Both the position numbers and the translations under genes were made by a program. DNA of 64,000 bases, taken from positions 1 through 64,000 of the forward strand of contig JAKOVQ010000053.1 of NCBI GenBank assembly GCA_029781975.1, read 5' to 3'. The notes beneath the pieces are model-generated. The model did no database searches and was not told the DNA's origin. It saw nothing but the letters and a program-made list of their open reading frames with translations. This DNA is from Acidobacteriota bacterium (GTDB lineage: Bacteria; Acidobacteriota; Thermoanaerobaculia; UBA5066). Shown piece by piece: positions 1-64,000 of the stretch; within the stretch, counting starts at the first letter, position 1, and every line of letters starts with the position of its first letter.

Positions 1-174
<174 letters not shown>

Positions 175-194
175 TTAGCGGATTCGGGTTACCA

Positions 195-261
195 GCCTAA
201 CCGTGGGCGTCAGTGGCGAGCACAGCGAAGCTGTGCGAGTCCACTGCACGCCGGGTTAGAT
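195..261 (-). repeat. attC recombination site of an integron cassette
   Basis: Read on the minus strand the site opens with ATCTAAC (255-261, fits RYYYAAC) and closes with GTTAGGC (195-201, fits GTTRRRY). Between them is an imperfect palindrome in which GCGTCAGTGGC at 208-218 pairs largely with CCACTGCACGC at 241-251. The total of 67 bp is within the normal attC range. It separates two cassettes and lies directly upstream of brnT, with the expected crossover between G201 and T200. Only folding of the single strand could confirm the extrahelical bases that set orientation. Confidence 0.85.
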
Positions 262-713
262 GGGCGGGTGGACGCTGCTATGGCGCCAGCGTGTGGCCGA
301 CACCGGGGAGACGCCACGAGAGCCGTGGTGGTGCTCGCCGGAACTGGTGGCGACGGTGGCGTGCCCAGGAGGTGATGAGCCGTGATGCTGGGCATTTCGA
401 GAACCCCGGTGTTCTGGCGCGGCTGAAGAGCAACGACGCGAATGTAGGTGGTGGCGACTGGCACCGGGGAACGCCAGTGATGACCGCTGACGCGTGGCCG
501 AGTCCGAGCCAGGTGGGCGAGGACGAGGTAGCCCTGGACGAAGTGATGCGGGGCTCTTCGGGCCGAGCGTGGCGTTGCCGAGGCGCTCGAGAGGAATGCA
601 GTGAGCCGAGCCCTGCGATGGGGGCGCTGGTGCAAGCGTCCGCACGCACGGGACGCGCTTCGAGAGGAAGGGCGCTGGATGCGAAACGTACTCCTCTTCA
701 GAGGCACATCTAA
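202..713 (-). other. Integron gene cassette with no convincing gene
   Basis: The segment between the core site at 708-714 and the attC at 195-261 has the size and boundaries of one gene cassette. Open frames of about 165 codons exist on both strands. The minus-strand one begins with GTG at 707, nearly at the cassette edge, as real cassette genes often do. However, its product is rich in Arg, Ser, Pro and His, lacks a recognisable motif and looks like a GC-rich shadow frame. I leave it uncalled. It may be a non-coding cassette or hold an unrecognised protein. Confidence 0.5.
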
Positions 714-790
714 CGAGTATTAGGCGGAGCCGGTGGGTTGATAGGGGTGGGGAGATGTTGATAGGGGTAGCGGGAAGTTGGTGGGGGTAG
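708..790 (-). repeat. Probable attI: core site plus three 20-bp-spaced iterons
   Basis: A GTTRRRY core (GTTAGAT on the minus strand, 708-714) marks the first cassette junction. No matching RYYYAAC partner lies on its integrase-proximal side, so it is an attI core rather than an attC. Just beyond it, three imperfect direct repeats begin at 737, 757 and 777, exactly 20 bp apart; in plus-strand orientation they read GTTGATAGGGGT, GTTGATAGGGGT and GTTGGTGGGGGT. Iterated integrase-binding repeats next to the core are known from attI1. That these are IntI binding sites is inference. Confidence 0.6.
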
Positions 791-952
791 TGGTGGTGAT
801 GGGCGGAGGGGGAGCGGGGGCTGCGGAGACACTCCGTGCCCTTCGGTGCCAGGCAGGGGTCGGGGGGCCGGGTCCTGCACGGTGCTCCATCCCTTAAGTG
901 GGCTGATCGCCCTGTTTTTCAGACAGGGGGTGCGAAAAAAAGTTCCGGGTGG

Positions 953-1417
953 TCAGGTTCCGGGGGGGCGGACGAGGCGGCCGCGGAGCCCGAGGGGCCG
1001 GATGGCCGAGGCGGGGACGAGCCAGAGGCGGGTGACGGGGTCGAAGCGGCCGCCGTGGCGGGCGAGGGCGAGGCGGAGCTCGACGTCGTAGGGGCCGACG
1101 CGGACGGCGACGAGGGGACCCCGCGGGGGCGGCGAGGGGCGCTCGTCGACGACGAGCTCGACGGTGGTGAGGCGGGTGCGGTTCACGGGGTCCTCGAGGT
1201 AGCGGACGCGGACGAGCGTGTCGCCGTAGAGACGGAGGAGCTTCTTCGTTCCCTCGCTGCCGGGCCGGAGGGTGGCGCGGGTGACGAGATCGCGTCTCGG
1301 CGGGCCTGGTGTGCGGCCGGGAACGGGTCCCGGCGAGGACGCTCCGCGCCCTTGGGTGGCAGGGAGCGCACGGCTCGGAGCCGCCCCGGGGGGGCCGGGC
1401 AGGCCGCGGCCTTTCAT
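953..1417 (-). CDS. Conserved-looking hypothetical protein coupled to intI
   Basis: The 154-residue product is not assigned to a named family. The first 45 residues are Pro/Gly/Arg-rich and probably disordered. From about residue 47 the sequence becomes protein-like ([20 protein letters not shown], then [20 protein letters not shown] and a [13 protein letters not shown] ... [11 protein letters not shown] stretch), suggesting a compact alpha/beta domain with a GGxxDPxxxLW motif. The ATG overlaps the intI stop codon (ATGA at 1414-1417), so translation is very likely coupled to the integrase. It is the last gene before attI in the imuA-imuB-intI run. A role as an accessory or regulatory factor of recombination is only suggested by position. 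A shorter start near residue 40 is possible. Confidence 0.7.
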
Positions 1418-2400
1418 GAGAGTCGATCCAGGGGGCTTCGGACGCCGCGTCCACCAGGCTGGTTGAGGACGTGAGTGTAGATCATCGTGGTGCTCACATC
1501 GTTGTGGCCCAGGAGCTCCTGGATGGTCCTGATGTCGTAGCCGTCCTCGAGGAGGTGGGTGGCGAAGGAGTGGCGGAAGGTGTGGCAGGTGGCGGGCTTG
1601 ACGATGCCGGCGGCGCGAACGGCGTCCCTCACGGCGTGCTGGAGGACGGTCTCGTGGAGGTGGTGCCGGCGCTCGATGCCGGTCCGCGGGTCGACGCTCC
1701 GGAGGCGGCCGGGGAAGACCCACTGCCAGCCCCAGAAGCGGCCGGCGCCGCGGAGCTTGGTCGCGAGGGCGTCCGGCAGGAGCGCCTCACCGAACCCCTC
1801 GGCCAGGTCGCGCTGGTGGAGGGCGCGGACCTCGTCGAGGTGGGCGGCGAGCGGCTCCTTGAGCGCCGCGGGGAGGAGGGTGACGCGGTCCTTCCGTCCC
1901 TTGCCGTCGCGGACGGTGAGCTGGTTGAGGGCGAAGTCGAGGTCCTTCACGCGGAGGCGGAGCGCCTCGAGGAGGCGGAGGCCGGCGCCGTAGAGGAGGA
2001 GGGCGGCGAGCTTCGGCGCGCCGTCGAGGCGGGCGAGGACGGCGCGGACCTCGTCGCGGGTGAGGACGACGGGGAGGCGGTGGGGGGTGCGGGCCCGGAC
2101 GAGGTCGCCGACGTCGGGGAGGGGGGCGCCGAGGACGTGCTGGTAGAGGAAGAGGAGGGCGGAGAGGGCCTGGTTCTGGGTGCTGGCGGCGACGTTGCGG
2201 CCGGTGGCGAGGTGGGAGAGGAAGCGGTTGACGTGGTGGGGCCCCATCTCGAGCGGGTGCGTCTTCCCGTGGAAGAGGACGTAGCGGCGGACCCAGGCCA
2301 CGTAGGCCTCCTCGGTCCTCAGGCTGTAGTGGCGGGCGCGCAGCTCGGAGCGAAGGCGGTCGAGCAGGCGGGGCTTTGCGGGGTCAGTCGTAGACGCCAT
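1414..2400 (-). CDS. intI: Integron integrase (tyrosine recombinase)
   Basis: This 328-residue tyrosine recombinase integrates and excises gene cassettes by attI x attC recombination. The N-terminal SAM-like DNA-binding domain covers about residues 10-95. The catalytic domain shows R142 ([16 protein letters not shown]), H273-x-x-R276 ([13 protein letters not shown]), H299 and nucleophile Y308 (TTMIYTHVL). The IntI-specific insertion is present at about residues 207-230 (LPDALATKL ... FWGWQWVFP), which separates it from XerC/D. The C-terminus ends GVRSPLDRL as in class 1 IntI. The ATG at 2400 overlaps the end of imuB by 17 bp and has an AGAGGTGG-like ribosome site. The gene is transcribed toward its cassette array, opposite to the usual integron layout. 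Confidence 0.95.
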
Positions 2401-4012
2401 CGGCGAACCACCTCTGCGTCGTCCGGTCGCGGAAGACGCGGTAGAGCCCTCCCCCCTCGAGCTCGACGTCCCAGTAGTCGCGGGAGACGGGCTCCTCGGA
2501 CCACCAGCCGTCCTCGAGCTGCCAGGGGCCGGCGGCGACGCGGACGGTGCCGTGCAGCGCGAGCGGCGGCGGGCCGCCGCCCGGCGGCGGGTCGGCGGAG
2601 GGCGGGAGCGAGCGGAGGGAGAGGAGGCGCGGGGCGGGAAGCTCGTCGCCCGTCAGGACCTCGAGCTCGACGGCGGGCCTGAGGACGCGGACGGCGAGGA
2701 TGCCGCGGGCGGGGCGGGGGGGCGGCGTGACGACGGGGGCGGGGGGCGGGGCGAAGGGGGCGAGCGCGAAGCGTTCGGGGCGGTGGCCGTCGACGCTGCG
2801 GGGCGACCCGGCGCGCCCCTCGCCGAGGAGGGCGAGGAGGCGGGCGAGGGCGGTGGCGAGGCTGTCAGGGGAGATCTCGGGGGGGCCGAAGAGGCTGAGC
2901 TGGCCGCTCCGGGGGCGGTCGGGGTGGGCGGTGAAGGAGAAGCCGGCGACGGCGGCGCCGGGGGGACGCGACTCGAGCTCGAGGCGGACGAGGGAGAGGA
3001 GCGTCTTCGCCTCGCGCGTCGGGGCCGGGAGGGAGAGGGCGCGCGCGTCGTGCCCCTCGGGCTCGAGGCGGAGGTCGACCTCGAGCCGCAGGCAGCCGAG
3101 CGCCTCGGCGGCGAGGCGCGTGCAGAGGCGCTCGAGGGCGGCGGCGGCGAGGGCGAGGAAGGGCTCAAGGGTGGCGAGGGGCCAGTCGAGCCCCATCCCC
3201 TCGACGAAGACGGGGGCGGGGGGGCGCGGGACGAGCGGCTCGGGGTCGAGGCCGCGGGCGGTCTCGTGGAGGCGCCGCCCCGTCTCGCCGAGGCGGCTCG
3301 TCACCTCGGCGGCGGGGAGGCGCGCCAGCTCGCCGACGGAGCGGATCCCCCACTTCTCGAGGGTGGTCGCGAGGGAGAGCTCGGGGGCGAGGTGGGAGAG
3401 GGGGAGCGGGGCGAGGAAGGCCGTCTCCTCGCCGGGGGGGACGACGGTGACGGAGGTGGAGGAGGTGGAGGAGGTGGAGGAGGTGGAGCTGCCAGAGCTG
3501 GCCGAGCTGCCGGCGGCGACGCGGGCGGCGAGCTTGCTCGAGGCGATGCCGGCGCGGGCGGGAAGGCCGGCCTTCCCGGCGGCGGCGACGAGGTCCTGCC
3601 CGAGGGCACGCTCGTGGGCAGCAAGGTCGGCGGCGGGGTCGGCGGCGCGGCGGGGGAGGCCTTCGAGGTCGAGGTAGACGAGCCCCTCCCCGGCGTCCTC
3701 GACGCGGGGCGAGAAGGTGCCGGCGACGTCGAGGAGGGCCTCCTGGGCGGAGCGCTCGCCTTCCGGGTCGCGGCCGCGGGCCATCAGCTTCGGGAGGAGG
3801 GCGCGGGCCTGGGGGAGGGTCATGCCGGGGCGGATGCCGGCGGTGCGCGCCTTGCGCGTCCCGGCGACGACGCGGGCGGCGGTGCCGTTCCCCTCGGCGA
3901 GGACGACGGCCTCCCCCAGGAGCGCGGGCTCGTTGCGCAGGCGCGCGGCCAGCGGGAAGAGGGGGACGCGGAGGCAGGCGAGGCGGGGGGACGGCGTCGA
4001 TCGGGCGGACAC
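2384..4012 (-). CDS. imuB: ImuB-like Y-family polymerase-related protein
   Basis: The 542-residue protein resembles ImuB, the catalytically inactive Y-family member that links ImuA and DnaE2 to the beta clamp in SOS mutagenesis. The N-terminus ([20 protein letters not shown]) replaces the acidic DMDxFFASVE motif with hydrophobic residues. The helix-hairpin-helix/little-finger part follows ([20 protein letters not shown]). The tail contains the typical ImuB C-terminal region ([19 protein letters not shown] ... WFADGVYD). A Ser/Thr-rich stretch at about residues 170-195 is encoded by a GGAGGTGGA-type microrepeat. The GTG at 4012 is chosen because it lies 8 bases after the imuA stop and starts the conserved part. 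No dnaE2 follows; intI takes that place. Confidence 0.85.
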
Positions 4013-4020
4013 GGCCGGCC

Positions 4021-4896
4021 TCAGGCGTGCGCCGCGCGCCGGAGCGGGCGGGGCGAGCGGGGGGCCGCCGTCGGGGCAAGAGTCGGGGCGACGGGCCGGG
4101 CGGCCTCGGGGAGGACCGGAAGGCCGGGAAGGAAGGCGAGGGCCAGCGGGGCGGTCCGGCCGCCGCGGGCGTGGCGGTTGCGCTCGAGGAGGAGCGAGGT
4201 GGAGAGCCCCGCCAGGAACGGCGTGGCGCCGGAGGCGCGGAAGAGGGGGCGCCCCCGGCCGGTCCGGAGGGCGGCGGCGGCGGCGGGGCCGGCGACGGGG
4301 AAGAGGGTGGAGACGAGGAGGGCGGTGTCGCGCGCGGAGCTGGCGCGGGCGAGGCGGATCCAGGGGGTGGCGGCGGTACCGGTGAGGCGGCGCGGGAGGG
4401 GGGTGGAGCCGAGGTCGAGGACGACGAGGCGGAAGCCGGCGTCGACGGCGATCTCGGCGGCGAGGAGGGCGTCCTTGGCGCGGCGGGGGCGGATCCAGAG
4501 GAGGCGGGCGAGGTCGCACCCCGCCTCCTCGGCGCGCTGGGGGTCGAGGTGGTCGCCCCGGTCGACGAGGGCGGCGCTCTCGCCGCGGGAGGTGGCGGCG
4601 GCGAGGGCGGCCAGGACGAGGGCGAAGCGGCCAGTGCTGCCGGAGCGGCCGGAGCTGCCAGAGCTGCCACCGTCGCGGCCGGAGGAGGGGCCGGAGACCT
4701 CCACGAGGCGCCCGCGCGGGAGGCCGCCGTCGAGGAGGAGGTCGAAGGGGAGGACGCCGGTGGGAAGATGGGCGTCGGCGGAGCCGGCTCCCCGCCGGCG
4801 AAGGAGGTCCGCGGCGCTGGTGATCCGCCGGGCGACCTCCTCCGGGAGGCCTTCCCGGACGGTTGCGAGGACGGTGGGCTGCGGTGCGGCGCTCAT
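4021..4896 (-). CDS. imuA: ImuA-like RecA-fold protein of the SOS mutasome
   Basis: This 291-residue RecA-like protein is the first gene of the imuA-imuB-intI run. The helical N-terminus, then LPTGVLPFDLLLDGGLPRGR and LVEVSGP, are typical of ImuA. The P-loop region (residues 66-92) is interrupted by a Gly/Ser-rich insertion (SSGRDGG ... GRSGSTGR) and lacks an intact GxxGxGKT, so ATP binding is doubtful. Later strands are recognisable (AALVDRGDHLDPQRAEEAG, LLWIRPRRAKDALLAAE, FRLVVLDLGS). The C-terminus is Pro/Arg-rich. In known systems ImuA is damage-induced and supports error-prone synthesis with ImuB. The ATG at 4896 has a GGAG 6 bases upstream and lies about 30 bases after the predicted transcription start. 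Confidence 0.82.
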   Translation of the reverse strand: MSAAPQPTVLATVREGLPEEVARRITSAADLLRRRGAGSADAHLPTGVLPFDLLLDGGLPRGRLVEVSGPSSGRDGGSSGSSGRSGSTGRFALVLAALAAATSRGESAALVDRGDHLDPQRAEEAGCDLARLLWIRPRRAKDALLAAEIAVDAGFRLVVLDLGSTPLPRRLTGTAATPWIRLARASSARDTALLVSTLFPVAGPAAAAALRTGRGRPLFRASGATPFLAGLSTSLLLERNRHARGGRTAPLALAFLPGLPVLPEAARPVAPTLAPTAAPRSPRPLRRAAHA

Positions 4897-4934
4897 GTCG
4901 GCTCCGGGGCGGGACGGACCCGGTCCCCGGGGGA

Positions 4935-4963
4935 AAGTTAGGCGTAAATAGAGCGTAAGTCAA
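4935..4963 (-). promoter_or_regulatory. Promoter of imuA-imuB-intI with a direct-repeat operator candidate
   Basis: On the minus strand a -35 box TTGACT (4958-4963) is followed after 17 bases by a -10 box TAACTT (4935-4940), giving a start near 4928. Within and next to the spacer lies a direct repeat of TTACGC separated by 5 bases (GCGTAA at 4942-4947 and 4953-4958 on the plus strand), an 11-bp period. The 11-bp spacing resembles direct-repeat LexA boxes such as GTTC-N7-GTTC of Alphaproteobacteria, but the sequence differs. The LexA assignment is inference from the SOS gene content. The promoter boxes are seen directly. Confidence 0.55.
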
Positions 4964-5125
4964 GGCGGGAAGGCGGGAGCCGGCGGGCCGCGCGTCATCG
5001 GCCGGGACGGGCGCCGGGAGACGTTTCGGGCTCTTTCGACGGATGACTCTTGCAATGCAGCGTGGTACCGTCCCAAGGGCTGTGGGCGAACCCCCAGCCG
5101 TCCTCGGAAAACGAGAGGAAGGCCG

Positions 5126-5914
5126 ATGAATCACGTCGTCTGCATCGCATACGTTCCGGACACCGAGACGAAGGTCAAGATCGGCGGCGACGGGAAGTCG
5201 ATCGACGAGACCGACGTCAAGTGGATCGTCTCCCCGTACGACGAGTACGCGCTCGAGGAGGCGCTCAAGACGCGGGAGGCCAAGGGAGGGACGGTCACCG
5301 TCCTCACCTTCGGCCCGGCCCGGGCCGACGTCGGGCTGCGCGAGTGCCTGGCGCGCGGCGCGGACGAGGCGGTCCGCATCGCGTCGGACGGCCTCGGCGA
5401 GACGGACTCCCTCGGCGTGGCGCAGCTCCTGGCCGCCGCGCTGAAGGGGATGAAGGCCGACGCGATCTGGATGGGGAGCAAGGGGGTCGGGACCGACGCC
5501 GGGGTGATGGTGTCGATGGTGGCCGAGCTCCTCGACCTGCCGAACGTCAACCTCGTGACGAAGGTGGAGTGGAAGGACGGCGCCGTCACCCTCTGGCGCG
5601 AGGTCGAGGGGGGACGCGAGGTGGTGGAGAGCCCGCTGCCCTGCGTCATCGGAGCCCACAAGGGGCTGAACGAGCCGCGCTACGCCTCGCTGAAGGGGAT
5701 CATGGCGGCCAAGAAGAAGGTCATCGCCGTCAAGAAGCCCGCCGACCTGGGGGTCGACCCCGCCGGGATCACGGGCGAGAAGGCCGCCGTCCGCTGGACG
5801 AAGCTGGAGCTGCCGCCCGCGCGGCAGGCCTGCAAGCTGATCCCGGCCGACGACCCGCAGAAGGCCGCCGAGGAGCTGCTCCGGCTGCTCCGCGACGAGG
5901 CCAAGGTCCTCTGA
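5126..5914 (+). CDS. etfB: Electron transfer flavoprotein beta subunit
   Basis: The 262-residue EtfB pairs with EtfA to form the soluble FAD/AMP heterodimer that carries electrons from acyl-CoA and related dehydrogenases to a membrane oxidoreductase. Family features are the N-terminal VCIAYVPDTETKVKI, the SPYDEYALEEAL helix, VTVLTFGP, GADEAVRI, and the ADAIWMGSKGVGTDAG ... VSMVAELLDLP nucleotide-binding segment, followed by the recognition-loop region (GLNEPRYASLKGIMAAKKK). The ATG at 5126 has a GAGGAAGG ribosome site. EtfA follows after 28 bases, and the matching membrane oxidoreductase is encoded at 8987. Whether the complex bifurcates cannot be read from the sequence. Confidence 0.95.
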   Translation: MNHVVCIAYVPDTETKVKIGGDGKSIDETDVKWIVSPYDEYALEEALKTREAKGGTVTVLTFGPARADVGLRECLARGADEAVRIASDGLGETDSLGVAQLLAAALKGMKADAIWMGSKGVGTDAGVMVSMVAELLDLPNVNLVTKVEWKDGAVTLWREVEGGREVVESPLPCVIGAHKGLNEPRYASLKGIMAAKKKVIAVKKPADLGVDPAGITGEKAAVRWTKLELPPARQACKLIPADDPQKAAEELLRLLRDEAKVL

Positions 5915-5942
5915 TCCGGGACGCCGAGGAAGGAACCAGACG

Positions 5943-6923
5943 ATGAGCAACGTCCTCGTTTTCATCGAGCAGCGCGACGGGAAGATCCGGAAGGCCTCGC
6001 TCGAGGCCCTCACCCTCGGCCGGGAGCTGGCCGGCAAGTCGGGCGGGACGCTGGCCGCGGTGGTCGCCGGCTCGGGCGTCGCGGGCCTCGCCGCCGAGCT
6101 CGCGCCCTACGGGGCCGCGAAGGTCTTCGTGGCCGACAAGCCGGAGCTCGCCTCCTACTCCACCGAAGGGTACGTCGCCGCGCTCGACGCGGCGGTCGCC
6201 GCCTTCTCCCCCGCGATCCTCCTCGTCTCTGCCACGACGGTCGGCAAGGACCTCGCCCCGCGCCTCGCCGCGCGGCGGAAGGTGGGGGTCCTCTCCGACG
6301 TGATGGGGCTCGAGGTGGCGGGCGGGCGCCTGGTCGGCTCCCGGCCGGTCTACTCGGGCAAGGCCCGCGCGACGGTGCAGCCCGCGGCGGACGCGGCGCT
6401 CCAGGTCGCCACCCCGCGGCCGAACGTCTTCCCGGCGTCCAGGGCCGCCTCTCCCGGCGCGGCGGCGGCGACGGCGCTCGACTTCAAGGTGCCCGCCATC
6501 CGCGCGAAGGTCGTCAAGCTCGAGGCCGCCGAGGCGGGCGAGCTCGACGTGGCCGAGGCCGACAAGATCGTCTCCGGCGGCCGCGGCATCAAGGGGCCCG
6601 AGAACTGGCCGATCCTCCGCGCGCTCTGCCACGAGCTGGGCGCGGCGCTCGGAGCCTCGCGCGCCGCCGTGGACGCGGGGTGGATCCACCACGGGCACCA
6701 GGTGGGGCAGACGGGCAAGGTCGTCTCGCCGTCGCTCTACATCGCCTGCGGCATCTCCGGCGCCATCCAGCACCTGGCGGGGATGGGCTCGTCGAAGGTG
6801 ATCGTGGCGATCAACAAGGACGCCGACGCGCCGATCTTCAAGGCCGCGACGTACGGCGTGGTGGCCGACCTGTTCCAGATCGTCCCGGCGATGACCGAGG
6901 CGGCGAAGAAGATGAAGGGCTGA
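5943..6923 (+). CDS. etfA: Electron transfer flavoprotein alpha subunit
   Basis: The 326-residue EtfA carries the FAD-binding C-terminal domain. The signature is clear in the last third: [12 protein letters not shown], then [20 protein letters not shown] and [18 protein letters not shown], ending with [14 protein letters not shown] and [11 protein letters not shown]. The N-terminal half ([20 protein letters not shown]) is the usual adenine-nucleotide-hydrolase-like domain. A GGAAGGA-type ribosome site precedes the ATG at 5943, and a strong terminator follows 28 bases after the stop. It forms a two-gene operon with etfB. Confidence 0.96.
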
Positions 6924-6951
6924 CCGGGCCCGCGCACGGGCTCCGGAGACG

Positions 6952-6984
6952 GGAAGGGCGGCCTCGCGGCCGCCCTTCCTCTTT
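6952..6984. terminator. Strong hairpin terminator between etfA and a convergent gene
   Basis: A perfect 12-bp stem (GGAAGGGCGGCC / GGCCGCCCTTCC, loop TCGC) is followed by CTCTTT. It lies between the etfA stop and the end of the opposing gene at 7005, so it can serve both strands. Confidence 0.85.
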
Positions 6985-7004
6985 GGTGCGTCCCCCGGGA
7001 CGCG

Positions 7005-8873
7005 TCAGTCGGCGGGAGGGGGCGGGGGCTGCTGCACGGTGGCGGCGAACTCCGTGATCCGGACGCCGCAGCCGTTGTGGTAGCCCCAACGGATGATGTC
7101 GAGCCCCGGGAGCGGCCCCGCGGTGTACTGGTACTGCGTGGGGCTGAGCTTCCGGAAGTTCCCCATGCTCGGCAGCTGGACGATGTACCAGCCGATCTGG
7201 TTGTAGTCGGCGAGGGCCGGCACGGACGAGAGGGTGAGCTGGACGACGTCCCCCGGCATCACGGTGGCGCTGCCCGGGGAGATGACCGGGGTGTAGAGGA
7301 TCGAGTCCATCGCCACGGTCACCGACTTGGAGGTCGTCTTCCCGTCGGCCCCGACCGCCGTGAGGGTGAAGGTGGTGGGCGCGGTGATCTCGACGGTCGT
7401 CTGCGCCTGGGCGCCGTTGCCGCTCGGGACGGGGAACTCGACGTTGGTGATGCTGACGCTCACGGTGTTCGCGGTGAGCCAGTAGAGGGTGATCTGCGAC
7501 TTCGGGTAGCAGCCGGCGGGCACGCCGCCCGCGCCGGGGCCGACGGCCTCGAAGATGAGGATCTGCGGGCCCGCCGAGGCCGAGACGGTGGCGGTGAAGG
7601 TGGCCGAGACCGGGCCGCAGTTCCCCTGGGCCGTCAGCTTGACGACGTCGGTGCCGGTGGTGGACCCGGCCGTGTAGATGAACCCGGCGCCGTTGAGGAC
7701 GAAGGTGGAGCCGGTCGACTCCTGCTGGACGAACTCGATGGTGACGTTGGCGGGGATCCCGGGCGGGAGGCTCCCGACGACCCGGCTCCCGGGCGTCGTC
7801 GTCACCGCCGCCGGGTCGGGCGTGGGCGGGGTCGACGGCGGGAAGATCGTGATCCTCACCGGCTTCGTCGTGGTCTGCCCCGTCGACGCGGTGGCCGTCA
7901 GGACGAGGTCGGTCGTGGTGCTCAGCGTGACGTCGACGGTGCCGGTCGGCGGGAGGTCGTTGCCGACCCCCGAGATGTCGACCTTGACGGCGCCGGTGGT
8001 GCTCCACCCGAGCGTGGTGGTGAGCGGCGCGCAGCCGGTGACCGGCGTCCCGGTGAAGTAGTTGACGACCGGGGCCGTGGAGAACGCCGCGCGGGTGACC
8101 GCGAGCGGGACGAAGCTGCCGTCGCTCGTCCTGTTGTCGTTGCGGACGACGTAGGGGAGCCCGGTCCCGAGGAGGACGCGCAGGCGGAGGGCGAGGCCCG
8201 ACTTCTCGGCGGCCGCCGGGACGAGGTCGGCCAGCGAGCCCTGCGCGACGGATCCGGCCCGGGCCGTGAGGACGGCTGTCCCGAGGAGGTTGCCGTTCTC
8301 GAAGGCGGCCACCTCGACCTGGCAGTCCGAGGTGGACCCGGTGCTGCAGAGGACCCCGGCGTTCGCGCGGGACCTGCCGGGTTCCGTGGAGGACGAGGCC
8401 TCGACGCCGCCGCCGGAGCCCTCGTCGCCGGGGCTGAGGAACTCGGTCGGGCCGATGGCCGCGGCCGAGACCCCGAACCGGCCGGAGGCCGTGTCGTTGT
8501 AGGTCTCCGACCAGGCGCTGACGGGGGAGTCCGACCTCACGTGGTAGAGGAACGCCCCCGTCCCCTCGAGGGCGTCGGGAGCGGGAATCGTCGCGACCCC
8601 GCGGGCGGGGATGTTGAAGGACGCCGTGGCGACGACGGCGCCGCCGCTCCAGAACTCGACCGTGCCGGACGCCGCGGACGTGGCGCTGACGTAGACGGTG
8701 GTCTCGAACCGGGCGCCGGCGTTGCCCGCGCCGCGGGCTCCGGGGCCTCCCCACAGCTCGCTCCCCGCGGCCGCGGCAGCGGCGGCCGGGGTGGAGGCGA
8801 TCGCCACCGCCGCGGCGAGGAGCGCGAGCGCGCCCCGCACGGCGGTTCCGAGGTACGGGCGAATTCTTCTCAT
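7005..8873 (-). CDS. Secreted Ig-like multi-domain protein
   Basis: This 622-residue exported protein has no assigned enzymatic role. The N-terminus is a signal peptide (basic MRRIRPYLG, a hydrophobic Ala-rich run, likely cleavage after AAAAAA near residue 37). The rest is Thr/Val/Ser-rich beta-strand sequence. The N-terminal region ([20 protein letters not shown] ... WSETYNDT) resembles secreted domains I know from Acidobacteria. It is followed by PKD/Ig-like repeats with recurring phrases ([20 protein letters not shown], then [19 protein letters not shown]). Six Cys residues occur, some possibly in disulfides. The C-terminus is poly-Pro. It lies between etfBA and its likely oxidoreductase but on the opposite strand, so it is not part of that operon. 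A surface or adhesive role is a guess. Confidence 0.78.
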
Positions 8874-8986
8874 CTTCAGGCTCCCATCGGCGCGGATACG
8901 TTGGGTCCTCGTGAGTTACGGCGAATGATACACCGGGCATCGGGGGGGCGGACCGGGGCCCTCCTTCTGCGCTATTCTTCGATCCG

Positions 8987-11059
8987 ATGACGCCCACCGA
9001 AGCGACGTATCTGGGGGTTCCGGGAACCCTTCTGTTCGCTCTCGTCCTCTTCGGCTTCCTGGCCGCCTTCGCCTACACGGCCTCCCGGCGCTGGCAGCTG
9101 ATGACCGTCGGAGGCTTCCCGGAGAGCCGCTGGGACCGGGTCGGGGAGCGGATCCGGGGCGTCGTCGAGTTCGGCCTCCTGCAGCGGAAGATGTTCCGCG
9201 ACCCGTACGCCGGGCTCTACCACATCCTGATCTTCAGCGGCTTCGTGGTCCTCAGCATCCGGACGACGACCCTCTTCCTCGAGGGGCTCTTCCCCGGCGC
9301 GGCGCTGCCGTTCCTCCCCGGCGGGGCGTGGGAGGCCTACCTCCTGCTCAAGGACGTGGTCCTCGTCACGACGACGGCGGGCGTCGTCCTCGCGCTGGGC
9401 CGCCGCCACCTCTTCCGGAAGGACCGCCTCGACGCCTCTTTCGACGCGGACCTCATCCTCGTCCTCATCGCCTTCCTGATGGTGACCGACCTCGTGGCGG
9501 GAGGGGCGAGCCACGCCCTGTCGCCGGCGCGCGCCTCCGTCTGGGAGCCGGTCACCGCCGCGGTCGGGACGCTCCTCTCCGGGAGCTCGACCGGCACCCT
9601 CACGGCCCTCTACCACGCCTGCTGGTGGGCGCACCTCGTCGCGATCCTCTCCTTCCTCAACTACCTCCCGACGGCCAAGCACTTCCACGTCATCACCGCC
9701 CTCCCGAACCTCTTCCTCAGGAAGCTCGACCCGCCGGGGAAGATGCGGACCTTCGACGTCGAGAAGGCCGCCGAGGACGGGAAGATCGGCGTCGGGAAGA
9801 TCCAGGACTTCAGCTGGAAGCAGAAGCTCGACATGTTCACCTGCACCGAGTGCGGGCGCTGCCGGGAGATCTGCCCCACGCACCTGACGGGGAAGCCGCT
9901 CTCGCCGAAGGGCTTCATGGTGGACGCCCGGAAGGCGCTCTACACGGCCGCTCCCGCCCTGCTCGACGTCGCCTCGGGCCGGGGGGACCTCGGGGCCGAG
10001 GAGCGCCTCGCCGCCCAGCGCCCTTTGATCGGCGGATGGGTCGACGTCGAGACGATCTGGGCCTGCACCACCTGCCGCTACTGCGAGTCGGCCTGCCCGG
10101 TCGGCATCACCTACACCGACAAGCTCACCGACCTCCGCCGGTTCCTCGTCCTCGACCAGAGCGAGTTCCCCAAGGAGGCGCAGACCGCCTTCAACGGCAT
10201 GGAGCGGCAGGGGAACCCCTGGAACCTCTCCGCCTCCGACCGCGACGCCTGGACGGCCGAGCTGCCGTTCGAGGTGCCGGTGATGGGCGCCCTCGAGAAC
10301 CGCGACGACGTCGAGTACCTCTTCTGGGTCGGCTGCGCGGGCTCCTACGAGGACAAGGGGAAGAAGGTCTCCCGCGCGCTCGCGACGCTGATGCACGAGG
10401 CGGGGGTGAAGTACGCCATCCTCGGCGCCGAGGAGACGTGCAACGGCGACTCGGCGCGGCGCCTGGGGAACGAGCTCCTCTTCCAGATGCTCGCCCAGCA
10501 GAACGTCGAGACGATGAACGGCTACGGCGTCAGGAAGATCGTCACCAACTGCCCGCACTGCCTGAACACCCTGAAGAACGAGTACCCCGACTTCGGCGGG
10601 ACGTTCCAGGTGGTCCACGGCACCGAGCTCGTGGCCGACCTCGTCGCGAAGGGGAAGCTGAAGCTGACGGGCCGGATCGACAAGACCGTCTCGTTCCACG
10701 ACCCCTGCTACCTGGGGCGCCACAACGACGTCTACGACGCGCCGCGCGAGCTCCTTTCCGCGATCCCGGGCGTCTCCCTGAAGGAGCTCCCCCGGACGCG
10801 CGACAAGGCGATGTGCTGCGGCGCCGGCGGCGGCCGGATGTGGCTGGACGAGAAGATCGGGGCGCGCATCAACCAGGCGCGCTACGCCGAGATCGAGGCG
10901 AACGGGACCGACGCCGTCGGCGTCTCCTGCCCGTTCTGCATGGTGATGCTCGGGAACGCGGCCACCGAGATGTCGGGCAAGACCGAGACGTTCGACGTCC
11001 TCGAGCTCGCCGCCCAGGCCCTTCCGACCCATCCGGGCGGCGAGGCGGCGGCGAGCTGA
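8987..11059 (+). CDS. Membrane Fe-S ETF:quinone oxidoreductase (EtfD/EMO type)
   Basis: The 690-residue protein has a membrane-spanning N-terminal third (about residues 10-240), resembling the cytochrome b/NarI-like domain of EMO proteins. It is followed by a dicluster ferredoxin region (CTECGRCREICP near residue 286 and CTTCRYCESACP near 361) and two cysteine-rich CCG domains (GCAGSYED, NCPHCLNTL, HDPCYLGRHN, MCCGAGGGRMW, SCPFCMVMLG). Such proteins take electrons from EtfAB and pass them to menaquinone. The etfBA pair 2 kb upstream is the obvious partner, though a gene on the other strand separates them. No strong ribosome site precedes the ATG at 8987. A TATTCT sequence 10 bases upstream hints at a nearly leaderless transcript. 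Confidence 0.88.
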   Translation: MTPTEATYLGVPGTLLFALVLFGFLAAFAYTASRRWQLMTVGGFPESRWDRVGERIRGVVEFGLLQRKMFRDPYAGLYHILIFSGFVVLSIRTTTLFLEGLFPGAALPFLPGGAWEAYLLLKDVVLVTTTAGVVLALGRRHLFRKDRLDASFDADLILVLIAFLMVTDLVAGGASHALSPARASVWEPVTAAVGTLLSGSSTGTLTALYHACWWAHLVAILSFLNYLPTAKHFHVITALPNLFLRKLDPPGKMRTFDVEKAAEDGKIGVGKIQDFSWKQKLDMFTCTECGRCREICPTHLTGKPLSPKGFMVDARKALYTAAPALLDVASGRGDLGAEERLAAQRPLIGGWVDVETIWACTTCRYCESACPVGITYTDKLTDLRRFLVLDQSEFPKEAQTAFNGMERQGNPWNLSASDRDAWTAELPFEVPVMGALENRDDVEYLFWVGCAGSYEDKGKKVSRALATLMHEAGVKYAILGAEETCNGDSARRLGNELLFQMLAQQNVETMNGYGVRKIVTNCPHCLNTLKNEYPDFGGTFQVVHGTELVADLVAKGKLKLTGRIDKTVSFHDPCYLGRHNDVYDAPRELLSAIPGVSLKELPRTRDKAMCCGAGGGRMWLDEKIGARINQARYAEIEANGTDAVGVSCPFCMVMLGNAATEMSGKTETFDVLELAAQALPTHPGGEAAAS

Positions 11060-11083
11060 GGCGGGGCGGGAAGAGGAGGACGC

Positions 11084-11524
11084 GTGGAGACGCCGAAGCG
11101 ACCCGGTGAGAGCCGCCACGGCCAGGGCGGTCCCGCGCATCCCCCCCGGAGCCTCGAGGTGACGCGGCCGACGGTCGTCCTCGGGACCCCGCAGTCGAAG
11201 TCCGAGGTCACCCGGCCGGTGATCCGGCCCGACCAGCTCGTCACCGAAGGGATGAAGGCGCGCCGTCGCGAGATCGAGCGGAAGAAGCGCGCGGCGCGGC
11301 TGGAGAAGCTCATCCGCGAGGAGGAGAACGCCGCCATCAAGTCGCGGATGACGCGCTTCATCCTCTGGACGGCGGTGATCGTCCTCGCGGCCTGGGGGTA
11401 CTTCAAGGTCCAGGAGGCGCACAGCAACCAGTGGCCGATCATGGACGTCTGGATCGTCATGTCGATCGCCGTCTTCGCGGGGATCGGCTGGATCCTCTGG
11501 TACCAGAACAAGAGCGATCTGTAG
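11084..11524 (+). CDS. Small membrane protein downstream of the ETF oxidoreductase
   Basis: This 146-residue protein is not recognised. The first 50 residues are polar and probably disordered. A highly charged helix follows (residues 58-85, MKARRREIERKKRAARLEKL). Two membrane segments come next (about 96-112, FILWTAVIVLAAWGYF, and 120-138, IVMSIAVFAGIGWILW). The GTG at 11084 is preceded by GGAGG. It starts 25 bases after the oxidoreductase stop and probably shares its transcript, so a role in assembly or anchoring of that enzyme is possible but unproven. Confidence 0.75.
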   Translation: METPKRPGESRHGQGGPAHPPRSLEVTRPTVVLGTPQSKSEVTRPVIRPDQLVTEGMKARRREIERKKRAARLEKLIREEENAAIKSRMTRFILWTAVIVLAAWGYFKVQEAHSNQWPIMDVWIVMSIAVFAGIGWILWYQNKSDL

Positions 11525-11683
11525 TGTTCGGCGGGGGTTTTGTCGATCCCCCCGCACCCCCCACGAAAAGAGGAATCCTCTCCGTAAGGCCGGTTGATCC
11601 TCGGCCGGGGGCTCCTCAGTCCCCCCGCAGGCACCAGAACGAATTCCGACCCCGACGCCCGGTTCCGCGCGAAGCGCGGTCCG

Positions 11684-11921
11684 TCTCGCGCCCGGGGGGC
11701 GCGAGAAGCGGGCGGCGGGCGCCCCTGCGCGAGTCCGTCCGAGCACGGGCCGGGACCCGCTCGCCCGGGGGCCCGCCCCCGGAGGACCAGGCGGACCTGC
11801 TGTCTGAGCGAAGCGAGTTCAGGTCCGCCCCGGAGGGGGCGGGGCTCCGGGCGCCAGCGGGTGACCCGCGCGCAGCGGACCGCGCGGGGGCGTCCGTCGC
11901 CCGCCCCCCACGCTCGCACGG
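11684..11921 (+). repeat. Dispersed structured element, copy A
   Basis: This 238-bp intergenic element is shared with copies at 29861-30103 (inverted) and 30411-30648. A 5' hairpin (TCTCGCGCCC / GGGCGCGAGA, loop GGG, 11684-11706) precedes a long interrupted stem: GCCCCTGCGCG pairs with CGCGCGGGGGC, GTCCG with CGGAC, and ACCCGCT with AGCGGGT. At the tip a 10-bp stem (GGCGGACCTG / CAGGTCCGCC, 11790-11829) carries the conserved 20-base loop CTGTCTGAGCGAAGCGAGTT. Stems differ between copies with compensation, while the loop is kept. All three copies also have an open frame reading LS(D)ERSE, which I take to be incidental. Confidence 0.8.
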
Positions 11922-11934
11922 ATTGTCCCCGCCG

Positions 11935-12026
11935 GATCACGGATCACAGACCTGACCCCCGGGCGGTGACCCCCGGGCGGTGACCCCCGGGCGGGTGACC
12001 CCCGGGCGGGGTGCCCCCCGGGGGTG
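11935..12026 (+). repeat. 25-bp shared tail followed by a GC-rich tandem repeat
   Basis: Positions 11935-11959 (starting GATCACGGATCACAG, ending CCTGACCCC) are identical to 30274-30298. The sequence then continues into four to five tandem units of about 14-16 bp (GACCCCCGGGCGGT, with the last units degenerating). The GGGGTCAGGTCTG motif on the minus strand resembles sequence I know from the flanks of REP-associated (Y1) transposases; that link is recollection, and no transposase is present here. The rest of the 11525-12037 gap, outside copy A, holds nothing I can identify. Confidence 0.7.
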
Positions 12027-12037
12027 ACTTCGAGGGA

Positions 12038-12331
12038 TCAGAGGTCGTCGAGGGGGTTGCGGGGGCGGCCGGGGTCCTTCTGGGCCTTCTCGAGGGCTTC
12101 CTTGAAGGTCTGCTCGAGGATCTCGCTCTTGTGCTTCTCGCGCTCGACCGTCGCCGCGAAGAGGTCCTGGGCCCTCTCCTTGCGGCGCGCGATCTCCGCG
12201 GCCGCCTCCTCGAGCGACCCCAGCTTCCGCTTCGCGCTCGCCGCGTCGTGCGACAGGACGGCCCCGGTCGCCCGCTCGACCTTCATCGTCGTTCCACAGT
12301 CGGGGCAGATCACGAGGAGCGGCTCGTCCAT
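12038..12331 (-). CDS. Small zinc-ribbon and coiled-coil protein
   Basis: This 97-residue protein is of unknown function. A CPDCG knuckle near the N-terminus (residues 9-13, LLVICPDCGTTMKVE) is half of a zinc ribbon, and no second Cys pair is visible. The remainder (about residues 35-85) is a charged helix predicted to form a coiled coil (LEEAAAEIARRKERAQDLFA), and the C-terminus is polar (GRPRNPLDDL). It is transcribed divergently from yraN with only 26 bases between the starts. Confidence 0.72.
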   Translation of the reverse strand: MDEPLLVICPDCGTTMKVERATGAVLSHDAASAKRKLGSLEEAAAEIARRKERAQDLFAATVEREKHKSEILEQTFKEALEKAQKDPGRPRNPLDDL

Positions 12332-12357
12332 GAGCCGATTATGCTCGGGGAAGGGCC

Positions 12358-12825
12358 GTGAGGGACGACGACTGGAAGGCGAGGCTCGTAGACCTCGGCG
12401 TGAAGCGGAAGCGAAAAGCGCCCCGCGGGGCGGCGCCTGCCTCCGCGACGGCGTCCCGGGGCGGGTCGGACGCCACGACGACCGCCGCCGGCCGGCGAGG
12501 CGAGGAGGAGGCCGTCCGCCTCCTGATCGCGCACGGCGTCACCATCCTCGCCCGTAACGTCCGATTCGCGGACGGCGAGATCGACGTCGTCGCCGAGCAC
12601 GAGGGAGTCCTCCTCTTCGTCGAGGTGAAGTGGCGGCGGACCGTCGCGCGCGGCTCGGCAGCCGAGTCGGTGACGCCTCGCAAGCGCGCGCGCCTCGTCC
12701 GGGCCGCGCGTCGCTACCTGGCCGGGAACCCGGGGCGCCCCCGCCCCGTCCGGTTCGACGTCGTGGCGATCGAGGAGGAGCCGCCGCGCGTGTCGTGGAT
12801 CCGCGGAGCATTCGAGGCGGCATGA
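12358..12825 (+). CDS. yraN: YraN/UPF0102 family endonuclease-like protein
   Basis: This 155-residue member of the YraN (UPF0102) family has a Holliday-junction-resolvase-like nuclease fold. The conserved core runs GRRGEEEAVRLLIAHGVTIL, then RNVRFADGEIDVVAEHEGVL and FVEVKWRR, containing the E...D...ExK nuclease-type triad (E within the GEEEA helix, D of EIDVV, ExK of VEVKW). SVTPRKRARLVRAARRYLA is also conserved. The 40-residue basic N-terminal extension is longer than usual. If the GTG at 12358 is wrong, a start nearer GRRGEEEA is possible. Its cellular role is not established even in model species. Confidence 0.85.
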   Translation: MRDDDWKARLVDLGVKRKRKAPRGAAPASATASRGGSDATTTAAGRRGEEEAVRLLIAHGVTILARNVRFADGEIDVVAEHEGVLLFVEVKWRRTVARGSAAESVTPRKRARLVRAARRYLAGNPGRPRPVRFDVVAIEEEPPRVSWIRGAFEAA

Positions 12826-12955
12826 CGACCCTCGCCGCTCCGGGGCGGCCATCCGGCACGGGCCCCGTGGGTAAACTCGCGGCCGGCGAGCGGCGTCCGT
12901 CCCCCGGTGCTCCCGGGACCGGGCCGCTCCACGTTTCGCGGGAGGAGAGGGTCGC

Positions 12956-15415
12956 ATGAGCTTCGCCGGCCGGTCCCTCGGTCGCTATCGCCTCGACGCC
13001 CTCCTGGGGCGGGGCGGAATGGCCGAGGTCTACCGCGCGTCGGACACCAAGCTGGGCCGGACGGTCGCGGTGAAGGTGATCCTGGCGGCGCACGCCGAGG
13101 ACCGCCTCTTCCGCGAACGGTTCGAGCGCGAGGCGCAGCTCGTCGCCTCGCTCCGGCACCCGAGCATCCTCCCCGTGTACGACTACGGCGACGAGGACGG
13201 CCTCCCGTACCTCGTCATGCCGTTCCTCGAGGGGGGGACGCTCCGCGACCGGATGGTGGGGGAGCCGGTCCCCTTCCCGCTCGCGGCCGACTGGGTCCGC
13301 CAGCTGGGCGAGGCCCTCGACGCGGCGCACGCGCGGGGGATCCTCCACCGCGACGTCAAGCCGGCGAACGTCCTCCTCGACGCCGACGATCGCCTCGCCC
13401 TCGCAGACTTCGGGATCGCGCGGATGCTCGAGTCGGTCACGGGGCTCACCGCGACCGGGATGGTGGTGGGGACGCCGATCTACATGGCGCCCGAGCAGGC
13501 GCAGGGCCACCCCGCGACGCCGTCGACCGACCTCTACGCCCTCGGGGTCCTGGCGTGGGAGCTCCTCTCGGGGCGGCCGCCGTTCGCGGGGGAGAGCGCC
13601 CTCGCGCTGATGCACCAGCACGTCACGAGCCCGGTCCCCGCGCTCTCCTCGCAGGTCCAGGGGCTCCCCGCCGGGCTCGACTCGGTCTTCGCGCGGATCC
13701 TCGCGAAGGACCCCGGCGAGAGGCCTCCCTCGGGCCGGGCGCTCGCCGACCTCCTCCTCGGCTATCTCCCCACGGGGCTCCGCGCGGTCGAGGAGCGTCC
13801 CACGACGCCGTGGGCCCCCGCTCTTCGGCCGGAGGCCGGGGTCCCCCGGGCCGAGGCGACGCCCCCGCAGGCGCAGCCGAGCCGGACACCGGCCCCGCGC
13901 CTCCCCGCGAGCGTCAGCATCACCAGCGAGCCGACGATCTCCACCGCCCCTCAGCCGGCGCGTCGGATCCCGCGCGCGGCCCTCGCCGCGGGCTCTCTCG
14001 CCGTGGTCGCCGTCGCGGCGGTCCTCCTCGTCCGGTCGCGGCCCGCGCCTCCCGTCGCCGCGGGCCCCGGGGAGACGCCGGTCGCCGGGCCTCGGAGCGC
14101 CGCCGCCCTCCCCGCCGACGGCGTCGGGCTCGCCACCATTTCCGTCGTGGAGATCGCGGTGCCGACCTCGCCGGCCACCGCCGTGCAGGCGCCGGCGCGC
14201 CCGGACGGCAGGCTCGAGGCCCTCCAGACGCGCCTCTCGTCGGCTCTCGCCCGGCGGCGGCTGACGCCGCCCGACCCCGAGAACGCGCTCGAGACGCTGG
14301 CGTCGATCCGGAAGGAGTACCCGAAGTCCGACGTCCTCCCGCGCTCCGAGTCGCTGGTCGTCTCTGCGCTCACGTCGAGGGCCGACGAGAGGCGCGATCA
14401 GGGCGACGTCGAGGGCGCCCGTGCCGACCTCCTCCAGGCCCAGGTCCTCCGGCCCGGCGATCGCGGGATCGAGGCGAGCCTTGCCAGCCTGGACGCGGCC
14501 GGGACGGTCCGGAAGGCGAAGGGCGCGCCGGCTGACTCGGCCCCGGCTCCCGTCGTGGCCCCGCCGCCACCCGCCCCGCCGGCCCTTCCCCGCCCGAACG
14601 GGACGGACACGTCCGCCGACGGCGGGCTGCGGCAGGCGCGGGAGCGCCTGGATCCGGCGCTGCAGAACGGGCGCCGGCCGACGCGGGCCGACTTCGAGGC
14701 GGCACGGGCCGCCGCGGACGAGGCGTTGCGCCGGGAGCCGGGGAGCCTCGCGGCGCTGGCGCTCAAGGAGTACGCCTCGGGCGGGATCGCCTACGTCGAG
14801 GGGCGGGACGCCGAGGCCGCGGCGGCCCTGGCGATCGCCGCTCGGACGGGCGGACGGGTCGGCCTGTGGGAGCTGAAACCCCTCCGGAGCGCGAACCTGA
14901 GACGCTTCGGGGACCGCGGCCAGGGCCGGATGACGACCGGGTGGGCCCTCGCGCTCGCCTACGGCGACGCCCGGAACGAGGCCCGCGGCGCTCTCGACGC
15001 CGAGCTCGCCGGGAGCCCGTCCGACCCGGCGCTCCGGCTCGCCCACGCGGTCCTGCAGCGGATGGACCGCCGCTCGGACGAGGCGATCCGCGAGGCGAAG
15101 GCGCTTCACGACTCCAATCCGCCCGGCATGATCCGTTTCGCCGCCGCGGAGCTGGCTGCCGAGGAGGAGCTCCAGCGCGGCCACCCCGAGGACGCGGTCC
15201 GCTGGTTCCGGAAGGCCGCGGAGCCCCCGAGCGGCCTCGCGGGGAAGGCGGCCTACGAGGCCGGGCGCGTCCTGCGGGACGTCCTCGGCCGGCCCGAGGA
15301 GGCGGCCACGCTTTTCCAGCAGGCGTGCGACGCCGGGAACGGTCGCGGTTGCGACGAGCGCGGCGGGACGACGAGCCGGCGCGGGTCGAAGCCGCCCGGT
15401 CACCCGCGCCGCTGA
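12956..15415 (+). CDS. PknB-type Ser/Thr protein kinase with TPR-like extracellular part
   Basis: This 819-residue Hanks-type kinase has its kinase domain at about residues 10-270: glycine loop LLGRGGMAEVYRA, VAVKVI lysine, catalytic HRDVKPAN near residue 130, DFGIARM near 150, and APEQAQG. A Pro-rich juxtamembrane linker leads to one membrane helix near 338-360 (AALAAGSLAVVAVAAVLLV). The C-terminal 450 residues are Ala-rich helical repeats of TPR type ending in a Sel1-like unit (LFQQACDAGNGRGCDERGG). The kinase domain should be cytoplasmic and the repeats periplasmic or extracellular. The ATG at 12956 follows GGGAGGAGAGG. No cognate phosphatase lies nearby. Confidence 0.9.
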   Translation: MSFAGRSLGRYRLDALLGRGGMAEVYRASDTKLGRTVAVKVILAAHAEDRLFRERFEREAQLVASLRHPSILPVYDYGDEDGLPYLVMPFLEGGTLRDRMVGEPVPFPLAADWVRQLGEALDAAHARGILHRDVKPANVLLDADDRLALADFGIARMLESVTGLTATGMVVGTPIYMAPEQAQGHPATPSTDLYALGVLAWELLSGRPPFAGESALALMHQHVTSPVPALSSQVQGLPAGLDSVFARILAKDPGERPPSGRALADLLLGYLPTGLRAVEERPTTPWAPALRPEAGVPRAEATPPQAQPSRTPAPRLPASVSITSEPTISTAPQPARRIPRAALAAGSLAVVAVAAVLLVRSRPAPPVAAGPGETPVAGPRSAAALPADGVGLATISVVEIAVPTSPATAVQAPARPDGRLEALQTRLSSALARRRLTPPDPENALETLASIRKEYPKSDVLPRSESLVVSALTSRADERRDQGDVEGARADLLQAQVLRPGDRGIEASLASLDAAGTVRKAKGAPADSAPAPVVAPPPPAPPALPRPNGTDTSADGGLRQARERLDPALQNGRRPTRADFEAARAAADEALRREPGSLAALALKEYASGGIAYVEGRDAEAAAALAIAARTGGRVGLWELKPLRSANLRRFGDRGQGRMTTGWALALAYGDARNEARGALDAELAGSPSDPALRLAHAVLQRMDRRSDEAIREAKALHDSNPPGMIRFAAAELAAEEELQRGHPEDAVRWFRKAAEPPSGLAGKAAYEAGRVLRDVLGRPEEAATLFQQACDAGNGRGCDERGGTTSRRGSKPPGHPRR

Positions 15416-15486
15416 CGAGGGCCGAGGTGCCTCCGTTCGCGTGACTTGGGGCCTCTCGAGCCGCGGCGAACGGGAGGGCTCCGGGC

Positions 15487-15515
15487 TTGACAGGGAGGCC
15501 CCGACCCCCTATCTT
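15487..15515 (+). promoter_or_regulatory. tRNA-Gly promoter
   Basis: A perfect -35 box TTGACA (15487-15492), 17-base spacer and TATCTT -10 box (15510-15515) stand 15 bases before the tRNA. This is the clearest sigma-70 type promoter in the window. Confidence 0.85.
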
Positions 15516-15530
15516 CCGCGGGTCCCGTGA

Positions 15531-15605
<75 letters not shown>

Positions 15606-15615
15606 TGAAGATCCC

Positions 15616-15668
15616 TCGGCCCCTCATGGCTCGCCGCGCAGGCTGAACCGGAGGGGCCGATTCCTTTT
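15616..15668 (+). terminator. Terminator after tRNA-Gly
   Basis: A 10-bp stem (TCGGCCCCTC at 15616-15625 and GAGGGGCCGA at 15651-15660) with a 25-base loop is followed by TTCCTTTT. It lies 11 bases after the tRNA and before the alcohol dehydrogenase gene. Confidence 0.72.
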
Positions 15669-15728
15669 CGGCCCGCGCGGCGGGCGTGAATTGCGGCGGC
15701 CTCGACCCGCGCTCCCGGACGCCGCATC

Positions 15729-16739
15729 ATGGAACGGATGCGAGCGATGGTCCTCCGCGCCGCGCGCACCCCCCTCGAGGCCGCCGACCTCCCGGTCCCC
15801 GTCCCCGGCCCGGGGCAGCTCCTCCTGCGGGTGAACGCCTGCGCCGTCTGCCGGACCGACCTCCACGTCGTGGACGGCGAGCTGACGGAGCCGAGGCTCC
15901 CGCTCGTCCCGGGGCACGAGATCGCGGCGACGGTGGAGGCCGCCGGGGAGGGAGCGGGCCGGTTCCCGGTCGGGACGCGGGTCGGGGTCCCCTGGCTCGG
16001 GTGGACGTGCGGGACGTGCGCGTTCTGCGCGAGCGGCCGGGAGAACCTCTGTCCGCGCGCGCGGTTCACCGGGTACCACCTCGACGGCGGGTACGCCGAA
16101 TGGACGGTGGCCGACGAGCGGTACTGCTTCGCGCTGCCCGACGCGTACGACGACGTCCACGCGGCGCCGCTCCTCTGCGCGGGGCTGATCGGCTACCGGT
16201 CGCTCCGGATGGCGGGCGAGGCGCGGCGGATCGGCCTCTACGGCTTCGGCGCGGCTGCGCACATCGTGGCGCAGGTGGCGCTCTTCGAGGGGCGGACGGT
16301 CTTCGCCTTCGTGCGGCCCGGCGATGCGGAGGCGCAGCGCTTCGCCCGCGAGATGGGGGCCGCCTGGGCGGGCGGCTCCGACGAGCTCCCGCCCGAGCCG
16401 CTCGACGCGGCGCTGCTCTTCGCCCCGGTCGGGGCGCTCGTCCCGGCCGCGCTCCGCGCCGTCGGGCCCGGCGGGACCGTCGTCTGCGGCGGGATCCACA
16501 TGAGCGACGTCCCGTCGTTCCCGTACGCGCTCCTCTGGGAGGAGCGGGTCGTCCGGTCGGTCGCGAACCTGACGCGGGCGGACGGCGAGGGGTTCCTGGC
16601 GGTCGCCCCGCGGGCCGGCGTGAGGACCGAGGTGGAGCCGTACCCGCTGGAGGGGGCGCAGGAGGCGCTCGACGCGCTCCGTTCGGGGAGGGTGCGGGGA
16701 GCCGCCGTCCTCGTGCCGGGCGCCGGAGCGCGCGGATGA
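15729..16739 (+). CDS. Zinc-dependent alcohol dehydrogenase (medium-chain family)
   Basis: The 336-residue MDR-family enzyme most likely oxidises or reduces alcohols and aldehydes with NAD(P). Catalytic-zinc ligands are visible in NACAVCRTDLHVVDGEL and VPGHEI. The four structural-zinc cysteines lie in GWTCGTCAFCASGRENLC. A Rossmann motif is visible in a degenerate form (IGLYGFGAAAHIVAQ). The AdhA-like subgroup keeps the GYHLDGGYAEW motif seen here. The stop overlaps the next gene's ATG (ATGA), so the two are translated together. Substrate cannot be told. Confidence 0.9.
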   Translation: MERMRAMVLRAARTPLEAADLPVPVPGPGQLLLRVNACAVCRTDLHVVDGELTEPRLPLVPGHEIAATVEAAGEGAGRFPVGTRVGVPWLGWTCGTCAFCASGRENLCPRARFTGYHLDGGYAEWTVADERYCFALPDAYDDVHAAPLLCAGLIGYRSLRMAGEARRIGLYGFGAAAHIVAQVALFEGRTVFAFVRPGDAEAQRFAREMGAAWAGGSDELPPEPLDAALLFAPVGALVPAALRAVGPGGTVVCGGIHMSDVPSFPYALLWEERVVRSVANLTRADGEGFLAVAPRAGVRTEVEPYPLEGAQEALDALRSGRVRGAAVLVPGAGARG

Positions 16740-17827
16740 CCGGGCGCCGGGAGGGTGGCGCGGGCCCGGACGAGTCGTTCCCGATGGACGCGCTCGGGGC
16801 CCTCGCGGAGGACCTGTTCGGAGGCGTCCTCGACGGGAGCGTCGTCTTCTCGTTCGACCGGACGGGCTACGCCCGGCACGCCCGCCGCTTCCGCGCGGAG
16901 GACCTCGCCGTCGACCTGACGGGACGCGTCGCCGCGGTGACGGGGGGCAACTCGGGGATCGGCAGGGAGACGGCCCGGGGGCTGGCCGAGCGCGGCGCGA
17001 CGGTCGTCCTCCTCTGCCGGGACGGGGCGCGCGGCGAGGCGGCGGCGGAGGAGATCCGCGCGGCGACGGGGAACCCTCGCGTGGCCGTCGAGACGGTCGA
17101 CGTCTCGGACCTCTCGTCCGTCCGGGCGGCGGCCGGGAGGCGGGCGCTGGCGCGGGTCGACGTCCTCGTGAACAACGCCGGGATCCTGCCGGACCTCTAC
17201 GCGACGACCCTGGACGGGATCGAGTCGACCCTCGCGACGAACCTCGTCGGGCCGTTCCTCCTGACGCAGCTCCTCCTGCCGCGCCTCGCGGCCACGGGAA
17301 GGGGCCGCGTCGTCAACGTGTCGTCGGGTGGTATGTACACGCAGCGGCTCGACGTGGGGGTCCTCGTGAACGGCGACGGGAAGGCGTTCGACGGCGCGGT
17401 CCAGTACGCGCGGACGAAGCGCGCGCTCGTGGTCCTGACGGAGCTCTGGGCCGAGCGGTCGGGCGACGGGGTCGCCTTCCAGGCGATGCACCCGGGCTGG
17501 GCCGACACGCCCGGCGTGAAGGGCTCGCTGCCGCGCTTCCACGCGGTGACCCGACGGATCCTGAGGACTCCCGCGGAAGGGGCCGACACGGTCCTGTGGC
17601 TCGCGGCGAGCGAGAGGGCGGGGACGGCGCCGGGCGGGCGCTTCTGGTTCGACCGGGAGCCGGCGCCGACGCACCTCCTGCCGTTCACGCGCGAGGACCC
17701 CGCGGAGCGCGACCGGCTCTGGGAGGCCTGCCACCGCCTGTCGGGCCTCCTCCCGGAGGAGCCGCGGGTCACCCGACGAGGCCGTCGAGGGCCTGGCGGC
17801 AGGCCGGGCAGTAGACGGCGTTCTTGA
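16736..17827 (+). CDS. Short-chain dehydrogenase resembling DHRS12
   Basis: This 363-residue SDR carries the NAD(P) motif TGGNSGIG (TGxxxGIG), NNAG, a catalytic Ser (VVNVSSGGMY) and YARTK (YxxxK). An N-terminal extension with FSFDRTGYARHARRFRAEDL matches the GYxRHxxxF lead seen in DHRS12-type proteins. The ATG at 16736 overlaps the dehydrogenase stop, so this is the second gene of a two-gene operon. The last 20 residues ([17 protein letters not shown]) overlap the 3' end of the opposing archaemetzincin gene by 59 bp, so the C-terminal tail may be a recent read-through extension. Confidence 0.88.
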   Translation: MTGRREGGAGPDESFPMDALGALAEDLFGGVLDGSVVFSFDRTGYARHARRFRAEDLAVDLTGRVAAVTGGNSGIGRETARGLAERGATVVLLCRDGARGEAAAEEIRAATGNPRVAVETVDVSDLSSVRAAAGRRALARVDVLVNNAGILPDLYATTLDGIESTLATNLVGPFLLTQLLLPRLAATGRGRVVNVSSGGMYTQRLDVGVLVNGDGKAFDGAVQYARTKRALVVLTELWAERSGDGVAFQAMHPGWADTPGVKGSLPRFHAVTRRILRTPAEGADTVLWLAASERAGTAPGGRFWFDREPAPTHLLPFTREDPAERDRLWEACHRLSGLLPEEPRVTRRGRRGPGGRPGSRRRS

Positions 17828-18283
17828 GGTCGATCGTCTCGGGCCAGAGCGAGCGGTGCATCGGGCAGTCCGGGACGGGGCAGTGGACGAGGCCGGCCGA
17901 GTGCCCCAGCTCGTGCGCGACCTCCACGTCGAGCCGCCGGGCCAGGACCTGGGCCGCCTCGGGCTCGGGGAGCGGGGGCTTCAGCCGCGCGAAGGAGAGG
18001 ACGCTCCGGAACCCGCCGAGGTGCGAGAGGCCGAAGACGTAGGTCAGCGCGGGGACGAAGAGGTCGAGCGCCGTCAGGAGGACGTGGGACTCGCCGCGCG
18101 GCGGGGCGGGGACCGCCTCGAGGAGGGACGCGGCGTCGTGCTGGGCGCGGGGCCTGTCGTAGAAGTCGCCGAGCCGGATCGAGAGCTCGACCGTCCCTCC
18201 CGCGGTCCACGGCGGCGGGAGCCCTTCCAGGACGCCGCGGACGAGCCCCGGGGGGAGCTCCTCCGCGTGGAGGAGCCGGACCT

Positions 18284-18287
<4 letters not shown>
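17769..18287 (-). CDS. Archaemetzincin-type zinc protease
   Basis: The 172-residue protein carries the metzincin motif HELGHSAGLVHC (H125, E126, H129, H135). It is followed by the archaemetzincin-specific cysteine pattern CPVPDCPMHRS ... DLKNAVYCPACRQAL, which binds a second zinc. The N-terminal part (LLTALDLFVPALTYVFGLS) also fits the family. Physiological substrates of bacterial members are unknown. The start at 18287 overlaps the end of the NtrC-type gene by 4 bp on the same strand, so it is the last gene of the redox/two-component operon. Confidence 0.88.
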
Positions 18288-19615
<1,328 letters not shown>

Positions 19616-19616
19616 C

Positions 19617-21227
19617 TCAGCCTCCTTCGGTGGGGGCCGGGGGGGTCCCCGGCAGGGTGACGACGAAGCGGCTCCCCTGACCGATCCCGCTCTCGACGTC
19701 GATCGTCCCGCCGTGGCGCTGGACGATCCCGTAGACGACCGCGAGCCCGAGCCCGAGGCCCTTGCCGTCCCCCTCTCCCTTCGTCGTGAAGAAGGGCTCG
19801 AAGACGTGCTTCTTGACCTCCTCGTCCATCCCGACCCCGGTGTCGGCCACCTCGATGCGGGCCCCGCCGTTCCCGTGCGGGGCGGTCCGGATCGTCAGCG
19901 TCCCGCCGCCCGGCATCGCCTCCACGGCGTTGATGACGAGGGCGAGGAGCGCCTGCTCGACCTGCGAGGGGTCGCAGAGGACCTGGGGGAGCTCCCGGTC
20001 GAGCTCGGGCGAGGCGGAGACCTGCGCGAGGTCCATCTTGTGCTTGACGAGGAAGAGCGCCCGCTCGACCACCTTGTTGACGTCGGTCGGCTCGAGGCGC
20101 GATCCGGTCCGCCGGGCGAAGAGGAGGAGGTTCGAGACGATCTCGCCGCAGCGGGCCGACTCCGAGGCGATCGACTCGAGGATCTGGACGCTGTCGTCCC
20201 CGTCGGCGGGCTTCCCCTTGTGCGCGATCCGCCGGAGGAGGATCTTCGAGTACGTGAGGACGCTGGCGAGCGGGTTGTTGATCTCGTGCGCGACGACCGC
20301 CGAGAGCTTCCCGAGCGACGCCATCCGCTCCACGCGGATCATCTGCTCCTGGGCCTTGCGGAGCTCGGCGGTCTTCTCCTCGACCCGGCGCTCGAGGGTC
20401 TGCGCCCACTCGACGAGCTCGGCGTTCGCCTTCTCCAGGTCGCGGGCCATCCGGTTGACCGACTGGCCGAGGTACGAGAACTCGCTGATCGACTCGTCCT
20501 CGAAGCGGGCGGCGTAGTCGCCCGACCCGAGGGCGCCGAGCGTGCGGCTCAGCGCGCGGATCGGGCGGTGGACGTTCCGCCTCACGACGAGGAGGACCGT
20601 CGCGGCGACGAGGAGGAGGGTGATGGCGGCGGTACCGGCCATCAGGAGCTGGGTCTGGCGCCGCACCTCCTCGAGGCGGGGGAGGGCGAGGGTGACGTCG
20701 AGGACGCCGAGGAGCTGCTTGCTCGCCGGGTGGGCGTGGCACGCCGCGTTCGAGCACGCCGGCTCGTTCTCGATCGGCCGGATGACGCCCACGGCCGGGA
20801 CGCCGTCGACGGTGAAGACGCGCGTCCGGTCGCCGGGCGGGAGCTTCTCGATGGGGCGCCCCGCCGCGTGGCACTTGAAGCACGCCTCGGACGTGGTGTC
20901 GACGCGCTGGCCGACCTCCTTCTCGAGCGACGAGAAGACGATCTGCCCCTCCTTGTTGAAGACGCGGACGCGGACGGTGGGGGAGCGCTCCGCCATCGCC
21001 TTGACGGCGGCGTGCAGCCCCTGCCGGTCGTTGGCGAGCATGGAGGTGTGGAGGGCGCCGTAGAGGGTCTCCGAGAGGGCGAGGCCGTCGAGGCGCGAGC
21101 CGGTGGTGGCGGCCCGCGCCTGAAGGTTCTGGTAGACGAGGAACGAGAGGACCTGGAGGAGGGCGAGAGCGACGAGCAGGGTCCCCGTCAGCCGGAGCGT
21201 GAGCGAGTTCGTCCGCCACCGCCACAT
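19617..21227 (-). CDS. Sensor histidine kinase with two c-type heme motifs
   Basis: This 536-residue membrane kinase has its first membrane helix at about residues 12-32 and a periplasmic sensor carrying CFKCH (C116, C119, H120) and CSNAACH (C158, C163, H164). A second helix (MAGTAAITLLLVAATVLLVV) lies near 190-210, then HAMP, a long coiled coil, the H-box VVAHEINNPLASV, and an HATPase domain with N, G1 and G2 boxes (LALVINAVEAM, DTGVGMDEEV, GLGLGLAVVYGI). Covalently bound heme in the sensor would let it respond to redox state or a gaseous ligand. I chose the ATG at 21227 (GGAGG upstream) over a GTG 30 bases earlier. Confidence 0.92.
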   Translation of the reverse strand: MWRWRTNSLTLRLTGTLLVALALLQVLSFLVYQNLQARAATTGSRLDGLALSETLYGALHTSMLANDRQGLHAAVKAMAERSPTVRVRVFNKEGQIVFSSLEKEVGQRVDTTSEACFKCHAAGRPIEKLPPGDRTRVFTVDGVPAVGVIRPIENEPACSNAACHAHPASKQLLGVLDVTLALPRLEEVRRQTQLLMAGTAAITLLLVAATVLLVVRRNVHRPIRALSRTLGALGSGDYAARFEDESISEFSYLGQSVNRMARDLEKANAELVEWAQTLERRVEEKTAELRKAQEQMIRVERMASLGKLSAVVAHEINNPLASVLTYSKILLRRIAHKGKPADGDDSVQILESIASESARCGEIVSNLLLFARRTGSRLEPTDVNKVVERALFLVKHKMDLAQVSASPELDRELPQVLCDPSQVEQALLALVINAVEAMPGGGTLTIRTAPHGNGGARIEVADTGVGMDEEVKKHVFEPFFTTKGEGDGKGLGLGLAVVYGIVQRHGGTIDVESGIGQGSRFVVTLPGTPPAPTEGG

Positions 21228-21266
21228 TCCCCCACCCTCCTCCGTCCTCTCTGCCACGCGCCCCTC

Positions 21267-22853
21267 CTACTCGGCCTTGTGGCAGGGGGTGCAGTCCTCG
21301 TCGATCGCGAAGGCCGACGCCCCGTCGTGGCAGGCCCCGCAGCGGGCCTTGTCGTGGAAGTATCCTGCCGGGGCGGCCTTGCGGTCGACCGTCAGGAACG
21401 GGAACGACCCGCCGTGGCACGTCAGGCACTCCGGCGAGGCGCCGTCGACGTGCGAGGAGTGGCGGAAGGTGACGGGGCCGGGGCTCTCGGCGCCCCGGGC
21501 GAAGGTGACGTCCGCGGGCATGGTGAAGTCGCGGGCGGCGGCCGAGAGGTCGGCGGGCCCCGAGGGGGCGGCGGCGCCGGGACGGGTCGTCCGGTGGCGG
21601 ACGCCGTCGTAGCCGAGGGCGACGGAGCCGACGACGACGAGGGCCGCGGCGACGAGCGCCGTGGCGGGAAGGCCGCGGAAGGGGAGGCCCAGGACGTGCG
21701 GTCCCGCCACCTCGGGCTCGGCCTCGGGCGCGTCCAGCTCCTCCTTCGGGAAGATCGGGAGGAACTTCACGGCCATGGCGAAGGCGAAGAAGCCGAGGCC
21801 GACGATCATCATCGTGACCACGACCTCCATCAGGCTCGGGAGGTAGGTGACGCCCGACGAGCGCTCCATGCCGGTGATGCTGACGTTCAGGCGGTTCATG
21901 ACGACGCCGAGGACGATCATGAGCGCCGAGAGGAAGAGGCCGGTCCGGTTGCGCCTCACCGCCGGGACCATCAGGAGGATGGCCGGGGCGACGGTGCCGA
22001 GGAGCATCTCGGCCAGGAAGAGGCGTCCCTCGTAGGTCGGCTCGAAGGCCAGGTGGAGGGCCCCGCGGTGGGAGAGGTCCTGCAGGCGGAGGACGAACGT
22101 CACCGCTAGGAGGACGACGGCGATGCGCCCGAGCGTGACGAGGAGGTCGAGCTCGAGCTTCTTCTTGAACGCGCGCTGCGAGAGGAACGACTCGACGATG
22201 GTCATGGAGCAGCCGAGCGTGAGGGCGGTGAGGAAGAAGAAGAGCGGGAGGAACGGGGAGTACCAGAGCGGGTAGAGCTTGTAGGGGACGATCAGGTAGA
22301 AGGAGCCGAGGGACGACTGGTGGAGCGTCGAGAGGAGGACGCCCAGGACGACGAAGACCGGCATCACGGCGTGGAGGACCTTCAGCGGCACCTTCCACTT
22401 CAGCCGCTCGAAGACGAGGGGGCTGAACTCGAGCGCGAGGACGGAGGTGTAGAGCGTGACGCACCAGCCGACCTCGAACATGACCGAGTGCGGGTTCCAC
22501 ATCACGAGCGGGTGCCAGATCCGGTAGGGGCGGCCGAGGTCGAACATGAGCGCGACGACGACCAGGAGGTAGCCGAGGAAGGCCGTCAGGATCGCGGGCC
22601 GGACGACGGGCCGGAAGCGCTCGATGTTGAAGACGTAGACGATGGCGCTGATGGTGAAGCCCCCGGCGGCGAGCGCGACGCCGCACAGGATGTCGAAGCC
22701 GACCCAGAGCCCCCAGGGGAAGGTGTCGGAGAGGTTGGTGGTGGCGCCGAGCCCCTGGGTGAACCGGATCAGCGCGGTGTAGAGGCCGAGCAGGCAGAGA
22801 GCGACGAGGACGACGCGCCAGAAGGTGGGTCGGGGGAACGGGAGCTGCTTCAC
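21267..22853 (-). CDS. NrfD/HybB-type membrane subunit fused to a triheme cytochrome
   Basis: The 528-residue protein has an NrfD/HybB quinone-interacting membrane domain (about residues 10-385, nine to ten helices, e.g. FPWGLWVGFDILCGVALAAG and TLHQSSLGSFYLI). A further helix near 405-425 is followed by a roughly 100-residue periplasmic tail with three heme-attachment sites (CLTCH, CGACH, CTPCH). Nearby single His residues (FRHSSH, YFHDK) could be distal ligands as in c7-type domains. A separate 401-residue HybB without hemes is encoded at 34956. Together with the upstream ferredoxin this is a plausible quinol-cytochrome redox complex without a catalytic subunit. The ATG at 22853 is preceded by AAGGAGA. 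Confidence 0.9.
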   Translation of the reverse strand: MKQLPFPRPTFWRVVLVALCLLGLYTALIRFTQGLGATTNLSDTFPWGLWVGFDILCGVALAAGGFTISAIVYVFNIERFRPVVRPAILTAFLGYLLVVVALMFDLGRPYRIWHPLVMWNPHSVMFEVGWCVTLYTSVLALEFSPLVFERLKWKVPLKVLHAVMPVFVVLGVLLSTLHQSSLGSFYLIVPYKLYPLWYSPFLPLFFFLTALTLGCSMTIVESFLSQRAFKKKLELDLLVTLGRIAVVLLAVTFVLRLQDLSHRGALHLAFEPTYEGRLFLAEMLLGTVAPAILLMVPAVRRNRTGLFLSALMIVLGVVMNRLNVSITGMERSSGVTYLPSLMEVVVTMMIVGLGFFAFAMAVKFLPIFPKEELDAPEAEPEVAGPHVLGLPFRGLPATALVAAALVVVGSVALGYDGVRHRTTRPGAAAPSGPADLSAAARDFTMPADVTFARGAESPGPVTFRHSSHVDGASPECLTCHGGSFPFLTVDRKAAPAGYFHDKARCGACHDGASAFAIDEDCTPCHKAE

Positions 22854-22866
22854 GGCGTCTCCTTCC

Positions 22867-23655
22867 TCAGCGGTCCTCGCCGTGCGGCGGGCGGGGGGCG
22901 TGGCCGCGCCCCTCGGCGGCGTCGACCTCGTCCTTGCGGTTGCGGATCCACCAGATCCCGCCCAGCGCCACCGCGCCGAGCGTGACGATGTCGGGGATGA
23001 GCTTCAGGACGCGCCAGGTGAGCATGGCCGGCGGCTCCGACGTGACCTGCGTGGGGAGCCCCAGCTGGTCGGGCGGGGCGTCGGAGATGTAGAGGACGCT
23101 CGTCCCCCCCACCTCGTCGTCGCCGTAGATGCCGGGGTGGTAGCGGTTCGGCTCCCTGCGGATCCTCTCCTCGGCCTCCTTCAGGAGCGTCTCGCGGTCC
23201 CCGAAGGTGGTGGCCCCGGTCGGGCAGACAGTCGCGCAGGCCGTCTTCAGCCCCTGCGCCTGCCGGTCGGCGCACATGTCGCACTTGCGGACCCGCGGGA
23301 GCGCCTTGTCCCACTCGTACTTCGGGACGTTGAAGGGGCAGGCCAGCATGCAGTAGCGGCACCCCATGCACTTGTCCTGGTCGTACACCACCGGGCCCGT
23401 GACGCTCTTCTGGAAGGCGCCGACGGGGCAGGCGGAGACGCACGACGGGACGAGGCAGTGCATGCAGAGCCTTCGGACGAACCGCGGGCCCCGGCGCTCG
23501 AGGACCGTGAAGGTCTTGTCGGAAAGGGAGTCCGCCGTCGGCTCGGCGGCGGTCTTCGGGAGCTGGTTGCGCTCCTTGCAGGCCACGGCGCAGGCGCCGC
23601 ATCCCACGCAGCGCGTCGTGTCGATGAGGAGCGCGGTCGGGCGGGAGGGGATCAC
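22867..23655 (-). CDS. HybA-like four-cluster ferredoxin with membrane anchor
   Basis: The 262-residue protein binds up to four [4Fe-4S] clusters through CVGCGACAVACKE, CMHCLVPSCVSACP, CMGCRYCMLACPF and CDMCADR ... CATVCP. It ends in a C-terminal membrane helix (about 222-240, LIPDIVTLGAVALGGIWWI). It lacks the Tat signal of classical HybA, so it may face the cytoplasm or be exported with a partner. The GTG at 23655 overlaps the upstream stop (GTGA) and has GGAGGA before it. It should carry electrons to or from the NrfD-cytochrome encoded 13 bases downstream. Confidence 0.9.
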   Translation of the reverse strand: MIPSRPTALLIDTTRCVGCGACAVACKERNQLPKTAAEPTADSLSDKTFTVLERRGPRFVRRLCMHCLVPSCVSACPVGAFQKSVTGPVVYDQDKCMGCRYCMLACPFNVPKYEWDKALPRVRKCDMCADRQAQGLKTACATVCPTGATTFGDRETLLKEAEERIRREPNRYHPGIYGDDEVGGTSVLYISDAPPDQLGLPTQVTSEPPAMLTWRVLKLIPDIVTLGAVALGGIWWIRNRKDEVDAAEGRGHAPRPPHGEDR

Positions 23656-24317
23656 TGCCGGTCCTCCTCCGGGCGGACGAAGGCCTCCCCGAAGGCCCTC
23701 CACCCGGCGTCGTCGAGGCGGACGGCGGCTCCGCGGGCCGGGACGCCTCCGTCGGCCATCACCGGGACCCGCTCGGGGGTCTCGGCGGGGGTGAGAAAGT
23801 CGGCCAGCCTGTCGAGCTCGCGGCGGAGGAACGCCACGGCCTGCTCGCCGATGGAGAGGGGCGTGAGCGCGGCGAGGGGGTCGCGCGCGGCCAGCGAGAC
23901 GAGCCAGCTCCCGTAGGGGTCGGCGGAGATCCGGCGCGGATCGCGGAGGGCCGCCCCGTTCCCGCCGAGGACCCGCCCCGCGGCGGGGGACGGGATCCCG
24001 AGGGTCCGCCTCCCGACCCGGAGGGTCGCCAGGGTGTCGCCCTTCTCGAGGTTCGTCCCCGGGGGCGGGAGCTCGACGGCGTCGACCGTGCCGAGGGCGC
24101 CGGAGAGGAGCTCGTCGATTCCCACGCGGAGAAGCCCGTCGTCGGCGATCCGGAGCCAGGTGTGTCCGCGAGAAACGAAGAGGCCGCGCGGCGGGTCGGG
24201 CAGGCCGATGGGGATCGGCCGGGCGACCGCGGACGCCCTCCGGCTGCTGCGCGCCAGGACCACGCTGTCGATCGCGAGCGCTCCCAGGATCGTCAGGACC
24301 GCGAGGATCGCAACCAT
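23652..24317 (-). CDS. GcvH-like membrane-anchored protein without the lipoyl lysine
   Basis: This 221-residue protein has an N-terminal membrane helix (MVAILAVLTILGALAIDSVV) followed by a glycine-cleavage H-like domain (GHTWLRIADDGLLRVGIDEL, then VELPPPGTNLEKGDTLATLR and SPAAGRVLGGN ... DPYGSWLV). In GcvH the lipoyl lysine sits in an ESVKA-type turn; here the equivalent segment is LRVGRRTLG, so Arg replaces Lys and lipoylation is unlikely. No other glycine-cleavage gene is nearby. It heads the redox operon, and a structural or sensing role in that complex is more likely than a metabolic one. The ATG at 24317 has a GGGAGG ribosome site. Confidence 0.8.
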   Translation of the reverse strand: MVAILAVLTILGALAIDSVVLARSSRRASAVARPIPIGLPDPPRGLFVSRGHTWLRIADDGLLRVGIDELLSGALGTVDAVELPPPGTNLEKGDTLATLRVGRRTLGIPSPAAGRVLGGNGAALRDPRRISADPYGSWLVSLAARDPLAALTPLSIGEQAVAFLRRELDRLADFLTPAETPERVPVMADGGVPARGAAVRLDDAGWRAFGEAFVRPEEDRQ

Positions 24318-24375
24318 ATCTGCCTTACCTCCCGCGGATCCGGACTTCAGACCGGGCCCGCTGTCCTTCTGACCT

Positions 24376-24391
24376 CGCAAGCCCGCTGCCG
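24376..24391 (-). promoter_or_regulatory. Sigma-54 promoter of the redox/two-component operon
   Basis: The minus strand reads CGGCAGCGGGCTTGCG, matching the -24/-12 consensus TGGCAC-N5-TTGCA at the key GG and GC with correct 10-base spacing and with full GGCA and TTGC boxes. Transcription would start near 24365, about 48 bases before the GcvH-like start. The operon encodes its own NtrC-type activator, which supports autoregulation. Possible activator sites lie upstream in 24400-24620. Confidence 0.68.
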
Positions 24392-24986
24392 TCGCCGTTG
24401 AAAAATTGAAAAGCGCTTATATGAAACGACTTATGGTCGTTGGGTCGTTCTGGGTCGGCCCGGGACCGCTGAAGAATTCAACATGTCGAAGAAGATCCAT
24501 TTCACAGTCAACTTCATGTTTCTCAGAGACTTGCGCATCGTATCCCCTGGCGTGTCGAGAGGCCCGGGAATATGTTGAATCCCTCAACGTCGAGATCCCG
24601 ATCACGCTCCAGGAGCGTCCTCCCGTCCCTGTGAGCACTGGTCCCACGCTGCCCACGCTGCCAGCGATGTTCACGCTGCCCGCGGTGCCTCGCGGTGCGT
24701 GCGTGCGCGGCAGGGAGGTGGCGGCGGAACGGGACGGAAGGCGTGGAGCGGGGGGCGCCATGCGTGCTCCGGGAACGCCGTCCATGCCTGGCCGCGAGGC
24801 TGGCCGCGGCGACGGGCCCGCCCGGACGGGACCGATTCCGGTTCCCGTGGAGGGCCACGCGTGTCGGCTGCGAGGTGTGCGTCACGTCACGGGGAAGGAC
24901 GGCGCCGGGCGGGCGCGCTGGCGCGACGCTACGTTCTGAGCGATCATCCGAAAGGCTCCGACGAGAAGCGAAGCGAGGCGATACCG
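24392..24986. other. AT-richer intergenic control region
   Basis: Nearly 600 bases lie between the divergent redox operon and the FHA gene. The part at 24395-24600 is much richer in A/T than its surroundings. It contains TTGAAA elements with a TATGAA box (possible plus-strand promoter near 24399-24425), the palindrome AAGCGCTT, and a GTTGA-ATCCC-TCAAC hairpin near 24573-24587. At about 24640-24690 a GCAGCGTG-type unit repeats (minus strand). Open frames here look non-coding. This is the likely site of enhancer binding for the sigma-54 promoter. Confidence 0.45.
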
Positions 24987-26153
24987 ATGGCCGTATTGAA
25001 GGTTCTCGACTCGGCAGACCCGTCGTGGAAGGACAGGATCTTCCTCCTCCAGGGGAACGAGGTGACCCTGGGGCGCGGGAAGGAGAACAGCATCGTCCTG
25101 GAGGACAACGCCGTCTCCCGACAGCACGCCCGGATCCTCGAGACCCCCGAGGGACACGTCCTCGTCGACAACAACAGCGCGAACGGGACGTGGGTCAACG
25201 ACGCGCGGGTCACCGAGGTCCGTCTGAACGACGGCGACGTCGTCCGCCTGGGGAAGACGGTCCTTCGCGTGGAAGGGACGTACGATCCCGAGGGGACGGC
25301 GCTCCTCGAGATGCCGGCGATGGCCGCTCCGTCGCCGGCGCCGGCGGTGTCCCGCCCGGGACAGTCGGCGCCCACCTCTGCGCCCATCCCCGTTCCGCCC
25401 CCGGCGGCCGCCCCTGCCCCCGCCGCCGCGCCGCCTCCCCCGGTGTCCCCGGCGCCGGCGCCCCGGCCCGCTCCGCCTCCCCCGGTCGCCGCCCCCCCCG
25501 CCCCGGCCCCCGCGCCGGCCGTGCGCCCCGCTCCCCCGGAGCCGCGCTGGTCCCCGCCGCCCGCGCCCGTCGCGGCGCCCGTTCCGCCGCCTCCCTCCCG
25601 GCCGGCCCCGCCGCCGGCCTCCCCCCGCCCGGCGCCGTCGCCCGCGTATACGCCGCCCGCCCCTGCGGCGCCGATGGCGTACGAGCCGCCGCCCCCTGCC
25701 TGGGACGCGGCAGCCCCCGTGGAGGGGGAGCCGGCAGGGTTCTGGATCCGGTTCCTCGCCTACCTCCTCGACAGCGTGATCATGAGCGCCATCGGCCTCC
25801 TCATCGCCGGACCCATCGGATTCTTCGCCTTCCGGGTGGCGAGCGAGCGGCCGGAGCTGATGATGCCGCTGATGGGGGCCGCGTACCTGGCGGTCATGGC
25901 CGTCAGCCTCCTCTACCTCCTCTACTTCTGGGGATCGAAGGGGGCGACGCCGGGCAAGAAGATCCTCGGCCTGAGGATCGTCCGCGACGACGGCGTCGAG
26001 CCGATGGGCTGGGGGAAGGCGTTCGTCCGGATCCTCGGCTACATGGTCAGCAGCATGGTCTTCTCGATCGGCTTCCTCATGATCGCCTTCTCGAAGGACA
26101 AGCGCGGTCTCCACGACATCATCGCGAAAACGCACGTCTACAAGGTCGGCTGA
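24987..26153 (+). CDS. FHA-domain and RDD-family membrane protein
   Basis: This 388-residue protein has an N-terminal FHA domain (about residues 20-95) with the phosphothreonine-binding motifs LGRGKENSI, SRQHARI and NNSANGTWV. A Pro/Ala linker of about 140 residues follows (about 115-240), and then an RDD-family membrane domain (GFWIRFLAYLLDSVIM ... WGSKGATPGKKILGLRIV ... HDIIAKTHVY) with three or four helices. The FHA domain suggests it is recruited to phosphorylated targets of the PknB-type kinases in this region. The ATG at 24987 follows GCGAGGCG. A terminator follows the stop. Confidence 0.88.
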   Translation: MAVLKVLDSADPSWKDRIFLLQGNEVTLGRGKENSIVLEDNAVSRQHARILETPEGHVLVDNNSANGTWVNDARVTEVRLNDGDVVRLGKTVLRVEGTYDPEGTALLEMPAMAAPSPAPAVSRPGQSAPTSAPIPVPPPAAAPAPAAAPPPPVSPAPAPRPAPPPPVAAPPAPAPAPAVRPAPPEPRWSPPPAPVAAPVPPPPSRPAPPPASPRPAPSPAYTPPAPAAPMAYEPPPPAWDAAAPVEGEPAGFWIRFLAYLLDSVIMSAIGLLIAGPIGFFAFRVASERPELMMPLMGAAYLAVMAVSLLYLLYFWGSKGATPGKKILGLRIVRDDGVEPMGWGKAFVRILGYMVSSMVFSIGFLMIAFSKDKRGLHDIIAKTHVYKVG

Positions 26154-26177
26154 CCCGCCGGAACCTCGAAGACGAGA

Positions 26178-26214
26178 AAGGGCCGGACCCCCACGGGGTC
26201 CGGCCCTTCGTTTT
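26178..26214. terminator. Terminator between FHA-RDD gene and GYF-DUF4282 gene
   Basis: A 14-bp perfect stem (AAGGGCCGGACCCC / GGGGTCCGGCCCTT, loop CAC) is followed by CGTTTTC. It lies 24 bases past the plus-strand stop. The opposing gene ends at 26241, so the hairpin can serve both. Confidence 0.88.
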
Positions 26215-26240
26215 CCCGCGAGCCGTTCGCCGGGAGCCGC

Positions 26241-26867
26241 TCAGCCCTTGCTGGCGATCTTCTCCACCGCGTCGCGGATCTTGAAGAGGCAGAACGCGAG
26301 CTCGAACGAGATCCGGACCATCGCGAGGTACAGGACCGCCACGATCGGCGAGATCAGGACCATCACGAGCCCGACGATCACGCTCCCCCTCACGGCCGAC
26401 GCGATCCCGCTCAGGAGGAATCCGAGCGCCCCGAGGGCGACGAGCCCCATGGCGATGATGTAGAGGGTCCGGATGATCTTCGGGGTGATCAGGGTGTCGA
26501 AGCTGGGGTCGAGCAGCCCCTTGAAGAACTTCACGTCGCCCTGGACCGTGTCGCGCATCTGCTGCGCCCGCGCGGCGGCCTCGCGCTCGAGGCTGGAGGG
26601 GCCCGCCGACCGGGCGGGCGTCGCGTCACGGGCCGGCTCGCGTGCCGGATCGGGGGTGGCCGCCACGGGGGCGTTCGCCGGGGTCGAGGGGGCTCCCGGC
26701 CGGAACGACGGGAGGGTCCTCGGGTCCGTCCAGCCGCTCAGTCCTTCGTTCCAGACGAGGACCTGCCGCCCGGCGTGCTGCGTCACCAGCTGGCGGACCT
26801 TGCTGATGTCGTAGTCGCCGTCGAGCTGGCTGCCGTCGACGGCGACGAAGAACCTCTCCTCGGCCAT
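26241..26867 (-). CDS. GYF-like and DUF4282 membrane protein
   Basis: The 208-residue protein has a GYF_2-like N-terminal domain (about residues 1-55: FFVAVDGSQLDGDYDISKV ... VWNEGLSGWTDPRTLPSF). A Pro/Ala/Arg linker leads into a DUF4282 domain (about 115-205) with two membrane helices (LYIIAMGLVALGALGFLLSG and VIVGLVMVLISPIVAVLYLA) and a conserved IRISFE-like end. Function is unknown for this combination. The GYF-like domain may bind proline-rich partners. It starts 23 bases after the M16 protease stop on the same strand. Confidence 0.82.
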   Translation of the reverse strand: MAEERFFVAVDGSQLDGDYDISKVRQLVTQHAGRQVLVWNEGLSGWTDPRTLPSFRPGAPSTPANAPVAATPDPAREPARDATPARSAGPSSLEREAAARAQQMRDTVQGDVKFFKGLLDPSFDTLITPKIIRTLYIIAMGLVALGALGFLLSGIASAVRGSVIVGLVMVLISPIVAVLYLAMVRISFELAFCLFKIRDAVEKIASKG

Positions 26868-26890
26868 GTGTCCTCCTTAGGGCCGCGTCG

Positions 26891-29752
26891 CTACCTCGCG
26901 AAGACGTCGGCCACCGGGGTGATGCGGACCGCGTCCGGGCTGATCCCGAGCTTCCGGGAGCCGACGGCCGCGTCCTCGTCCAGGATCGGCCGGGGCTTGG
27001 GCGAATCGTACGTGATCGTCGTCGGCCCGTCAGCCAGGAGCGCCTTCCTCAGCCCCTCGGCGTCCTGGGTGATGAAGACGACCGAGAGGTCCCGGGCGGA
27101 GAGGTGGGCGCGGACCGCGCGGTTGACGTCCTCCCGGGTCAGCTTCGCGAGCCGATCGCGCAGGTACGAGGTGTATTCCCCGATGCCGTACCAGCGGGAG
27201 TCGAGGGCGTAGCCGAGCTGCTGCCCCTGGGTCGCGGTGAGGAGGCAGACGCTCTTCATCAGGTAGTCGCGGGAGGCCTGGAACTCGTCCTCCGTCATCC
27301 CCTCCTTCACGAGCCGGTCGACCGTGTCGAGGGCGAGCTTGAGCGCCATGATCCCGTTCGCCGGCACCACCGGCCGGATCCAGACCTCGAAGAGCTGCGC
27401 GCGCCGGGCGACGTTCGCGTCGGGGAAGAACTGGTACATCCCGCGCGGGAAGGCCTCGATGTAGGCGTAGTCGCCGTAGTTCATCCCGCGCGCCTCGCGG
27501 ATCCGCTGGTAGAGGCGCGCCATCGACGAGCGGTGCTCGCCGAGCCAGGCGCGGGCCACCGAGAGGGCCGCGAAGTCGGGGTGGGACCGGGTGACCGCGA
27601 TCGGGAGGCCGAGGGAGATCGCGGTGGCCCGCGTCGCCTTCTGGACGATCTCGACCTCCAGCCCCTTCGGCCGCCGGCCCGCGATCGCCGCGGGAGCGGG
27701 GAGGCCCGTCCCGTCCGGGAGGGCCGCCAGCTCGCGCCGGAGCCGCGTCACCATCGCCTCGGGTACGTCTCCGGAGAGGCCCACGGTCAGCGCGCCGCGC
27801 TCGTAGGCGGCCTTCAGGAAGCCCTTCACGTCGTCGAGGGTGATGGCGTCGATCCCGGCGACCGTCCCGAGCGCGGGGTGGCCGTAGGGCGTCCCGGCGA
27901 AGACGTTCGTCTGGAGCCGCTCCTTCCCCAGCTCCTCCTCGTTGTTCTCCCTGAGGTCCTGGACGAGGGCGTTCCTCTGCGCGTCCTTGATGCGCCGGAA
28001 GTCGTCTTCCCGGAGGCCCGGCCGGAGGAGCTGCGGGAGCACCGTGTCGAGGTACGGCTCCCAGTTGTCGCGGTGGACGCTGCCGGAGAAGACGGTCATC
28101 TCCTTGTCCACCTGGGCGTCGAAGCTCGCGGCCATCGGGAAGAGGGCCTTGCGGATCTCGTCGATCCTCATCTCCGACGAGCTCGCCTCGGCGACCATGG
28201 AGGCCGCGAGGGTGGCGAGCCCCTCCTTGCCGGCCGGGTCGTTCGCCGAGCCCGCCCGGAACAGGAGCTTGACCGCGATCTGCGGGACCTCGGAGCGCTG
28301 GAGGACGACGTCGAGCTTCGCCCCTTCGCCCTTCGGCGCCAGGGACGCCAGGGCCGGCACCTTCGCGATCGCGGCGGGCAGGGGGTCCTTCGAGAGGGTC
28401 GTCTGGACGAGGTTCGAGTCCGTGACCCAGCGGTCGGCCGCGGCCAGGAGGTCTCCAGGCGTCAGCGAGCCGGCGAGCCTGTAATAGGCGTTCAAGGTGT
28501 CGAACGAACGTTCGTGGCGAACGTACCGCGCCAGCGTTCCCGCGATCGCCTCGGTGTTGTCCAGGCTCCTCGCCAGGCCGTAGCGCGCGTTCGCCTGGGC
28601 GTCCGCGAGCCGCTTCGCCGGGATCGGCTGCGACCTCGCCGCCGCCACCGCGGCCAGGATGGCGTCCCGCACCGCCGGCGCGTCCTCGCCCTTCTTGAGC
28701 CGGGCGGCGACGGTCACGAGCCCGGGATCCGCCGAGGCCGGGAGGTACGTGAAGATCTGGTCGACCTTCTGATCGACGTCGACGAGCCGCTTGTAGAGGT
28801 CCGAGGTCGGCCCGAACGTCAGGTCGATGAGGAGGTCGAGCGAGGCGAAGTCCTTGTCGGTCGCGGAGAAGGCGGGCCCGTGGAAGGCGACGGCGACCCA
28901 CGGGAGCGTCGGCGTCTTCCAGTCGACGTGGGCCACGACCGGCCCCTTCGGCGCCGGCTCCTTCGGGATCCGGACCGTGTAGCTCCCGCGCTTCCAGGAG
29001 CCCCAGTACTTCTCGACCAGCGGGACGACCTTCGCCGGGTCGACGTCGCCGGCGACGATGACCGTCGTGTACTCGGGGCGGTACCAGCGGTCGAAGAACT
29101 GCCGCGAGTAGGCGAACTGCTCCGGCATCGCCTCGATGTCGCGGAGGAAGCCCATGGTGGTGTGCTTGTACGTGTGGACCTGGAACGCGGAGTCGCGCTG
29201 GGCTTCGAAGAGCTTGGAGATCGGGTTCGCGCTGTTCTTGTTGTACTCGCCGAGGACGGCGCGCGACTCGGTCTTGAACGCCGCCTCGGGGTACGAGAGG
29301 TTCTGGAACCGGTCGGCCTCGATCTCGAGGACCTTCTCGAGGTCCTCCTTCGCGAACGTCGTGTGGTAGTTGGTGTAGTCGTCCGTGGTGTAGGCGTTCT
29401 GCCGGGCCCCGGCTTTCGTCAGGATCGCCTGGTACGCGTCGGGCGGGTACGCCTTGGTCCCGCGGAACATCATGTGCTCGAAGAAGTGGGCGAAGCCGGA
29501 CTTGCCCGGCTCGACCTCGTTCCGCGAGCCGATCTGGACCGGGATCTGGAGCGAGACGATGTTCGGGAAGCCGGTCGGGACGACGATCACCTTCAGGCCG
29601 TTCGGGAGCGTGGTCTCGGTGGCCTTGAAGGGGAGGACGTCGGAGGCGCCCTCCTTCGCGGGCTCGGCCGACTCGGCCGCCGCGGCGGCGAGGGCCACGG
29701 CCAGGATCGGAACCGCGAGGACGAGCGAGCAGGGGGAGAGGTCTCTGGTCAT
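26891..29752 (-). CDS. M16 family zinc metalloprotease (two-domain, secreted)
   Basis: This 953-residue protein has two fused M16 halves, like PqqL or pitrilysin-type enzymes. A signal peptide (VLAVPILAVALAAAAAESA, cleavage near residue 28) precedes the active first half with the inverted motif HFFEH (H89, E92, H93) and a downstream Glu in ESRAVLGEYNKN. The second half (from about residue 490, LFRAGSANDPAGKEGLATLA) lacks the zinc motif, as expected. It should degrade peptides in the periplasm or outside the cell. The 910-base region upstream contains element copies B and C, so its promoter is unclear. Confidence 0.93.
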   Translation of the reverse strand: MTRDLSPCSLVLAVPILAVALAAAAAESAEPAKEGASDVLPFKATETTLPNGLKVIVVPTGFPNIVSLQIPVQIGSRNEVEPGKSGFAHFFEHMMFRGTKAYPPDAYQAILTKAGARQNAYTTDDYTNYHTTFAKEDLEKVLEIEADRFQNLSYPEAAFKTESRAVLGEYNKNSANPISKLFEAQRDSAFQVHTYKHTTMGFLRDIEAMPEQFAYSRQFFDRWYRPEYTTVIVAGDVDPAKVVPLVEKYWGSWKRGSYTVRIPKEPAPKGPVVAHVDWKTPTLPWVAVAFHGPAFSATDKDFASLDLLIDLTFGPTSDLYKRLVDVDQKVDQIFTYLPASADPGLVTVAARLKKGEDAPAVRDAILAAVAAARSQPIPAKRLADAQANARYGLARSLDNTEAIAGTLARYVRHERSFDTLNAYYRLAGSLTPGDLLAAADRWVTDSNLVQTTLSKDPLPAAIAKVPALASLAPKGEGAKLDVVLQRSEVPQIAVKLLFRAGSANDPAGKEGLATLAASMVAEASSSEMRIDEIRKALFPMAASFDAQVDKEMTVFSGSVHRDNWEPYLDTVLPQLLRPGLREDDFRRIKDAQRNALVQDLRENNEEELGKERLQTNVFAGTPYGHPALGTVAGIDAITLDDVKGFLKAAYERGALTVGLSGDVPEAMVTRLRRELAALPDGTGLPAPAAIAGRRPKGLEVEIVQKATRATAISLGLPIAVTRSHPDFAALSVARAWLGEHRSSMARLYQRIREARGMNYGDYAYIEAFPRGMYQFFPDANVARRAQLFEVWIRPVVPANGIMALKLALDTVDRLVKEGMTEDEFQASRDYLMKSVCLLTATQGQQLGYALDSRWYGIGEYTSYLRDRLAKLTREDVNRAVRAHLSARDLSVVFITQDAEGLRKALLADGPTTITYDSPKPRPILDEDAAVGSRKLGISPDAVRITPVADVFAR

Positions 29753-29860
29753 CTTTCTCCTGGGGCGGGCGCGCCCGGCGCCCGCGGGGCGTGATGGCCC
29801 GGGAACGATACTCCAGCCTTTCGGGCCGTCGGGGTGCGACCTCGTGACTCCCTGCGAAGT

Positions 29861-30103
29861 CCGTGCGAGCGTGGGGGGCGGGAGTCGAAGGCCCTCACGC
29901 GGTCCGCTGCGCGCGGGCCACCCGCTTTCGCCCGGCGGCGCGACCCCTCCGGGGCGGGCCTGAACTCCTCGCTCCGCTCGTCAGACAGCTGGCCCGCCTG
30001 ATCCTGCGGGGCCGCGCCGGCGGGCGAGCGGGTCCCGGCCCGTGCTCGGACGGACTCGCGCGAGGGCCTTCGCCTCCCGCCTTCGCGCCCTCCGGGCGCG
30101 AAG
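29861..30103 (-). repeat. Dispersed structured element, copy B (inverted)
   Basis: This 243-bp copy lies on the minus strand, 109 bases upstream of the M16 protease start. Its 5' hairpin is CTTCGCGCCC / GGGCGCGAAG with loop GGA (30081-30103). Its basal stem GGCCCTCGCGCG / CGCGTGAGGGCC differs from copies A and C at several pairs, and the pairing is kept. The tip stem is GGCGGGCC / GGCCCGCC around a 6-base-longer version of the conserved loop (CTGTCTGACGAGCGGAGCGA). The rest of 29753-30410 outside the copy is non-coding. Confidence 0.8.
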
Positions 30104-30273
30104 AGACGGGGCGGCGCCGGAGGCGCTGCGAAGGTCTTGTATCTCGTGAGGCGGAGCCCGTGCTCGAGGGGGCATTGCCCCGAAAGCGTGGGGGCCGCGG
30201 GTGCTCGAAGTCGCATCTGTCGCCGTCCCCCGCAGAGCTCGAACAGGTGGTCTTCCGCAGATCGCAGTTCACA

Positions 30274-30298
30274 GATCACGGATCACAGACCTGACCCC
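30274..30298 (+). repeat. 25-bp repeat identical to 11935-11959
   Basis: This exact 25-bp match (ending ACAGACCTGACCCC) to the sequence after copy A lies here between copies B and C. Its position relative to the nearest structured element differs from that at copy A, so it may be a separate element or the relic of an end of a larger mobile unit. Confidence 0.7.
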
Positions 30299-30410
30299 AA
30301 GTCCGGGATCCCAAGTCCGCGAAACGAGGATCCATGCGGTCAGAGTCGAGGCGATGGCCAGCTCGCTTCGGTAAAGGGAGGAAGCTTGCCCCTGGAGAAT
30401 TGAGGATTTC

Positions 30411-30648
30411 GTCGCGCCCGGGGGGCGCGACGGGCGGGCGGCGGATGCCCCTGCGCGCGTCCGTCCGAGCACGGGCCGGGACCCGCTCGCCCGGGGGCGC
30501 GCCGGGAGCGGGATCAGCGCGGCAACTGTCTGAGCGAAGCGAGTTTTGCCGCGCCCCGCGGACGGCGCGCCGCCGGGCGCAAGCGGGTGGCCCGCGCGCA
30601 GCGGACCGCGCGGGGGCGTCCGTCGCCCGCCCCCCGGTGCTCGCACGG
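30411..30648 (+). repeat. Dispersed structured element, copy C
   Basis: At 238 bp it is the same length as copy A and lies in the same orientation. It ends 15 bases from the stop of the molybdopterin oxidoreductase gene, on that gene's downstream side. The 5' hairpin is GTCGCGCCC / GGGCGCGAC with loop GGG (30411-30431). The tip stem GCGCGGCAA / TTGCCGCGC (30517-30554) differs in sequence from that of copy A yet pairs perfectly around the identical 20-base loop (30526-30545). One base in the basal stem is unpaired in all copies (A in A and B, C here). Confidence 0.82.
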
Positions 30649-30662
30649 TCAGGAGCGTTCGC

Positions 30663-32615
30663 TCAGTCTGGGGACGCGACGATCCGCACGCGGCAGTCCT
30701 GGTACGCCGCTCCTTCGCCCGCATCGGTCGTGCGGGCCCTCACCAGGACGTTCGCGCAGGTCCCGGAGTCGTAGTGGCCCCCCTTCGGGACGATGACGAC
30801 GTCGCGGCGCTGGAGGGGGTCGAGCTTCAGGCGCGCCCGCATCCGGCCGACCTCGCTCTCCAGGACGACGAGGGCGCCGTCGGCCAGGCCCGGCGCGGCG
30901 TCGGGATGACAGGTCGCCTCGGCGACGTCGGGCGGCGTGCCGGCCCACTGGGAGCTCTGGGCCCGTTCGGTCGAGTTGGAGAAGAGCCAGAGCGGGTAGC
31001 CGGGTTCGTCGTCGGGGGGAAGGGGGAGCTCCGTCAGGAGCCGCATCTTCCCCGACGGGGTCGGGAACCGGTTGCCGGCGAAGAGGAGCTCGGGGGCGAG
31101 CGGATTGCGGACCGACTCGCGCTCGAGCCGCTCGACGGTCAGGCCGAGGGGCTCGATGCGGGAGAGGAGGCGGCGCTTCCAGTCGCGGGCGCTCCCCGCG
31201 AGCCTCGGGGCGAGGGCGGATTCGGAGCCGGCTCCGGAGCGAGCGTCGATCTCGGCGGCCAGGGCCTGGACGATCTCGAGGTCGCTCCTCACCTCCGGCG
31301 GGCGCTCCACGACAGGGACCGACGCGCCGAGCCAGTGGTTGCCGTACGCGCCGAGGAGGTCGTCGTCCTCCACGAGGGTCGTCGTCGGGAGGACGAGGTG
31401 CGCGCGGCGCGCCGTGTCGGTGAGGAACGAGTCGACGACGACGACGAGCTCGCGCGTCTCGAGGGCGCGAGCCACGGTGGCGGAGTCGGGGAGCATCGCC
31501 ACGGGGTTCCCCGCCGTCACCCAGACGGCGCGAATGGCGGGATTCGTCGCTTCGAGGATCTCGCGGCCGAGGAGGGGCTCGCTGAGCGTCCGGGCGGATG
31601 CCTTGCGGAGGAAGGAGGTGTCGAACGCGCCGCGCCGCTTGAAGTAGAAGCTGACGCCGCCGCCCGGGATGCCGAGGTTCCCGGAGAGCGCGCCGAGGGC
31701 GTCGAGGGCGCGGACGATCGCCGAGCCGTTCGTCCGGCGGCCCATTCCCCAGCCGACCTGGATGTTGCAGGGGCGGTCGGAGAGGGTCGACGCGAGGAGC
31801 TCGACGGCGGGCTCGTCGACGTCCGCCTCGCGCGCCCAGCCCGCGACACCCTTGGAGAGGGCGAGCGCGCGGAAGGTCTCGAAGCCCTCGGTGGCGGACG
31901 GGGCGGCGGGGACCACGCGGCCGGTCTCGAAGAGCCGGGCGGCGACGGCGAGGGCGAGGGCCAGGTCGCCGCCGGGGCGGGGCGTCAGGACCGCGTCGGC
32001 GAGCGACGCGGTCTTGTGGTGGACCGGGTCGATCAGGACGATCCGGGCGCCGCGGGCGCGGGCCTCCTTCAGGAGCGGGAGGAGGTGGACGTTCGAGACG
32101 AACGGGTTCTTCCCCCAGAGGAGGATGCCGCGGGAATTTCGCAGGTCGAAGAGATCGTGCGACTCCTCGTCCCCGAAGTCGGTCTCCTGAGCCGCGTCGC
32201 CCGCCCCCGAGCAGATGTCGCCCCGCTTGAGGGTGACGGGGCCCAGCAGCTCGAAGAAGAGGTCGACGACGTACTTGAGGAGGCCGAGCGAGCCCCCCGA
32301 GCGGTAGTGGAGGATCGCCGCCGGGCCCGAGTCGGCCCGGATGGAGAGGAGACGGTCCGCCGCGAAGGCGAGCGCCTCGGTCCACGAGACCGGTCGCAGG
32401 GCGCCGTCCACTCTGAGGAGGGGTGCCGTGAGGCGGGCCGGGTCGTTCTGCCGGGCCGGGAACTGCGTCGTCCGCGAGCAGAGGAAGCCGCGGGTCACCG
32501 GATGGTCGGGGTCCCCGCCGAGCCGGACGAGGCGGCCGTCCTCGACGGTGGCGACGAGGCCGCAGGCGTCCGGGCAGTCCCGGTTGCAGACGGTGCGGAG
32601 GCGAGCGGTGGACAT
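30663..32615 (-). CDS. Molybdopterin-dependent oxidoreductase (DMSO reductase family)
   Basis: The 650-residue protein is a cytoplasmic-looking member with no Tat signal. The N-terminal [4Fe-4S] motif is CNRDCPDAC ... FLCSR (residues 9-47). The molybdopterin domain follows (KRGDICSGAGDAAQ, GILLWGKNPFVSNVH, VLIDPVHHKTASLADAVLTP). A C-terminal dinucleotide-binding domain (LWLFSNSTERAQSSQW ... VVLESEVGRMRARLKL) completes the fold. It resembles anaerobic dehydrogenases annotated as formate dehydrogenase- or thiosulfate reductase-like, and the substrate cannot be read. It is divergent from the hydrogenase operon and shares its 269-base upstream region. Confidence 0.88.
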   Translation of the reverse strand: MSTARLRTVCNRDCPDACGLVATVEDGRLVRLGGDPDHPVTRGFLCSRTTQFPARQNDPARLTAPLLRVDGALRPVSWTEALAFAADRLLSIRADSGPAAILHYRSGGSLGLLKYVVDLFFELLGPVTLKRGDICSGAGDAAQETDFGDEESHDLFDLRNSRGILLWGKNPFVSNVHLLPLLKEARARGARIVLIDPVHHKTASLADAVLTPRPGGDLALALAVAARLFETGRVVPAAPSATEGFETFRALALSKGVAGWAREADVDEPAVELLASTLSDRPCNIQVGWGMGRRTNGSAIVRALDALGALSGNLGIPGGGVSFYFKRRGAFDTSFLRKASARTLSEPLLGREILEATNPAIRAVWVTAGNPVAMLPDSATVARALETRELVVVVDSFLTDTARRAHLVLPTTTLVEDDDLLGAYGNHWLGASVPVVERPPEVRSDLEIVQALAAEIDARSGAGSESALAPRLAGSARDWKRRLLSRIEPLGLTVERLERESVRNPLAPELLFAGNRFPTPSGKMRLLTELPLPPDDEPGYPLWLFSNSTERAQSSQWAGTPPDVAEATCHPDAAPGLADGALVVLESEVGRMRARLKLDPLQRRDVVIVPKGGHYDSGTCANVLVRARTTDAGEGAAYQDCRVRIVASPD

Positions 32616-32838
32616 GGGACGGATGGTAGGGGGTCCGGCGGGCCGGCGCGTAATCGGCGGGGAGGCGGACGTCGGGCGGCGGCCGAGACACAGTCTCCGG
32701 CTTCCTGATCACTTTTGATGAGGCGGCATCACGTCGCCGGGCACGGATTTAATGCGTTCGGACGATGGTGGTCGGGGAGGAGCGGCCCGCAGACTTCTCC
32801 GACATAACGGGGCCGGACGTCGTCGATCTGCGTAAACG

Positions 32839-32854
32839 CGGATCTTTCGTTGCA
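32839..32854 (+). promoter_or_regulatory. Sigma-54-like promoter of the hydrogenase operon
   Basis: CGGATCTTTCGTTGCA contains GG and GC elements with the required 10-base spacing and a perfect TTGCA -12 box; the -24 box (CGGATC for TGGCAC) is weaker. Transcription would begin near 32865, 20 bases before the first ATG. Uptake hydrogenase operons in Proteobacteria are often sigma-54 dependent, but the match here rests on pattern only. Confidence 0.45.
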
Positions 32855-32884
32855 TAGACCGGCGGCCGACCCGCGGAGGTGGAC

Positions 32885-34024
32885 ATGGAGAACGGAACGG
32901 TTTCCGGGTGGGACGGTCCGGCGGGCTCCTCCGGGGTCGACCGGCGGGACTTCGTCCGCATGTGCACCCTGGCCGCCGCCAGCGTCGGCATCGGGGCGTC
33001 GATGGCCGAGCGGATGGCCGAAGCCGCGGTCGCGCGGAAGCTGAAGCCGTCGGTCATCTGGCTCCACTTCCAGGAGTGCACCGGGTGTACCGAGTCGCTC
33101 CTGAGGACGTCGCACCCTGCGCTCGCCGAGCTCATCCTCGACCTCGTCTCCCTCGACTACCACGAGACCCTCTTCGCCGCCGCGGGCCACCAGGCCGAGG
33201 ACGCGCTGAAGAAGGCGATGAAGGAGAACGAGGGGAAGTACGTCTGCGTCATCGAAGGGGCGATCCCCGAGAAGGACGGCGGGATCTACTGCAAGATCGG
33301 CGACAGGACGGCCGTGGACATCGTCAACGACGTCGCGGGGAAGGCCGGCGCGATCATCGCCATCGGCTCCTGCGCCTCCTGGGGAGGGATCCCGTCCGCC
33401 GACCCGAACCCCACCGGGGCGGCCGGCGCGCCGATGGTCCTGAAGGGGAAGACGGTCGTCACCATCCCCGGCTGCCCGGCGAACCCGTACAACTTCCTCG
33501 GGACCGTCCTCCAGTACGTCACCTTCGGGACCCTGCCCGACCTGGACGACAAGGCGCGCCCCAGGTTCGCCTACGGGCGGACCATCCACGAGCACTGCCC
33601 CCGCCGGGCCCACTTCGACGCGGGCCGGTTCGTCCAGAAGTTCGGCGACGAGGCCCACCGGCTCGGCTACTGCCTCTACAAGACGGGCTGCAAGGGGCCG
33701 GCGACCCACGCGAACTGCTCGGTCCAGCACTTCGGCGAGGTCCAGGACGCCTGGCCCATCGGGATCGGGCACCCCTGCTTCGGGTGCACCGAGAAGACCC
33801 TCGCTTTCCGGGCGCCGCTCCACAGCACCGTGGACATCGAGCGCCCGACGCCGCCCGACTTCTACCCGCCGATCAAGGCGGAGCACGGGTTCGTCAGCCC
33901 GGTCGCCACCGGCGTCGCGGGCGTGATCGCGGGGGCCCTCCTCGGAGCGGGCTTCATGGCCAGCAAGAAGCTGGGCGCGGGGGAGCCGGCCGAGCCGGGC
34001 CCCGGCGCCAAGAAGGAGGGCTGA
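32885..34024 (+). CDS. hybO: [NiFe] hydrogenase small subunit (group 1, Tat-exported)
   Basis: The 379-residue small subunit carries the Fe-S relay of a periplasmic uptake hydrogenase. A Tat signal (RRDFVRM, then a hydrophobic stretch) occupies residues 20-50. Proximal-cluster ligands lie in ECTGCTESLLR, GSCASWGG and PGCPANP; distal and medial ligands lie in EHCPRRAHF, CLYKTGCKG, NCSVQHFG and HPCFGCTEK. A C-terminal membrane helix (VAGVIAGALLGAGFM) anchors it. I chose the ATG at 32885 because GGAGG (32875-32879) is correctly spaced from it, rather than a GTG six bases earlier. The order small subunit-HybA-HybB-large subunit matches Hyb-type group 1 enzymes. Confidence 0.95.
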   Translation: MENGTVSGWDGPAGSSGVDRRDFVRMCTLAAASVGIGASMAERMAEAAVARKLKPSVIWLHFQECTGCTESLLRTSHPALAELILDLVSLDYHETLFAAAGHQAEDALKKAMKENEGKYVCVIEGAIPEKDGGIYCKIGDRTAVDIVNDVAGKAGAIIAIGSCASWGGIPSADPNPTGAAGAPMVLKGKTVVTIPGCPANPYNFLGTVLQYVTFGTLPDLDDKARPRFAYGRTIHEHCPRRAHFDAGRFVQKFGDEAHRLGYCLYKTGCKGPATHANCSVQHFGEVQDAWPIGIGHPCFGCTEKTLAFRAPLHSTVDIERPTPPDFYPPIKAEHGFVSPVATGVAGVIAGALLGAGFMASKKLGAGEPAEPGPGAKKEG

Positions 34025-34026
34025 CG

Positions 34027-34959
34027 ATGCCCGCCGACCGCCGCGCCGTCCTGAAGGGGCTCGCGGCCGGTGCCGCCGTCGCGGCCGTCGGGGCGAGCGG
34101 AACGGCCGACGCCCGGGTGCGGAAGACGGCCCCGGCGGACGCCGTCGGGATGCTCTACGACTCCTCCCTCTGCATCGGCTGCAAGGCGTGCGTCGTCGCG
34201 TGCCGGGAGGCCAACGACAAGCCGCCGGACACGAGGCTCTCCGGCGGGCTCTGGGACATGCCCGACGACCTGAACGGCCAGACGAAGAACGTCATCAAGC
34301 TCTACGAGGACCCCGGCTCGGCCGAGAGGTCGTACGTGAAGGCGCAGTGCATGCACTGCGTCGACCCGGCGTGCGTGGGGGCCTGCATGATCGGAGCCCT
34401 GCAGAAGCGGGAGCACGGGATCGTCACCTACGACCCGTTCTACTGCTCGGGCTGCCGGTATTGCCAGATGGCCTGCCCGTTCGAGATCCCGAAGTTCGAG
34501 TGGTCGAAGCTCGCGCCGAAGATCGTCAAGTGCGAGCTCTGCAACCACCGGATCGCCAAGGGGCAGATCCCGGGCTGCTGCGAGGTCTGCCCGCGCCACG
34601 CCGTCATCTACGGCAAGCGCGACGAGCTCCTCGCCGAGGCCAAGCGCCGGATCGCGGAGAACCCGAGGAAGTACAAGGGGTATCGCAAGGGCGACCCGCC
34701 CCGCGTCTACGGGGAGACGGAGGGGGGCGGGACGCAGGTCTTCTACCTCTCCCACGTCCCGTTCGAGAAGCTCGGCCTCCCCGACCTCTCCGCCGAGCCC
34801 GTCCCGGAGGTCGCCCAGACCGTCCAGCACGGGATCTACCAGGGGGCCGTGGCGCCGGTGGCGCTCTACGCGGTCCTCGGCGCCGTGATCCTCCGGAACC
34901 GGAAGAAGGAGAAGGAGGCGGGAAGGAAGGGCGGGTCGACGCCGGGAGGTGAGGCGTGA
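34027..34959 (+). CDS. hybA: Hydrogenase Fe-S subunit HybA
   Basis: The 310-residue periplasmic ferredoxin passes electrons between the hydrogenase small subunit and HybB. The N-terminus is Tat-like (DRRAVLKGLAAGAAVAAVGA). Four cluster motifs follow: CIGCKACVVACRE, CMHCVDPACVGACM, CSGCRYCQMACPF and CELCNHR ... CCEVCP. A C-terminal membrane helix (AVAPVALYAVLGAVIL) is present as in HybA. It starts 2 bases after hybO, and its end overlaps hybB (GTGA). Confidence 0.94.
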   Translation: MPADRRAVLKGLAAGAAVAAVGASGTADARVRKTAPADAVGMLYDSSLCIGCKACVVACREANDKPPDTRLSGGLWDMPDDLNGQTKNVIKLYEDPGSAERSYVKAQCMHCVDPACVGACMIGALQKREHGIVTYDPFYCSGCRYCQMACPFEIPKFEWSKLAPKIVKCELCNHRIAKGQIPGCCEVCPRHAVIYGKRDELLAEAKRRIAENPRKYKGYRKGDPPRVYGETEGGGTQVFYLSHVPFEKLGLPDLSAEPVPEVAQTVQHGIYQGAVAPVALYAVLGAVILRNRKKEKEAGRKGGSTPGGEA

Positions 34960-36161
34960 GCGGCCCCGGGTACGTCCACGAGCCGGTCGGAGGGCCGCTC
35001 TGGACGAAGCCGTTCCGGATCGTCGCGCTCGTCTTCCTGTTCGGCGCGATCTTCTTCGTCTACCGCTTCGCCGCGGGCCTCGGCGCCTCGACCGCCCTGA
35101 ACGACGGGTACCCGTGGGGCATCTGGATCGCCTTCGACGTCGTCACCGGGACGGCGCTCGGGTGCGGCGGCTATGCCGTGGCGATCCTGGTCTACGTCCT
35201 GAACAAGGGGAAGTACCACCCCCTCGTCCGGCCCGCGCTCCTCACGAGCGCCCTCGGCTACACGATGGCCGCGGTGGCCATCCACATGGACGTCGGGAGG
35301 CCGTGGCTCCTCTGGAGGGTCCCGGTCTTCTTCTGGCACTGGAACCTCAACTCGGCCCTCCTCGAGGTGGCGCTCTGCGTCATGACCTACATCCTGGTCC
35401 TCTGGCTCGAGGTCTCGCCGGCGTTCACGGAGCGGTGGCGGAACGGGCCGGACGGCCTGCTGAAGTCCGTGTCCGGCGTCCTCCACCCGCTGGTCGAGCG
35501 GTTCCTGCCGTTCATCGTCGCGGCGGGGCTCCTCCTCCCGACGATGCACCAGTCGTCGCTCGGGACGGTCATGCTCCTGACGGGGCCGAAGCTCCACCCG
35601 CTCTGGAACACCCCGTTCCTGCCGCTCCTCTTCCTCGTCTCCTGCATCGGGATGGGCTACGCGGTGGTCGTCTTCGAGTCGACCCTCGCGACCGCCATCC
35701 TGAAGCGGGAGCGCGAGACGGGGATGCTCGCCGACCTGGCCTGGGCCATGGTCCCGATCCTCGCCGGCTTCACCGCCTTCCGCGTCGCCGACCTGGCGCT
35801 CCGCGGCCGCGTCGGCGCGATGTTCGCGCTCGACCTCTACTCCGTGATGTTCCTCGTCGAGACGGCCCTCTTCCTCGCGCCGGTCGCGATGCTCGCCTCC
35901 GAGAAGGCGCGGCGCGACCCGGGGAACCTCTTCCGGGCCGCGATGGTCATGCTCCTGGCGGGGACGGTCTACCGCTTCGACGCGTACATCGTCGCCTTCC
36001 GTCCCGGGGAGCGGTTCTCCTACTTCCCGAGCTTCGCGGAGATCATGGTCTCGGTCGGCGTCGTCGCGCTCGAGATCCTCGCGTACGTCGTCATCGTGAA
36101 GAACTTCCCGATCCTCTCGAGGACCGTCCCGCCCGCGGGCGCGGCGGCCTCTCGCGCCTAG
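34956..36161 (+). CDS. hybB: Hydrogenase membrane subunit HybB (NrfD family)
   Basis: This 401-residue integral membrane protein of about ten helices exchanges electrons with the quinone pool. Recognisable features are the loops YPWGIWIAFDVVTGTALGCG, VPVFFWHWNLNSALLEVALC and LLPTMHQSSLGTVMLLTG and the terminal segment EIMVSVGVVALEILAYVVIV. The GTG start at 34956 overlaps the hybA stop. Its closest relative in this window is the NrfD half of the cytochrome fusion at 21267, suggesting two parallel quinone-linked modules. Confidence 0.94.
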   Translation: MSGPGYVHEPVGGPLWTKPFRIVALVFLFGAIFFVYRFAAGLGASTALNDGYPWGIWIAFDVVTGTALGCGGYAVAILVYVLNKGKYHPLVRPALLTSALGYTMAAVAIHMDVGRPWLLWRVPVFFWHWNLNSALLEVALCVMTYILVLWLEVSPAFTERWRNGPDGLLKSVSGVLHPLVERFLPFIVAAGLLLPTMHQSSLGTVMLLTGPKLHPLWNTPFLPLLFLVSCIGMGYAVVVFESTLATAILKRERETGMLADLAWAMVPILAGFTAFRVADLALRGRVGAMFALDLYSVMFLVETALFLAPVAMLASEKARRDPGNLFRAAMVMLLAGTVYRFDAYIVAFRPGERFSYFPSFAEIMVSVGVVALEILAYVVIVKNFPILSRTVPPAGAAASRA

Positions 36162-36171
36162 GGGGGAGCGA

Positions 36172-37872
36172 ATGGGCAAGCGTATCGTCGTCGATCCCGT
36201 CACCCGCATCGAGGGCCACCTCCGCATCGACGTGGAGGTGGACGGCGGGCACGTCCGCAACGCCTGGTCCTCCGGGCAGATGTTCCGGGGGATCGAGACG
36301 ATCCTCCAGGGACGGGACCCCCGGGAGGCGTGGCTCTTCACCCAGCGGTTCTGCGGCGTCTGCACGACCGTCCACGCGATCGCGTCGGTGAGGACCGTCG
36401 AGAACGCCCTGGGCCTCGAGGTCCCGCTGAACGCCCAGTACATCCGGAACCTGATCGTGGCCGCGCACGCGATGCACGACCACATCGTCCACTTCTACCA
36501 CCTCTCGGCCCTCGACTGGGTCGACGTCGTCTCCGCCCTGAAGGCGGACCCCGCGAAGACCTCGGCCCTCGCCGAGAGCCTCTCGCCGTGGCCGCACAAC
36601 GGGACGATGGTGATGAAGTCGGTCCAGGACAGGCTGAAGGCGTTCGTCGAGAACGGGCAGCTCGGCCCCTTCACGAACGGCTACTGGGGCCACCCGGCCA
36701 TGAAGCTGCCGCCGGAGGTCAACCTCCTCGCGGTCGCCCACTACCTCCAGGCGCTCGACGCCCAGCGCGGCGTCAACAAGGTGGTCGCCCTCCTCGGCTC
36801 GAAGACCCCGAACATCCAGAACCTCGCGGTCGGCGGCGTGGCGAACGCCATCAACCTCGACAACGAGGCGACCCTCAACATGACGAAGCTCTACTTCGTC
36901 AAGGAGGCGCTGGACGAGGTCCAGAAGTTCGTCGAGCAGGTCTACTTCCCCGACCTCTGCGCGGTCGGCGCCCTCTACGCGGACTGGCTGCCGTACGGCG
37001 CCGGGGTCAAGAACTACCTCGCCGTGCCGGACCTCCCGCTCGACACGAAGGGGACGCAGTTCGACCTCCCGGGCGGGACGATCCTGAACGGCGACCTCGC
37101 GACGGTGAAGGAGATCAAGAGCTTCGACGACGCCTACTTCAAGGAGGGGGTCACCGAGTCGATCGCCCGCGCCTGGTACGACGGCTCCTGGGACAAGCAC
37201 CCGTTCGAGGAGGAGACGGTCCCGAAGTACACGAAGTGGGAGGACGACGGGAAGTACTCGTGGGTGAAGGCGCCCCGCTTCCAGGGCAAGCCGATGCAGG
37301 TCGGCCCGCTCGCGCAGGTCCTCGTCGGGTTCGCGCTCAAGCACGAGCCGACCGTGAGGTGGGCGACGAAGACCCTCCAGACCATCGGGTCGGTCGCCAA
37401 GGCGCAGCTGACCCCCGCGGTCCTCCACTCCACGCTCGGGCGGCACGCGGCGCGGATGATCCGCACCTGCATGCTCGCCGAGATGGCGCAGAAGCACTGG
37501 AAGCTCCTCGTCGACAACATCGGCAAGGGGGACACGGCCATCTTCAACGAGCCGGTCTTCCCGAAGGGGGAGCAGCGCGGCTTCGGCTTCCACGAGGCGC
37601 CGCGCGGCACGCTCTCCCACTGGATCGTCATCGAGGACGGGAAGATCAAGAACTACCAGGCCGTCGTCCCGTCGACGTGGAACGCCGGCCCGCGCGACGA
37701 CAAGAACCAGGTCGGGCCCTACGAGGCGTCGCTCATCGGCAACCCGATCGCCGACCCGGAGCGGCCGCTGGAGGTCCTCCGGACGATCCACTCGTTCGAC
37801 CCGTGCCTGGCCTGCGCGATCCACACCCTCGACGTCGAGGGGAACGAGCTCGCGCGGGTGAGGACGCTCTAG
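36172..37872 (+). CDS. hybC: [NiFe] hydrogenase large subunit
   Basis: The 566-residue catalytic subunit coordinates the Ni-Fe(CN)2CO centre. The L1 motif is RFCGVCTTVHA (Phe replaces the usual Ile of RICGVC) and the L2 motif is DPCLACAIHTLD. The N-terminal VDPVTRIEGHLRI is also typical. After the L2 His about 15 residues remain (TLDVEGNELARVRTL), the extension removed by the maturation protease encoded immediately downstream. It begins 10 bases after hybB with GGGGGGAGCG as ribosome site. Hyp accessory genes are not in this window. Confidence 0.96.
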   Translation: MGKRIVVDPVTRIEGHLRIDVEVDGGHVRNAWSSGQMFRGIETILQGRDPREAWLFTQRFCGVCTTVHAIASVRTVENALGLEVPLNAQYIRNLIVAAHAMHDHIVHFYHLSALDWVDVVSALKADPAKTSALAESLSPWPHNGTMVMKSVQDRLKAFVENGQLGPFTNGYWGHPAMKLPPEVNLLAVAHYLQALDAQRGVNKVVALLGSKTPNIQNLAVGGVANAINLDNEATLNMTKLYFVKEALDEVQKFVEQVYFPDLCAVGALYADWLPYGAGVKNYLAVPDLPLDTKGTQFDLPGGTILNGDLATVKEIKSFDDAYFKEGVTESIARAWYDGSWDKHPFEEETVPKYTKWEDDGKYSWVKAPRFQGKPMQVGPLAQVLVGFALKHEPTVRWATKTLQTIGSVAKAQLTPAVLHSTLGRHAARMIRTCMLAEMAQKHWKLLVDNIGKGDTAIFNEPVFPKGEQRGFGFHEAPRGTLSHWIVIEDGKIKNYQAVVPSTWNAGPRDDKNQVGPYEASLIGNPIADPERPLEVLRTIHSFDPCLACAIHTLDVEGNELARVRTL

Positions 37873-37887
37873 GCAGCCTCCGGGCTG

Positions 37888-38454
37888 ATGAAGGAGGCGG
37901 GGGAGGAGGGGCGCGAGGTCCGCGTCCTCGGGCTCGGCAACGTCCTCATGGGAGACGACGCCGCCGGGCCGTGGGTCGTGGAGCTCCTTCGCGCCGGCTG
38001 GCATCTGGGCCCGGGCGTCTCCGCGGTCGACGTGGGGACGCCCGGGCTCGATCTCGTCCCCTTCCTCGCGGGCGCCCGCGCGATCGTCCTCGTCGACACG
38101 GTCAAGTCCAAGGGAGAGCCGGGCGAGCTGCGCCTCTACCGCCGCGACGAGATCCTGAAGCACGCGCCGGGACCGCGGACGAGCCCGCACGACCCGGGGG
38201 TCAAGGAGACGCTCCTCTACCTCGACTTCGCGGGGGACGGCCCCGAGGAGGTCCTCCTCGTCGGCATCGTCCCGGGGCGCGTGGAGAAGGGGCTCGAGCT
38301 GACGCCGGCCGTCGAGGCCGCGCTCCCCGCGGCCCTCGAGGCGGTCGTGGCCGAGCTCGGGAGGCTCGGCTGCGCCGTGGAGCGGCGGCCGGACCCCGCG
38401 CGGCCGCGCCCGTGGTGGGCCGCGGGGACGGCGCCCCCGGCCGGAGGGGGCTGA
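37888..38454 (+). CDS. hybD: Hydrogenase maturation protease
   Basis: This 188-residue HyaD/HybD-type endopeptidase cleaves the C-terminal extension of the large subunit after nickel insertion. The N-terminal VLGLGNVLMGDDAAGP motif carries an acidic nickel-sensing residue. DVGTPGLDLVPF and the SPHDPG histidine supply the others. The C-terminal 25 residues are Pro/Arg/Ala-rich and not part of the family core. It starts 15 bases after the large subunit, which fits a dedicated protease for it. Confidence 0.9.
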   Translation: MKEAGEEGREVRVLGLGNVLMGDDAAGPWVVELLRAGWHLGPGVSAVDVGTPGLDLVPFLAGARAIVLVDTVKSKGEPGELRLYRRDEILKHAPGPRTSPHDPGVKETLLYLDFAGDGPEEVLLVGIVPGRVEKGLELTPAVEAALPAALEAVVAELGRLGCAVERRPDPARPRPWWAAGTAPPAGGG

Positions 38455-38459
38455 GGGCC

Positions 38460-38876
38460 GTGGCCGGGGGCGGAGGCCCGGTGCGGCGCGAGCCCGGGCG
38501 CGGGCGCTTCGGCCGCGCGCTGGACGCGTTCCTGGTCCTGGTGGCGCTCCACAGCTTCGCCGTCGGCTTCTTCCTCCTCCTCGCAACCCGCTGGGGAGCG
38601 CGGTTCGGCGGGTTCGGCGAGGTCCAGCCGCTCTTCTTCGCCCGGCAGGCGGGGATCTTCCACTTCGTCGCGGGGACCGCGTACCTGATCGAGCGCTTCC
38701 GCTACGGAGGGGTCACGATCGTCCTGGTCGCCAAGGCCACCGCGGTGGCGTTCCTCGCCACGGCGGCGCTCGCGGGAGAGGGTGCGTGGTCGATCCCGCT
38801 CTCGGCCGCCGGAGACGGCCTGATGGGCCTCGCGATCTGGTGGCTCCGCCGGAGGGAGCGCGCGGAAGGGGGCTGA
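38460..38876 (+). CDS. Small four-helix membrane protein at the end of the hydrogenase operon
   Basis: This 138-residue protein of unknown family is predicted to have four membrane helices (ALDAFLVLVALHSFAVGFFL, FARQAGIFHFVAGTAYLI, VTIVLVAKATAVAFLATAAL and GDGLMGLAIWWL). Two His near the first and second helices (LHSF, IFHF) could bind heme or quinone, but this is only a possibility. The GTG at 38460 lies 5 bases after the hybD stop, so it is almost certainly co-transcribed. A second GTG at 38481 is an alternative start. Confidence 0.72.
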   Translation: MAGGGGPVRREPGRGRFGRALDAFLVLVALHSFAVGFFLLLATRWGARFGGFGEVQPLFFARQAGIFHFVAGTAYLIERFRYGGVTIVLVAKATAVAFLATAALAGEGAWSIPLSAAGDGLMGLAIWWLRRRERAEGG

Positions 38877-38883
38877 GGGCCCC

Positions 38884-40428
38884 TCAGTCGTCCCGGCGGC
38901 GGCCGTGCACGCCCCGCCTCCGCCGGATCGTGGCGAGCTCGTCGAAGACCTCCTGGGCCTGGTCGCACCCGTACCGGAGCGTCGCCGTGATCCGGTCGAG
39001 CATCTCCTGCCGCAGCCCCTCGGCCTCGGGGTCCCGGCGGAGGACGCGGAAGCAGACGAGGTTCAGCGCCTCCAGCGCCCCGCAGAGCTCCGACGCCTGG
39101 AACCCCTGCTCGAAGCGCCGCGCCGCCAGGTCGCGGCAGTAGGCGACGAGGACTCCCTTCTCCCGGGTCCTGACGGCGTTCATCAGGTGCCGGAGGACCG
39201 CCCGGTGGTTCCACTCGTGGTCCTCGGCGCTGATCCCCTGGTAGGTCGCGAACTCGATCGGCCCGCGCGGCCCGACGAGGTGGGCGTGGTAGGCGGCGAT
39301 GATCTCCTCCTCGTGCTTCTGGAGGAGCCGGTGGAGCTTCAGGTTGCTCGGGAAGTAGACCCTCTTCATCGCCTCGCGGTTCCTCCGGTTCCACTCGAGC
39401 GGGTCGGTCTTGAGGTTCTCGACGAGGAACGGGAGGCGCCGGAGGAGGAGGAGCCGGGGCCGCGGCTCCCAGCCGAGCCGGGCGCGCGTCCGGCGGGCGT
39501 CGATCGTCATCTTCTGGTCGATGTACCGCGCCATCCAGGGACGCTCGAACGGGAGCTCGCCGGTCAGCCGCCCCGCGAGGCAGCGCGCCCACATGCCGGG
39601 TCCGCAGAGCGGCTTCGGCATCAGGACGGGCTTCCGGCGCGACCCGAAGTAGTGGAGCGTGGCGGCCTCGAAGAGCTCCCGGTGGCACGTGGAGCCGTCG
39701 GGGCTCGCGATCAGGACCTCGCCCGGCTCGAGGGACTCCGGCGGGCGCTCCAGCACCCGGCTCAGGACGTCGACGACGTCGGCCACGTGGAGGTAGGGGA
39801 TGGCCGACTCCCCGCGCCCCCCGAGGACGCTCCTGTTCCAGGCGCGGGAGAGCCACGTGGAGAGGAACATGAAGAGGGGCGGGTACTCGCACCAGTCGGA
39901 GAAGAGGGCGGCGAAGCGGACGATCGTCGACGGGAAGGCGTCGGCGTACTCCTTCAGCATCGCCTCGCCGGCCGCCTTCGTCCTGGCGTAGATGTGCTGG
40001 CCGTCCGGAGGGCTCGCCTCGTCGAGGAAGCCGCCGGGGGGCGGGAACTGGCAGGCGGCGACCGAGCTCGAGAAGAGGAAGCGCTTGACGCCGATCTCCC
40101 GGCTCAGGTCGAGGACGTTCCTGAGGCCGCCGACGTTCGTCCTCTCGTACTCCGGGTCCTCGTCCCCCGTGAAGTCGTAGTGCGCGGCGAGGTGGACGAC
40201 GGCGGAGGCCCCTCCCGTCAGGCGGACGGAGCGGAAGACCTCCGCGAGGGGCTCGCGCTCGCCGATGTCCACCTGGAACCAGGTGGTGTTGGGGTGCTCG
40301 GGGGCCCCGCTCCGCCCCTGCGACCGGCGCGCGATGCCGACGATCCGGTAGTCCTCCTGGAGCGCCTCGAGGAGGTGTCGGCCGACGAAGCCGGACGCCC
40401 CGGTGACGATGAGGCGCGGGAGCGGCAC
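38884..40428 (-). CDS. NAD-dependent epimerase/dehydratase fused to RsbRD_N-like domain
   Basis: The 514-residue protein has an extended-SDR domain at about residues 1-335: GASGFVGRHLLEAL nucleotide motif, VVHLAAHYDF, SSSVAAC and catalytic YARTK. This part resembles sugar-nucleotide or steroid-type epimerases and dehydrogenases. Residues about 365-500 form a helical domain (LHRLLQKHEEEIIAAYHAHL ... CRDLAARRFEQGFQASELCGALEALN). Its R-x-x-x-G-F ... E-L pattern resembles the RsbRD_N globin-like sensor domain. I know of no standard fusion of this kind. The Rieske gene lies 6 bases upstream on the same strand. Confidence 0.8.
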   Translation of the reverse strand: MPLPRLIVTGASGFVGRHLLEALQEDYRIVGIARRSQGRSGAPEHPNTTWFQVDIGEREPLAEVFRSVRLTGGASAVVHLAAHYDFTGDEDPEYERTNVGGLRNVLDLSREIGVKRFLFSSSVAACQFPPPGGFLDEASPPDGQHIYARTKAAGEAMLKEYADAFPSTIVRFAALFSDWCEYPPLFMFLSTWLSRAWNRSVLGGRGESAIPYLHVADVVDVLSRVLERPPESLEPGEVLIASPDGSTCHRELFEAATLHYFGSRRKPVLMPKPLCGPGMWARCLAGRLTGELPFERPWMARYIDQKMTIDARRTRARLGWEPRPRLLLLRRLPFLVENLKTDPLEWNRRNREAMKRVYFPSNLKLHRLLQKHEEEIIAAYHAHLVGPRGPIEFATYQGISAEDHEWNHRAVLRHLMNAVRTREKGVLVAYCRDLAARRFEQGFQASELCGALEALNLVCFRVLRRDPEAEGLRQEMLDRITATLRYGCDQAQEVFDELATIRRRRGVHGRRRDD

Positions 40429-40434
40429 CCGGCG

Positions 40435-40833
40435 TCAGGCCTCGACGAGGAGCCGCTCGCCGTCGATCCTCGCGGGGCGGACCGGGAGCGGCCGGGGGGG
40501 AGGGCCCGCGATCACCTGGCCGTCGGGCGCGTACTTCGCGTCGTGGCACGGGCAGCGGTAGACCGACTCCTGCTCGTCCCAGAAGACCTCGCACCCCTGG
40601 TGCGTGCAGACGAGCGACCGGACGGTCACGCCCGTCCCGTCGCGGAGCACCTCGACGGGGTGGCCGCCGACCTGGACGGTGACGCGGACTCCGGACGGGA
40701 ACCGGGCGAGCGGGAAGGCGACGGACGGAGGGCGGGGGGGCGCGGCCACGTCGTTCCGGCAGGCGGCGGGGACCAGCGAGGAGGCGGCGACGGCGGCGAG
40801 GAGCTCGCGGCGCGAGAGCGTGGCTGCGGGCAC
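40435..40833 (-). CDS. Exported Rieske [2Fe-2S] protein
   Basis: The 132-residue protein has a Rieske motif CTHQGC (about residues 76-81) and CPCHDAKY, giving two Cys and two His ligands for a 2Fe-2S cluster, followed by GPPPRPL as in bc1-type Rieske loops. The N-terminus has twin arginines and a lipobox-like end (SRRELLAAVAASSLVPAAC), so it is probably a Tat-exported lipoprotein. No cytochrome b gene is adjacent. It precedes the epimerase fusion and probably shares its transcript. Confidence 0.88.
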   Translation of the reverse strand: MPAATLSRRELLAAVAASSLVPAACRNDVAAPPRPPSVAFPLARFPSGVRVTVQVGGHPVEVLRDGTGVTVRSLVCTHQGCEVFWDEQESVYRCPCHDAKYAPDGQVIAGPPPRPLPVRPARIDGERLLVEA

Positions 40834-41004
40834 GGCACCTCCCGTCCGGAACGGGTCCCGGACGGCTGATCATACCGTCGGGACGGGGGCCGGGACGAGC
40901 ACGGAGCCGTCCGTCCCGTCCGGGGGCTCGAAAGCGGCAGGGAGCAGCGGAAGCGCTCGACGCCGGGCCGTGCGGCTGAGAGACTGGTCGGAGGAGGCGA
41001 GCCG

Positions 41005-41868
41005 ATGACACGAGAGCCGATCGTCCTCGACGCTCACGGCAAGCACGCCCAGCGCGCGCTCTTCACCCGCGACGGGGCCACGCTCGTGACCTGCGGGCAG
41101 GACGCGTGCGTCCGGCTCTGGTCCGTCCCGGGCTTCGCGCCGGCCGGGGTCTTCGAGGGCCACGAGGCGAGCGTGAACACGCTCTCCTTCTCGCCGGAGG
41201 AAGACAGGCTCGCGACCGGGTCGTCCGACGGGACCGTCCGGGTCTGGTCGTTTCCGGGCGGCCGCGAGATGGGGCTCCTGGAGGGGCAGGTCGCGGCGGC
41301 GTTCGCGCCCGCGGGAGGGCTCCTCGCCACGATCTCCGCCAAGGGCCGCGCCGTCCTCTGGGACGCGAACCTCGACGAGCTCCCCCCGCTCCCCCTCCTC
41401 GACCGCCGTCTCTTCTCGCTCGCCTTCTCCTCCGACGGCGCCCTCCTCTTCGCCGCCGGGCAGGAAAGCGTCCACCGGGTCCGGACGAAGGACCGCGAGA
41501 AGCAGAAGGAGTGGCCGGGGCACCGGACGGCGGTCACCGCGCTCGCGCTCTCGCCCGACGGCTCCCGCCTCGCCTCGACCGGGGCCGAGGGGACGCTCCT
41601 GGTGCGGGGAGTCGCCGACGGCGCCGAGGCGCTGCGGGTGCCGCTCGGCACGACCGGCACCTACCAGCTCGCCTGGGCGCCGGGCGGGACGCGGATCGCC
41701 GTCGCCTGCGACCACCTCATCCAGCTGCGGGACGTCGCGAAGGGGACGGTGATCGAGCGGATCGACGTGGGGGTCAAGGGGGTCTACGGCCTCGCGTTCT
41801 CGCCGGACGGCCGCTTCCTGGCCAACGCCGCGGCCGACGGCCGCGTGCGCATCTGGAGCCTCGCGTGA
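41005..41868 (+). CDS. WD40-repeat protein
   Basis: The 287-residue protein consists of about seven WD40-type blades, with repeat ends such as VRLWSVPGF, VRVWSFPGG and VRIWSLA and starts such as GHEASVNTLSFSPEEDRLAT and GHRTAVTALALSPDGSRLAS. No signal peptide is seen. The ATG at 41005 follows GGAGGCGAG. The kinase gene begins 28 bases downstream, so the propeller may scaffold the kinase or its substrate. Confidence 0.88.
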   Translation: MTREPIVLDAHGKHAQRALFTRDGATLVTCGQDACVRLWSVPGFAPAGVFEGHEASVNTLSFSPEEDRLATGSSDGTVRVWSFPGGREMGLLEGQVAAAFAPAGGLLATISAKGRAVLWDANLDELPPLPLLDRRLFSLAFSSDGALLFAAGQESVHRVRTKDREKQKEWPGHRTAVTALALSPDGSRLASTGAEGTLLVRGVADGAEALRVPLGTTGTYQLAWAPGGTRIAVACDHLIQLRDVAKGTVIERIDVGVKGVYGLAFSPDGRFLANAAADGRVRIWSLA

Positions 41869-41896
41869 GGGCGTAGGCGCGCGACGGGGGAGCCGC

Positions 41897-43855
41897 ATGA
41901 GCGGGAAGGGGACGCCCGGTTCCGGAGGACGGCGCTCGGGACGACGCCTCGCCGGGCGGGAGGTGCGGGAGCGGCTCGAGAGGGCGGTCGAGAGGATCGC
42001 CGCGGCGCCCGGCCGGTGGCCGGAGTTCGTCAACTCCGTCCGGACCGCGCTCGGCCGGCCGGCGCTCGACCCGTCCTCCCTCCGCGGGGCCCCGGTCCCT
42101 CTCCTGCGGTGCGAACGGGCGGGGGGGCCGGTCGCCGTCCCGCTCGACCCGCTCGTCCCGCTCGACAAGGGGGGGATGAACAGCGTCTTCCGCTCGGCCG
42201 ACCTCTTCGCCTCGCGCCCCCTCGTCGTCCGCAAGCACCTGCCGGCGGGGAGCGCCGTCGAGGCCGAGAGCCGGAGGGCGCGCGACGCCGTCGTCCGCCA
42301 GTGGCTGACCGCCATGCCCCGCCACCCGATCCTCCAGCGGTTCTGGGCGAGCGGCGTCCTCGACGGCGACGCCTGCGACCTGTTCGACTTCGCGCCCGGG
42401 ATCGCGCTCTCGCGCCACGTGAGGGAGAAGGGGCTGACGTACGGCGCCCTCCTCGACGTCGCCTTCCACGGCGCCCGGGCGCTGCGGCACCTGCAGCGGC
42501 TCTCGCTCGTCCACGGGGACGTCAAGCCCGAGAACTTCTGCGTGGAGGAGCGCGTGGGCCGCGACGGCGCGCCGCGCTACCGGGTCCGCCTGATCGACTT
42601 CGACATCGTCTCCACCGTCGACGAGCAGATCCACCAGTACAAGCTCGCGAACACCCTCGACGGCACGCTCCCCTACATGCCTCCCGAGAACTTCATCCCG
42701 TCCGTGCCGGAGGACCCGGCCGAGGCGCGGCGGATGGTCCTGACGAAGGACGTCTTCGCCCTGGGGATGGCCCTCGTCCGCTGCGTGAACGGGCGGTTCC
42801 CCGAGGCGTTCTACACGAGCATGGAGGCCCTCCTGAAGAAGAAGGAGGCCTTCGAGGAGCCGGAGTTCGACCTTCCCATCTCTCTCCCCGCCGAGCTGCG
42901 CAGCCTGATCCGGTCGATGGTGCGGAGCGACTGGCGGGCCCGCCCGCCGCTCGCCCTCGTCATCCGGACCTTCGAGGGGCTCCGGCGCGACGTCACGCCG
43001 CACGAGCGGGCCCGGCTGGTCCTTCCGCCCCGTCCGGAAGCCGTCGTCCGGCCGCCGGAGCCCGCCGCGCCCGAGGCCTCCGTCGGCCCCTACCGCCTCG
43101 TGAACCGCGCCTTCGCCTCCCGGCCGCCGGGGGACGGGCAGTGGCTCCCGCTGGCGGAGCTGCAGGACCCCTTCGGGCGGCGGCTCGTCGGCGTCCCGTT
43201 CGCGTTCCGGACGGCGGACGAGGAGGAGGCCTTCTACCGGGAGCGGTGCACCCTCCTCGCCGACCTCAACGCCGTCCGCCTGAGCCACGCCGAGCTCTTC
43301 CCGGGGAGCTTCCGGGACCTCGTGCGGCAGGAGGTGGGGGCCGAGCGCATCGTCTGGATCGTCCGGCCCCTCCTCGAGGGGGCGATCGACGTGACCCGCT
43401 TCCTCGCGGAGGAGAGGCCCGACGCGACGCCGCGGGAGAGGGTCTCGATCCTCCGGAGGGTGGCCGAGGCGCTCGCCGTCCTGGAGGCGGCCGGCTACAC
43501 GCTGCCGCGGCTGGGCCCCGACCTCGTCTTCTTCGTCCCGCTCCCCGGCGAGGAGGCGCTCTCCGTCTCGCGCGCCGCGCTGACGCGCCCGATCCAGTCG
43601 ATCTTCGACATCCCCCCGCTCACCCGCTCCGGGAGGCGCTTCCGGCAGGAGCTGATGGGGACCGCCTCGGCCCGGCGGATCGGCCCGGCGGCGGAGGACC
43701 GGCTGGTGAAGGACTTCCTCGCCCTCGCCGACGGGATCGGCCTCGTCTCCGCGCTCGACGCGCTGGAGAACGGGGTCCTCCTCCAGGTCGCGGACGTCGC
43801 GACCTGGAGGGAGCGGGTGGAGCTCCTCGTCTGGCTGGAGATGCAGGCGGCCTGA
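41897..43855 (+). CDS. Divergent Ser/Thr protein kinase with C-terminal extension
   Basis: The 652-residue protein has a kinase-like domain at about residues 85-365. The nucleotide loop is unusual (LDKGGMNSVFRS), with a candidate ATP lysine in LVVRKHLP. The catalytic loop HGDVKPENF is intact. The metal site reads IDFDIVS, DFD instead of DFG, and is followed by PYMPPENF as the APE-like motif. A second region from about 395 (VGPYRLVNRAFASRPPGDGQ) contains another degenerate kinase-like or regulatory domain. No membrane segment is seen. It is paired with the upstream WD40 gene. Confidence 0.8.
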   Translation: MSGKGTPGSGGRRSGRRLAGREVRERLERAVERIAAAPGRWPEFVNSVRTALGRPALDPSSLRGAPVPLLRCERAGGPVAVPLDPLVPLDKGGMNSVFRSADLFASRPLVVRKHLPAGSAVEAESRRARDAVVRQWLTAMPRHPILQRFWASGVLDGDACDLFDFAPGIALSRHVREKGLTYGALLDVAFHGARALRHLQRLSLVHGDVKPENFCVEERVGRDGAPRYRVRLIDFDIVSTVDEQIHQYKLANTLDGTLPYMPPENFIPSVPEDPAEARRMVLTKDVFALGMALVRCVNGRFPEAFYTSMEALLKKKEAFEEPEFDLPISLPAELRSLIRSMVRSDWRARPPLALVIRTFEGLRRDVTPHERARLVLPPRPEAVVRPPEPAAPEASVGPYRLVNRAFASRPPGDGQWLPLAELQDPFGRRLVGVPFAFRTADEEEAFYRERCTLLADLNAVRLSHAELFPGSFRDLVRQEVGAERIVWIVRPLLEGAIDVTRFLAEERPDATPRERVSILRRVAEALAVLEAAGYTLPRLGPDLVFFVPLPGEEALSVSRAALTRPIQSIFDIPPLTRSGRRFRQELMGTASARRIGPAAEDRLVKDFLALADGIGLVSALDALENGVLLQVADVATWRERVELLVWLEMQAA

Positions 43856-44305
43856 GCCGGACGAGCCTCGCCGGCGCGGGGTCTGCGGGGCACGGCGGGA
43901 CCCGGCCTCGGTCGTCGCAGGGGCGCCTGGCGGCCGGGTCGACCCACGGCGTCGGGAGGGGGGCGGCGAGGCTCGCGGCGATCGGGACGGCGCGCGGTAG
44001 GGCGGGTCAGCCGGGGGCGAGGGCCGCGTCCCCCGCGGCCTCGCGCGCGACGATGGCAGGAAAAGGGAAGGGGCGGCTTGCGCCGCCCCTTCCGGATGTC
44101 TCGGTGCCCCGGCAGCCCGGTACCCGCGGAGAGAGGTGAGGTGGGATTCGTAGCGTGTGGGGATGGGTGAGGCGGGTGTTCTGGTGTGGGCGGTGGGTGG
44201 TGGGGAATGTCTTGAATTCCCCGCGGGCCGTGAGCCGGGGCAACGTATCGGGGACGAGGAGGTCGTTCAGGGGGCCGCAGCCGGCGGGGACGACGGAAGA
44301 GGGCG
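43856..44305. other. Non-coding region with a terminator for the RiPP-like gene
   Basis: No gene is supported in these 450 bases. A perfect 12-bp hairpin (GGAAGGGGCGGC / GCCGCCCCTTCC, loop TTGC, 44066-44093) is followed on the minus strand by CCTTTTCC, so it best terminates the minus-strand gene ending at 44306. Positions 44150-44215 are GTGG/GGGT-rich and lower in complexity. A weak AT-rich patch (GAATGTCTTGAATTCC) lies at 44202-44221. Confidence 0.6.
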
Positions 44306-44575
44306 TCAGAGCCATCTGTCGGCCTCGGTGCGGACCTGGGAATCGCTGTCGGACTTGAGGCTCGCCTTCTGAAGGCGGGGGTCGAGAGAGGCGGCAAGCC
44401 TCTCGAAGGCGGTGGCGTCGAGGGCGGAGAGGGCGGTGGCCTCCGAGCGCGTCAGCTCGAACCCGTGCTCGACGAGGTCGCGGAGCGTGGCGCTCGGGTC
44501 GCGCTGGAACTCGAGCCGGAACTCCTCGTCCGTCGCGAGCCTGCCGATGATGACCTCGACGTTCTTCTGGGACAT
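44306..44575 (-). CDS. Os1348/NHLP-type RiPP leader-like small protein
   Basis: This 89-residue protein opens MSQKNVEVIIGRLATDEEF and continues RLEFQRDPSATLRDLVEHGF, the pattern of Os1348-family NHLP (nitrile-hydratase leader-like) proteins. In these proteins a Nif11-like helical leader ends before a short core. The C-terminal 25 residues (LQKASLKSDSDSQVRTEADRW) lack Cys and contain few modifiable residues beyond Ser and Thr. No maturase, transporter or peptidase is adjacent, so it is an orphan or has been recruited for another role. The upstream region 44576-44817 is non-coding. Confidence 0.7.
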   Translation of the reverse strand: MSQKNVEVIIGRLATDEEFRLEFQRDPSATLRDLVEHGFELTRSEATALSALDATAFERLAASLDPRLQKASLKSDSDSQVRTEADRWL

Positions 44576-44817
44576 CGCCTTGTTGTTCCGCCGAAACGTC
44601 CCGCACGATTCGTGCCACGTGCCCGCCGCGGGGGAGAACCCCTGAAGTACCCTCCTGTAAACGGTTTCGCGTCCTCGGCCAGGGGTCATCACGCGCGGGA
44701 GGTGTTGAAGAAGGCACAAGCTGTTGAATTCTCTACACCCGTGGCCACCTCCGCCAGCGACCGCGAGCGGAGACGGCCAGGGAGCCAGGGCCCCGGGGGG
44801 GGACCAGCAGCGGCTGG

Positions 44818-47800
44818 TCAATCCGCTCCCTTCCGGCCGCAGACGAAGACCGCGGCCGTTTCGGCGGGGACGAAGAAGGACCCGTCGGACGGCGAGAACC
44901 TGGAGTCGCGGACGACCCGGTCGTAGGAGGACCTCAGGACGGGGTGCAGGTCGAGGGGAACGCCGGCAAAGGCCGTATCGGCGAACGTGACCGAGAGCGG
45001 CCGGGCGTTGAAGAGGACCACTGCCGTATCCGCGGCGGAGGGGCCCCGGCACGCCCGGGCGAAGGAGCCGCCCGGCGCGTCTGCGAGGCTCATCACGATG
45101 AGCCCGGGGACCTGATCGGGCCCGGTGTTATGGAACCGGACGATCTCCTGGACCCGGGCGGCGTCCTCGAGGGTGAAGAACCGGGAGCTCCTGCGGATCT
45201 CGAGAACCTCGAGGAGGTGCCTGGTGGCCTGGCGGATCCGCGCGGTGTCGGGCTTCAGGGCCGGATCGGCCAGCAGGGGAGCCATGATCGGAAAGTTCGC
45301 CTGGTTCTTCCCGGCGACCGGGAGCCCCGACCCCCAGGAGCTCGTCTCCTGTGTGAAGTCGATCCGGTTGAACCAGTCACCCGAGTTGTAGCTGTCGCGG
45401 TCCATCGACTTCGACCTCAGCAGCTCGTCGCCCGCGTGGAAGAACGGCAGCCCCTCGGAGAAGGCCACGAGGCTGAGGCCGAGGTTGTGCATCCGAACCC
45501 GCTCGTCGAGACCCGCGGCACGAGCCGCCTTGAGCTGCACGGCGTCGAAGAGGGTCTCGTTGTCGTGAGCGGAGACGTAGGTGACCGTCTCGCCGGGCCG
45601 GGCGGCATAGCCGGCGGGCTGGCCGTTGTAGTCGACGTCGTGCCCCGTGACGGTGGCGCCGCTCGCTCCCTGGAACGAGTAGCTCGCCAGGCCGCCGGAG
45701 AGGCCGACGCGGATCTGGTCCTGGTTCAGGAGGAGCCGCGCGCGCTGCTCGTCCGCGGTCCCCTGGTCGAACGAGCTGGGGTCGAAGAAGAGGCCCGTCA
45801 GGAACCCCTGGGCGCGCACGTCGGAGAACGGGCTGCCGCCGCGCGCCGCGTCGCGCAGGCGGTCGTCGAAGGTGGCGATGCCGGTGCCGGCCATGTTGAG
45901 CTGGGTCGCGTTCACGCCCCGGGCGCCGTTCGCGACCTCGCCGAAGTCCCAACCCTCTCCGTAGAGGAGGATCTTCGAGCCGTCGACGCCGTCGACGGGG
46001 ACGGTGAGGCCGCGGAGCGAGTCACGCACCTTCAGCATGTTCGCCTTCATGTGGTGGCCCATCAGGTCGAACCGGAAGCCGTCGACCTTGTACTCCCGCG
46101 CCCAGACGAGCAGGGAGTCGACCATCAGCTTCTCCATCATCGCGTGCTCGCTCGCGGTGTTGGCGCAGCAGGTCGACGTCTCGACGTTCCCGTCGGCGTT
46201 CAGCCGGTGGTAGTAGCCGGGGACGATCCGGTCGAGGACCGATTTCGGGTCCTGACCCGAAGCCGTCGTGTGGTTGTAGACGACGTCCATCACCACCCGC
46301 AGCCCGGCGCGGTTCAGCGCCTGCACCATCTGGCGGAACTCGAAGGTCCGGCGCGGCCCGTCGGGGTCGGTGGAGTAGCTCCCCTCGGGGACGAAGTAAT
46401 GGAACGGGTCGTACCCCCAGTTGAAGCCGTCGTCGTCCGCGACGGCCGTCACCGCCTTCTGCTGCTCGTCGGAGTCGGGCGGGAGGGCGGCGAGGTCGGC
46501 CGCGGGCTCCTTCCACGTCGTCCGGTCCTCGCGCACCGTGGCGAAGTCGAACGCCGGGAGGAGGTGGACGTGGGTGAGCCCCGCCCGGGCGAGGGTCTCG
46601 AGATGCCAGAGGCCGTGGCTCGTCGGGGAGGCGAACGCCGCGAAGGTCCCCCGCAGGGGCGCAGGGACGCCCGGGTCGGTCGCGCTGAAGTCACGGACGT
46701 GGAGCTCGTAGATGACCGAGTCCCGCGGCGAGCGGAGCTCCGGCTTGAGGAGCTGCTTCCACCCCGGCGGCTCGAGGGCCGGGTCGTCGAGGTCGACGAC
46801 CTGGCTCCTCAGGCTGTCGCGCGAGAGGCTCGTGGAGTAGGGGTCGGTGACGACGTTCTGCTCGACCCCGTTCGCGCTCGGAACGTAGACCTCGACCTGG
46901 TACAGGTAGAAGAGTCCCTTCCAGGACGCCTCGCCCGCCGCGCTCCAGACGCCGGTGGCCGCGTCGAGCGTCATCGGGACGGGGCTGGCGTCGGTCGTCG
47001 TCGAGTCCGCGTAGAGGAGGAGCGTCACCCGGCGCGCCGTCGGAGCCCAGACGCGAAGGGTCGGGATTCCGTCCGCGAAGGTGACGCCCAGAGGCCCGTC
47101 GTACGGGTAGAGGTCGTCGAGGACGCCGGGGACCTGGAGCATCGTGGCGTCGAGGAGCTGGCCCGAGGCGTCGGTCGCGGAGACCGCCACCTGCTCGCGG
47201 AGGAGGTCCTTCGCAGTCGCCGCCGCTTCCCCGGAGAGCTTCAGGGCGGCGTACCCCGCGAGCTGGGGGAACTTCCCGGTCACCGAGGCGGGGAGGCCGG
47301 CGGGGTCGGCCGTCAGCGGGACCGCGGCGCCGCCCGTCACCCCCTCGGGAGCCAGCCGAAGCGAGCCCGCGGGGTCGTGGTGGAGGAGGAAGACGGTTCC
47401 GGCCGCGACGGGGAGGTTCCAGGCGACGGTGTCGCGCGAGACCCAGTGGGCCTGGGCCTTGCCGAGGCTCCCGCGCTGCCCCGTCCCGATCGTCAGGACG
47501 TGGGTGAGGGGGTCGTAGGAGAAGGTGATCTCGGCGTTGTCCTTCGGGACGGTGAACGACACGTTCGGTCCGCCCCGGACGCCGCCGGCACCGTAGTTCT
47601 CGTCCCAGGACTCGGAGATGGCGACCTTCGCCTCGTAGGTCCCGGCCGGGAGCGCGGAGGTCGTGAAGGCGTACGTCCCGTCGCCGTCCGGGTCCTCGAG
47701 CCAGGAGCGGAGGCAGCCCGGGCTCCAGTCTGCGCCGCAGCCGAGCGCCTTCTGGAAGCTCCCCGGGACCGTGGCGATGACGGAGTTGGCGCTGCTGGTG

Positions 47801-48867
47801 ACCCAGTGGGTCCGGTTGTCGTAGTAGAACGTGACGGTCGTGGCCGCCGCGAGCTTCAGCGGGATGTTCGCCCCGCCGCGGGTCGCGTTCAGGCCGTAGT
47901 TCTCGTCCCACGTACCGTTCAGCGCGGCCTTGTACTCCCAGTCGCCGGCCGGGACGTCGAAGGACCTCTGCCAGACGCGGTCCTCCTCGTCGAACGCCAG
48001 CGCCGTCGCGTCGCACGCCGGGTCCCAGTCGCCGGCGCAGCCGAGCTCGCTCTGGAGCGAGCCGGGGATGACGACCCAGGAGGGCTGGGGCCCCTCGGGG
48101 GGCGTCGACCCGATGGTGAGGACCCTGGTCGCCGAGCTCCAGACGAAGAAGAGCTCCTTGCCGGCCTCGGCGACCGTGAACGGGATGTTGGGGCCTCCCG
48201 GGACGCCCCCCGCGCCGTAGTTGACGTCCCAGCTCTCGCCGAGGGCGACCTTGGCCTCGTACGCGCCGGGGGGGAGCGCCGCGGTCGTGAAGACGTAGAC
48301 GCCGTCTCCGTCCGGGTCCTGGAGCCAGGAGCGGAGGCAGCCGGGGTCCCAGTCGCCGGAGCAGCCGAGCGCCTTCTGGAAGCTGCCGGGAACCGTCGCG
48401 ACGAGGGAGCTCTCGCTGCTGGTGACCCAGTGGCTGACCGGGTCGAAGTAGAACTTGACGTCCTTGCCCGCAGCGAGCGTCAGGACGAGGTTGGCGCCGC
48501 CGGGCGCTCCGCCGGCGCCGTAGTTCTCGTCCCAGGCGCCGTTCAGGGCGACCTTGAACTCGAAGGCGCCGGCCGGGAGGGCGAAGGTCGCCTGCCAGAC
48601 GCCGTCGCCGGCGTCGAAGACGAGGTCGGTCTTGTCGCAGCCCGGGTCCCAGTCGGCGGCGCAGCCGAGCTCGCTCTGGAACGAACCGGCCAGGGTCACT
48701 CGATCCGGCTGGGCCAGGGACGCGGGGGCGACGACGAGAAGGGCGAGAAGGGCGAGGGTGCTCAGGGGTGTGAGAAGGGTCGCGAGAGGAGAGTGGCGAG
48801 GCTGCTGGAGGAGCCGGTGGCTGACCGGGCAGGGCGTGGAGACGAGGAATCGTCGTCCCGTCGACAT
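44818..48867 (-). CDS. pulA: Secreted pullulanase-type alpha-1,6-glucosidase
   Basis: The 1349-residue GH13 enzyme hydrolyses alpha-1,6 branches of pullulan, starch or glycogen. A signal region (residues 25-52, [20 protein letters not shown]) precedes four tandem pullulanase-associated X25-like modules of about 100 residues, each with SFQSELGC or [14 protein letters not shown] and WDENYGAGG phrases. An N-terminal CBM48-like domain follows ([20 protein letters not shown]), then the GH13 barrel with [10 protein letters not shown], nucleophile region [11 protein letters not shown], acid LLYGEGWDF and YVSAHDNET. The start is set at the ATG at 48867, preceded by AGGAGG, rather than a far-upstream in-frame codon. 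Confidence 0.93.
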
Positions 48868-48964
48868 GGGTGCTCGACCTCCTGGCGGTCTCTCATCATA
48901 GACCTTCGTGGAACGACGAATCGTGCGCATGGGGAGGGTATCCTTGGCAGCCGGAGGTGCCACC

Positions 48965-49600
48965 GTGACGCGACCGTCAGCCAGCCGTTTCGCACTCCTC
49001 GCCGCCGTCCTCGTCCTGGTCCCGGCCGGCTGCCGGAAGCCCGAGCCCGCGGCCGAGGAGGGGAAGGAGCTCTCGAAGAACCCGATCGCCGCGATGGGAC
49101 AGATCAGCGACGCCGCCGAGAAGGCCCAGAAGGCGATGAAGGAAGCCGGGGAGATGAAGGCGGTCCCCCCCGTTCCCTTCGCGAAGCTGATCGAGCTCCT
49201 GCCGCCCGCTCCCAACGGATGGACGCCGGACGGGGAGCCCCGCGGGGAGACGACCACGGCGGCGGGCTTCAGCGTCTCGAAGGCGGAGCGGAGCTTCTCG
49301 AACGGCGACAAGCATCTCCACGTCTCGATCACCGACGGCGCGTACAACGCGCCGCTCTACGCCGCGATCACGATGGTGGCCCAGTTCTCCCACGAGTCGA
49401 CGGAGGGGTTCGAGAAGGGCGTGACGATCGACGGCGAGCCCGGGGTGGAGAAGTTCCGGAAGGACGGGGGCCACGGCGAGATCACGGTCGTCGTCGGGAA
49501 GCGGTACCTCGTGACCGTGGAGGCCGACGGGGTGGCGCCGGACTTCGCGCGGACCGTCTTCGGCCAGGTCGACCGGGCCCGGCTCGCCTCGCTCAAGTGA
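48965..49600 (+). CDS. Putative lipoprotein of unknown function
   Basis: The 211-residue protein starts at GTG 48965 (GGAGG 7 bases upstream) with a lipoprotein signal (FALLAAVLVLVPAGC, lipid-modified Cys near 23). The mature part is helical at first (AEEGKELSKNPIAAMGQISD, AAEKAQKAMKEAGEM). It then forms an alpha/beta domain with VSITDGAYNAPLYAAITMVA and HGEITVVVGKRYLVTVEADG. I do not recognise the family by name. The ending may reflect a transfer-type fold (TVFGQVDRARLASLK). It lies 40 bases before the alanine-dehydrogenase-like gene on the same strand. Confidence 0.78.
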   Translation: MTRPSASRFALLAAVLVLVPAGCRKPEPAAEEGKELSKNPIAAMGQISDAAEKAQKAMKEAGEMKAVPPVPFAKLIELLPPAPNGWTPDGEPRGETTTAAGFSVSKAERSFSNGDKHLHVSITDGAYNAPLYAAITMVAQFSHESTEGFEKGVTIDGEPGVEKFRKDGGHGEITVVVGKRYLVTVEADGVAPDFARTVFGQVDRARLASLK

Positions 49601-49640
49601 GAGCGGGCCGGCACGGTCCGGCCCCAGGAAGGAGCTCGGC

Positions 49641-50735
49641 GTGAACATCGGAATCCCGAAGGAGATCCGCCCCTTCGAGTACCGCGTGGGTCTCTCGCCC
49701 ATCGGGGTCAAGCTCCTGGCCGAGGCGGGGCACTCCTGCCTCGTCGAGCGCGGGGCCGGCCTCGGCTCCGGCTTCTCCGACGAGCAGTACCGCCAGGCCG
49801 GGGCCCTGGTCGTCTACTCCGGCGAGGAGGCGTACGGCCGTGCGGACGTCGTCCTGAAGGTGGCGCGGCCGACCGACCAGGAGCTCGAGTGGATCCCTCC
49901 GGACCGGATCCTGATGGGCTACCTCTACCTCGCGGCAGCCCACCCGAGGAAGTACACGGCGCTCCTCGAGAAGAGGATCACGGCCATCGCCTACGAGCAG
50001 ATCCAGCGGCCCGACGGCAGCCTTCCCTGCCTGAAGGCCCTGAGCCAGATCGGCGGGCGGATGGCCGCCCAGCTCGCCGCGCGCCTCCTGCAGAACGACT
50101 TCGGCGGCCACGGGAAGCTCCTGGGGGGCGTCCCCGGCGTCCCCCCCTCGGAGGTCGTGGTCATCGGCGGAGGCGTCGCGGGCGAGAACGCGGCGCGGGC
50201 GTTCCTCGGGATGGGCGCCCACGTCACCGTCCTCGACAAGGAGCTGAGCCGGCTCCAGCAGCTGGCCGACGTCCTCCAGGGAAGGGTCGTGACGCTCCTC
50301 TCGCACCCGTTCAACATCCAGCGGGCCTGCTCGTTCGCCGACGTCGTCGTCGGGGCCGTCTACGTGCCGGGCGAGAAGACGCCGATCGTCGTGACGCGGC
50401 AGGTGCTCCGCCGGATGCGTCCGGGATCGCTCTTCGTCGACCTCTCGATCGACTCCGGAGGGTGCGCCGAGACGTCCCGGCCCACGTCCCACGACGACCC
50501 GACCTACGTCGAGGAGAGGGTCGTGCACGTCTGCGTCCCGAACCTCCCGGGGGTGGTCGCCCGGACCGCCACGCACGCCTTCCTCGACGCGGCCCTGCCG
50601 TACATCGAGCGGGTGGTCACCACCGACATCGACGCCGCCATCGCCGACGACCCGTGCCTCGCGCACGGGGTGGTGACGCACCGCGGCGAGATGGTCCACG
50701 GCAAGCCCCTGGACGACTCGGAGAAGAGGGCCTGA
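49641..50735 (+). CDS. Alanine dehydrogenase-like protein with altered active site
   Basis: The 364-residue protein aligns with bacterial alanine dehydrogenase throughout: GIPKEIRPFEYRVGLSP (R15 equivalent), DVVLKVARP (K75 equivalent), VVVIGGGVAGENAARAF Rossmann motif and VDLSIDSGGCAETSRPTSHD (catalytic Asp). The histidine that is essential in characterised enzymes (H96 in the Mycobacterium sequence, TYLHLAA) is Tyr here (GYLYLAAAHP). It may therefore have a changed substrate or reduced activity. The GTG at 49641 follows AAGGAGC. It is 22 bases upstream of the CoA-transferase gene, an operon that could handle pyruvate or short acyl-CoAs. Confidence 0.85.
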   Translation: MNIGIPKEIRPFEYRVGLSPIGVKLLAEAGHSCLVERGAGLGSGFSDEQYRQAGALVVYSGEEAYGRADVVLKVARPTDQELEWIPPDRILMGYLYLAAAHPRKYTALLEKRITAIAYEQIQRPDGSLPCLKALSQIGGRMAAQLAARLLQNDFGGHGKLLGGVPGVPPSEVVVIGGGVAGENAARAFLGMGAHVTVLDKELSRLQQLADVLQGRVVTLLSHPFNIQRACSFADVVVGAVYVPGEKTPIVVTRQVLRRMRPGSLFVDLSIDSGGCAETSRPTSHDDPTYVEERVVHVCVPNLPGVVARTATHAFLDAALPYIERVVTTDIDAAIADDPCLAHGVVTHRGEMVHGKPLDDSEKRA

Positions 50736-50757
50736 ACGGCTCCGGAAACGGGACGCG

Positions 50758-52068
50758 ATGAACATGCACTGGCTCCACTCCTACCACAACAGGATCGTCA
50801 GCGCCGACGAGGCGATCGCGTGCGTCCAGTCGGGCAACCGCGTCTTCCTGACGGGGAACTGCTCCGTCCCCCGCGTCCTCGTGGAGGCCCTCGTGAAGCG
50901 GGCGCCCGAGCTGACGGGCGTCGAGCTCTGCCAGGTCCTGACGATGGGGGACGCGAACTACACGGACCGCTCCCTCGACGGCCACCTGCGGGTGAACACG
51001 CTCTTCGTGAGCGAGAACGTGAGACAGGCGGTCAACGAGGGGCGCGCCGACTTCACGCCGTGCCGCCTGGGCGAGATTCCCCTCCTCTTCACCGAGGGGA
51101 TCCTCCCCCTCGACGTCTCGCTCATCCACGTGTCGCCGCCCGACGAGCACGGCTTCTGCTCGTACGGCGTCGAGGTCGGGGTCACCAAGGCCGCGGCGCA
51201 GAGCTCCCGGATCGTCATCGCCGAGCTCAATCCCCAGATGCCCCGGACGCTCGGCGACTCCTTCATCCACATCAGCCGGATCCACTACATCGTCCCGGTC
51301 GACTACCCGCTCATCGAGGCCCCGATGGGGAAGCCGACCGAGCTCTCCAAGCAGATCGGCCGCCACGTCGCCGACCTGATCGAGGACGGCTCGACGATGC
51401 AGATGGGGATCGGGGCCATCCCGGACGGCGTCCTCTACTTCCTGCGCGACAAGAAGGACCTCGGGATCCACACGGAGCTCTTCTCCGACGGCGCCGTCGA
51501 GCTCTACGAGAAGGGCGTCATCACCGGCGAGAAGAAGTCGATCCACCGCGGGAAGATGATCGCGGGCTTCCTCATCGGGACGAAGAAGCTCTTCGACTTC
51601 GTCGACAACAACCCGGTGGTCGAGCTCCACCCCACCGAGTACGTCAACGACCCCTACGTCATCCGGCAGAACGACAAGCAGGTCGCGATCAACTCGGCGA
51701 TCGAGGTCGACCTGACCGGCCAGGTCTGCGCCGACTCGATCGGGCCGAGGCTCTACTCGGGCGTGGGGGGACAGCTCGACTTCATCCGCGGCGCGGCCCG
51801 CTCGCGCGGCGGCAAGCCGATCATCGCGCTGCCGTCCGCGGGCGAGAACCGGAAGGGGGAGCGGTTCAGCCGGATCGTCGCGACGCTGAGGCCGGGCGCC
51901 GGGGTCGTGACGACCCGGAACGACGTCCACTACGTCGCGACCGAGTTCGGCGTGGCGAACCTCTACGGCAAGACGTTCCGGCAGCGGGCCCGGGCCCTGA
52001 TCGACATCGCGCACCCCGACTTCCGGGCCGAGCTCGAGCAGAAGGCGATCGAGCTCCGGTACATCTGA
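50758..52068 (+). CDS. Acetyl-CoA hydrolase / CoA-transferase (4-hydroxybutyrate CoA-transferase type)
   Basis: This 436-residue family I CoA-transferase resembles Cat2/AbfT-type enzymes. The catalytic glutamate is in [18 protein letters not shown], where the CoA thioester forms. Other family marks are [47 protein letters not shown] and [14 protein letters not shown] with the C-terminal [13 protein letters not shown] and [14 protein letters not shown]. It would move CoA between acetyl-CoA and another carboxylate such as butyrate or 4-hydroxybutyrate; the exact acceptor is not readable. It is the last gene of the operon begun at 49641. Confidence 0.93.
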
Positions 52069-52080
52069 GGAGCGGGGCGC

Positions 52081-52779
52081 TCAGCCCACACCGCCCCTCC
52101 GCTCGGCGCGGATCCGGCCGTCGACGAGCTCCACGACCCGGTCGCAGCGGTCGGCGATCCGCATGTCGTGGGTCACGACGAGGAAGGCGGTCCCGAGCTC
52201 GCGGTTGAACCGACGGAGCATCTCGAACGCGTTCGCGCCGGTCTCGGTATCGAGGTTCCCCGTCGGCTCGTCCGCCAGGACGAGGAGCGGCTCGTTGGCG
52301 AGGGCCCGCGCGATCGCGACGCGCTGCTGCTGGCCCCCGGAGAGGTCGGTGGCGCGGAAGGAGGCCCTCTCGGAGAGGCCGATGGCGTCGAGGAGCGCGC
52401 GGGCGCGGGCCCGCATCCCCGGCCGCTCGCGCCCCGCGCGCGCGAGCATCGGGAGGAGGACGTTCTCGAGGGCCGTGAACTCGGGGAGGAGGTGGTGGAA
52501 CTGGAAGACGAAGCCGAGCGCCCGGCCGCGGAGCGCCGTCCGCGCGTCGTCGTCGAGGGGGCCCGTGTCGCGCCCTTCCAGGAGGACCCTCCCCGCCGTC
52601 GGCCGGTCGAGGAGGCCGAGGATGTGGAGGAGGGTCGACTTGCCCGACCCGGACGGGCCGATGAGGGCCGCGAACTCCCCGCGCCCGACGGCGAGGTCGA
52701 TCCCGTGCAGGACGTGCGTGACGACGCCGTCGCCGAAGCTCTTCGTCACCCCCTCGAGGAGGAGGAGCGGCTCAGCCAT
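52081..52779 (-). CDS. ABC transporter ATPase (LolD/MacB type)
   Basis: The 232-residue ATPase has Walker [10 protein letters not shown], a Q-loop, signature [15 protein letters not shown], Walker [14 protein letters not shown] and the H-loop VVTHD. The sequence is of the LolD/MacB/FtsE class that works with FtsX-like permeases. Its start overlaps the permease stop by 8 bp, and adaptor, permease and ATPase genes follow one another, giving a complete MacAB-like or lipoprotein-release exporter. Confidence 0.94.
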
Positions 52780-53989
52780 ACCGGATGACCTCGGCCGGGT
52801 CGAGGCGCGCCGCGCGGCGCGCCGGGGCGACCGCCGACAGGAGGCCCGTGACGGTGGCCACCGCGGCGGCGGCGAGGAAGAGCCCGGGACCGAGCTCGAC
52901 CGGGAAGGTCGCCGAGCCGTCCGGGTTCTTCGCGAGGGAGGCGAAGAAGAGGGCGAGGCCGGAGCCGAAGGCCACGCCCGCGACCGAGCCCACGAGCCCG
53001 ACGAGGGCCCCCTGGATCAGGAAGATCCGGACCACCTGGCGCGTCGAGGTCCCCATCGCCTTGAGGATCCCGATCTCCCGGGACTTCTGGACCACCGAGA
53101 CGACGAGGACGCTGGCGATCCCGAGCGCCACCGCCACGACGACGAACAGCTGGATCATCCACGAGGAGGCGCTCTGCGACCTCAGGCCGACGAGGAGCTG
53201 GGTGTTGAGGCGCATCCAGCTCTCGGCGACGAGGCCCGTCCGCCCGGAGATCTCACCCGCGATCGCCTCCGCGTCGAAGATCCGCGCGACCTTCACCTCG
53301 ATGGTCGAGACGCCGCCGACGAGGTCGAGGAGGGTCTGCGCGGAGCGGAGCGAGACGAAGACCCACCGGAGGTTCAGGTCCTTGTTCCCGACGTCGAAGA
53401 CCCCGGACACGAGGAAGACGTCGGACCGCCCGATCGGGGTCTCGATCCGGAGCTTGTCGCCGACGCCGATCCCGAGGTCCTTCGCGAGCTCGGTCCCGAT
53501 GACGGCCCGGGTGCCCGAGACGTCGAAGGCGCCGGCGACGAGCCGCGGCTCGATGTCGATGATCCGCGCGTAGGACGGCCCGTCGACGCCCCGGAGGGCG
53601 ACGGAGCGGTTCGCCAGGCCCCGCACGGCGAACGCCGCCCCGCCGACGATCGGCGCCGCGGCGGTCACGCCCGGGAGGGCGCGGACCGTCGAGAGGGCCT
53701 GCTGCCAGGCGAGGATCGAGCGGAGGCGCTGGGCCGGGGGCTCGAGCCGCGCGGCCACGGCGGGGCCTTGCCGCGCGGGGCGGACGACGTCGTCGGGGGC
53801 CCGCATCACGATGTGGGGCTGGGTGCCGAGCGTCCGGTCGACGAGCGAGGTCTGCAGGCCGCTGATCAGGGCCGAGAGGAAGACGATGACGCCGACCCCG
53901 ACGCCGACGCCGGAGAGGATGAGGAGCGTCTGGAACCGCCCCTCCCGGAGGAACCGGAGGGCCACCAGCCAGGTGAACGGCACGCTCAC
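52772..53989 (-). CDS. ABC transporter permease (FtsX/LolE/MacB type)
   Basis: The 405-residue permease has an N-terminal helix ([20 protein letters not shown]), a large periplasmic domain of about 220 residues (about 45-270) and three C-terminal helices ([37 protein letters not shown] and [20 protein letters not shown]). The [12 protein letters not shown] and [17 protein letters not shown] motifs are typical of the family. The GTG at 53989 overlaps the upstream adaptor stop (GTGA). Confidence 0.92.
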
Positions 53990-55212
53990 CTCGTCCCGGC
54001 GTCCCGGGCGCGGACCCGCTCGCCGGCGGCTGCCCCGGAGGAGGGGCGGATCACCAGCTCCCCCTCGGCAAGCCCGTCGAGGACCTCGGCGACCTCGGCG
54101 CCCTGGACGCCGAGGCGGACCGGCTGGCGGACCGCCCGGCCGCCCCTCGCCACGAGGACCCAGGGCGCCCGGCCCCGGTCGTGGACCGAGCCGACGGGGA
54201 TCGCGAGGGCGTGCGCCTTCCGGCCGACGTCGATCTCCACCGACAGGGTCATGTCGGTCCTGAGGTAGGGGGGCGGCTGGGGGACCCGAAGCCGGACGTC
54301 GACCGTCCCTCGCTCGAGGTCGACCGAGGGGGCGACCCACGAGACCTCGGCCGGGAACGTGAGCGACGGGTAGGCGTCGGCGGAGGCGCGGGCGGCGAGG
54401 CCCGGCGCGAGGAGCCCGAGGTTCTTCTCGTCCGGCTGGGCCAGGAGCTCGGTCTCCCGGTCGAGGGCGAGGACGAAGAGGGTCGTCGACGGCGAGACGA
54501 CGTCCCCCGGCTCGACCGTCCGCGAAAGGACCACGCCGGGCGCCGGCGCCACGATCCGGTAGCGGGCGAGCTGGGCCTCGGCGGCCGCGACCGCCGCCTC
54601 GCTCTCCGCGACGGTCGCCTCGGCGAGGCGGTCCCCGCTCCCGCCGCGTGCGGCGGCGCGCGCGGCGAGCTCCGCGCTCACGAGCTGGCTGGCGGCGAGG
54701 TCCGCGTTCCGGCGCGCGTCCTCGAGGTCCTGGGCGCTCGCGAACCCGTCCCGGTCGAGCGCCTCGGCGCGGGCGAGCCGGCGCCGCGCGTCCTCGAGCC
54801 TCAGGCGGGCCTGGACGAGGGACTCGGCGGCCTGCGGGGCCTCCGAGGAGCGGAGGTTGGCGAGGCGCGCTCGCGCCTGCGCCGCGGCGGCGCGGCTCCT
54901 CTCGAGCGTCGCGGCGGGCTCGCGGTCGTCGAGCGCGGCGAGGAGCTGCCCGGAGAGGACGTGGTCTCCGGCCTCCGCCGCGACGCGCGAGACCGTCCCG
55001 GTCACGGCGGAGCCCAGGAGGGCCTTCTGACGGGCGAGGACGCGGCCGCTCACGACGAGGGTCTCGGCCAGGTCCCGGAACGTCGCCCGATCCGCGTCCA
55101 CCGACCGCCCGAGGGCCAGGCGTCCGGCGAGGGCGAGGACGAGGACCGCGGCCACCGCCGCGACCGCTCGGCCGGGCCGCGAACGGGGGAGCGGGACCCG
55201 GAAGGGCGACAT
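53986..55212 (-). CDS. HlyD-family membrane fusion (adaptor) protein
   Basis: The 408-residue adaptor has one N-terminal membrane anchor ([19 protein letters not shown], about residues 16-35). It continues with a split lipoyl/barrel-sandwich domain ([20 protein letters not shown] ... [20 protein letters not shown]), a long Ala/Arg-rich coiled-coil hairpin and beta-barrel parts near [20 protein letters not shown]. It is the first gene of the three-gene export operon. No TolC-type outer-membrane channel is encoded in the window. Confidence 0.9.
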
Positions 55213-55246
55213 CGCGACAGGTTAGCGTCCCCCGCACCGAAACGGA

Positions 55247-55272
55247 ACGGGCGGCGCCGCGGCGCCGCCCGT
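55247..55272. terminator. Perfect 26-bp palindrome, probable terminator
   Basis: A 13-bp inverted repeat with no spacer (ACGGGCGGCGCCG / CGGCGCCGCCCGT) lies between the M43 protease stop and the adaptor start. On the minus strand it is followed by TCCGTTTCGG, so it may weakly terminate the protease transcript. A protein-binding role is also possible. Confidence 0.5.
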
Positions 55273-55298
55273 CGTCCGGACCCCGCCCGGGTGCGTCG

Positions 55299-56285
55299 TT
55301 ACCTTCCCTGGCGGTACGTGGCCCACTGGGCCGAGATCCGCGAGACCTGGCCGCCGGTGAACTCGAACATGCAGGAGTCGTCGGTGTAGTCCATGAAGTT
55401 GTGGATCGGGTCGGCGCCGGGATACTGCCGCCCCGTACAGGTGTCCCGGCCGCTCGGGCAGCCGAAGGCAGCCGACTTCTCCGCCGGGGTGTCGGAGACG
55501 TAGTCGTTGTTCTTGGTGCAGCCCCCCTGGAACGTGTGGTAGAGGCCGACCCAGTGCCCCACCTCGTGGGTGGCGGTGTCCCCCTCGTTGTAGGGCGCCG
55601 CGCTGCCGCCCGGCAGCGACGAGTAGAGGATGACCACGCCGTCGTCGCTCGGCTTGCTCGCGTAGCTCGACGGGAACGTCGCCCAGCCGAGGAGGCCGCC
55701 CCCCGGGTTGGCGGTGTAGAGGTTGAGGTCGGCGGCCGTGCCCTGCCGGAGAGCCGTCTTCGCCTGCTTCTCGGCCGTCGAGCCCGGGGACATCGTGTAC
55801 CAGGTGGCGTTCGTGGTCCGGTCGACGGAGACGAGGCTGAACGAGAAGCCGGTCCCCGCGTACGCGGCGTTGAGGACGGAGATCTGGGAGCTGATCTGGC
55901 TGAGCGGCACGTCCCCGTTGGCGATCCCGGTCCCCTTGTTGATGACGTGGACGTAGACGTCGATGACCACGCTCGTCGCGAGAGCCTCGTACCGGCCGCG
56001 GTCGCGGAGGTACATGTCGACCTGCGCCTCGATGGCGTCCATCGTCTCCTCGTCGAGCTGCTCGGTCTGGCAGCGGCGCCCGGCGGCGATGAAGGCCTTC
56101 TGGCTGACCCAGCTCTGGCCCATGAACTCGAACGGGACGTCGCGGTCGGGGCGGAGGCTTCCGCCCTCCTGCCCGGAGACGACGTCGGGGGTGCGGTCGG
56201 CGACCGGCGGCGTCCCGGCGGTGGCGGGGAGTGCGAGGACGGCAGGAATCAGCAGGGCTGCAGCGATGAGGCTCTTCACGGTCAC
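55299..56285 (-). CDS. Secreted M43 (pappalysin-type) metalloprotease
   Basis: The 328-residue protease has a signal peptide ([20 protein letters not shown]) and an N-terminal propeptide-like region. The catalytic domain has [11 protein letters not shown] (H240, E241, H244, H250). [15 protein letters not shown] is the Met-turn with MDY as in ulilysin-type enzymes. Cys residues in [17 protein letters not shown] and DSCMFEF could form disulfides. I chose the GTG at 56285 with GAGGAG upstream; the GTG at 56279 is equally possible. Confidence 0.9.
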
Positions 56286-56436
56286 GGCTCCTCCTCTGGG
56301 GGTTCTGATGAGCTGCGACCGATCCGCAATTCTGCTGCCAGGTGGATCACCGCTGCGCCAGAGCCCGGGTAAAGCTCTGCGGACAGATGGCTTGGTGCCG
56401 CGCCGGCTCCCTCCGCGCCGCCTCTCCCGATCGACA

Positions 56437-56502
56437 GGACGGGTCAAGGGAGGAGCGGGGCGTGGGTCAACGCTTGTCCGTCACCCGGAAATTGACCCGT
56501 CC
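56437..56502. promoter_or_regulatory. Inverted GGGTCAA repeats upstream of the M43 protease
   Basis: GGACGGGTCAA (56437-56447) and TTGACCCGTCC (56492-56502) are an exact 11-bp inverted repeat 44 bases apart, with a further GGGTCAA at 56464-56470. They lie 150-215 bases upstream of the protease start and after the dihydrolipoyl dehydrogenase gene. The arrangement looks like a binding site for a dimeric regulator. The remainder of 56286-56608 holds no gene; a GC-rich hairpin zone at 56560-56605 may end the upstream transcript. Confidence 0.45.
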
Positions 56503-56608
56503 GGCGACGCAAGCCGCCGACCGGAGCGACGCCCTGGCGCGAGCGTCTCCTCCCGGAGCCCGGGGGAGGGAGAGGCGCCCCTCCGGCGGAGGCGCGGAGC
56601 GCGCCGGA

Positions 56609-58039
56609 TCAGCCGTGGATGTTGTGGCCGTTCACCGCCTCGGCGGCCTCGTGGATCGCCTCGGTCAGCGTCGGGTGGGCGTGGATCGTCCGGATCATCT
56701 CCTCGGTGGTCGCCTCGCAGCGGAGGAACGCCGCTGCCTGGCCGATGAGCTCGGTCGCGTGGGGCCCGATGATGTGGACCCCGACGACCTCGTCGTACCT
56801 CTTCTCGGAGACGATCTTCACGAAGCCCTCGTTGGTGTGCTCCATGGCCGACTTCGCGAGGACCTGGAACCCGAAGCGGCCGACCTTCACGTCGAGCCCC
56901 CGCTCGCGGGCCCTCGCCTCGCTGAGGCCGATCGACGCGACCTCCGGGTCGCAGTAGGTGCAGCCCGGGACCTGGTCCCTGTTGACCGGCTCGGTCGGGT
57001 GGCCGGCGATCGTCTCGGCCGCCACGATCCCCTCGGCCGACGCGACGTGCGCGAGCCAGATGGTGGGGGTGCAGTCCCCGATCGCCCAGACCCCGGGAAC
57101 GTTCGTCCGCTGGTAGGCGTCGACCTTCACGTAGCCGCGGTCGAGCTGGACCCCGAGAGCCTCGAGTCCGATCCCCTCCGTCACCGGGCGCCTGCCGACG
57201 GCGAGGAGGACCCACTCCACGTCCCAGCTCTTCTCCTCGCCGGTCTTCGTCTTCGCGGCGACGTGGAGCGTCCCGTCCGGGTTCTCCGCCACGGCCTCGA
57301 CCGCGGTGGAGACCCAGCACTCGATCCCCTTCTTCCTGAACGACCGCTCGATCTCCTTCGAGATCTCCTCGTCCTCGACCGGCAGGAGCCGGGGAAGGAC
57401 CTCCACGAGGACGGTCTTCGTCCCGTAGCGGGCGTAGCACGACGCGAACTCGGAGCCGACGGCCCCCGAGCCGATCACGAGGATCGACTTCGGGACCGAC
57501 GTCGATTTCAGGACGTGGTCGGAGTTGAGGACCTTGCGGCCGTCCGCCTTGAGGAACGGGAGGTCGCGCGGGACGGATCCCGTCGCCAGGATGACGTTCT
57601 TCGCGGCGAGGACGGTCTCGGCCCCTCCGTCGGCGGTCACGGTCACCTGGCCCGGGGCCGAGAGCCGCCCCCAGCCGGCGTGAACGTCCACCTTGTTCTT
57701 CTTCATCAGGTACTCGACGCCCCGCGCGCCCTTGACGACGACCTTGTCGCGGAACCTCCGGACGGCGTCGAAGTCGAGCTCGACCCCGGTGGTCCTGACG
57801 CCGAAGTCCGCGGCGTGCCGGGCCTCGTCGAGGAGCGTCGCCGACTTGAGCATCGCCTTCGTCGGGATGCAGCCGCGGTGGAGGCACGTCCCTCCCAGCC
57901 CGACGCCGGGAGCCTTGGCGTCCTTCTCGACGATGGCCGTCCTGAGTCCGAGCTGGGCCGCCCGGATCGCGGCGACGTAGCCGCCCGGGCCGGAGCCGAC
58001 GACGACGACGTCGTAGGTCGCGCTGGGGTTCGTGGTCAT
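56609..58039 (-). CDS. lpdA: Dihydrolipoyl dehydrogenase
   Basis: The 476-residue flavoenzyme reoxidises dihydrolipoyl groups of 2-oxoacid dehydrogenase or glycine-cleavage complexes with NAD. The FAD motif GSGPGGYVAAIRAAQLG is followed by the redox-active disulfide GGTCLHRGCIPTKAML. NAD binding is at VIGSGAVGSEFAS. The C-terminal catalytic pair lies in HAHPTLTE. No E1/E2 genes are adjacent. It is not close enough to the GcvH-like gene to suggest joint function. Confidence 0.96.
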   Translation of the reverse strand: MTTNPSATYDVVVVGSGPGGYVAAIRAAQLGLRTAIVEKDAKAPGVGLGGTCLHRGCIPTKAMLKSATLLDEARHAADFGVRTTGVELDFDAVRRFRDKVVVKGARGVEYLMKKNKVDVHAGWGRLSAPGQVTVTADGGAETVLAAKNVILATGSVPRDLPFLKADGRKVLNSDHVLKSTSVPKSILVIGSGAVGSEFASCYARYGTKTVLVEVLPRLLPVEDEEISKEIERSFRKKGIECWVSTAVEAVAENPDGTLHVAAKTKTGEEKSWDVEWVLLAVGRRPVTEGIGLEALGVQLDRGYVKVDAYQRTNVPGVWAIGDCTPTIWLAHVASAEGIVAAETIAGHPTEPVNRDQVPGCTYCDPEVASIGLSEARARERGLDVKVGRFGFQVLAKSAMEHTNEGFVKIVSEKRYDEVVGVHIIGPHATELIGQAAAFLRCEATTEEMIRTIHAHPTLTEAIHEAAEAVNGHNIHG

Positions 58040-58168
58040 CCTTCTCTCCTCTCGGGACCGGTGCGCGGAACGCGCCCCCGGCGGGCGGCGGCGCCCGTCG
58101 GAACGGGCCGCGCCGGGCGATTATAGAGACCGGGTCGCCGGCGGGCCGCGGGGTATCCTCCGCCGGTG

Positions 58169-60658
58169 ATGCGCCTGGCGACGCCGCCCCTCCTCGCCGT
58201 CTTTGCCGCCCTCGCCCTCGCTCCCGCGCCCCTCCCCGCCCAGGAAGTCGAGCTCCCGGGCCCGCTTCCCGGAGGGGAGGTCCGCCTTCCGAACGGCCGG
58301 ACGCTCGCGCCCGCGGGAGAGCAGACGGTCGTCGGCCCGTACCCGTTCGCCGTCGCGGTGACGCCGGACGGGGGACGGATCGTCGTCGCGTCGATGGGGG
58401 TGAGGGACCAGAAGCTCCAGCTCATCGACGCCGCGTCGGGCCGGATCGTCGCCGAGGCTCCCGTGACCCGCTCGTGGCTCGGCCTCGCCGTCTCCCCCGA
58501 CGGCAGGCGCGTCTACCTCTCCGGAGCGAAGGACCGGGTCGTCCGGCGGTACCGGCTCGCGGGCGACTCCCTCGCGCCGAACGGCGAGATCCCGGTGGAG
58601 GTCCCCGGCGACCACGCGACCGACGCCCTCCCCGGCGGGCTCGCCCTGTCGGCCGACGGAGGGACCCTGTGGGTCGCCCGGACGCTCGCGGACGACGTCG
58701 CCCGGGTCGACGTGGCCCGGGGACGCGTCTCCGCGACGATCCCCGTCGGCCGGCGCCCTTACCGCCCCGTCCTCTCGCCCGACGGTCGCCTCGTGGCGGT
58801 CGCGGCCTGGGGAGCTGCTTCCGTCACGCTGATCGACGCGCGGACGAGCGCCCCGGTCGCGACGATCGGGACGGCCGACCACCCGTGCGACCTCGCCTTC
58901 TCGGCCGACGGCCGGCTCCTCTTCGTCGCCCAGGCGAACCGGAACCTCGTGGCCGTCGTCGACGTGGAGCGCCGCCGCGTCGTCCGGCAGGTCTCCGTGG
59001 CGATGGGGGCGGGGGGACCCGGCACCCCCTCGGCGGACGCGCTCCCCGACGGCTCGACGCCGAACGCCCTGGCGGTGGCCCCGGACGGCCGGAGGCTCTA
59101 CGTGGCCAACGCGGACGACGACGCCGTCGCGGTCGTCGACCTCGGCGGAGGCGACCCGGAGCGGATCCGGACCGCCGGCTTCATCCCGACCGGCTGGTAC
59201 CCGGCCGCGCTCGCCCTGACGCCCGACGGGAGGACCCTCGTCGTCGCGAACGCCAAGGGGGGCGGGTCGATCTCGAACCGCGTGGGGGGGCCGAGCGTCC
59301 TCGACGCCGCCGACGCGAGGCCTCCCCGCTCCACCAGGACGATCCCGGGCTCCGTCTCGAGGATCGCCGTTCCGGACGCCGGCGGGCTCGCGGCGCTCAC
59401 GCGGCGCGCCTACGACGACCGCAAGCCGGCCGCCCGCGGCGCCTCTCCCGCCCGGACCTCGCGGGTCGTCCCGACGGAGCCGGGACCGCGCTCGCCGATC
59501 GAGCACGTCGTCTACGTGATCCGCGAGAACCGGACGTACGACCAGGTCCTCGGGGACGTCCCGCGCGGCAACGGCGACCCCTCCCTGGCGATCCTCGGCG
59601 CAGAGGTCACCCCCAACGTCCACGCGCTGGTCGACGAGTTCGTCCTCCTCGACAACTTCTACGCGGACGCCGAGGTCTCGGCCGACGGCCACAACTGGTC
59701 GACCGCCGCGTACGCCACCGACTTCGTGGAGAAGACGTGGGTCCCGAACTACGGTCACATGGGGTTCCGGTACGACTTCGAGGGCGACGACCCCATCGCC
59801 GCTCCGACGGCCGGCTACCTCTGGGACGCGGCGGTCCGCGCGGGGCGGTCCGTCCGCAACTACGGGGAGTTCGTCGGCGTCGGGACCGAGGCCGGCGAGG
59901 AGACCTTCACCGGCAGGTGGGAGGGCAAGGGCGAGACGCTGAGGAGCAGGACCTGCTCCTTCTACCCCGGCTTCGACCTCGGCATCCTCGACAACGCGCG
60001 GGTCGACCTCTTCCTGAAGGAGTTCCGCTCCTTCGTGAAGAAGGGGGACCTCCCGGCCCTGACGATCGTCCGCCTCGGGAACGACCACACCCTGGGGACG
60101 AGGAAGGGAGCGTGGACGCCGCGCGCCATGGTGGCCGAGAACGACGTCGCGCTCGGCCGGCTCGTCGAGGAGATCTCCGAGTCGCCGTTCTGGCCGACCA
60201 CCGCGATCTTCGTCGTCGAGGACGACGCGCAGAACGGCTCCGACCACGTCGACGCGCACAGGACGATCGCCCTCGTCGTCTCCCCCTTCACGAGGCGGGG
60301 CGGCGCGGTCGACTCCACCCTCTACTCGACGACGTCGATGCTCCGGACGATGGAGCTGATCCTCGGGCTCCCGCCCCTCTCCCAGCACGACGCGGCCGCG
60401 ACGCCGATGACGAATGCGTTCGCCGACGCGCCCGACCCGACGCCGTTCCGTCACCGCCCCGCGCGGGTCGACCTCTTCGAGAGGAACCTGCCGGGCGCGC
60501 CGATGCAGGCCGAGAGCGGCACGTGGGACTTCGACGAGGAGGACCGGGCCCCGGAGATCCCCCTCAACGAGGCGATCTGGAAGAGCATCCGGGGCGCGGA
60601 CGCCGACATGCCTCCCCCCGTCAACGCCTCGTTCGTCCACCCGATCCGGAGGGACTGA
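58169..60658 (+). CDS. Secreted beta-propeller fused to phosphoesterase domain
   Basis: The 829-residue exported protein has a signal peptide (LLAVFAALALAPAPLPAQ). A seven-bladed YVTN/NHL-type propeller covers about residues 50-410 (AVSPDGRRVYLSGAKDRVVR, VAVAPDGRRLYVANADDD and similar). A phosphoesterase domain of the acid phosphatase/phospholipase C type covers about 450-800 (EHVVYVIRENRTYDQVLGD, LLDNFYADAEVSADGHNWST, FWPTTAIFVVEDDAQNGSDH). This fusion occurs in Acidobacteria and related groups, and the phosphoester substrate is unknown. A GTG directly before the ATG at 58169 is an alternative start. Confidence 0.88.
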   Translation: MRLATPPLLAVFAALALAPAPLPAQEVELPGPLPGGEVRLPNGRTLAPAGEQTVVGPYPFAVAVTPDGGRIVVASMGVRDQKLQLIDAASGRIVAEAPVTRSWLGLAVSPDGRRVYLSGAKDRVVRRYRLAGDSLAPNGEIPVEVPGDHATDALPGGLALSADGGTLWVARTLADDVARVDVARGRVSATIPVGRRPYRPVLSPDGRLVAVAAWGAASVTLIDARTSAPVATIGTADHPCDLAFSADGRLLFVAQANRNLVAVVDVERRRVVRQVSVAMGAGGPGTPSADALPDGSTPNALAVAPDGRRLYVANADDDAVAVVDLGGGDPERIRTAGFIPTGWYPAALALTPDGRTLVVANAKGGGSISNRVGGPSVLDAADARPPRSTRTIPGSVSRIAVPDAGGLAALTRRAYDDRKPAARGASPARTSRVVPTEPGPRSPIEHVVYVIRENRTYDQVLGDVPRGNGDPSLAILGAEVTPNVHALVDEFVLLDNFYADAEVSADGHNWSTAAYATDFVEKTWVPNYGHMGFRYDFEGDDPIAAPTAGYLWDAAVRAGRSVRNYGEFVGVGTEAGEETFTGRWEGKGETLRSRTCSFYPGFDLGILDNARVDLFLKEFRSFVKKGDLPALTIVRLGNDHTLGTRKGAWTPRAMVAENDVALGRLVEEISESPFWPTTAIFVVEDDAQNGSDHVDAHRTIALVVSPFTRRGGAVDSTLYSTTSMLRTMELILGLPPLSQHDAAATPMTNAFADAPDPTPFRHRPARVDLFERNLPGAPMQAESGTWDFDEEDRAPEIPLNEAIWKSIRGADADMPPPVNASFVHPIRRD

Positions 60659-60660
60659 GG

Positions 60661-60688
60661 CCGCCCGGGCCGCGAGCGGCCCGGGCGG
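60661..60688. terminator. Hairpin between phosphoesterase and Spy-like genes
   Basis: A 13-bp perfect inverted repeat (CCGCCCGGGCCGC / GCGGCCCGGGCGG, loop GA) begins 2 bases after the stop of one gene and ends 10 bases before the stop of the convergent gene. No T-run follows on either strand, so it may block both transcripts structurally. Confidence 0.6.
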
Positions 60689-60697
60689 AGGGCTGCG

Positions 60698-61207
60698 TCA
60701 GTCGGTCGGAGGCGGTCCTCCCCGCATCGGGGCGCGGCCGGCGAAGCCCATCCCTCCCATGCGGGCGCGGCGGGCGTCCCGCGCCGCGGCGAGGTAGCCG
60801 TCGAAGCGCGCCTTCTGCTCGGGGCTGAGGATCGCCTCGAGCCGGGCGCGGAGGTCCGTGAGGGAGGAGCGCGCCGCCTGGCGGGAGGCACGGACCCGGA
60901 GGAACGCCTTCCCGACGGCCGCCGGATCGGGGTCGGCCGCGGAGGCGGCCTCCCGGAGCGCCTGACGCGCGGCCCGGGCCTCGTCCCTCCGGGCCTGGAA
61001 CGCCCCCTTCTGCGAGAGGAACAGGGCGCGGACCTTGTCCTTCTGGTCGGCGCTGAGGTCGAGGGAGGCGAGCGCCCCCCTCAGGACGGGGCCGGCTCCC
61101 GCGCGTCCGGGCCCCCCCTCGCGTGCCAGCGCGGGGACGCCGGCGAGCGAGATCCCGAGCGCGAGGGCCGTCGCGACCGCGAGCCGTCGCGTGAGAGTGG
61201 TGGTCAT
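60698..61207 (-). CDS. Spy/CpxP-like periplasmic protein
   Basis: The 169-residue protein has a signal peptide (LAVATALALGISLAGVPALA) and a helical mature part with two LTxxQ-type repeats in variant form (DLSADQKDKVRALFLSQKGA and ILSPEQKARFDGYLAAARDA). The C-terminus is Gly/Arg/Met/Pro-rich (GGMGFAGRAPMRGGPP). Related proteins act as periplasmic chaperones or metal-binding regulators of stress sensors. The Met-rich end could bind copper, which is inference. Confidence 0.85.
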   Translation of the reverse strand: MTTTLTRRLAVATALALGISLAGVPALAREGGPGRAGAGPVLRGALASLDLSADQKDKVRALFLSQKGAFQARRDEARAARQALREAASAADPDPAAVGKAFLRVRASRQAARSSLTDLRARLEAILSPEQKARFDGYLAAARDARRARMGGMGFAGRAPMRGGPPPTD

Positions 61208-61371
61208 CGTCGAGCTCCTTTCCTTCCTTTGTCCGGTCGAGCCGGACGCCAGAGAAGACGCTCGGCGGCCCCGGAGGATTACGGGGCCGGTACGGCGCGT
61301 GCATCTCCCTCGTCCGTCGGGTGCCCCTCCCCCAGACTGGCACCGGGAGAGGACACCCGAGGAGGAACCCT

Positions 61372-62007
61372 ATGAAAGCGACACGCCTCTTCACCGGAAT
61401 CGCCCTGGCCCTCGCGGCGGCCCCCGTCCTGGCCGAAGGCGACGCGCCCGTCGTCCGGCAGGTCGGGAAGACCGTCGTCGAGTGGAGGAGCCCCCTCCTG
61501 AAGACGGTGGTCGGGTACAAGTGGGCGAACGCGAACTTCGACAAGTCGAGGTGGATCTTCTTCGAGGCCGCCTTCCTGGCGTCCGGCGGGAAGCCCGTCG
61601 GCGTCGACCGGGAGGACGTCTCGCTCGTCATGCCCGACGGCACGACCCTGAGCCTTCCGAGCCAGAAGCGGCTCGCCGAGGGGGTCCCCGACCTCCGCTT
61701 CCTCCTGAAGAAGGCCGAGGTCTCGCGCGACCCGCTGACGGGCTACTTCCCGTCCGCGCTCCACGAGCAGCGGATCCCCTTCTTCACGGTCCCGGGCGAG
61801 GACATCGTGATGGACGAGTTCTCGGTGAACCACTCGCTCCTGGCCCGCGGCGACCTCTTCTTCGAGGCGCCCGGGCAGACGTTCCCGCCGGGGCTCTACA
61901 CGCTGAAGGTCGCGAACAAGGAAGTCGACGTGAGGATCCCGATCCGCTTCCCGGCGGCCCCGCTCGAGAGGTCGAAGGCGAAGGGCGACAAGACCGTCCC
62001 CTGGTGA
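61372..62007 (+). CDS. Secreted protein of unknown function
   Basis: The 211-residue protein has a signal peptide (LFTGIALALAAAPVLAEG). The rest is a single soluble domain rich in Phe, Lys and Asp (VGYKWANANFDKSRWIFFEA, FFTVPGEDIVMDEFSVNHSL, FFEAPGQTFPPGLYTLKVAN) and ends in basic residues. I do not recognise the family. The ATG at 61372 follows GGAGGAA. It stands alone between the Spy-like gene and the ABC-2 exporter. Confidence 0.78.
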   Translation: MKATRLFTGIALALAAAPVLAEGDAPVVRQVGKTVVEWRSPLLKTVVGYKWANANFDKSRWIFFEAAFLASGGKPVGVDREDVSLVMPDGTTLSLPSQKRLAEGVPDLRFLLKKAEVSRDPLTGYFPSALHEQRIPFFTVPGEDIVMDEFSVNHSLLARGDLFFEAPGQTFPPGLYTLKVANKEVDVRIPIRFPAAPLERSKAKGDKTVPW

Positions 62008-62074
62008 CGTTCGGCGTCCGCCGCGTCGCGGGCACCCGGGCGGCGGTCGAGCTCCGGCCGGGCTCCGTCCGGCC

Positions 62075-63112
62075 TCAGCTCCACCTGAAGAGGCGGAGCG
62101 CCAGGCCGAAGCTGACCGCCGCCCAGACGCAGAGGAGGACGAGCTCGGGGAGGACTCCGCCGAGCCCGTGCCCCTCGGTCATGACGGCGCGCAGGGCGTC
62201 GTTGAGGGCGGTGAGCGGGAGGAGCCGGATCCAGGGCCGGGCCGCCTCGGGGAAGCGCTCGTAGGAGAAGAACGTCCCCGACAGGAGCCACATCGGGAGC
62301 ATCACGACGTTCATCAGGCCGCTCACCCCTTCGACGGTCCGCGCGCGCGCCGCGACGAGGAGGCCCAGGCCGGCGAAGGCGAAGGTCCCCGCCAGGATGG
62401 CGAGGGCCAGGGCGACGAACGGCCCGCGGACCGCGACGCCGAAGGCGAGCCACCCGAACCCGACGAGCGCCGTCACCTCGGCGACGAGGAAGACGAGGCG
62501 AGCCAGGACCAGCGCGAGGAGGTAGTCGCGCTTGCGCATGGGCGTGGCCACGAGGCGCTTCAGGAGCTTCTTCGTCCGGGCCGTGACGACCGTGAAGCCG
62601 AGCCCCCACATCCCGGTTCCCATCAGGTTGAGCCCGAGGAGGCCCGGCAGGAGGAAGTCGATGTACCGAGCCCCCGGCTCGGTCACCGGCTCCTCGCGGG
62701 GCCGGAGGGGATCGGTGCGGCCGGCCGCCCGCTGGAGCGCGTCGTCCACCTCGAGGCGCGCCGCGCGGGCGTCGGGGCGGGTGGGGTCGAGGCGGTAGGT
62801 CGGGGGCGGGCCGGGCTCGACGAGGAGGGCGATCCGTCCCGTCCTCAGGGCCTCCCGGCCGTCGCCGGGGGAGAGCGTCGAGACCGCGAGCGCGGGCGAG
62901 CGGGAGAGGGCGGCGGCCGCGGCGCCGGCCCCGGGCCCCTCCGCGACGGCGACGGGGATCCTGTCGGGAGGGCGGGAGCGGAACGCCAGCCCGAGGCCGA
63001 CGGCGAGGATCAGCGGGAAGACGAGGACCCAGAAGACCGCCTCCGGCTCGCGGACGAACTCCTTCGTCCGGACGAGGGCGAGCTCGGCGAGGGGGGGCAT
63101 GGGCCTACGCAT
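62075..63112 (-). CDS. ABC-2 type transporter permease
   Basis: This 345-residue ABC-2 membrane protein has an N-terminal helix (FWVLVFPLILAVGLGLAF), a roughly 130-residue extracytoplasmic region, and five helices in the second half (GLLGLNLMGTGMWGLGFTVV, ALVGFGWLAFGVAVRGPFVA, ALAILAGTFAFAGLGLLVAA, NVVMLPMWLLSGTFFSYERF, LVLLCVWAAVSFGLALRLFR). Motifs TVVTARTKKLLKRLVATPM and LLSGTFFSYERFPEAARPW are typical of the family. It follows the ATPase gene with an 8-bp overlap. Confidence 0.92.
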   Translation of the reverse strand: MRRPMPPLAELALVRTKEFVREPEAVFWVLVFPLILAVGLGLAFRSRPPDRIPVAVAEGPGAGAAAAALSRSPALAVSTLSPGDGREALRTGRIALLVEPGPPPTYRLDPTRPDARAARLEVDDALQRAAGRTDPLRPREEPVTEPGARYIDFLLPGLLGLNLMGTGMWGLGFTVVTARTKKLLKRLVATPMRKRDYLLALVLARLVFLVAEVTALVGFGWLAFGVAVRGPFVALALAILAGTFAFAGLGLLVAARARTVEGVSGLMNVVMLPMWLLSGTFFSYERFPEAARPWIRLLPLTALNDALRAVMTEGHGLGGVLPELVLLCVWAAVSFGLALRLFRWS

Positions 63113-64000
63113 CGCGGAGGTGCCTCCCGGTCAGCGCGACGAAGAGGTCCTCGAGCGTCGCGCGATGCGTCGCGAGAGAGACGAGGCGCGCGCCTGCCGC
63201 GTCGGCGGACGCGAGGAGGGCCGGCACCGTCTCGGCGAGGGAGCGGACCGCCAGCGCGGTCGAGGAGCCGTTGACGTGCTCCTCGGCCACTCCGGGGAGG
63301 GAGCGGAGGAGGGAGGGCGGGAGCGGCGGGTCGGTCTGGAACTCCAAGACGTGGGGCGCGTGGAGCCGCGCGACGAGCTCGTCCGGCGTCCCGAGGGCGA
63401 TCACCCGGCCGTGGTCGACGATCGCCACCCGGTCGCAGAGCCTCTCGGCCTCCTCCATGTAGTGGGTCGTCAGCAGCACCGTCCCGCCGGACGCCTTGAA
63501 CCTCTCCACGACGGCCCAGAGCTCGCGCCGGCTCTGGGGGTCGAGCCCGGTCGTCGGCTCGTCGAGGAAGAGGAGCTCCGGGTCGCCGACGAGGGCGCAC
63601 GCGACGGCGAGGCGCTGCCTCTGGCCCCCGGAGAGCTTGCCGACCCGCGCGTGCCGCTTCTCCCCGAGGGAGAGGGCGGCGACGACCTCCTCCGGGTCGC
63701 GCCCCTGCGGGTAGAACGACCGGAAGAGGAGGAGGGTCTCCTCCACCGTCAGCTTCTCCGCGAGCTGCGTCTCCTGGAGCGAGATGCCGAGCCGCTCCCG
63801 CAGCCGGGAGCCGCCGTCGTGCCACGTCGAGCCGAGCACCTCGACCTCGCCGCCGTCGGCGCCGGTGAGCCCCTCGAGGATCTCGATCGTCGTGGTCTTG
63901 CCGGCGCCGTTCGGACCGAGAAGGCCGAAGCACTCGCCGCGGGCGACCTCGAGGTCGAGCCCGTCGACCGCCCGGACGTCGCCGTAGCTCTTCCGGAGCC
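63105..64000 (-). CDS. ABC transporter ATPase, 5' end outside window
   Basis: The visible 298 codons cover nearly the whole ATPase: LRKSYGDVRAVDGLDLEV, Walker A GPNGAGKTTT, Q-loop SLQET, signature KLSGGQRQRLAVA, Walker B LLFLDEPTTGLDP and H-loop LLTTHYMEEAE. The C-terminal extension (DELVARLHAPHVLEFQTDPP ... ATHRATLEDLFVALTG) is that of DrrA/NatA-like exporters. It pairs with the ABC-2 permease whose start overlaps its stop. The substrate could be an antibiotic, a lipid or sodium. The start codon lies beyond 64000. Confidence 0.94.
   Translation of the reverse strand, partial: LRKSYGDVRAVDGLDLEVARGECFGLLGPNGAGKTTTIEILEGLTGADGGEVEVLGSTWHDGGSRLRERLGISLQETQLAEKLTVEETLLLFRSFYPQGRDPEEVVAALSLGEKRHARVGKLSGGQRQRLAVACALVGDPELLFLDEPTTGLDPQSRRELWAVVERFKASGGTVLLTTHYMEEAERLCDRVAIVDHGRVIALGTPDELVARLHAPHVLEFQTDPPLPPSLLRSLPGVAEEHVNGSSTALAVRSLAETVPALLASADAAGARLVSLATHRATLEDLFVALTGRHLRDA

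Follow-up and report, generated by a model that had tools for sequence, protein, structure and literature searches.

A family of ~240-nt folding intergenic repeats with inverted-doublet geometry in an Acidobacteriota bacterium

REPs and REPINs are among the commonest repeats in bacterial genomes and are explained by RAYT transposases. Described REPs occur as inverted doublets with compensatory changes (PMC3116915), lie between convergent genes and serve as insertion-sequence targets (PMC1525189), and several of those in PMC2817692 also have a GCGNAGC apex. The family of ~240-letter folding intergenic repeats analysed here is previously undescribed, and it resembles REPINs and BIMEs in being intergenic, dispersed, arranged as inverted palindromic doublets with compensatory changes, sited between convergent genes and targeted by other repeats (PMC3116915, PMC2817692). 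There are also differences. PMC3733652 gives REPs and REPINs a size of 20-40 bp, about one-tenth of the ~240 nt found here; REPINs and BIMEs number in the hundreds of copies, compared to about 20; REPs and REPINs carry a GTAG/CGTC tag at one end, while the ends of the 240-nt element carry none; and they flank a RAYT gene, whereas the 240-nt element was found at none of the examined RAYT loci. In addition, the apex and internal loops of the 240-nt family are conserved across genera while the stems change, which sets it apart from REPINs. MITEs and other elements with long terminal inverted repeats are also similar, being non-coding, dispersed units with inverted ends and no transposase, as is the unit found here at three sites; however, no target-site duplication was seen in the new family, long structured hairpins of two different kinds form its ends, and no parent transposon was found. 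The Rfam families HEARO, ROOL, GOLLD and others have a large covarying structure in common with it, but none of them was present here at gathering score.

Structure, covariation and distribution of the family

The window, meaning the whole 64,000-nt stretch of contig JAKOVQ010000053.1 that was analysed, contains three copies (Table 1). The preliminary description, made from the letters of the window alone, had placed copies A, B and C at these coordinates and strands and had given them a common fold with a 5' hairpin, a basal stem and a tip stem. Both statements hold: the copies form the 5' hairpin and a ~200-nt rod with a tip, a fold far more stable than shuffled sequence (RNA folding z of -7.4, -9.0 and -9.4 for the three copies; DNA folding z of -6.5 for copy A), and the three hairpin variants and double changes reported between the copies are real. 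Two corrections are needed, since the conserved outer 3' end GCTCGCACGG was missing from the earlier list of parts, and B and C, which had been counted as separate copies, are not independent but form the two ends of one composite unit. Elsewhere in the window, tandem ~300-bp repeats occupy positions 47521-48690 inside a long reverse-strand open frame (44818-49347).

Table 1. Positions of the repeat elements and associated features in the window
Feature	Position	Strand	Description
Copy A	11684-11921	+	Single element: 5' hairpin, rod, apex, 3' end GCTCGCACGG
Convergent genes beside copy A	11084-11524; 12038-12331	+; -	
5' hairpin of copy A	11684-11706	+	TCTCGCGCCC/GGGCGCGAGA
Apex module of copy A	11800-11819	+	CTGTCTGAGCGAAGCGAGTT, C(GAA)G triloop
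Conserved 3' terminus of copy A	11912-11921	+	GCTCGCACGG
RAYT-type repeat	11934-11959	+	GGATCACGGATCACAGACCTGACCCC; ~12 bp outside the 3' end of copy A
Composite unit (~788 bp)	29861-30648		Inverted doublet B + spacer + C; ends CCGTGCGAGC...GCTCGCACGG
Copy B	29861-30103	-	Left end of composite unit; extended-apex type TGACGAGCGGAGCGAGGAG
Composite-unit spacer	30104-30410		No gene called; one RAYT-type repeat at 30281-30298
Copy C	30411-30648	+	Right end of composite unit; apex stem type GCGCGGCAA/TTGCCGCGC

In the genome to which the window belongs, BLAST yielded 32 matches. Once partial and reverse-arm matches are set aside, 18 copies that are complete or almost so remain; there are fragments as well, several of them at contig ends. 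These copies are 83-95% identical to copy A. Full copies measure 235-245 bp, begin TCGCGCCC..., with the starting hairpin TCGCGCCCGG(A/G)GGGCGCGA, and finish ...GCTCGCACGG. Flanks beyond these borders are mostly unrelated among the copies, and the repeat GATCACAGACCTGACCC(C/T) stands shortly beyond the 3' end in seven of them. The last 50 bases of contig C14 of the same genome, past its element (G000:C14:268510-268559), equal the window flank 30649-30698, which is probably an assembly artefact at a repeat.

The element strand folds into the 5' hairpin and a single ~200-nt rod, which is interrupted by asymmetric internal loops and capped by the apex. When 29 core sequences taken from several genera, among them relatives at ~70% identity, were aligned, 42 core pairs were supported; two-sided compensatory changes occur in 28 of these (28/42), a number reached by none of 500 shuffles. 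Cells with two-sided changes numbered 153 compared to 46.5 in shuffles, and 95.8% of the cells in the alignment are paired, compared to 32-51% in slid controls. This strong covariation bears out the earlier proposal that the structure of the ~240-nt family is under selection. C(GNA)G forms the apex of about 50 of the 54 copies, the N and the stem below it being variable; the script used to locate it reports a near-centre match in 54/54, but in four copies (G9_C401, L006, L102 and L103) the match is off the apex or in a disrupted one. Across all 54 copies the loop letters are GAA in 33, GGA in 12, GCA in eight and GTA in one, while the apex stem varies among GAGC, GACGAGC, GAGGAGC, GAGCGC, GAGGCC and GAGCCC with the partner arm retained. 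GCGAAGC mini-hairpins are, according to published papers, extraordinarily stable as DNA, and a role as single-stranded DNA is therefore plausible, though not proven. Folding energy is lower on the sense (+) strand than on the opposite strand in 47 of the 54 copies (mean difference -8.2 kcal/mol), an advantage that in our reading comes mostly from purines among the unpaired letters of that strand. In helices predicted from both strands, wobble pairs comprise 12 GT and 9 AC; given this balance, the helices carry no strand signal. A possible pseudoknot between CCGTCCGAGC and the 3' end GCTCGCACGG, suggested by eye, was set aside: both strands are invariant in the window's own genome and the 3' end is not kept in the other genera.

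A covariance model (R1), the check suggested in the preliminary description, was built and used to search genomes, yielding matches in 11 of the 14 genomes of the same family and none in other genomes of the order. The own genome contains 21 matches, G001 contains 15, and each of four genomes of genus g5 contains 7-11; genus g3 is represented only by short hairpins that share the apex. Four such g3 hairpins (L140, L141, L143 and L145) are roughly 70-110 nt long and lack the rod of the large family. The exact apex pattern was present in only 3 of 297 sampled genomes of the phylum, all from the same family, and a strict-pattern scan of public genome contigs identified only two contigs, titled Thermoanaerobaculia and Acidobacteriota. 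A search of Rfam at gathering and permissive thresholds returned nothing relevant, with no family reaching its gathering score. The claim of a new family is thus upheld by the lack of an Rfam match and the limitation of model matches to one bacterial family.

Inverted doublets, genomic sites and age

Many copies form doublets, which are inverted with their 3' ends outward (-,+) at 14 of 14 independent loci (counted by hand from model matches, with orthologs merged), and the reverse arrangement never occurs; the probability of this outcome by chance is 4e-9 with free orientations and 6e-5 among inverted pairs only. The two members are usually of different types, and their spacers range from ~60 bp to 1.1 kb, most being 60-400 bp without a called gene. 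Copies in G001 are single, with weakly conserved flanks. The B/C doublet recurs at two further, unrelated sites of its own genome (G000:C22 and G000:C27), where left elements are 95-98% alike, right elements 92-99% and spacers 86-89% over the three sites. Similarity stops sharply at both ends, at CCGTGCGAGC for the left element and GCTCGCACGG for the right one, the proportion of three-way identical columns dropping from 0.7-0.95 to 0.1-0.35 at the termini. This recurrence with sharp ends indicates that B and C terminate a single unit of ~788 bp, which has 10-bp inverted termini; inspection by eye revealed no target-site duplication at its three sites, nor was an empty site seen. As in REPINs, the dispersed unit is an inverted doublet, here one doublet in three copies and always (-,+), and it is extragenic with a preference for convergent gene ends.

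Of 32 independent sites, 24 lie between convergent genes; among the 42 gaps of the window, 10 are convergent (binomial P 1.5e-9). These figures rest on a codon-usage gene caller trained on the window and applied to 53 loci, with orthologs merged and both neighbours known at the 32 sites, and they are hand tallies against a small background sample (the 42 window gaps). Doublet B/C is itself located between two co-directional genes. In the related genus, six loci of G004, G009 and G011 have homologous flanks, mostly 90-98% identical, and at one locus the doublet or its remains are kept in four species, with one member of another type in G011. Since sites are common to species of this genus, the elements there are old residents; judging from these comparisons, they look immobile and appear to have been retained vertically over a long time. 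Between orthologs, copies are 86-95% identical, while their spacers, where tested, resemble each other no more than shuffled sequence does. Among double changes between orthologs, 27 keep a pair and six break one. Part of this pairing signal reflects conversion between copies, because whole apices are sometimes exchanged. A second repeat of ~85 nt consists of a variable part of ~40 nt and, after it, a nearly constant hairpin like GGGGGGTCCGGGGGGCCGCGCGAAGCTCAGGCCCCCCGGCGAGCG, whose loop includes GCGAAGC. This repeat is inserted in some of the large elements, at the apex or the stem base (L081, L082, L084, L088, L110 and L136); it is present at one G009 apex and absent from that apex in G004. 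Its position inside the apices is similar to that of insertion sequences using REPs (PMC1525189).

RAYT genes, short REPINs and the apex in viral contigs

The own genome contains one RAYT/Y1 gene (G000:C37), flanked by inverted GGATCACGGATCACAGACCTGACCCC repeats, and this gene and repeat form a RAYT-REP system beside the 240-nt family. The GGATCACGGATCACAGACCTGACCCC repeat occurs at 30 places in the genome, allowing up to one mismatch in the core, with the window examples at 11942-11959 and 30281-30298, and its inverted copies around the RAYT gene lie at L048 1422-2431. Related genomes contain from 0 to 10 RAYT/Y1 genes, and RAYTs are present in most of the genomes that contain the element. 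Tight inverted GTAGACCTGACCCC pairs in g5 look like ordinary short REPINs. The short REPINs of these genomes (GTAGACCTGACCCC, GGATCACGGATCACAGACCTGACCCC) have the same outward inverted geometry as the 240-nt doublets and often stand beside 240-nt elements; however, they are separate from them, flank RAYT genes and are unrelated in sequence to the large family. A model search of 11 Y1/RAYT loci did not find the 240-nt element (best score 12.5 bits), while 6 of the 11 have GACCTGACCCC-type repeats on one or both sides. RAYT/Y1 was accordingly rejected as the mobiliser of the element, as no examined RAYT locus is flanked by it and two RAYT-bearing genomes do not contain it. An autonomous version between the distant copies C4:3 and C4:6071 was also considered and rejected, the interval containing ordinary-looking genes and no recognised transposase, and no transposase was recognised between the members of any doublet.

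The 20-letter apex pattern CTGTYTGA-GCGNAGC-GAGTT was found in 14 viral contigs, compared to one for the reversed control. Nearly all of these apices sit atop long complementary arms, in contigs of 32-63% GC, and the rods are unlike those of the window family. Possibly, though we regard it as rather doubtful, the near-invariant apex marks a class of long-hairpin mobile elements across unrelated bacteria, in which rods vary freely and one putative tip-recognising enzyme serves all. A literature search for the apex sequence returned unrelated matches only; a plasmid collection searched with copy A and the viral-contig hairpins, and a phage collection searched with the viral-contig hairpins, gave no match. 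One viral contig with an apex hairpin at 3992 also contains an Rfam sRNA-Xcc1 match (70 bits; L158 555-640).

Interpretation and alternative explanations

The preliminary description had offered a non-coding RNA or a hairpin mobile element, and of these the mobile element is favoured by the doublet at three unrelated sites, its sharp ends, the REPIN/BIME-like doublets and the convergent gaps, while an RNA gene is less favoured. We consider it somewhat probable that the elements constitute a REPIN/BIME-like family of non-autonomous mobile DNA with 240-nt hairpin ends. The mobile unit would consist of two elements, related but dissimilar, that form an inverted doublet and point their 3' termini (GCTCGCACGG in the own genome) outward; most likely a putative hairpin-recognising enzyme acting in trans moved this unit as single-stranded DNA. 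The features recognised by such an enzyme may be the purine-rich internal loops, which are conserved, and the C(GNA)G apex. Several observations weigh against this reading: no mobilising gene was found, with the element absent from all 11 RAYT/Y1 loci examined, neither a target-site duplication nor an empty site was seen, the elements look immobile in the related genus, and the better folding of the sense strand would suit a transcribed RNA as well. Most units would have settled between convergent genes, where an insertion should be least harmful, and singles are probably doublets that have lost a partner or elements that moved singly. REPIN-like as it is, the 240-nt element falls outside the REPIN definition because it is too large, has no GTAG/CGTC tag at its ends and is absent from every examined RAYT locus.

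There are several potential alternatives to a mobile DNA family. It is conceivable, but unlikely, that the elements are structured non-coding RNA genes, transcribed from the side of the 5' hairpin, with rod, loops and apex acting as RNA and doublets representing divergent genes. The strong covariation is consistent with this, as are the purine-rich conserved loops and lower RNA folding energy of the sense strand, the conservation of orthologous elements beside spacers at the shuffled level, and the single copies with weakly conserved flanks in G001; however, there is no Rfam match, the 5' flanks differ among closely related singles of the own genome, so that no promoter is shared, strand-neutral helices contain GT and AC mismatches in similar number, and dispersal is transposition-like with sharp ends. 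Similarly unlikely is a role as bidirectional transcript-end elements, in which each hairpin at convergent gene ends would end or protect the 3' end of an mRNA that reads into the element in antisense. This would explain the doublets and the convergent gaps, and it agrees with retention at orthologous gaps and with roles of REPs in termination and mRNA stability reported in PMC3733652 and PMC2817692. Against it, doublet B/C sits between co-directional genes, singles between co-directional genes show no preferred orientation (the 3' end points toward the stop codon in three of six and not in the other three), and no intrinsic-terminator T-run follows the 3' end in the flanks of the own-genome copies.

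It is very unlikely that the elements delimit, on the left and on the right, a composite transposon that captures single genes as cargo. Although the two ends are inverted and of different type, and some spacers contain complete frames (135 aa and SnoaL-like, a likeness judged by eye, at G011:C226; 301 aa at G004:C327; 280 aa at G000:C2:252658-253742), most spacers, at 60-400 bp, lack a called gene, the 301-aa frame has a poor coding score and lies at a locus common to species, and no transposase was recognised between the members of any doublet. Almost no weight can be given to a short protein family with the frame LSERSEF / LSDERSEEF, the coding view that the preliminary description had set against a structural one. 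No stop interrupts the frame across the apex in 17 of 18 copies, but long chance frames are abundant in the GC-rich DNA here. The coding reading is rejected because indels of a single base alter the frame from one related copy to another, a stop codon breaks the proposed frame in one copy, and changes in length are matched between the arms (+3/+3, +1/+1) as the stem requires.

The family offers clear predictions for transcripts and mobility, along with a ready covariance model and a set of several related genomes. A family that is tenfold larger, with conserved internal loops and a conserved tip, and for which no link to the RAYT genes present was found, yet has the geometry and site preference of REPINs, suggests that this strategy has more than one origin or depends on another enzyme.
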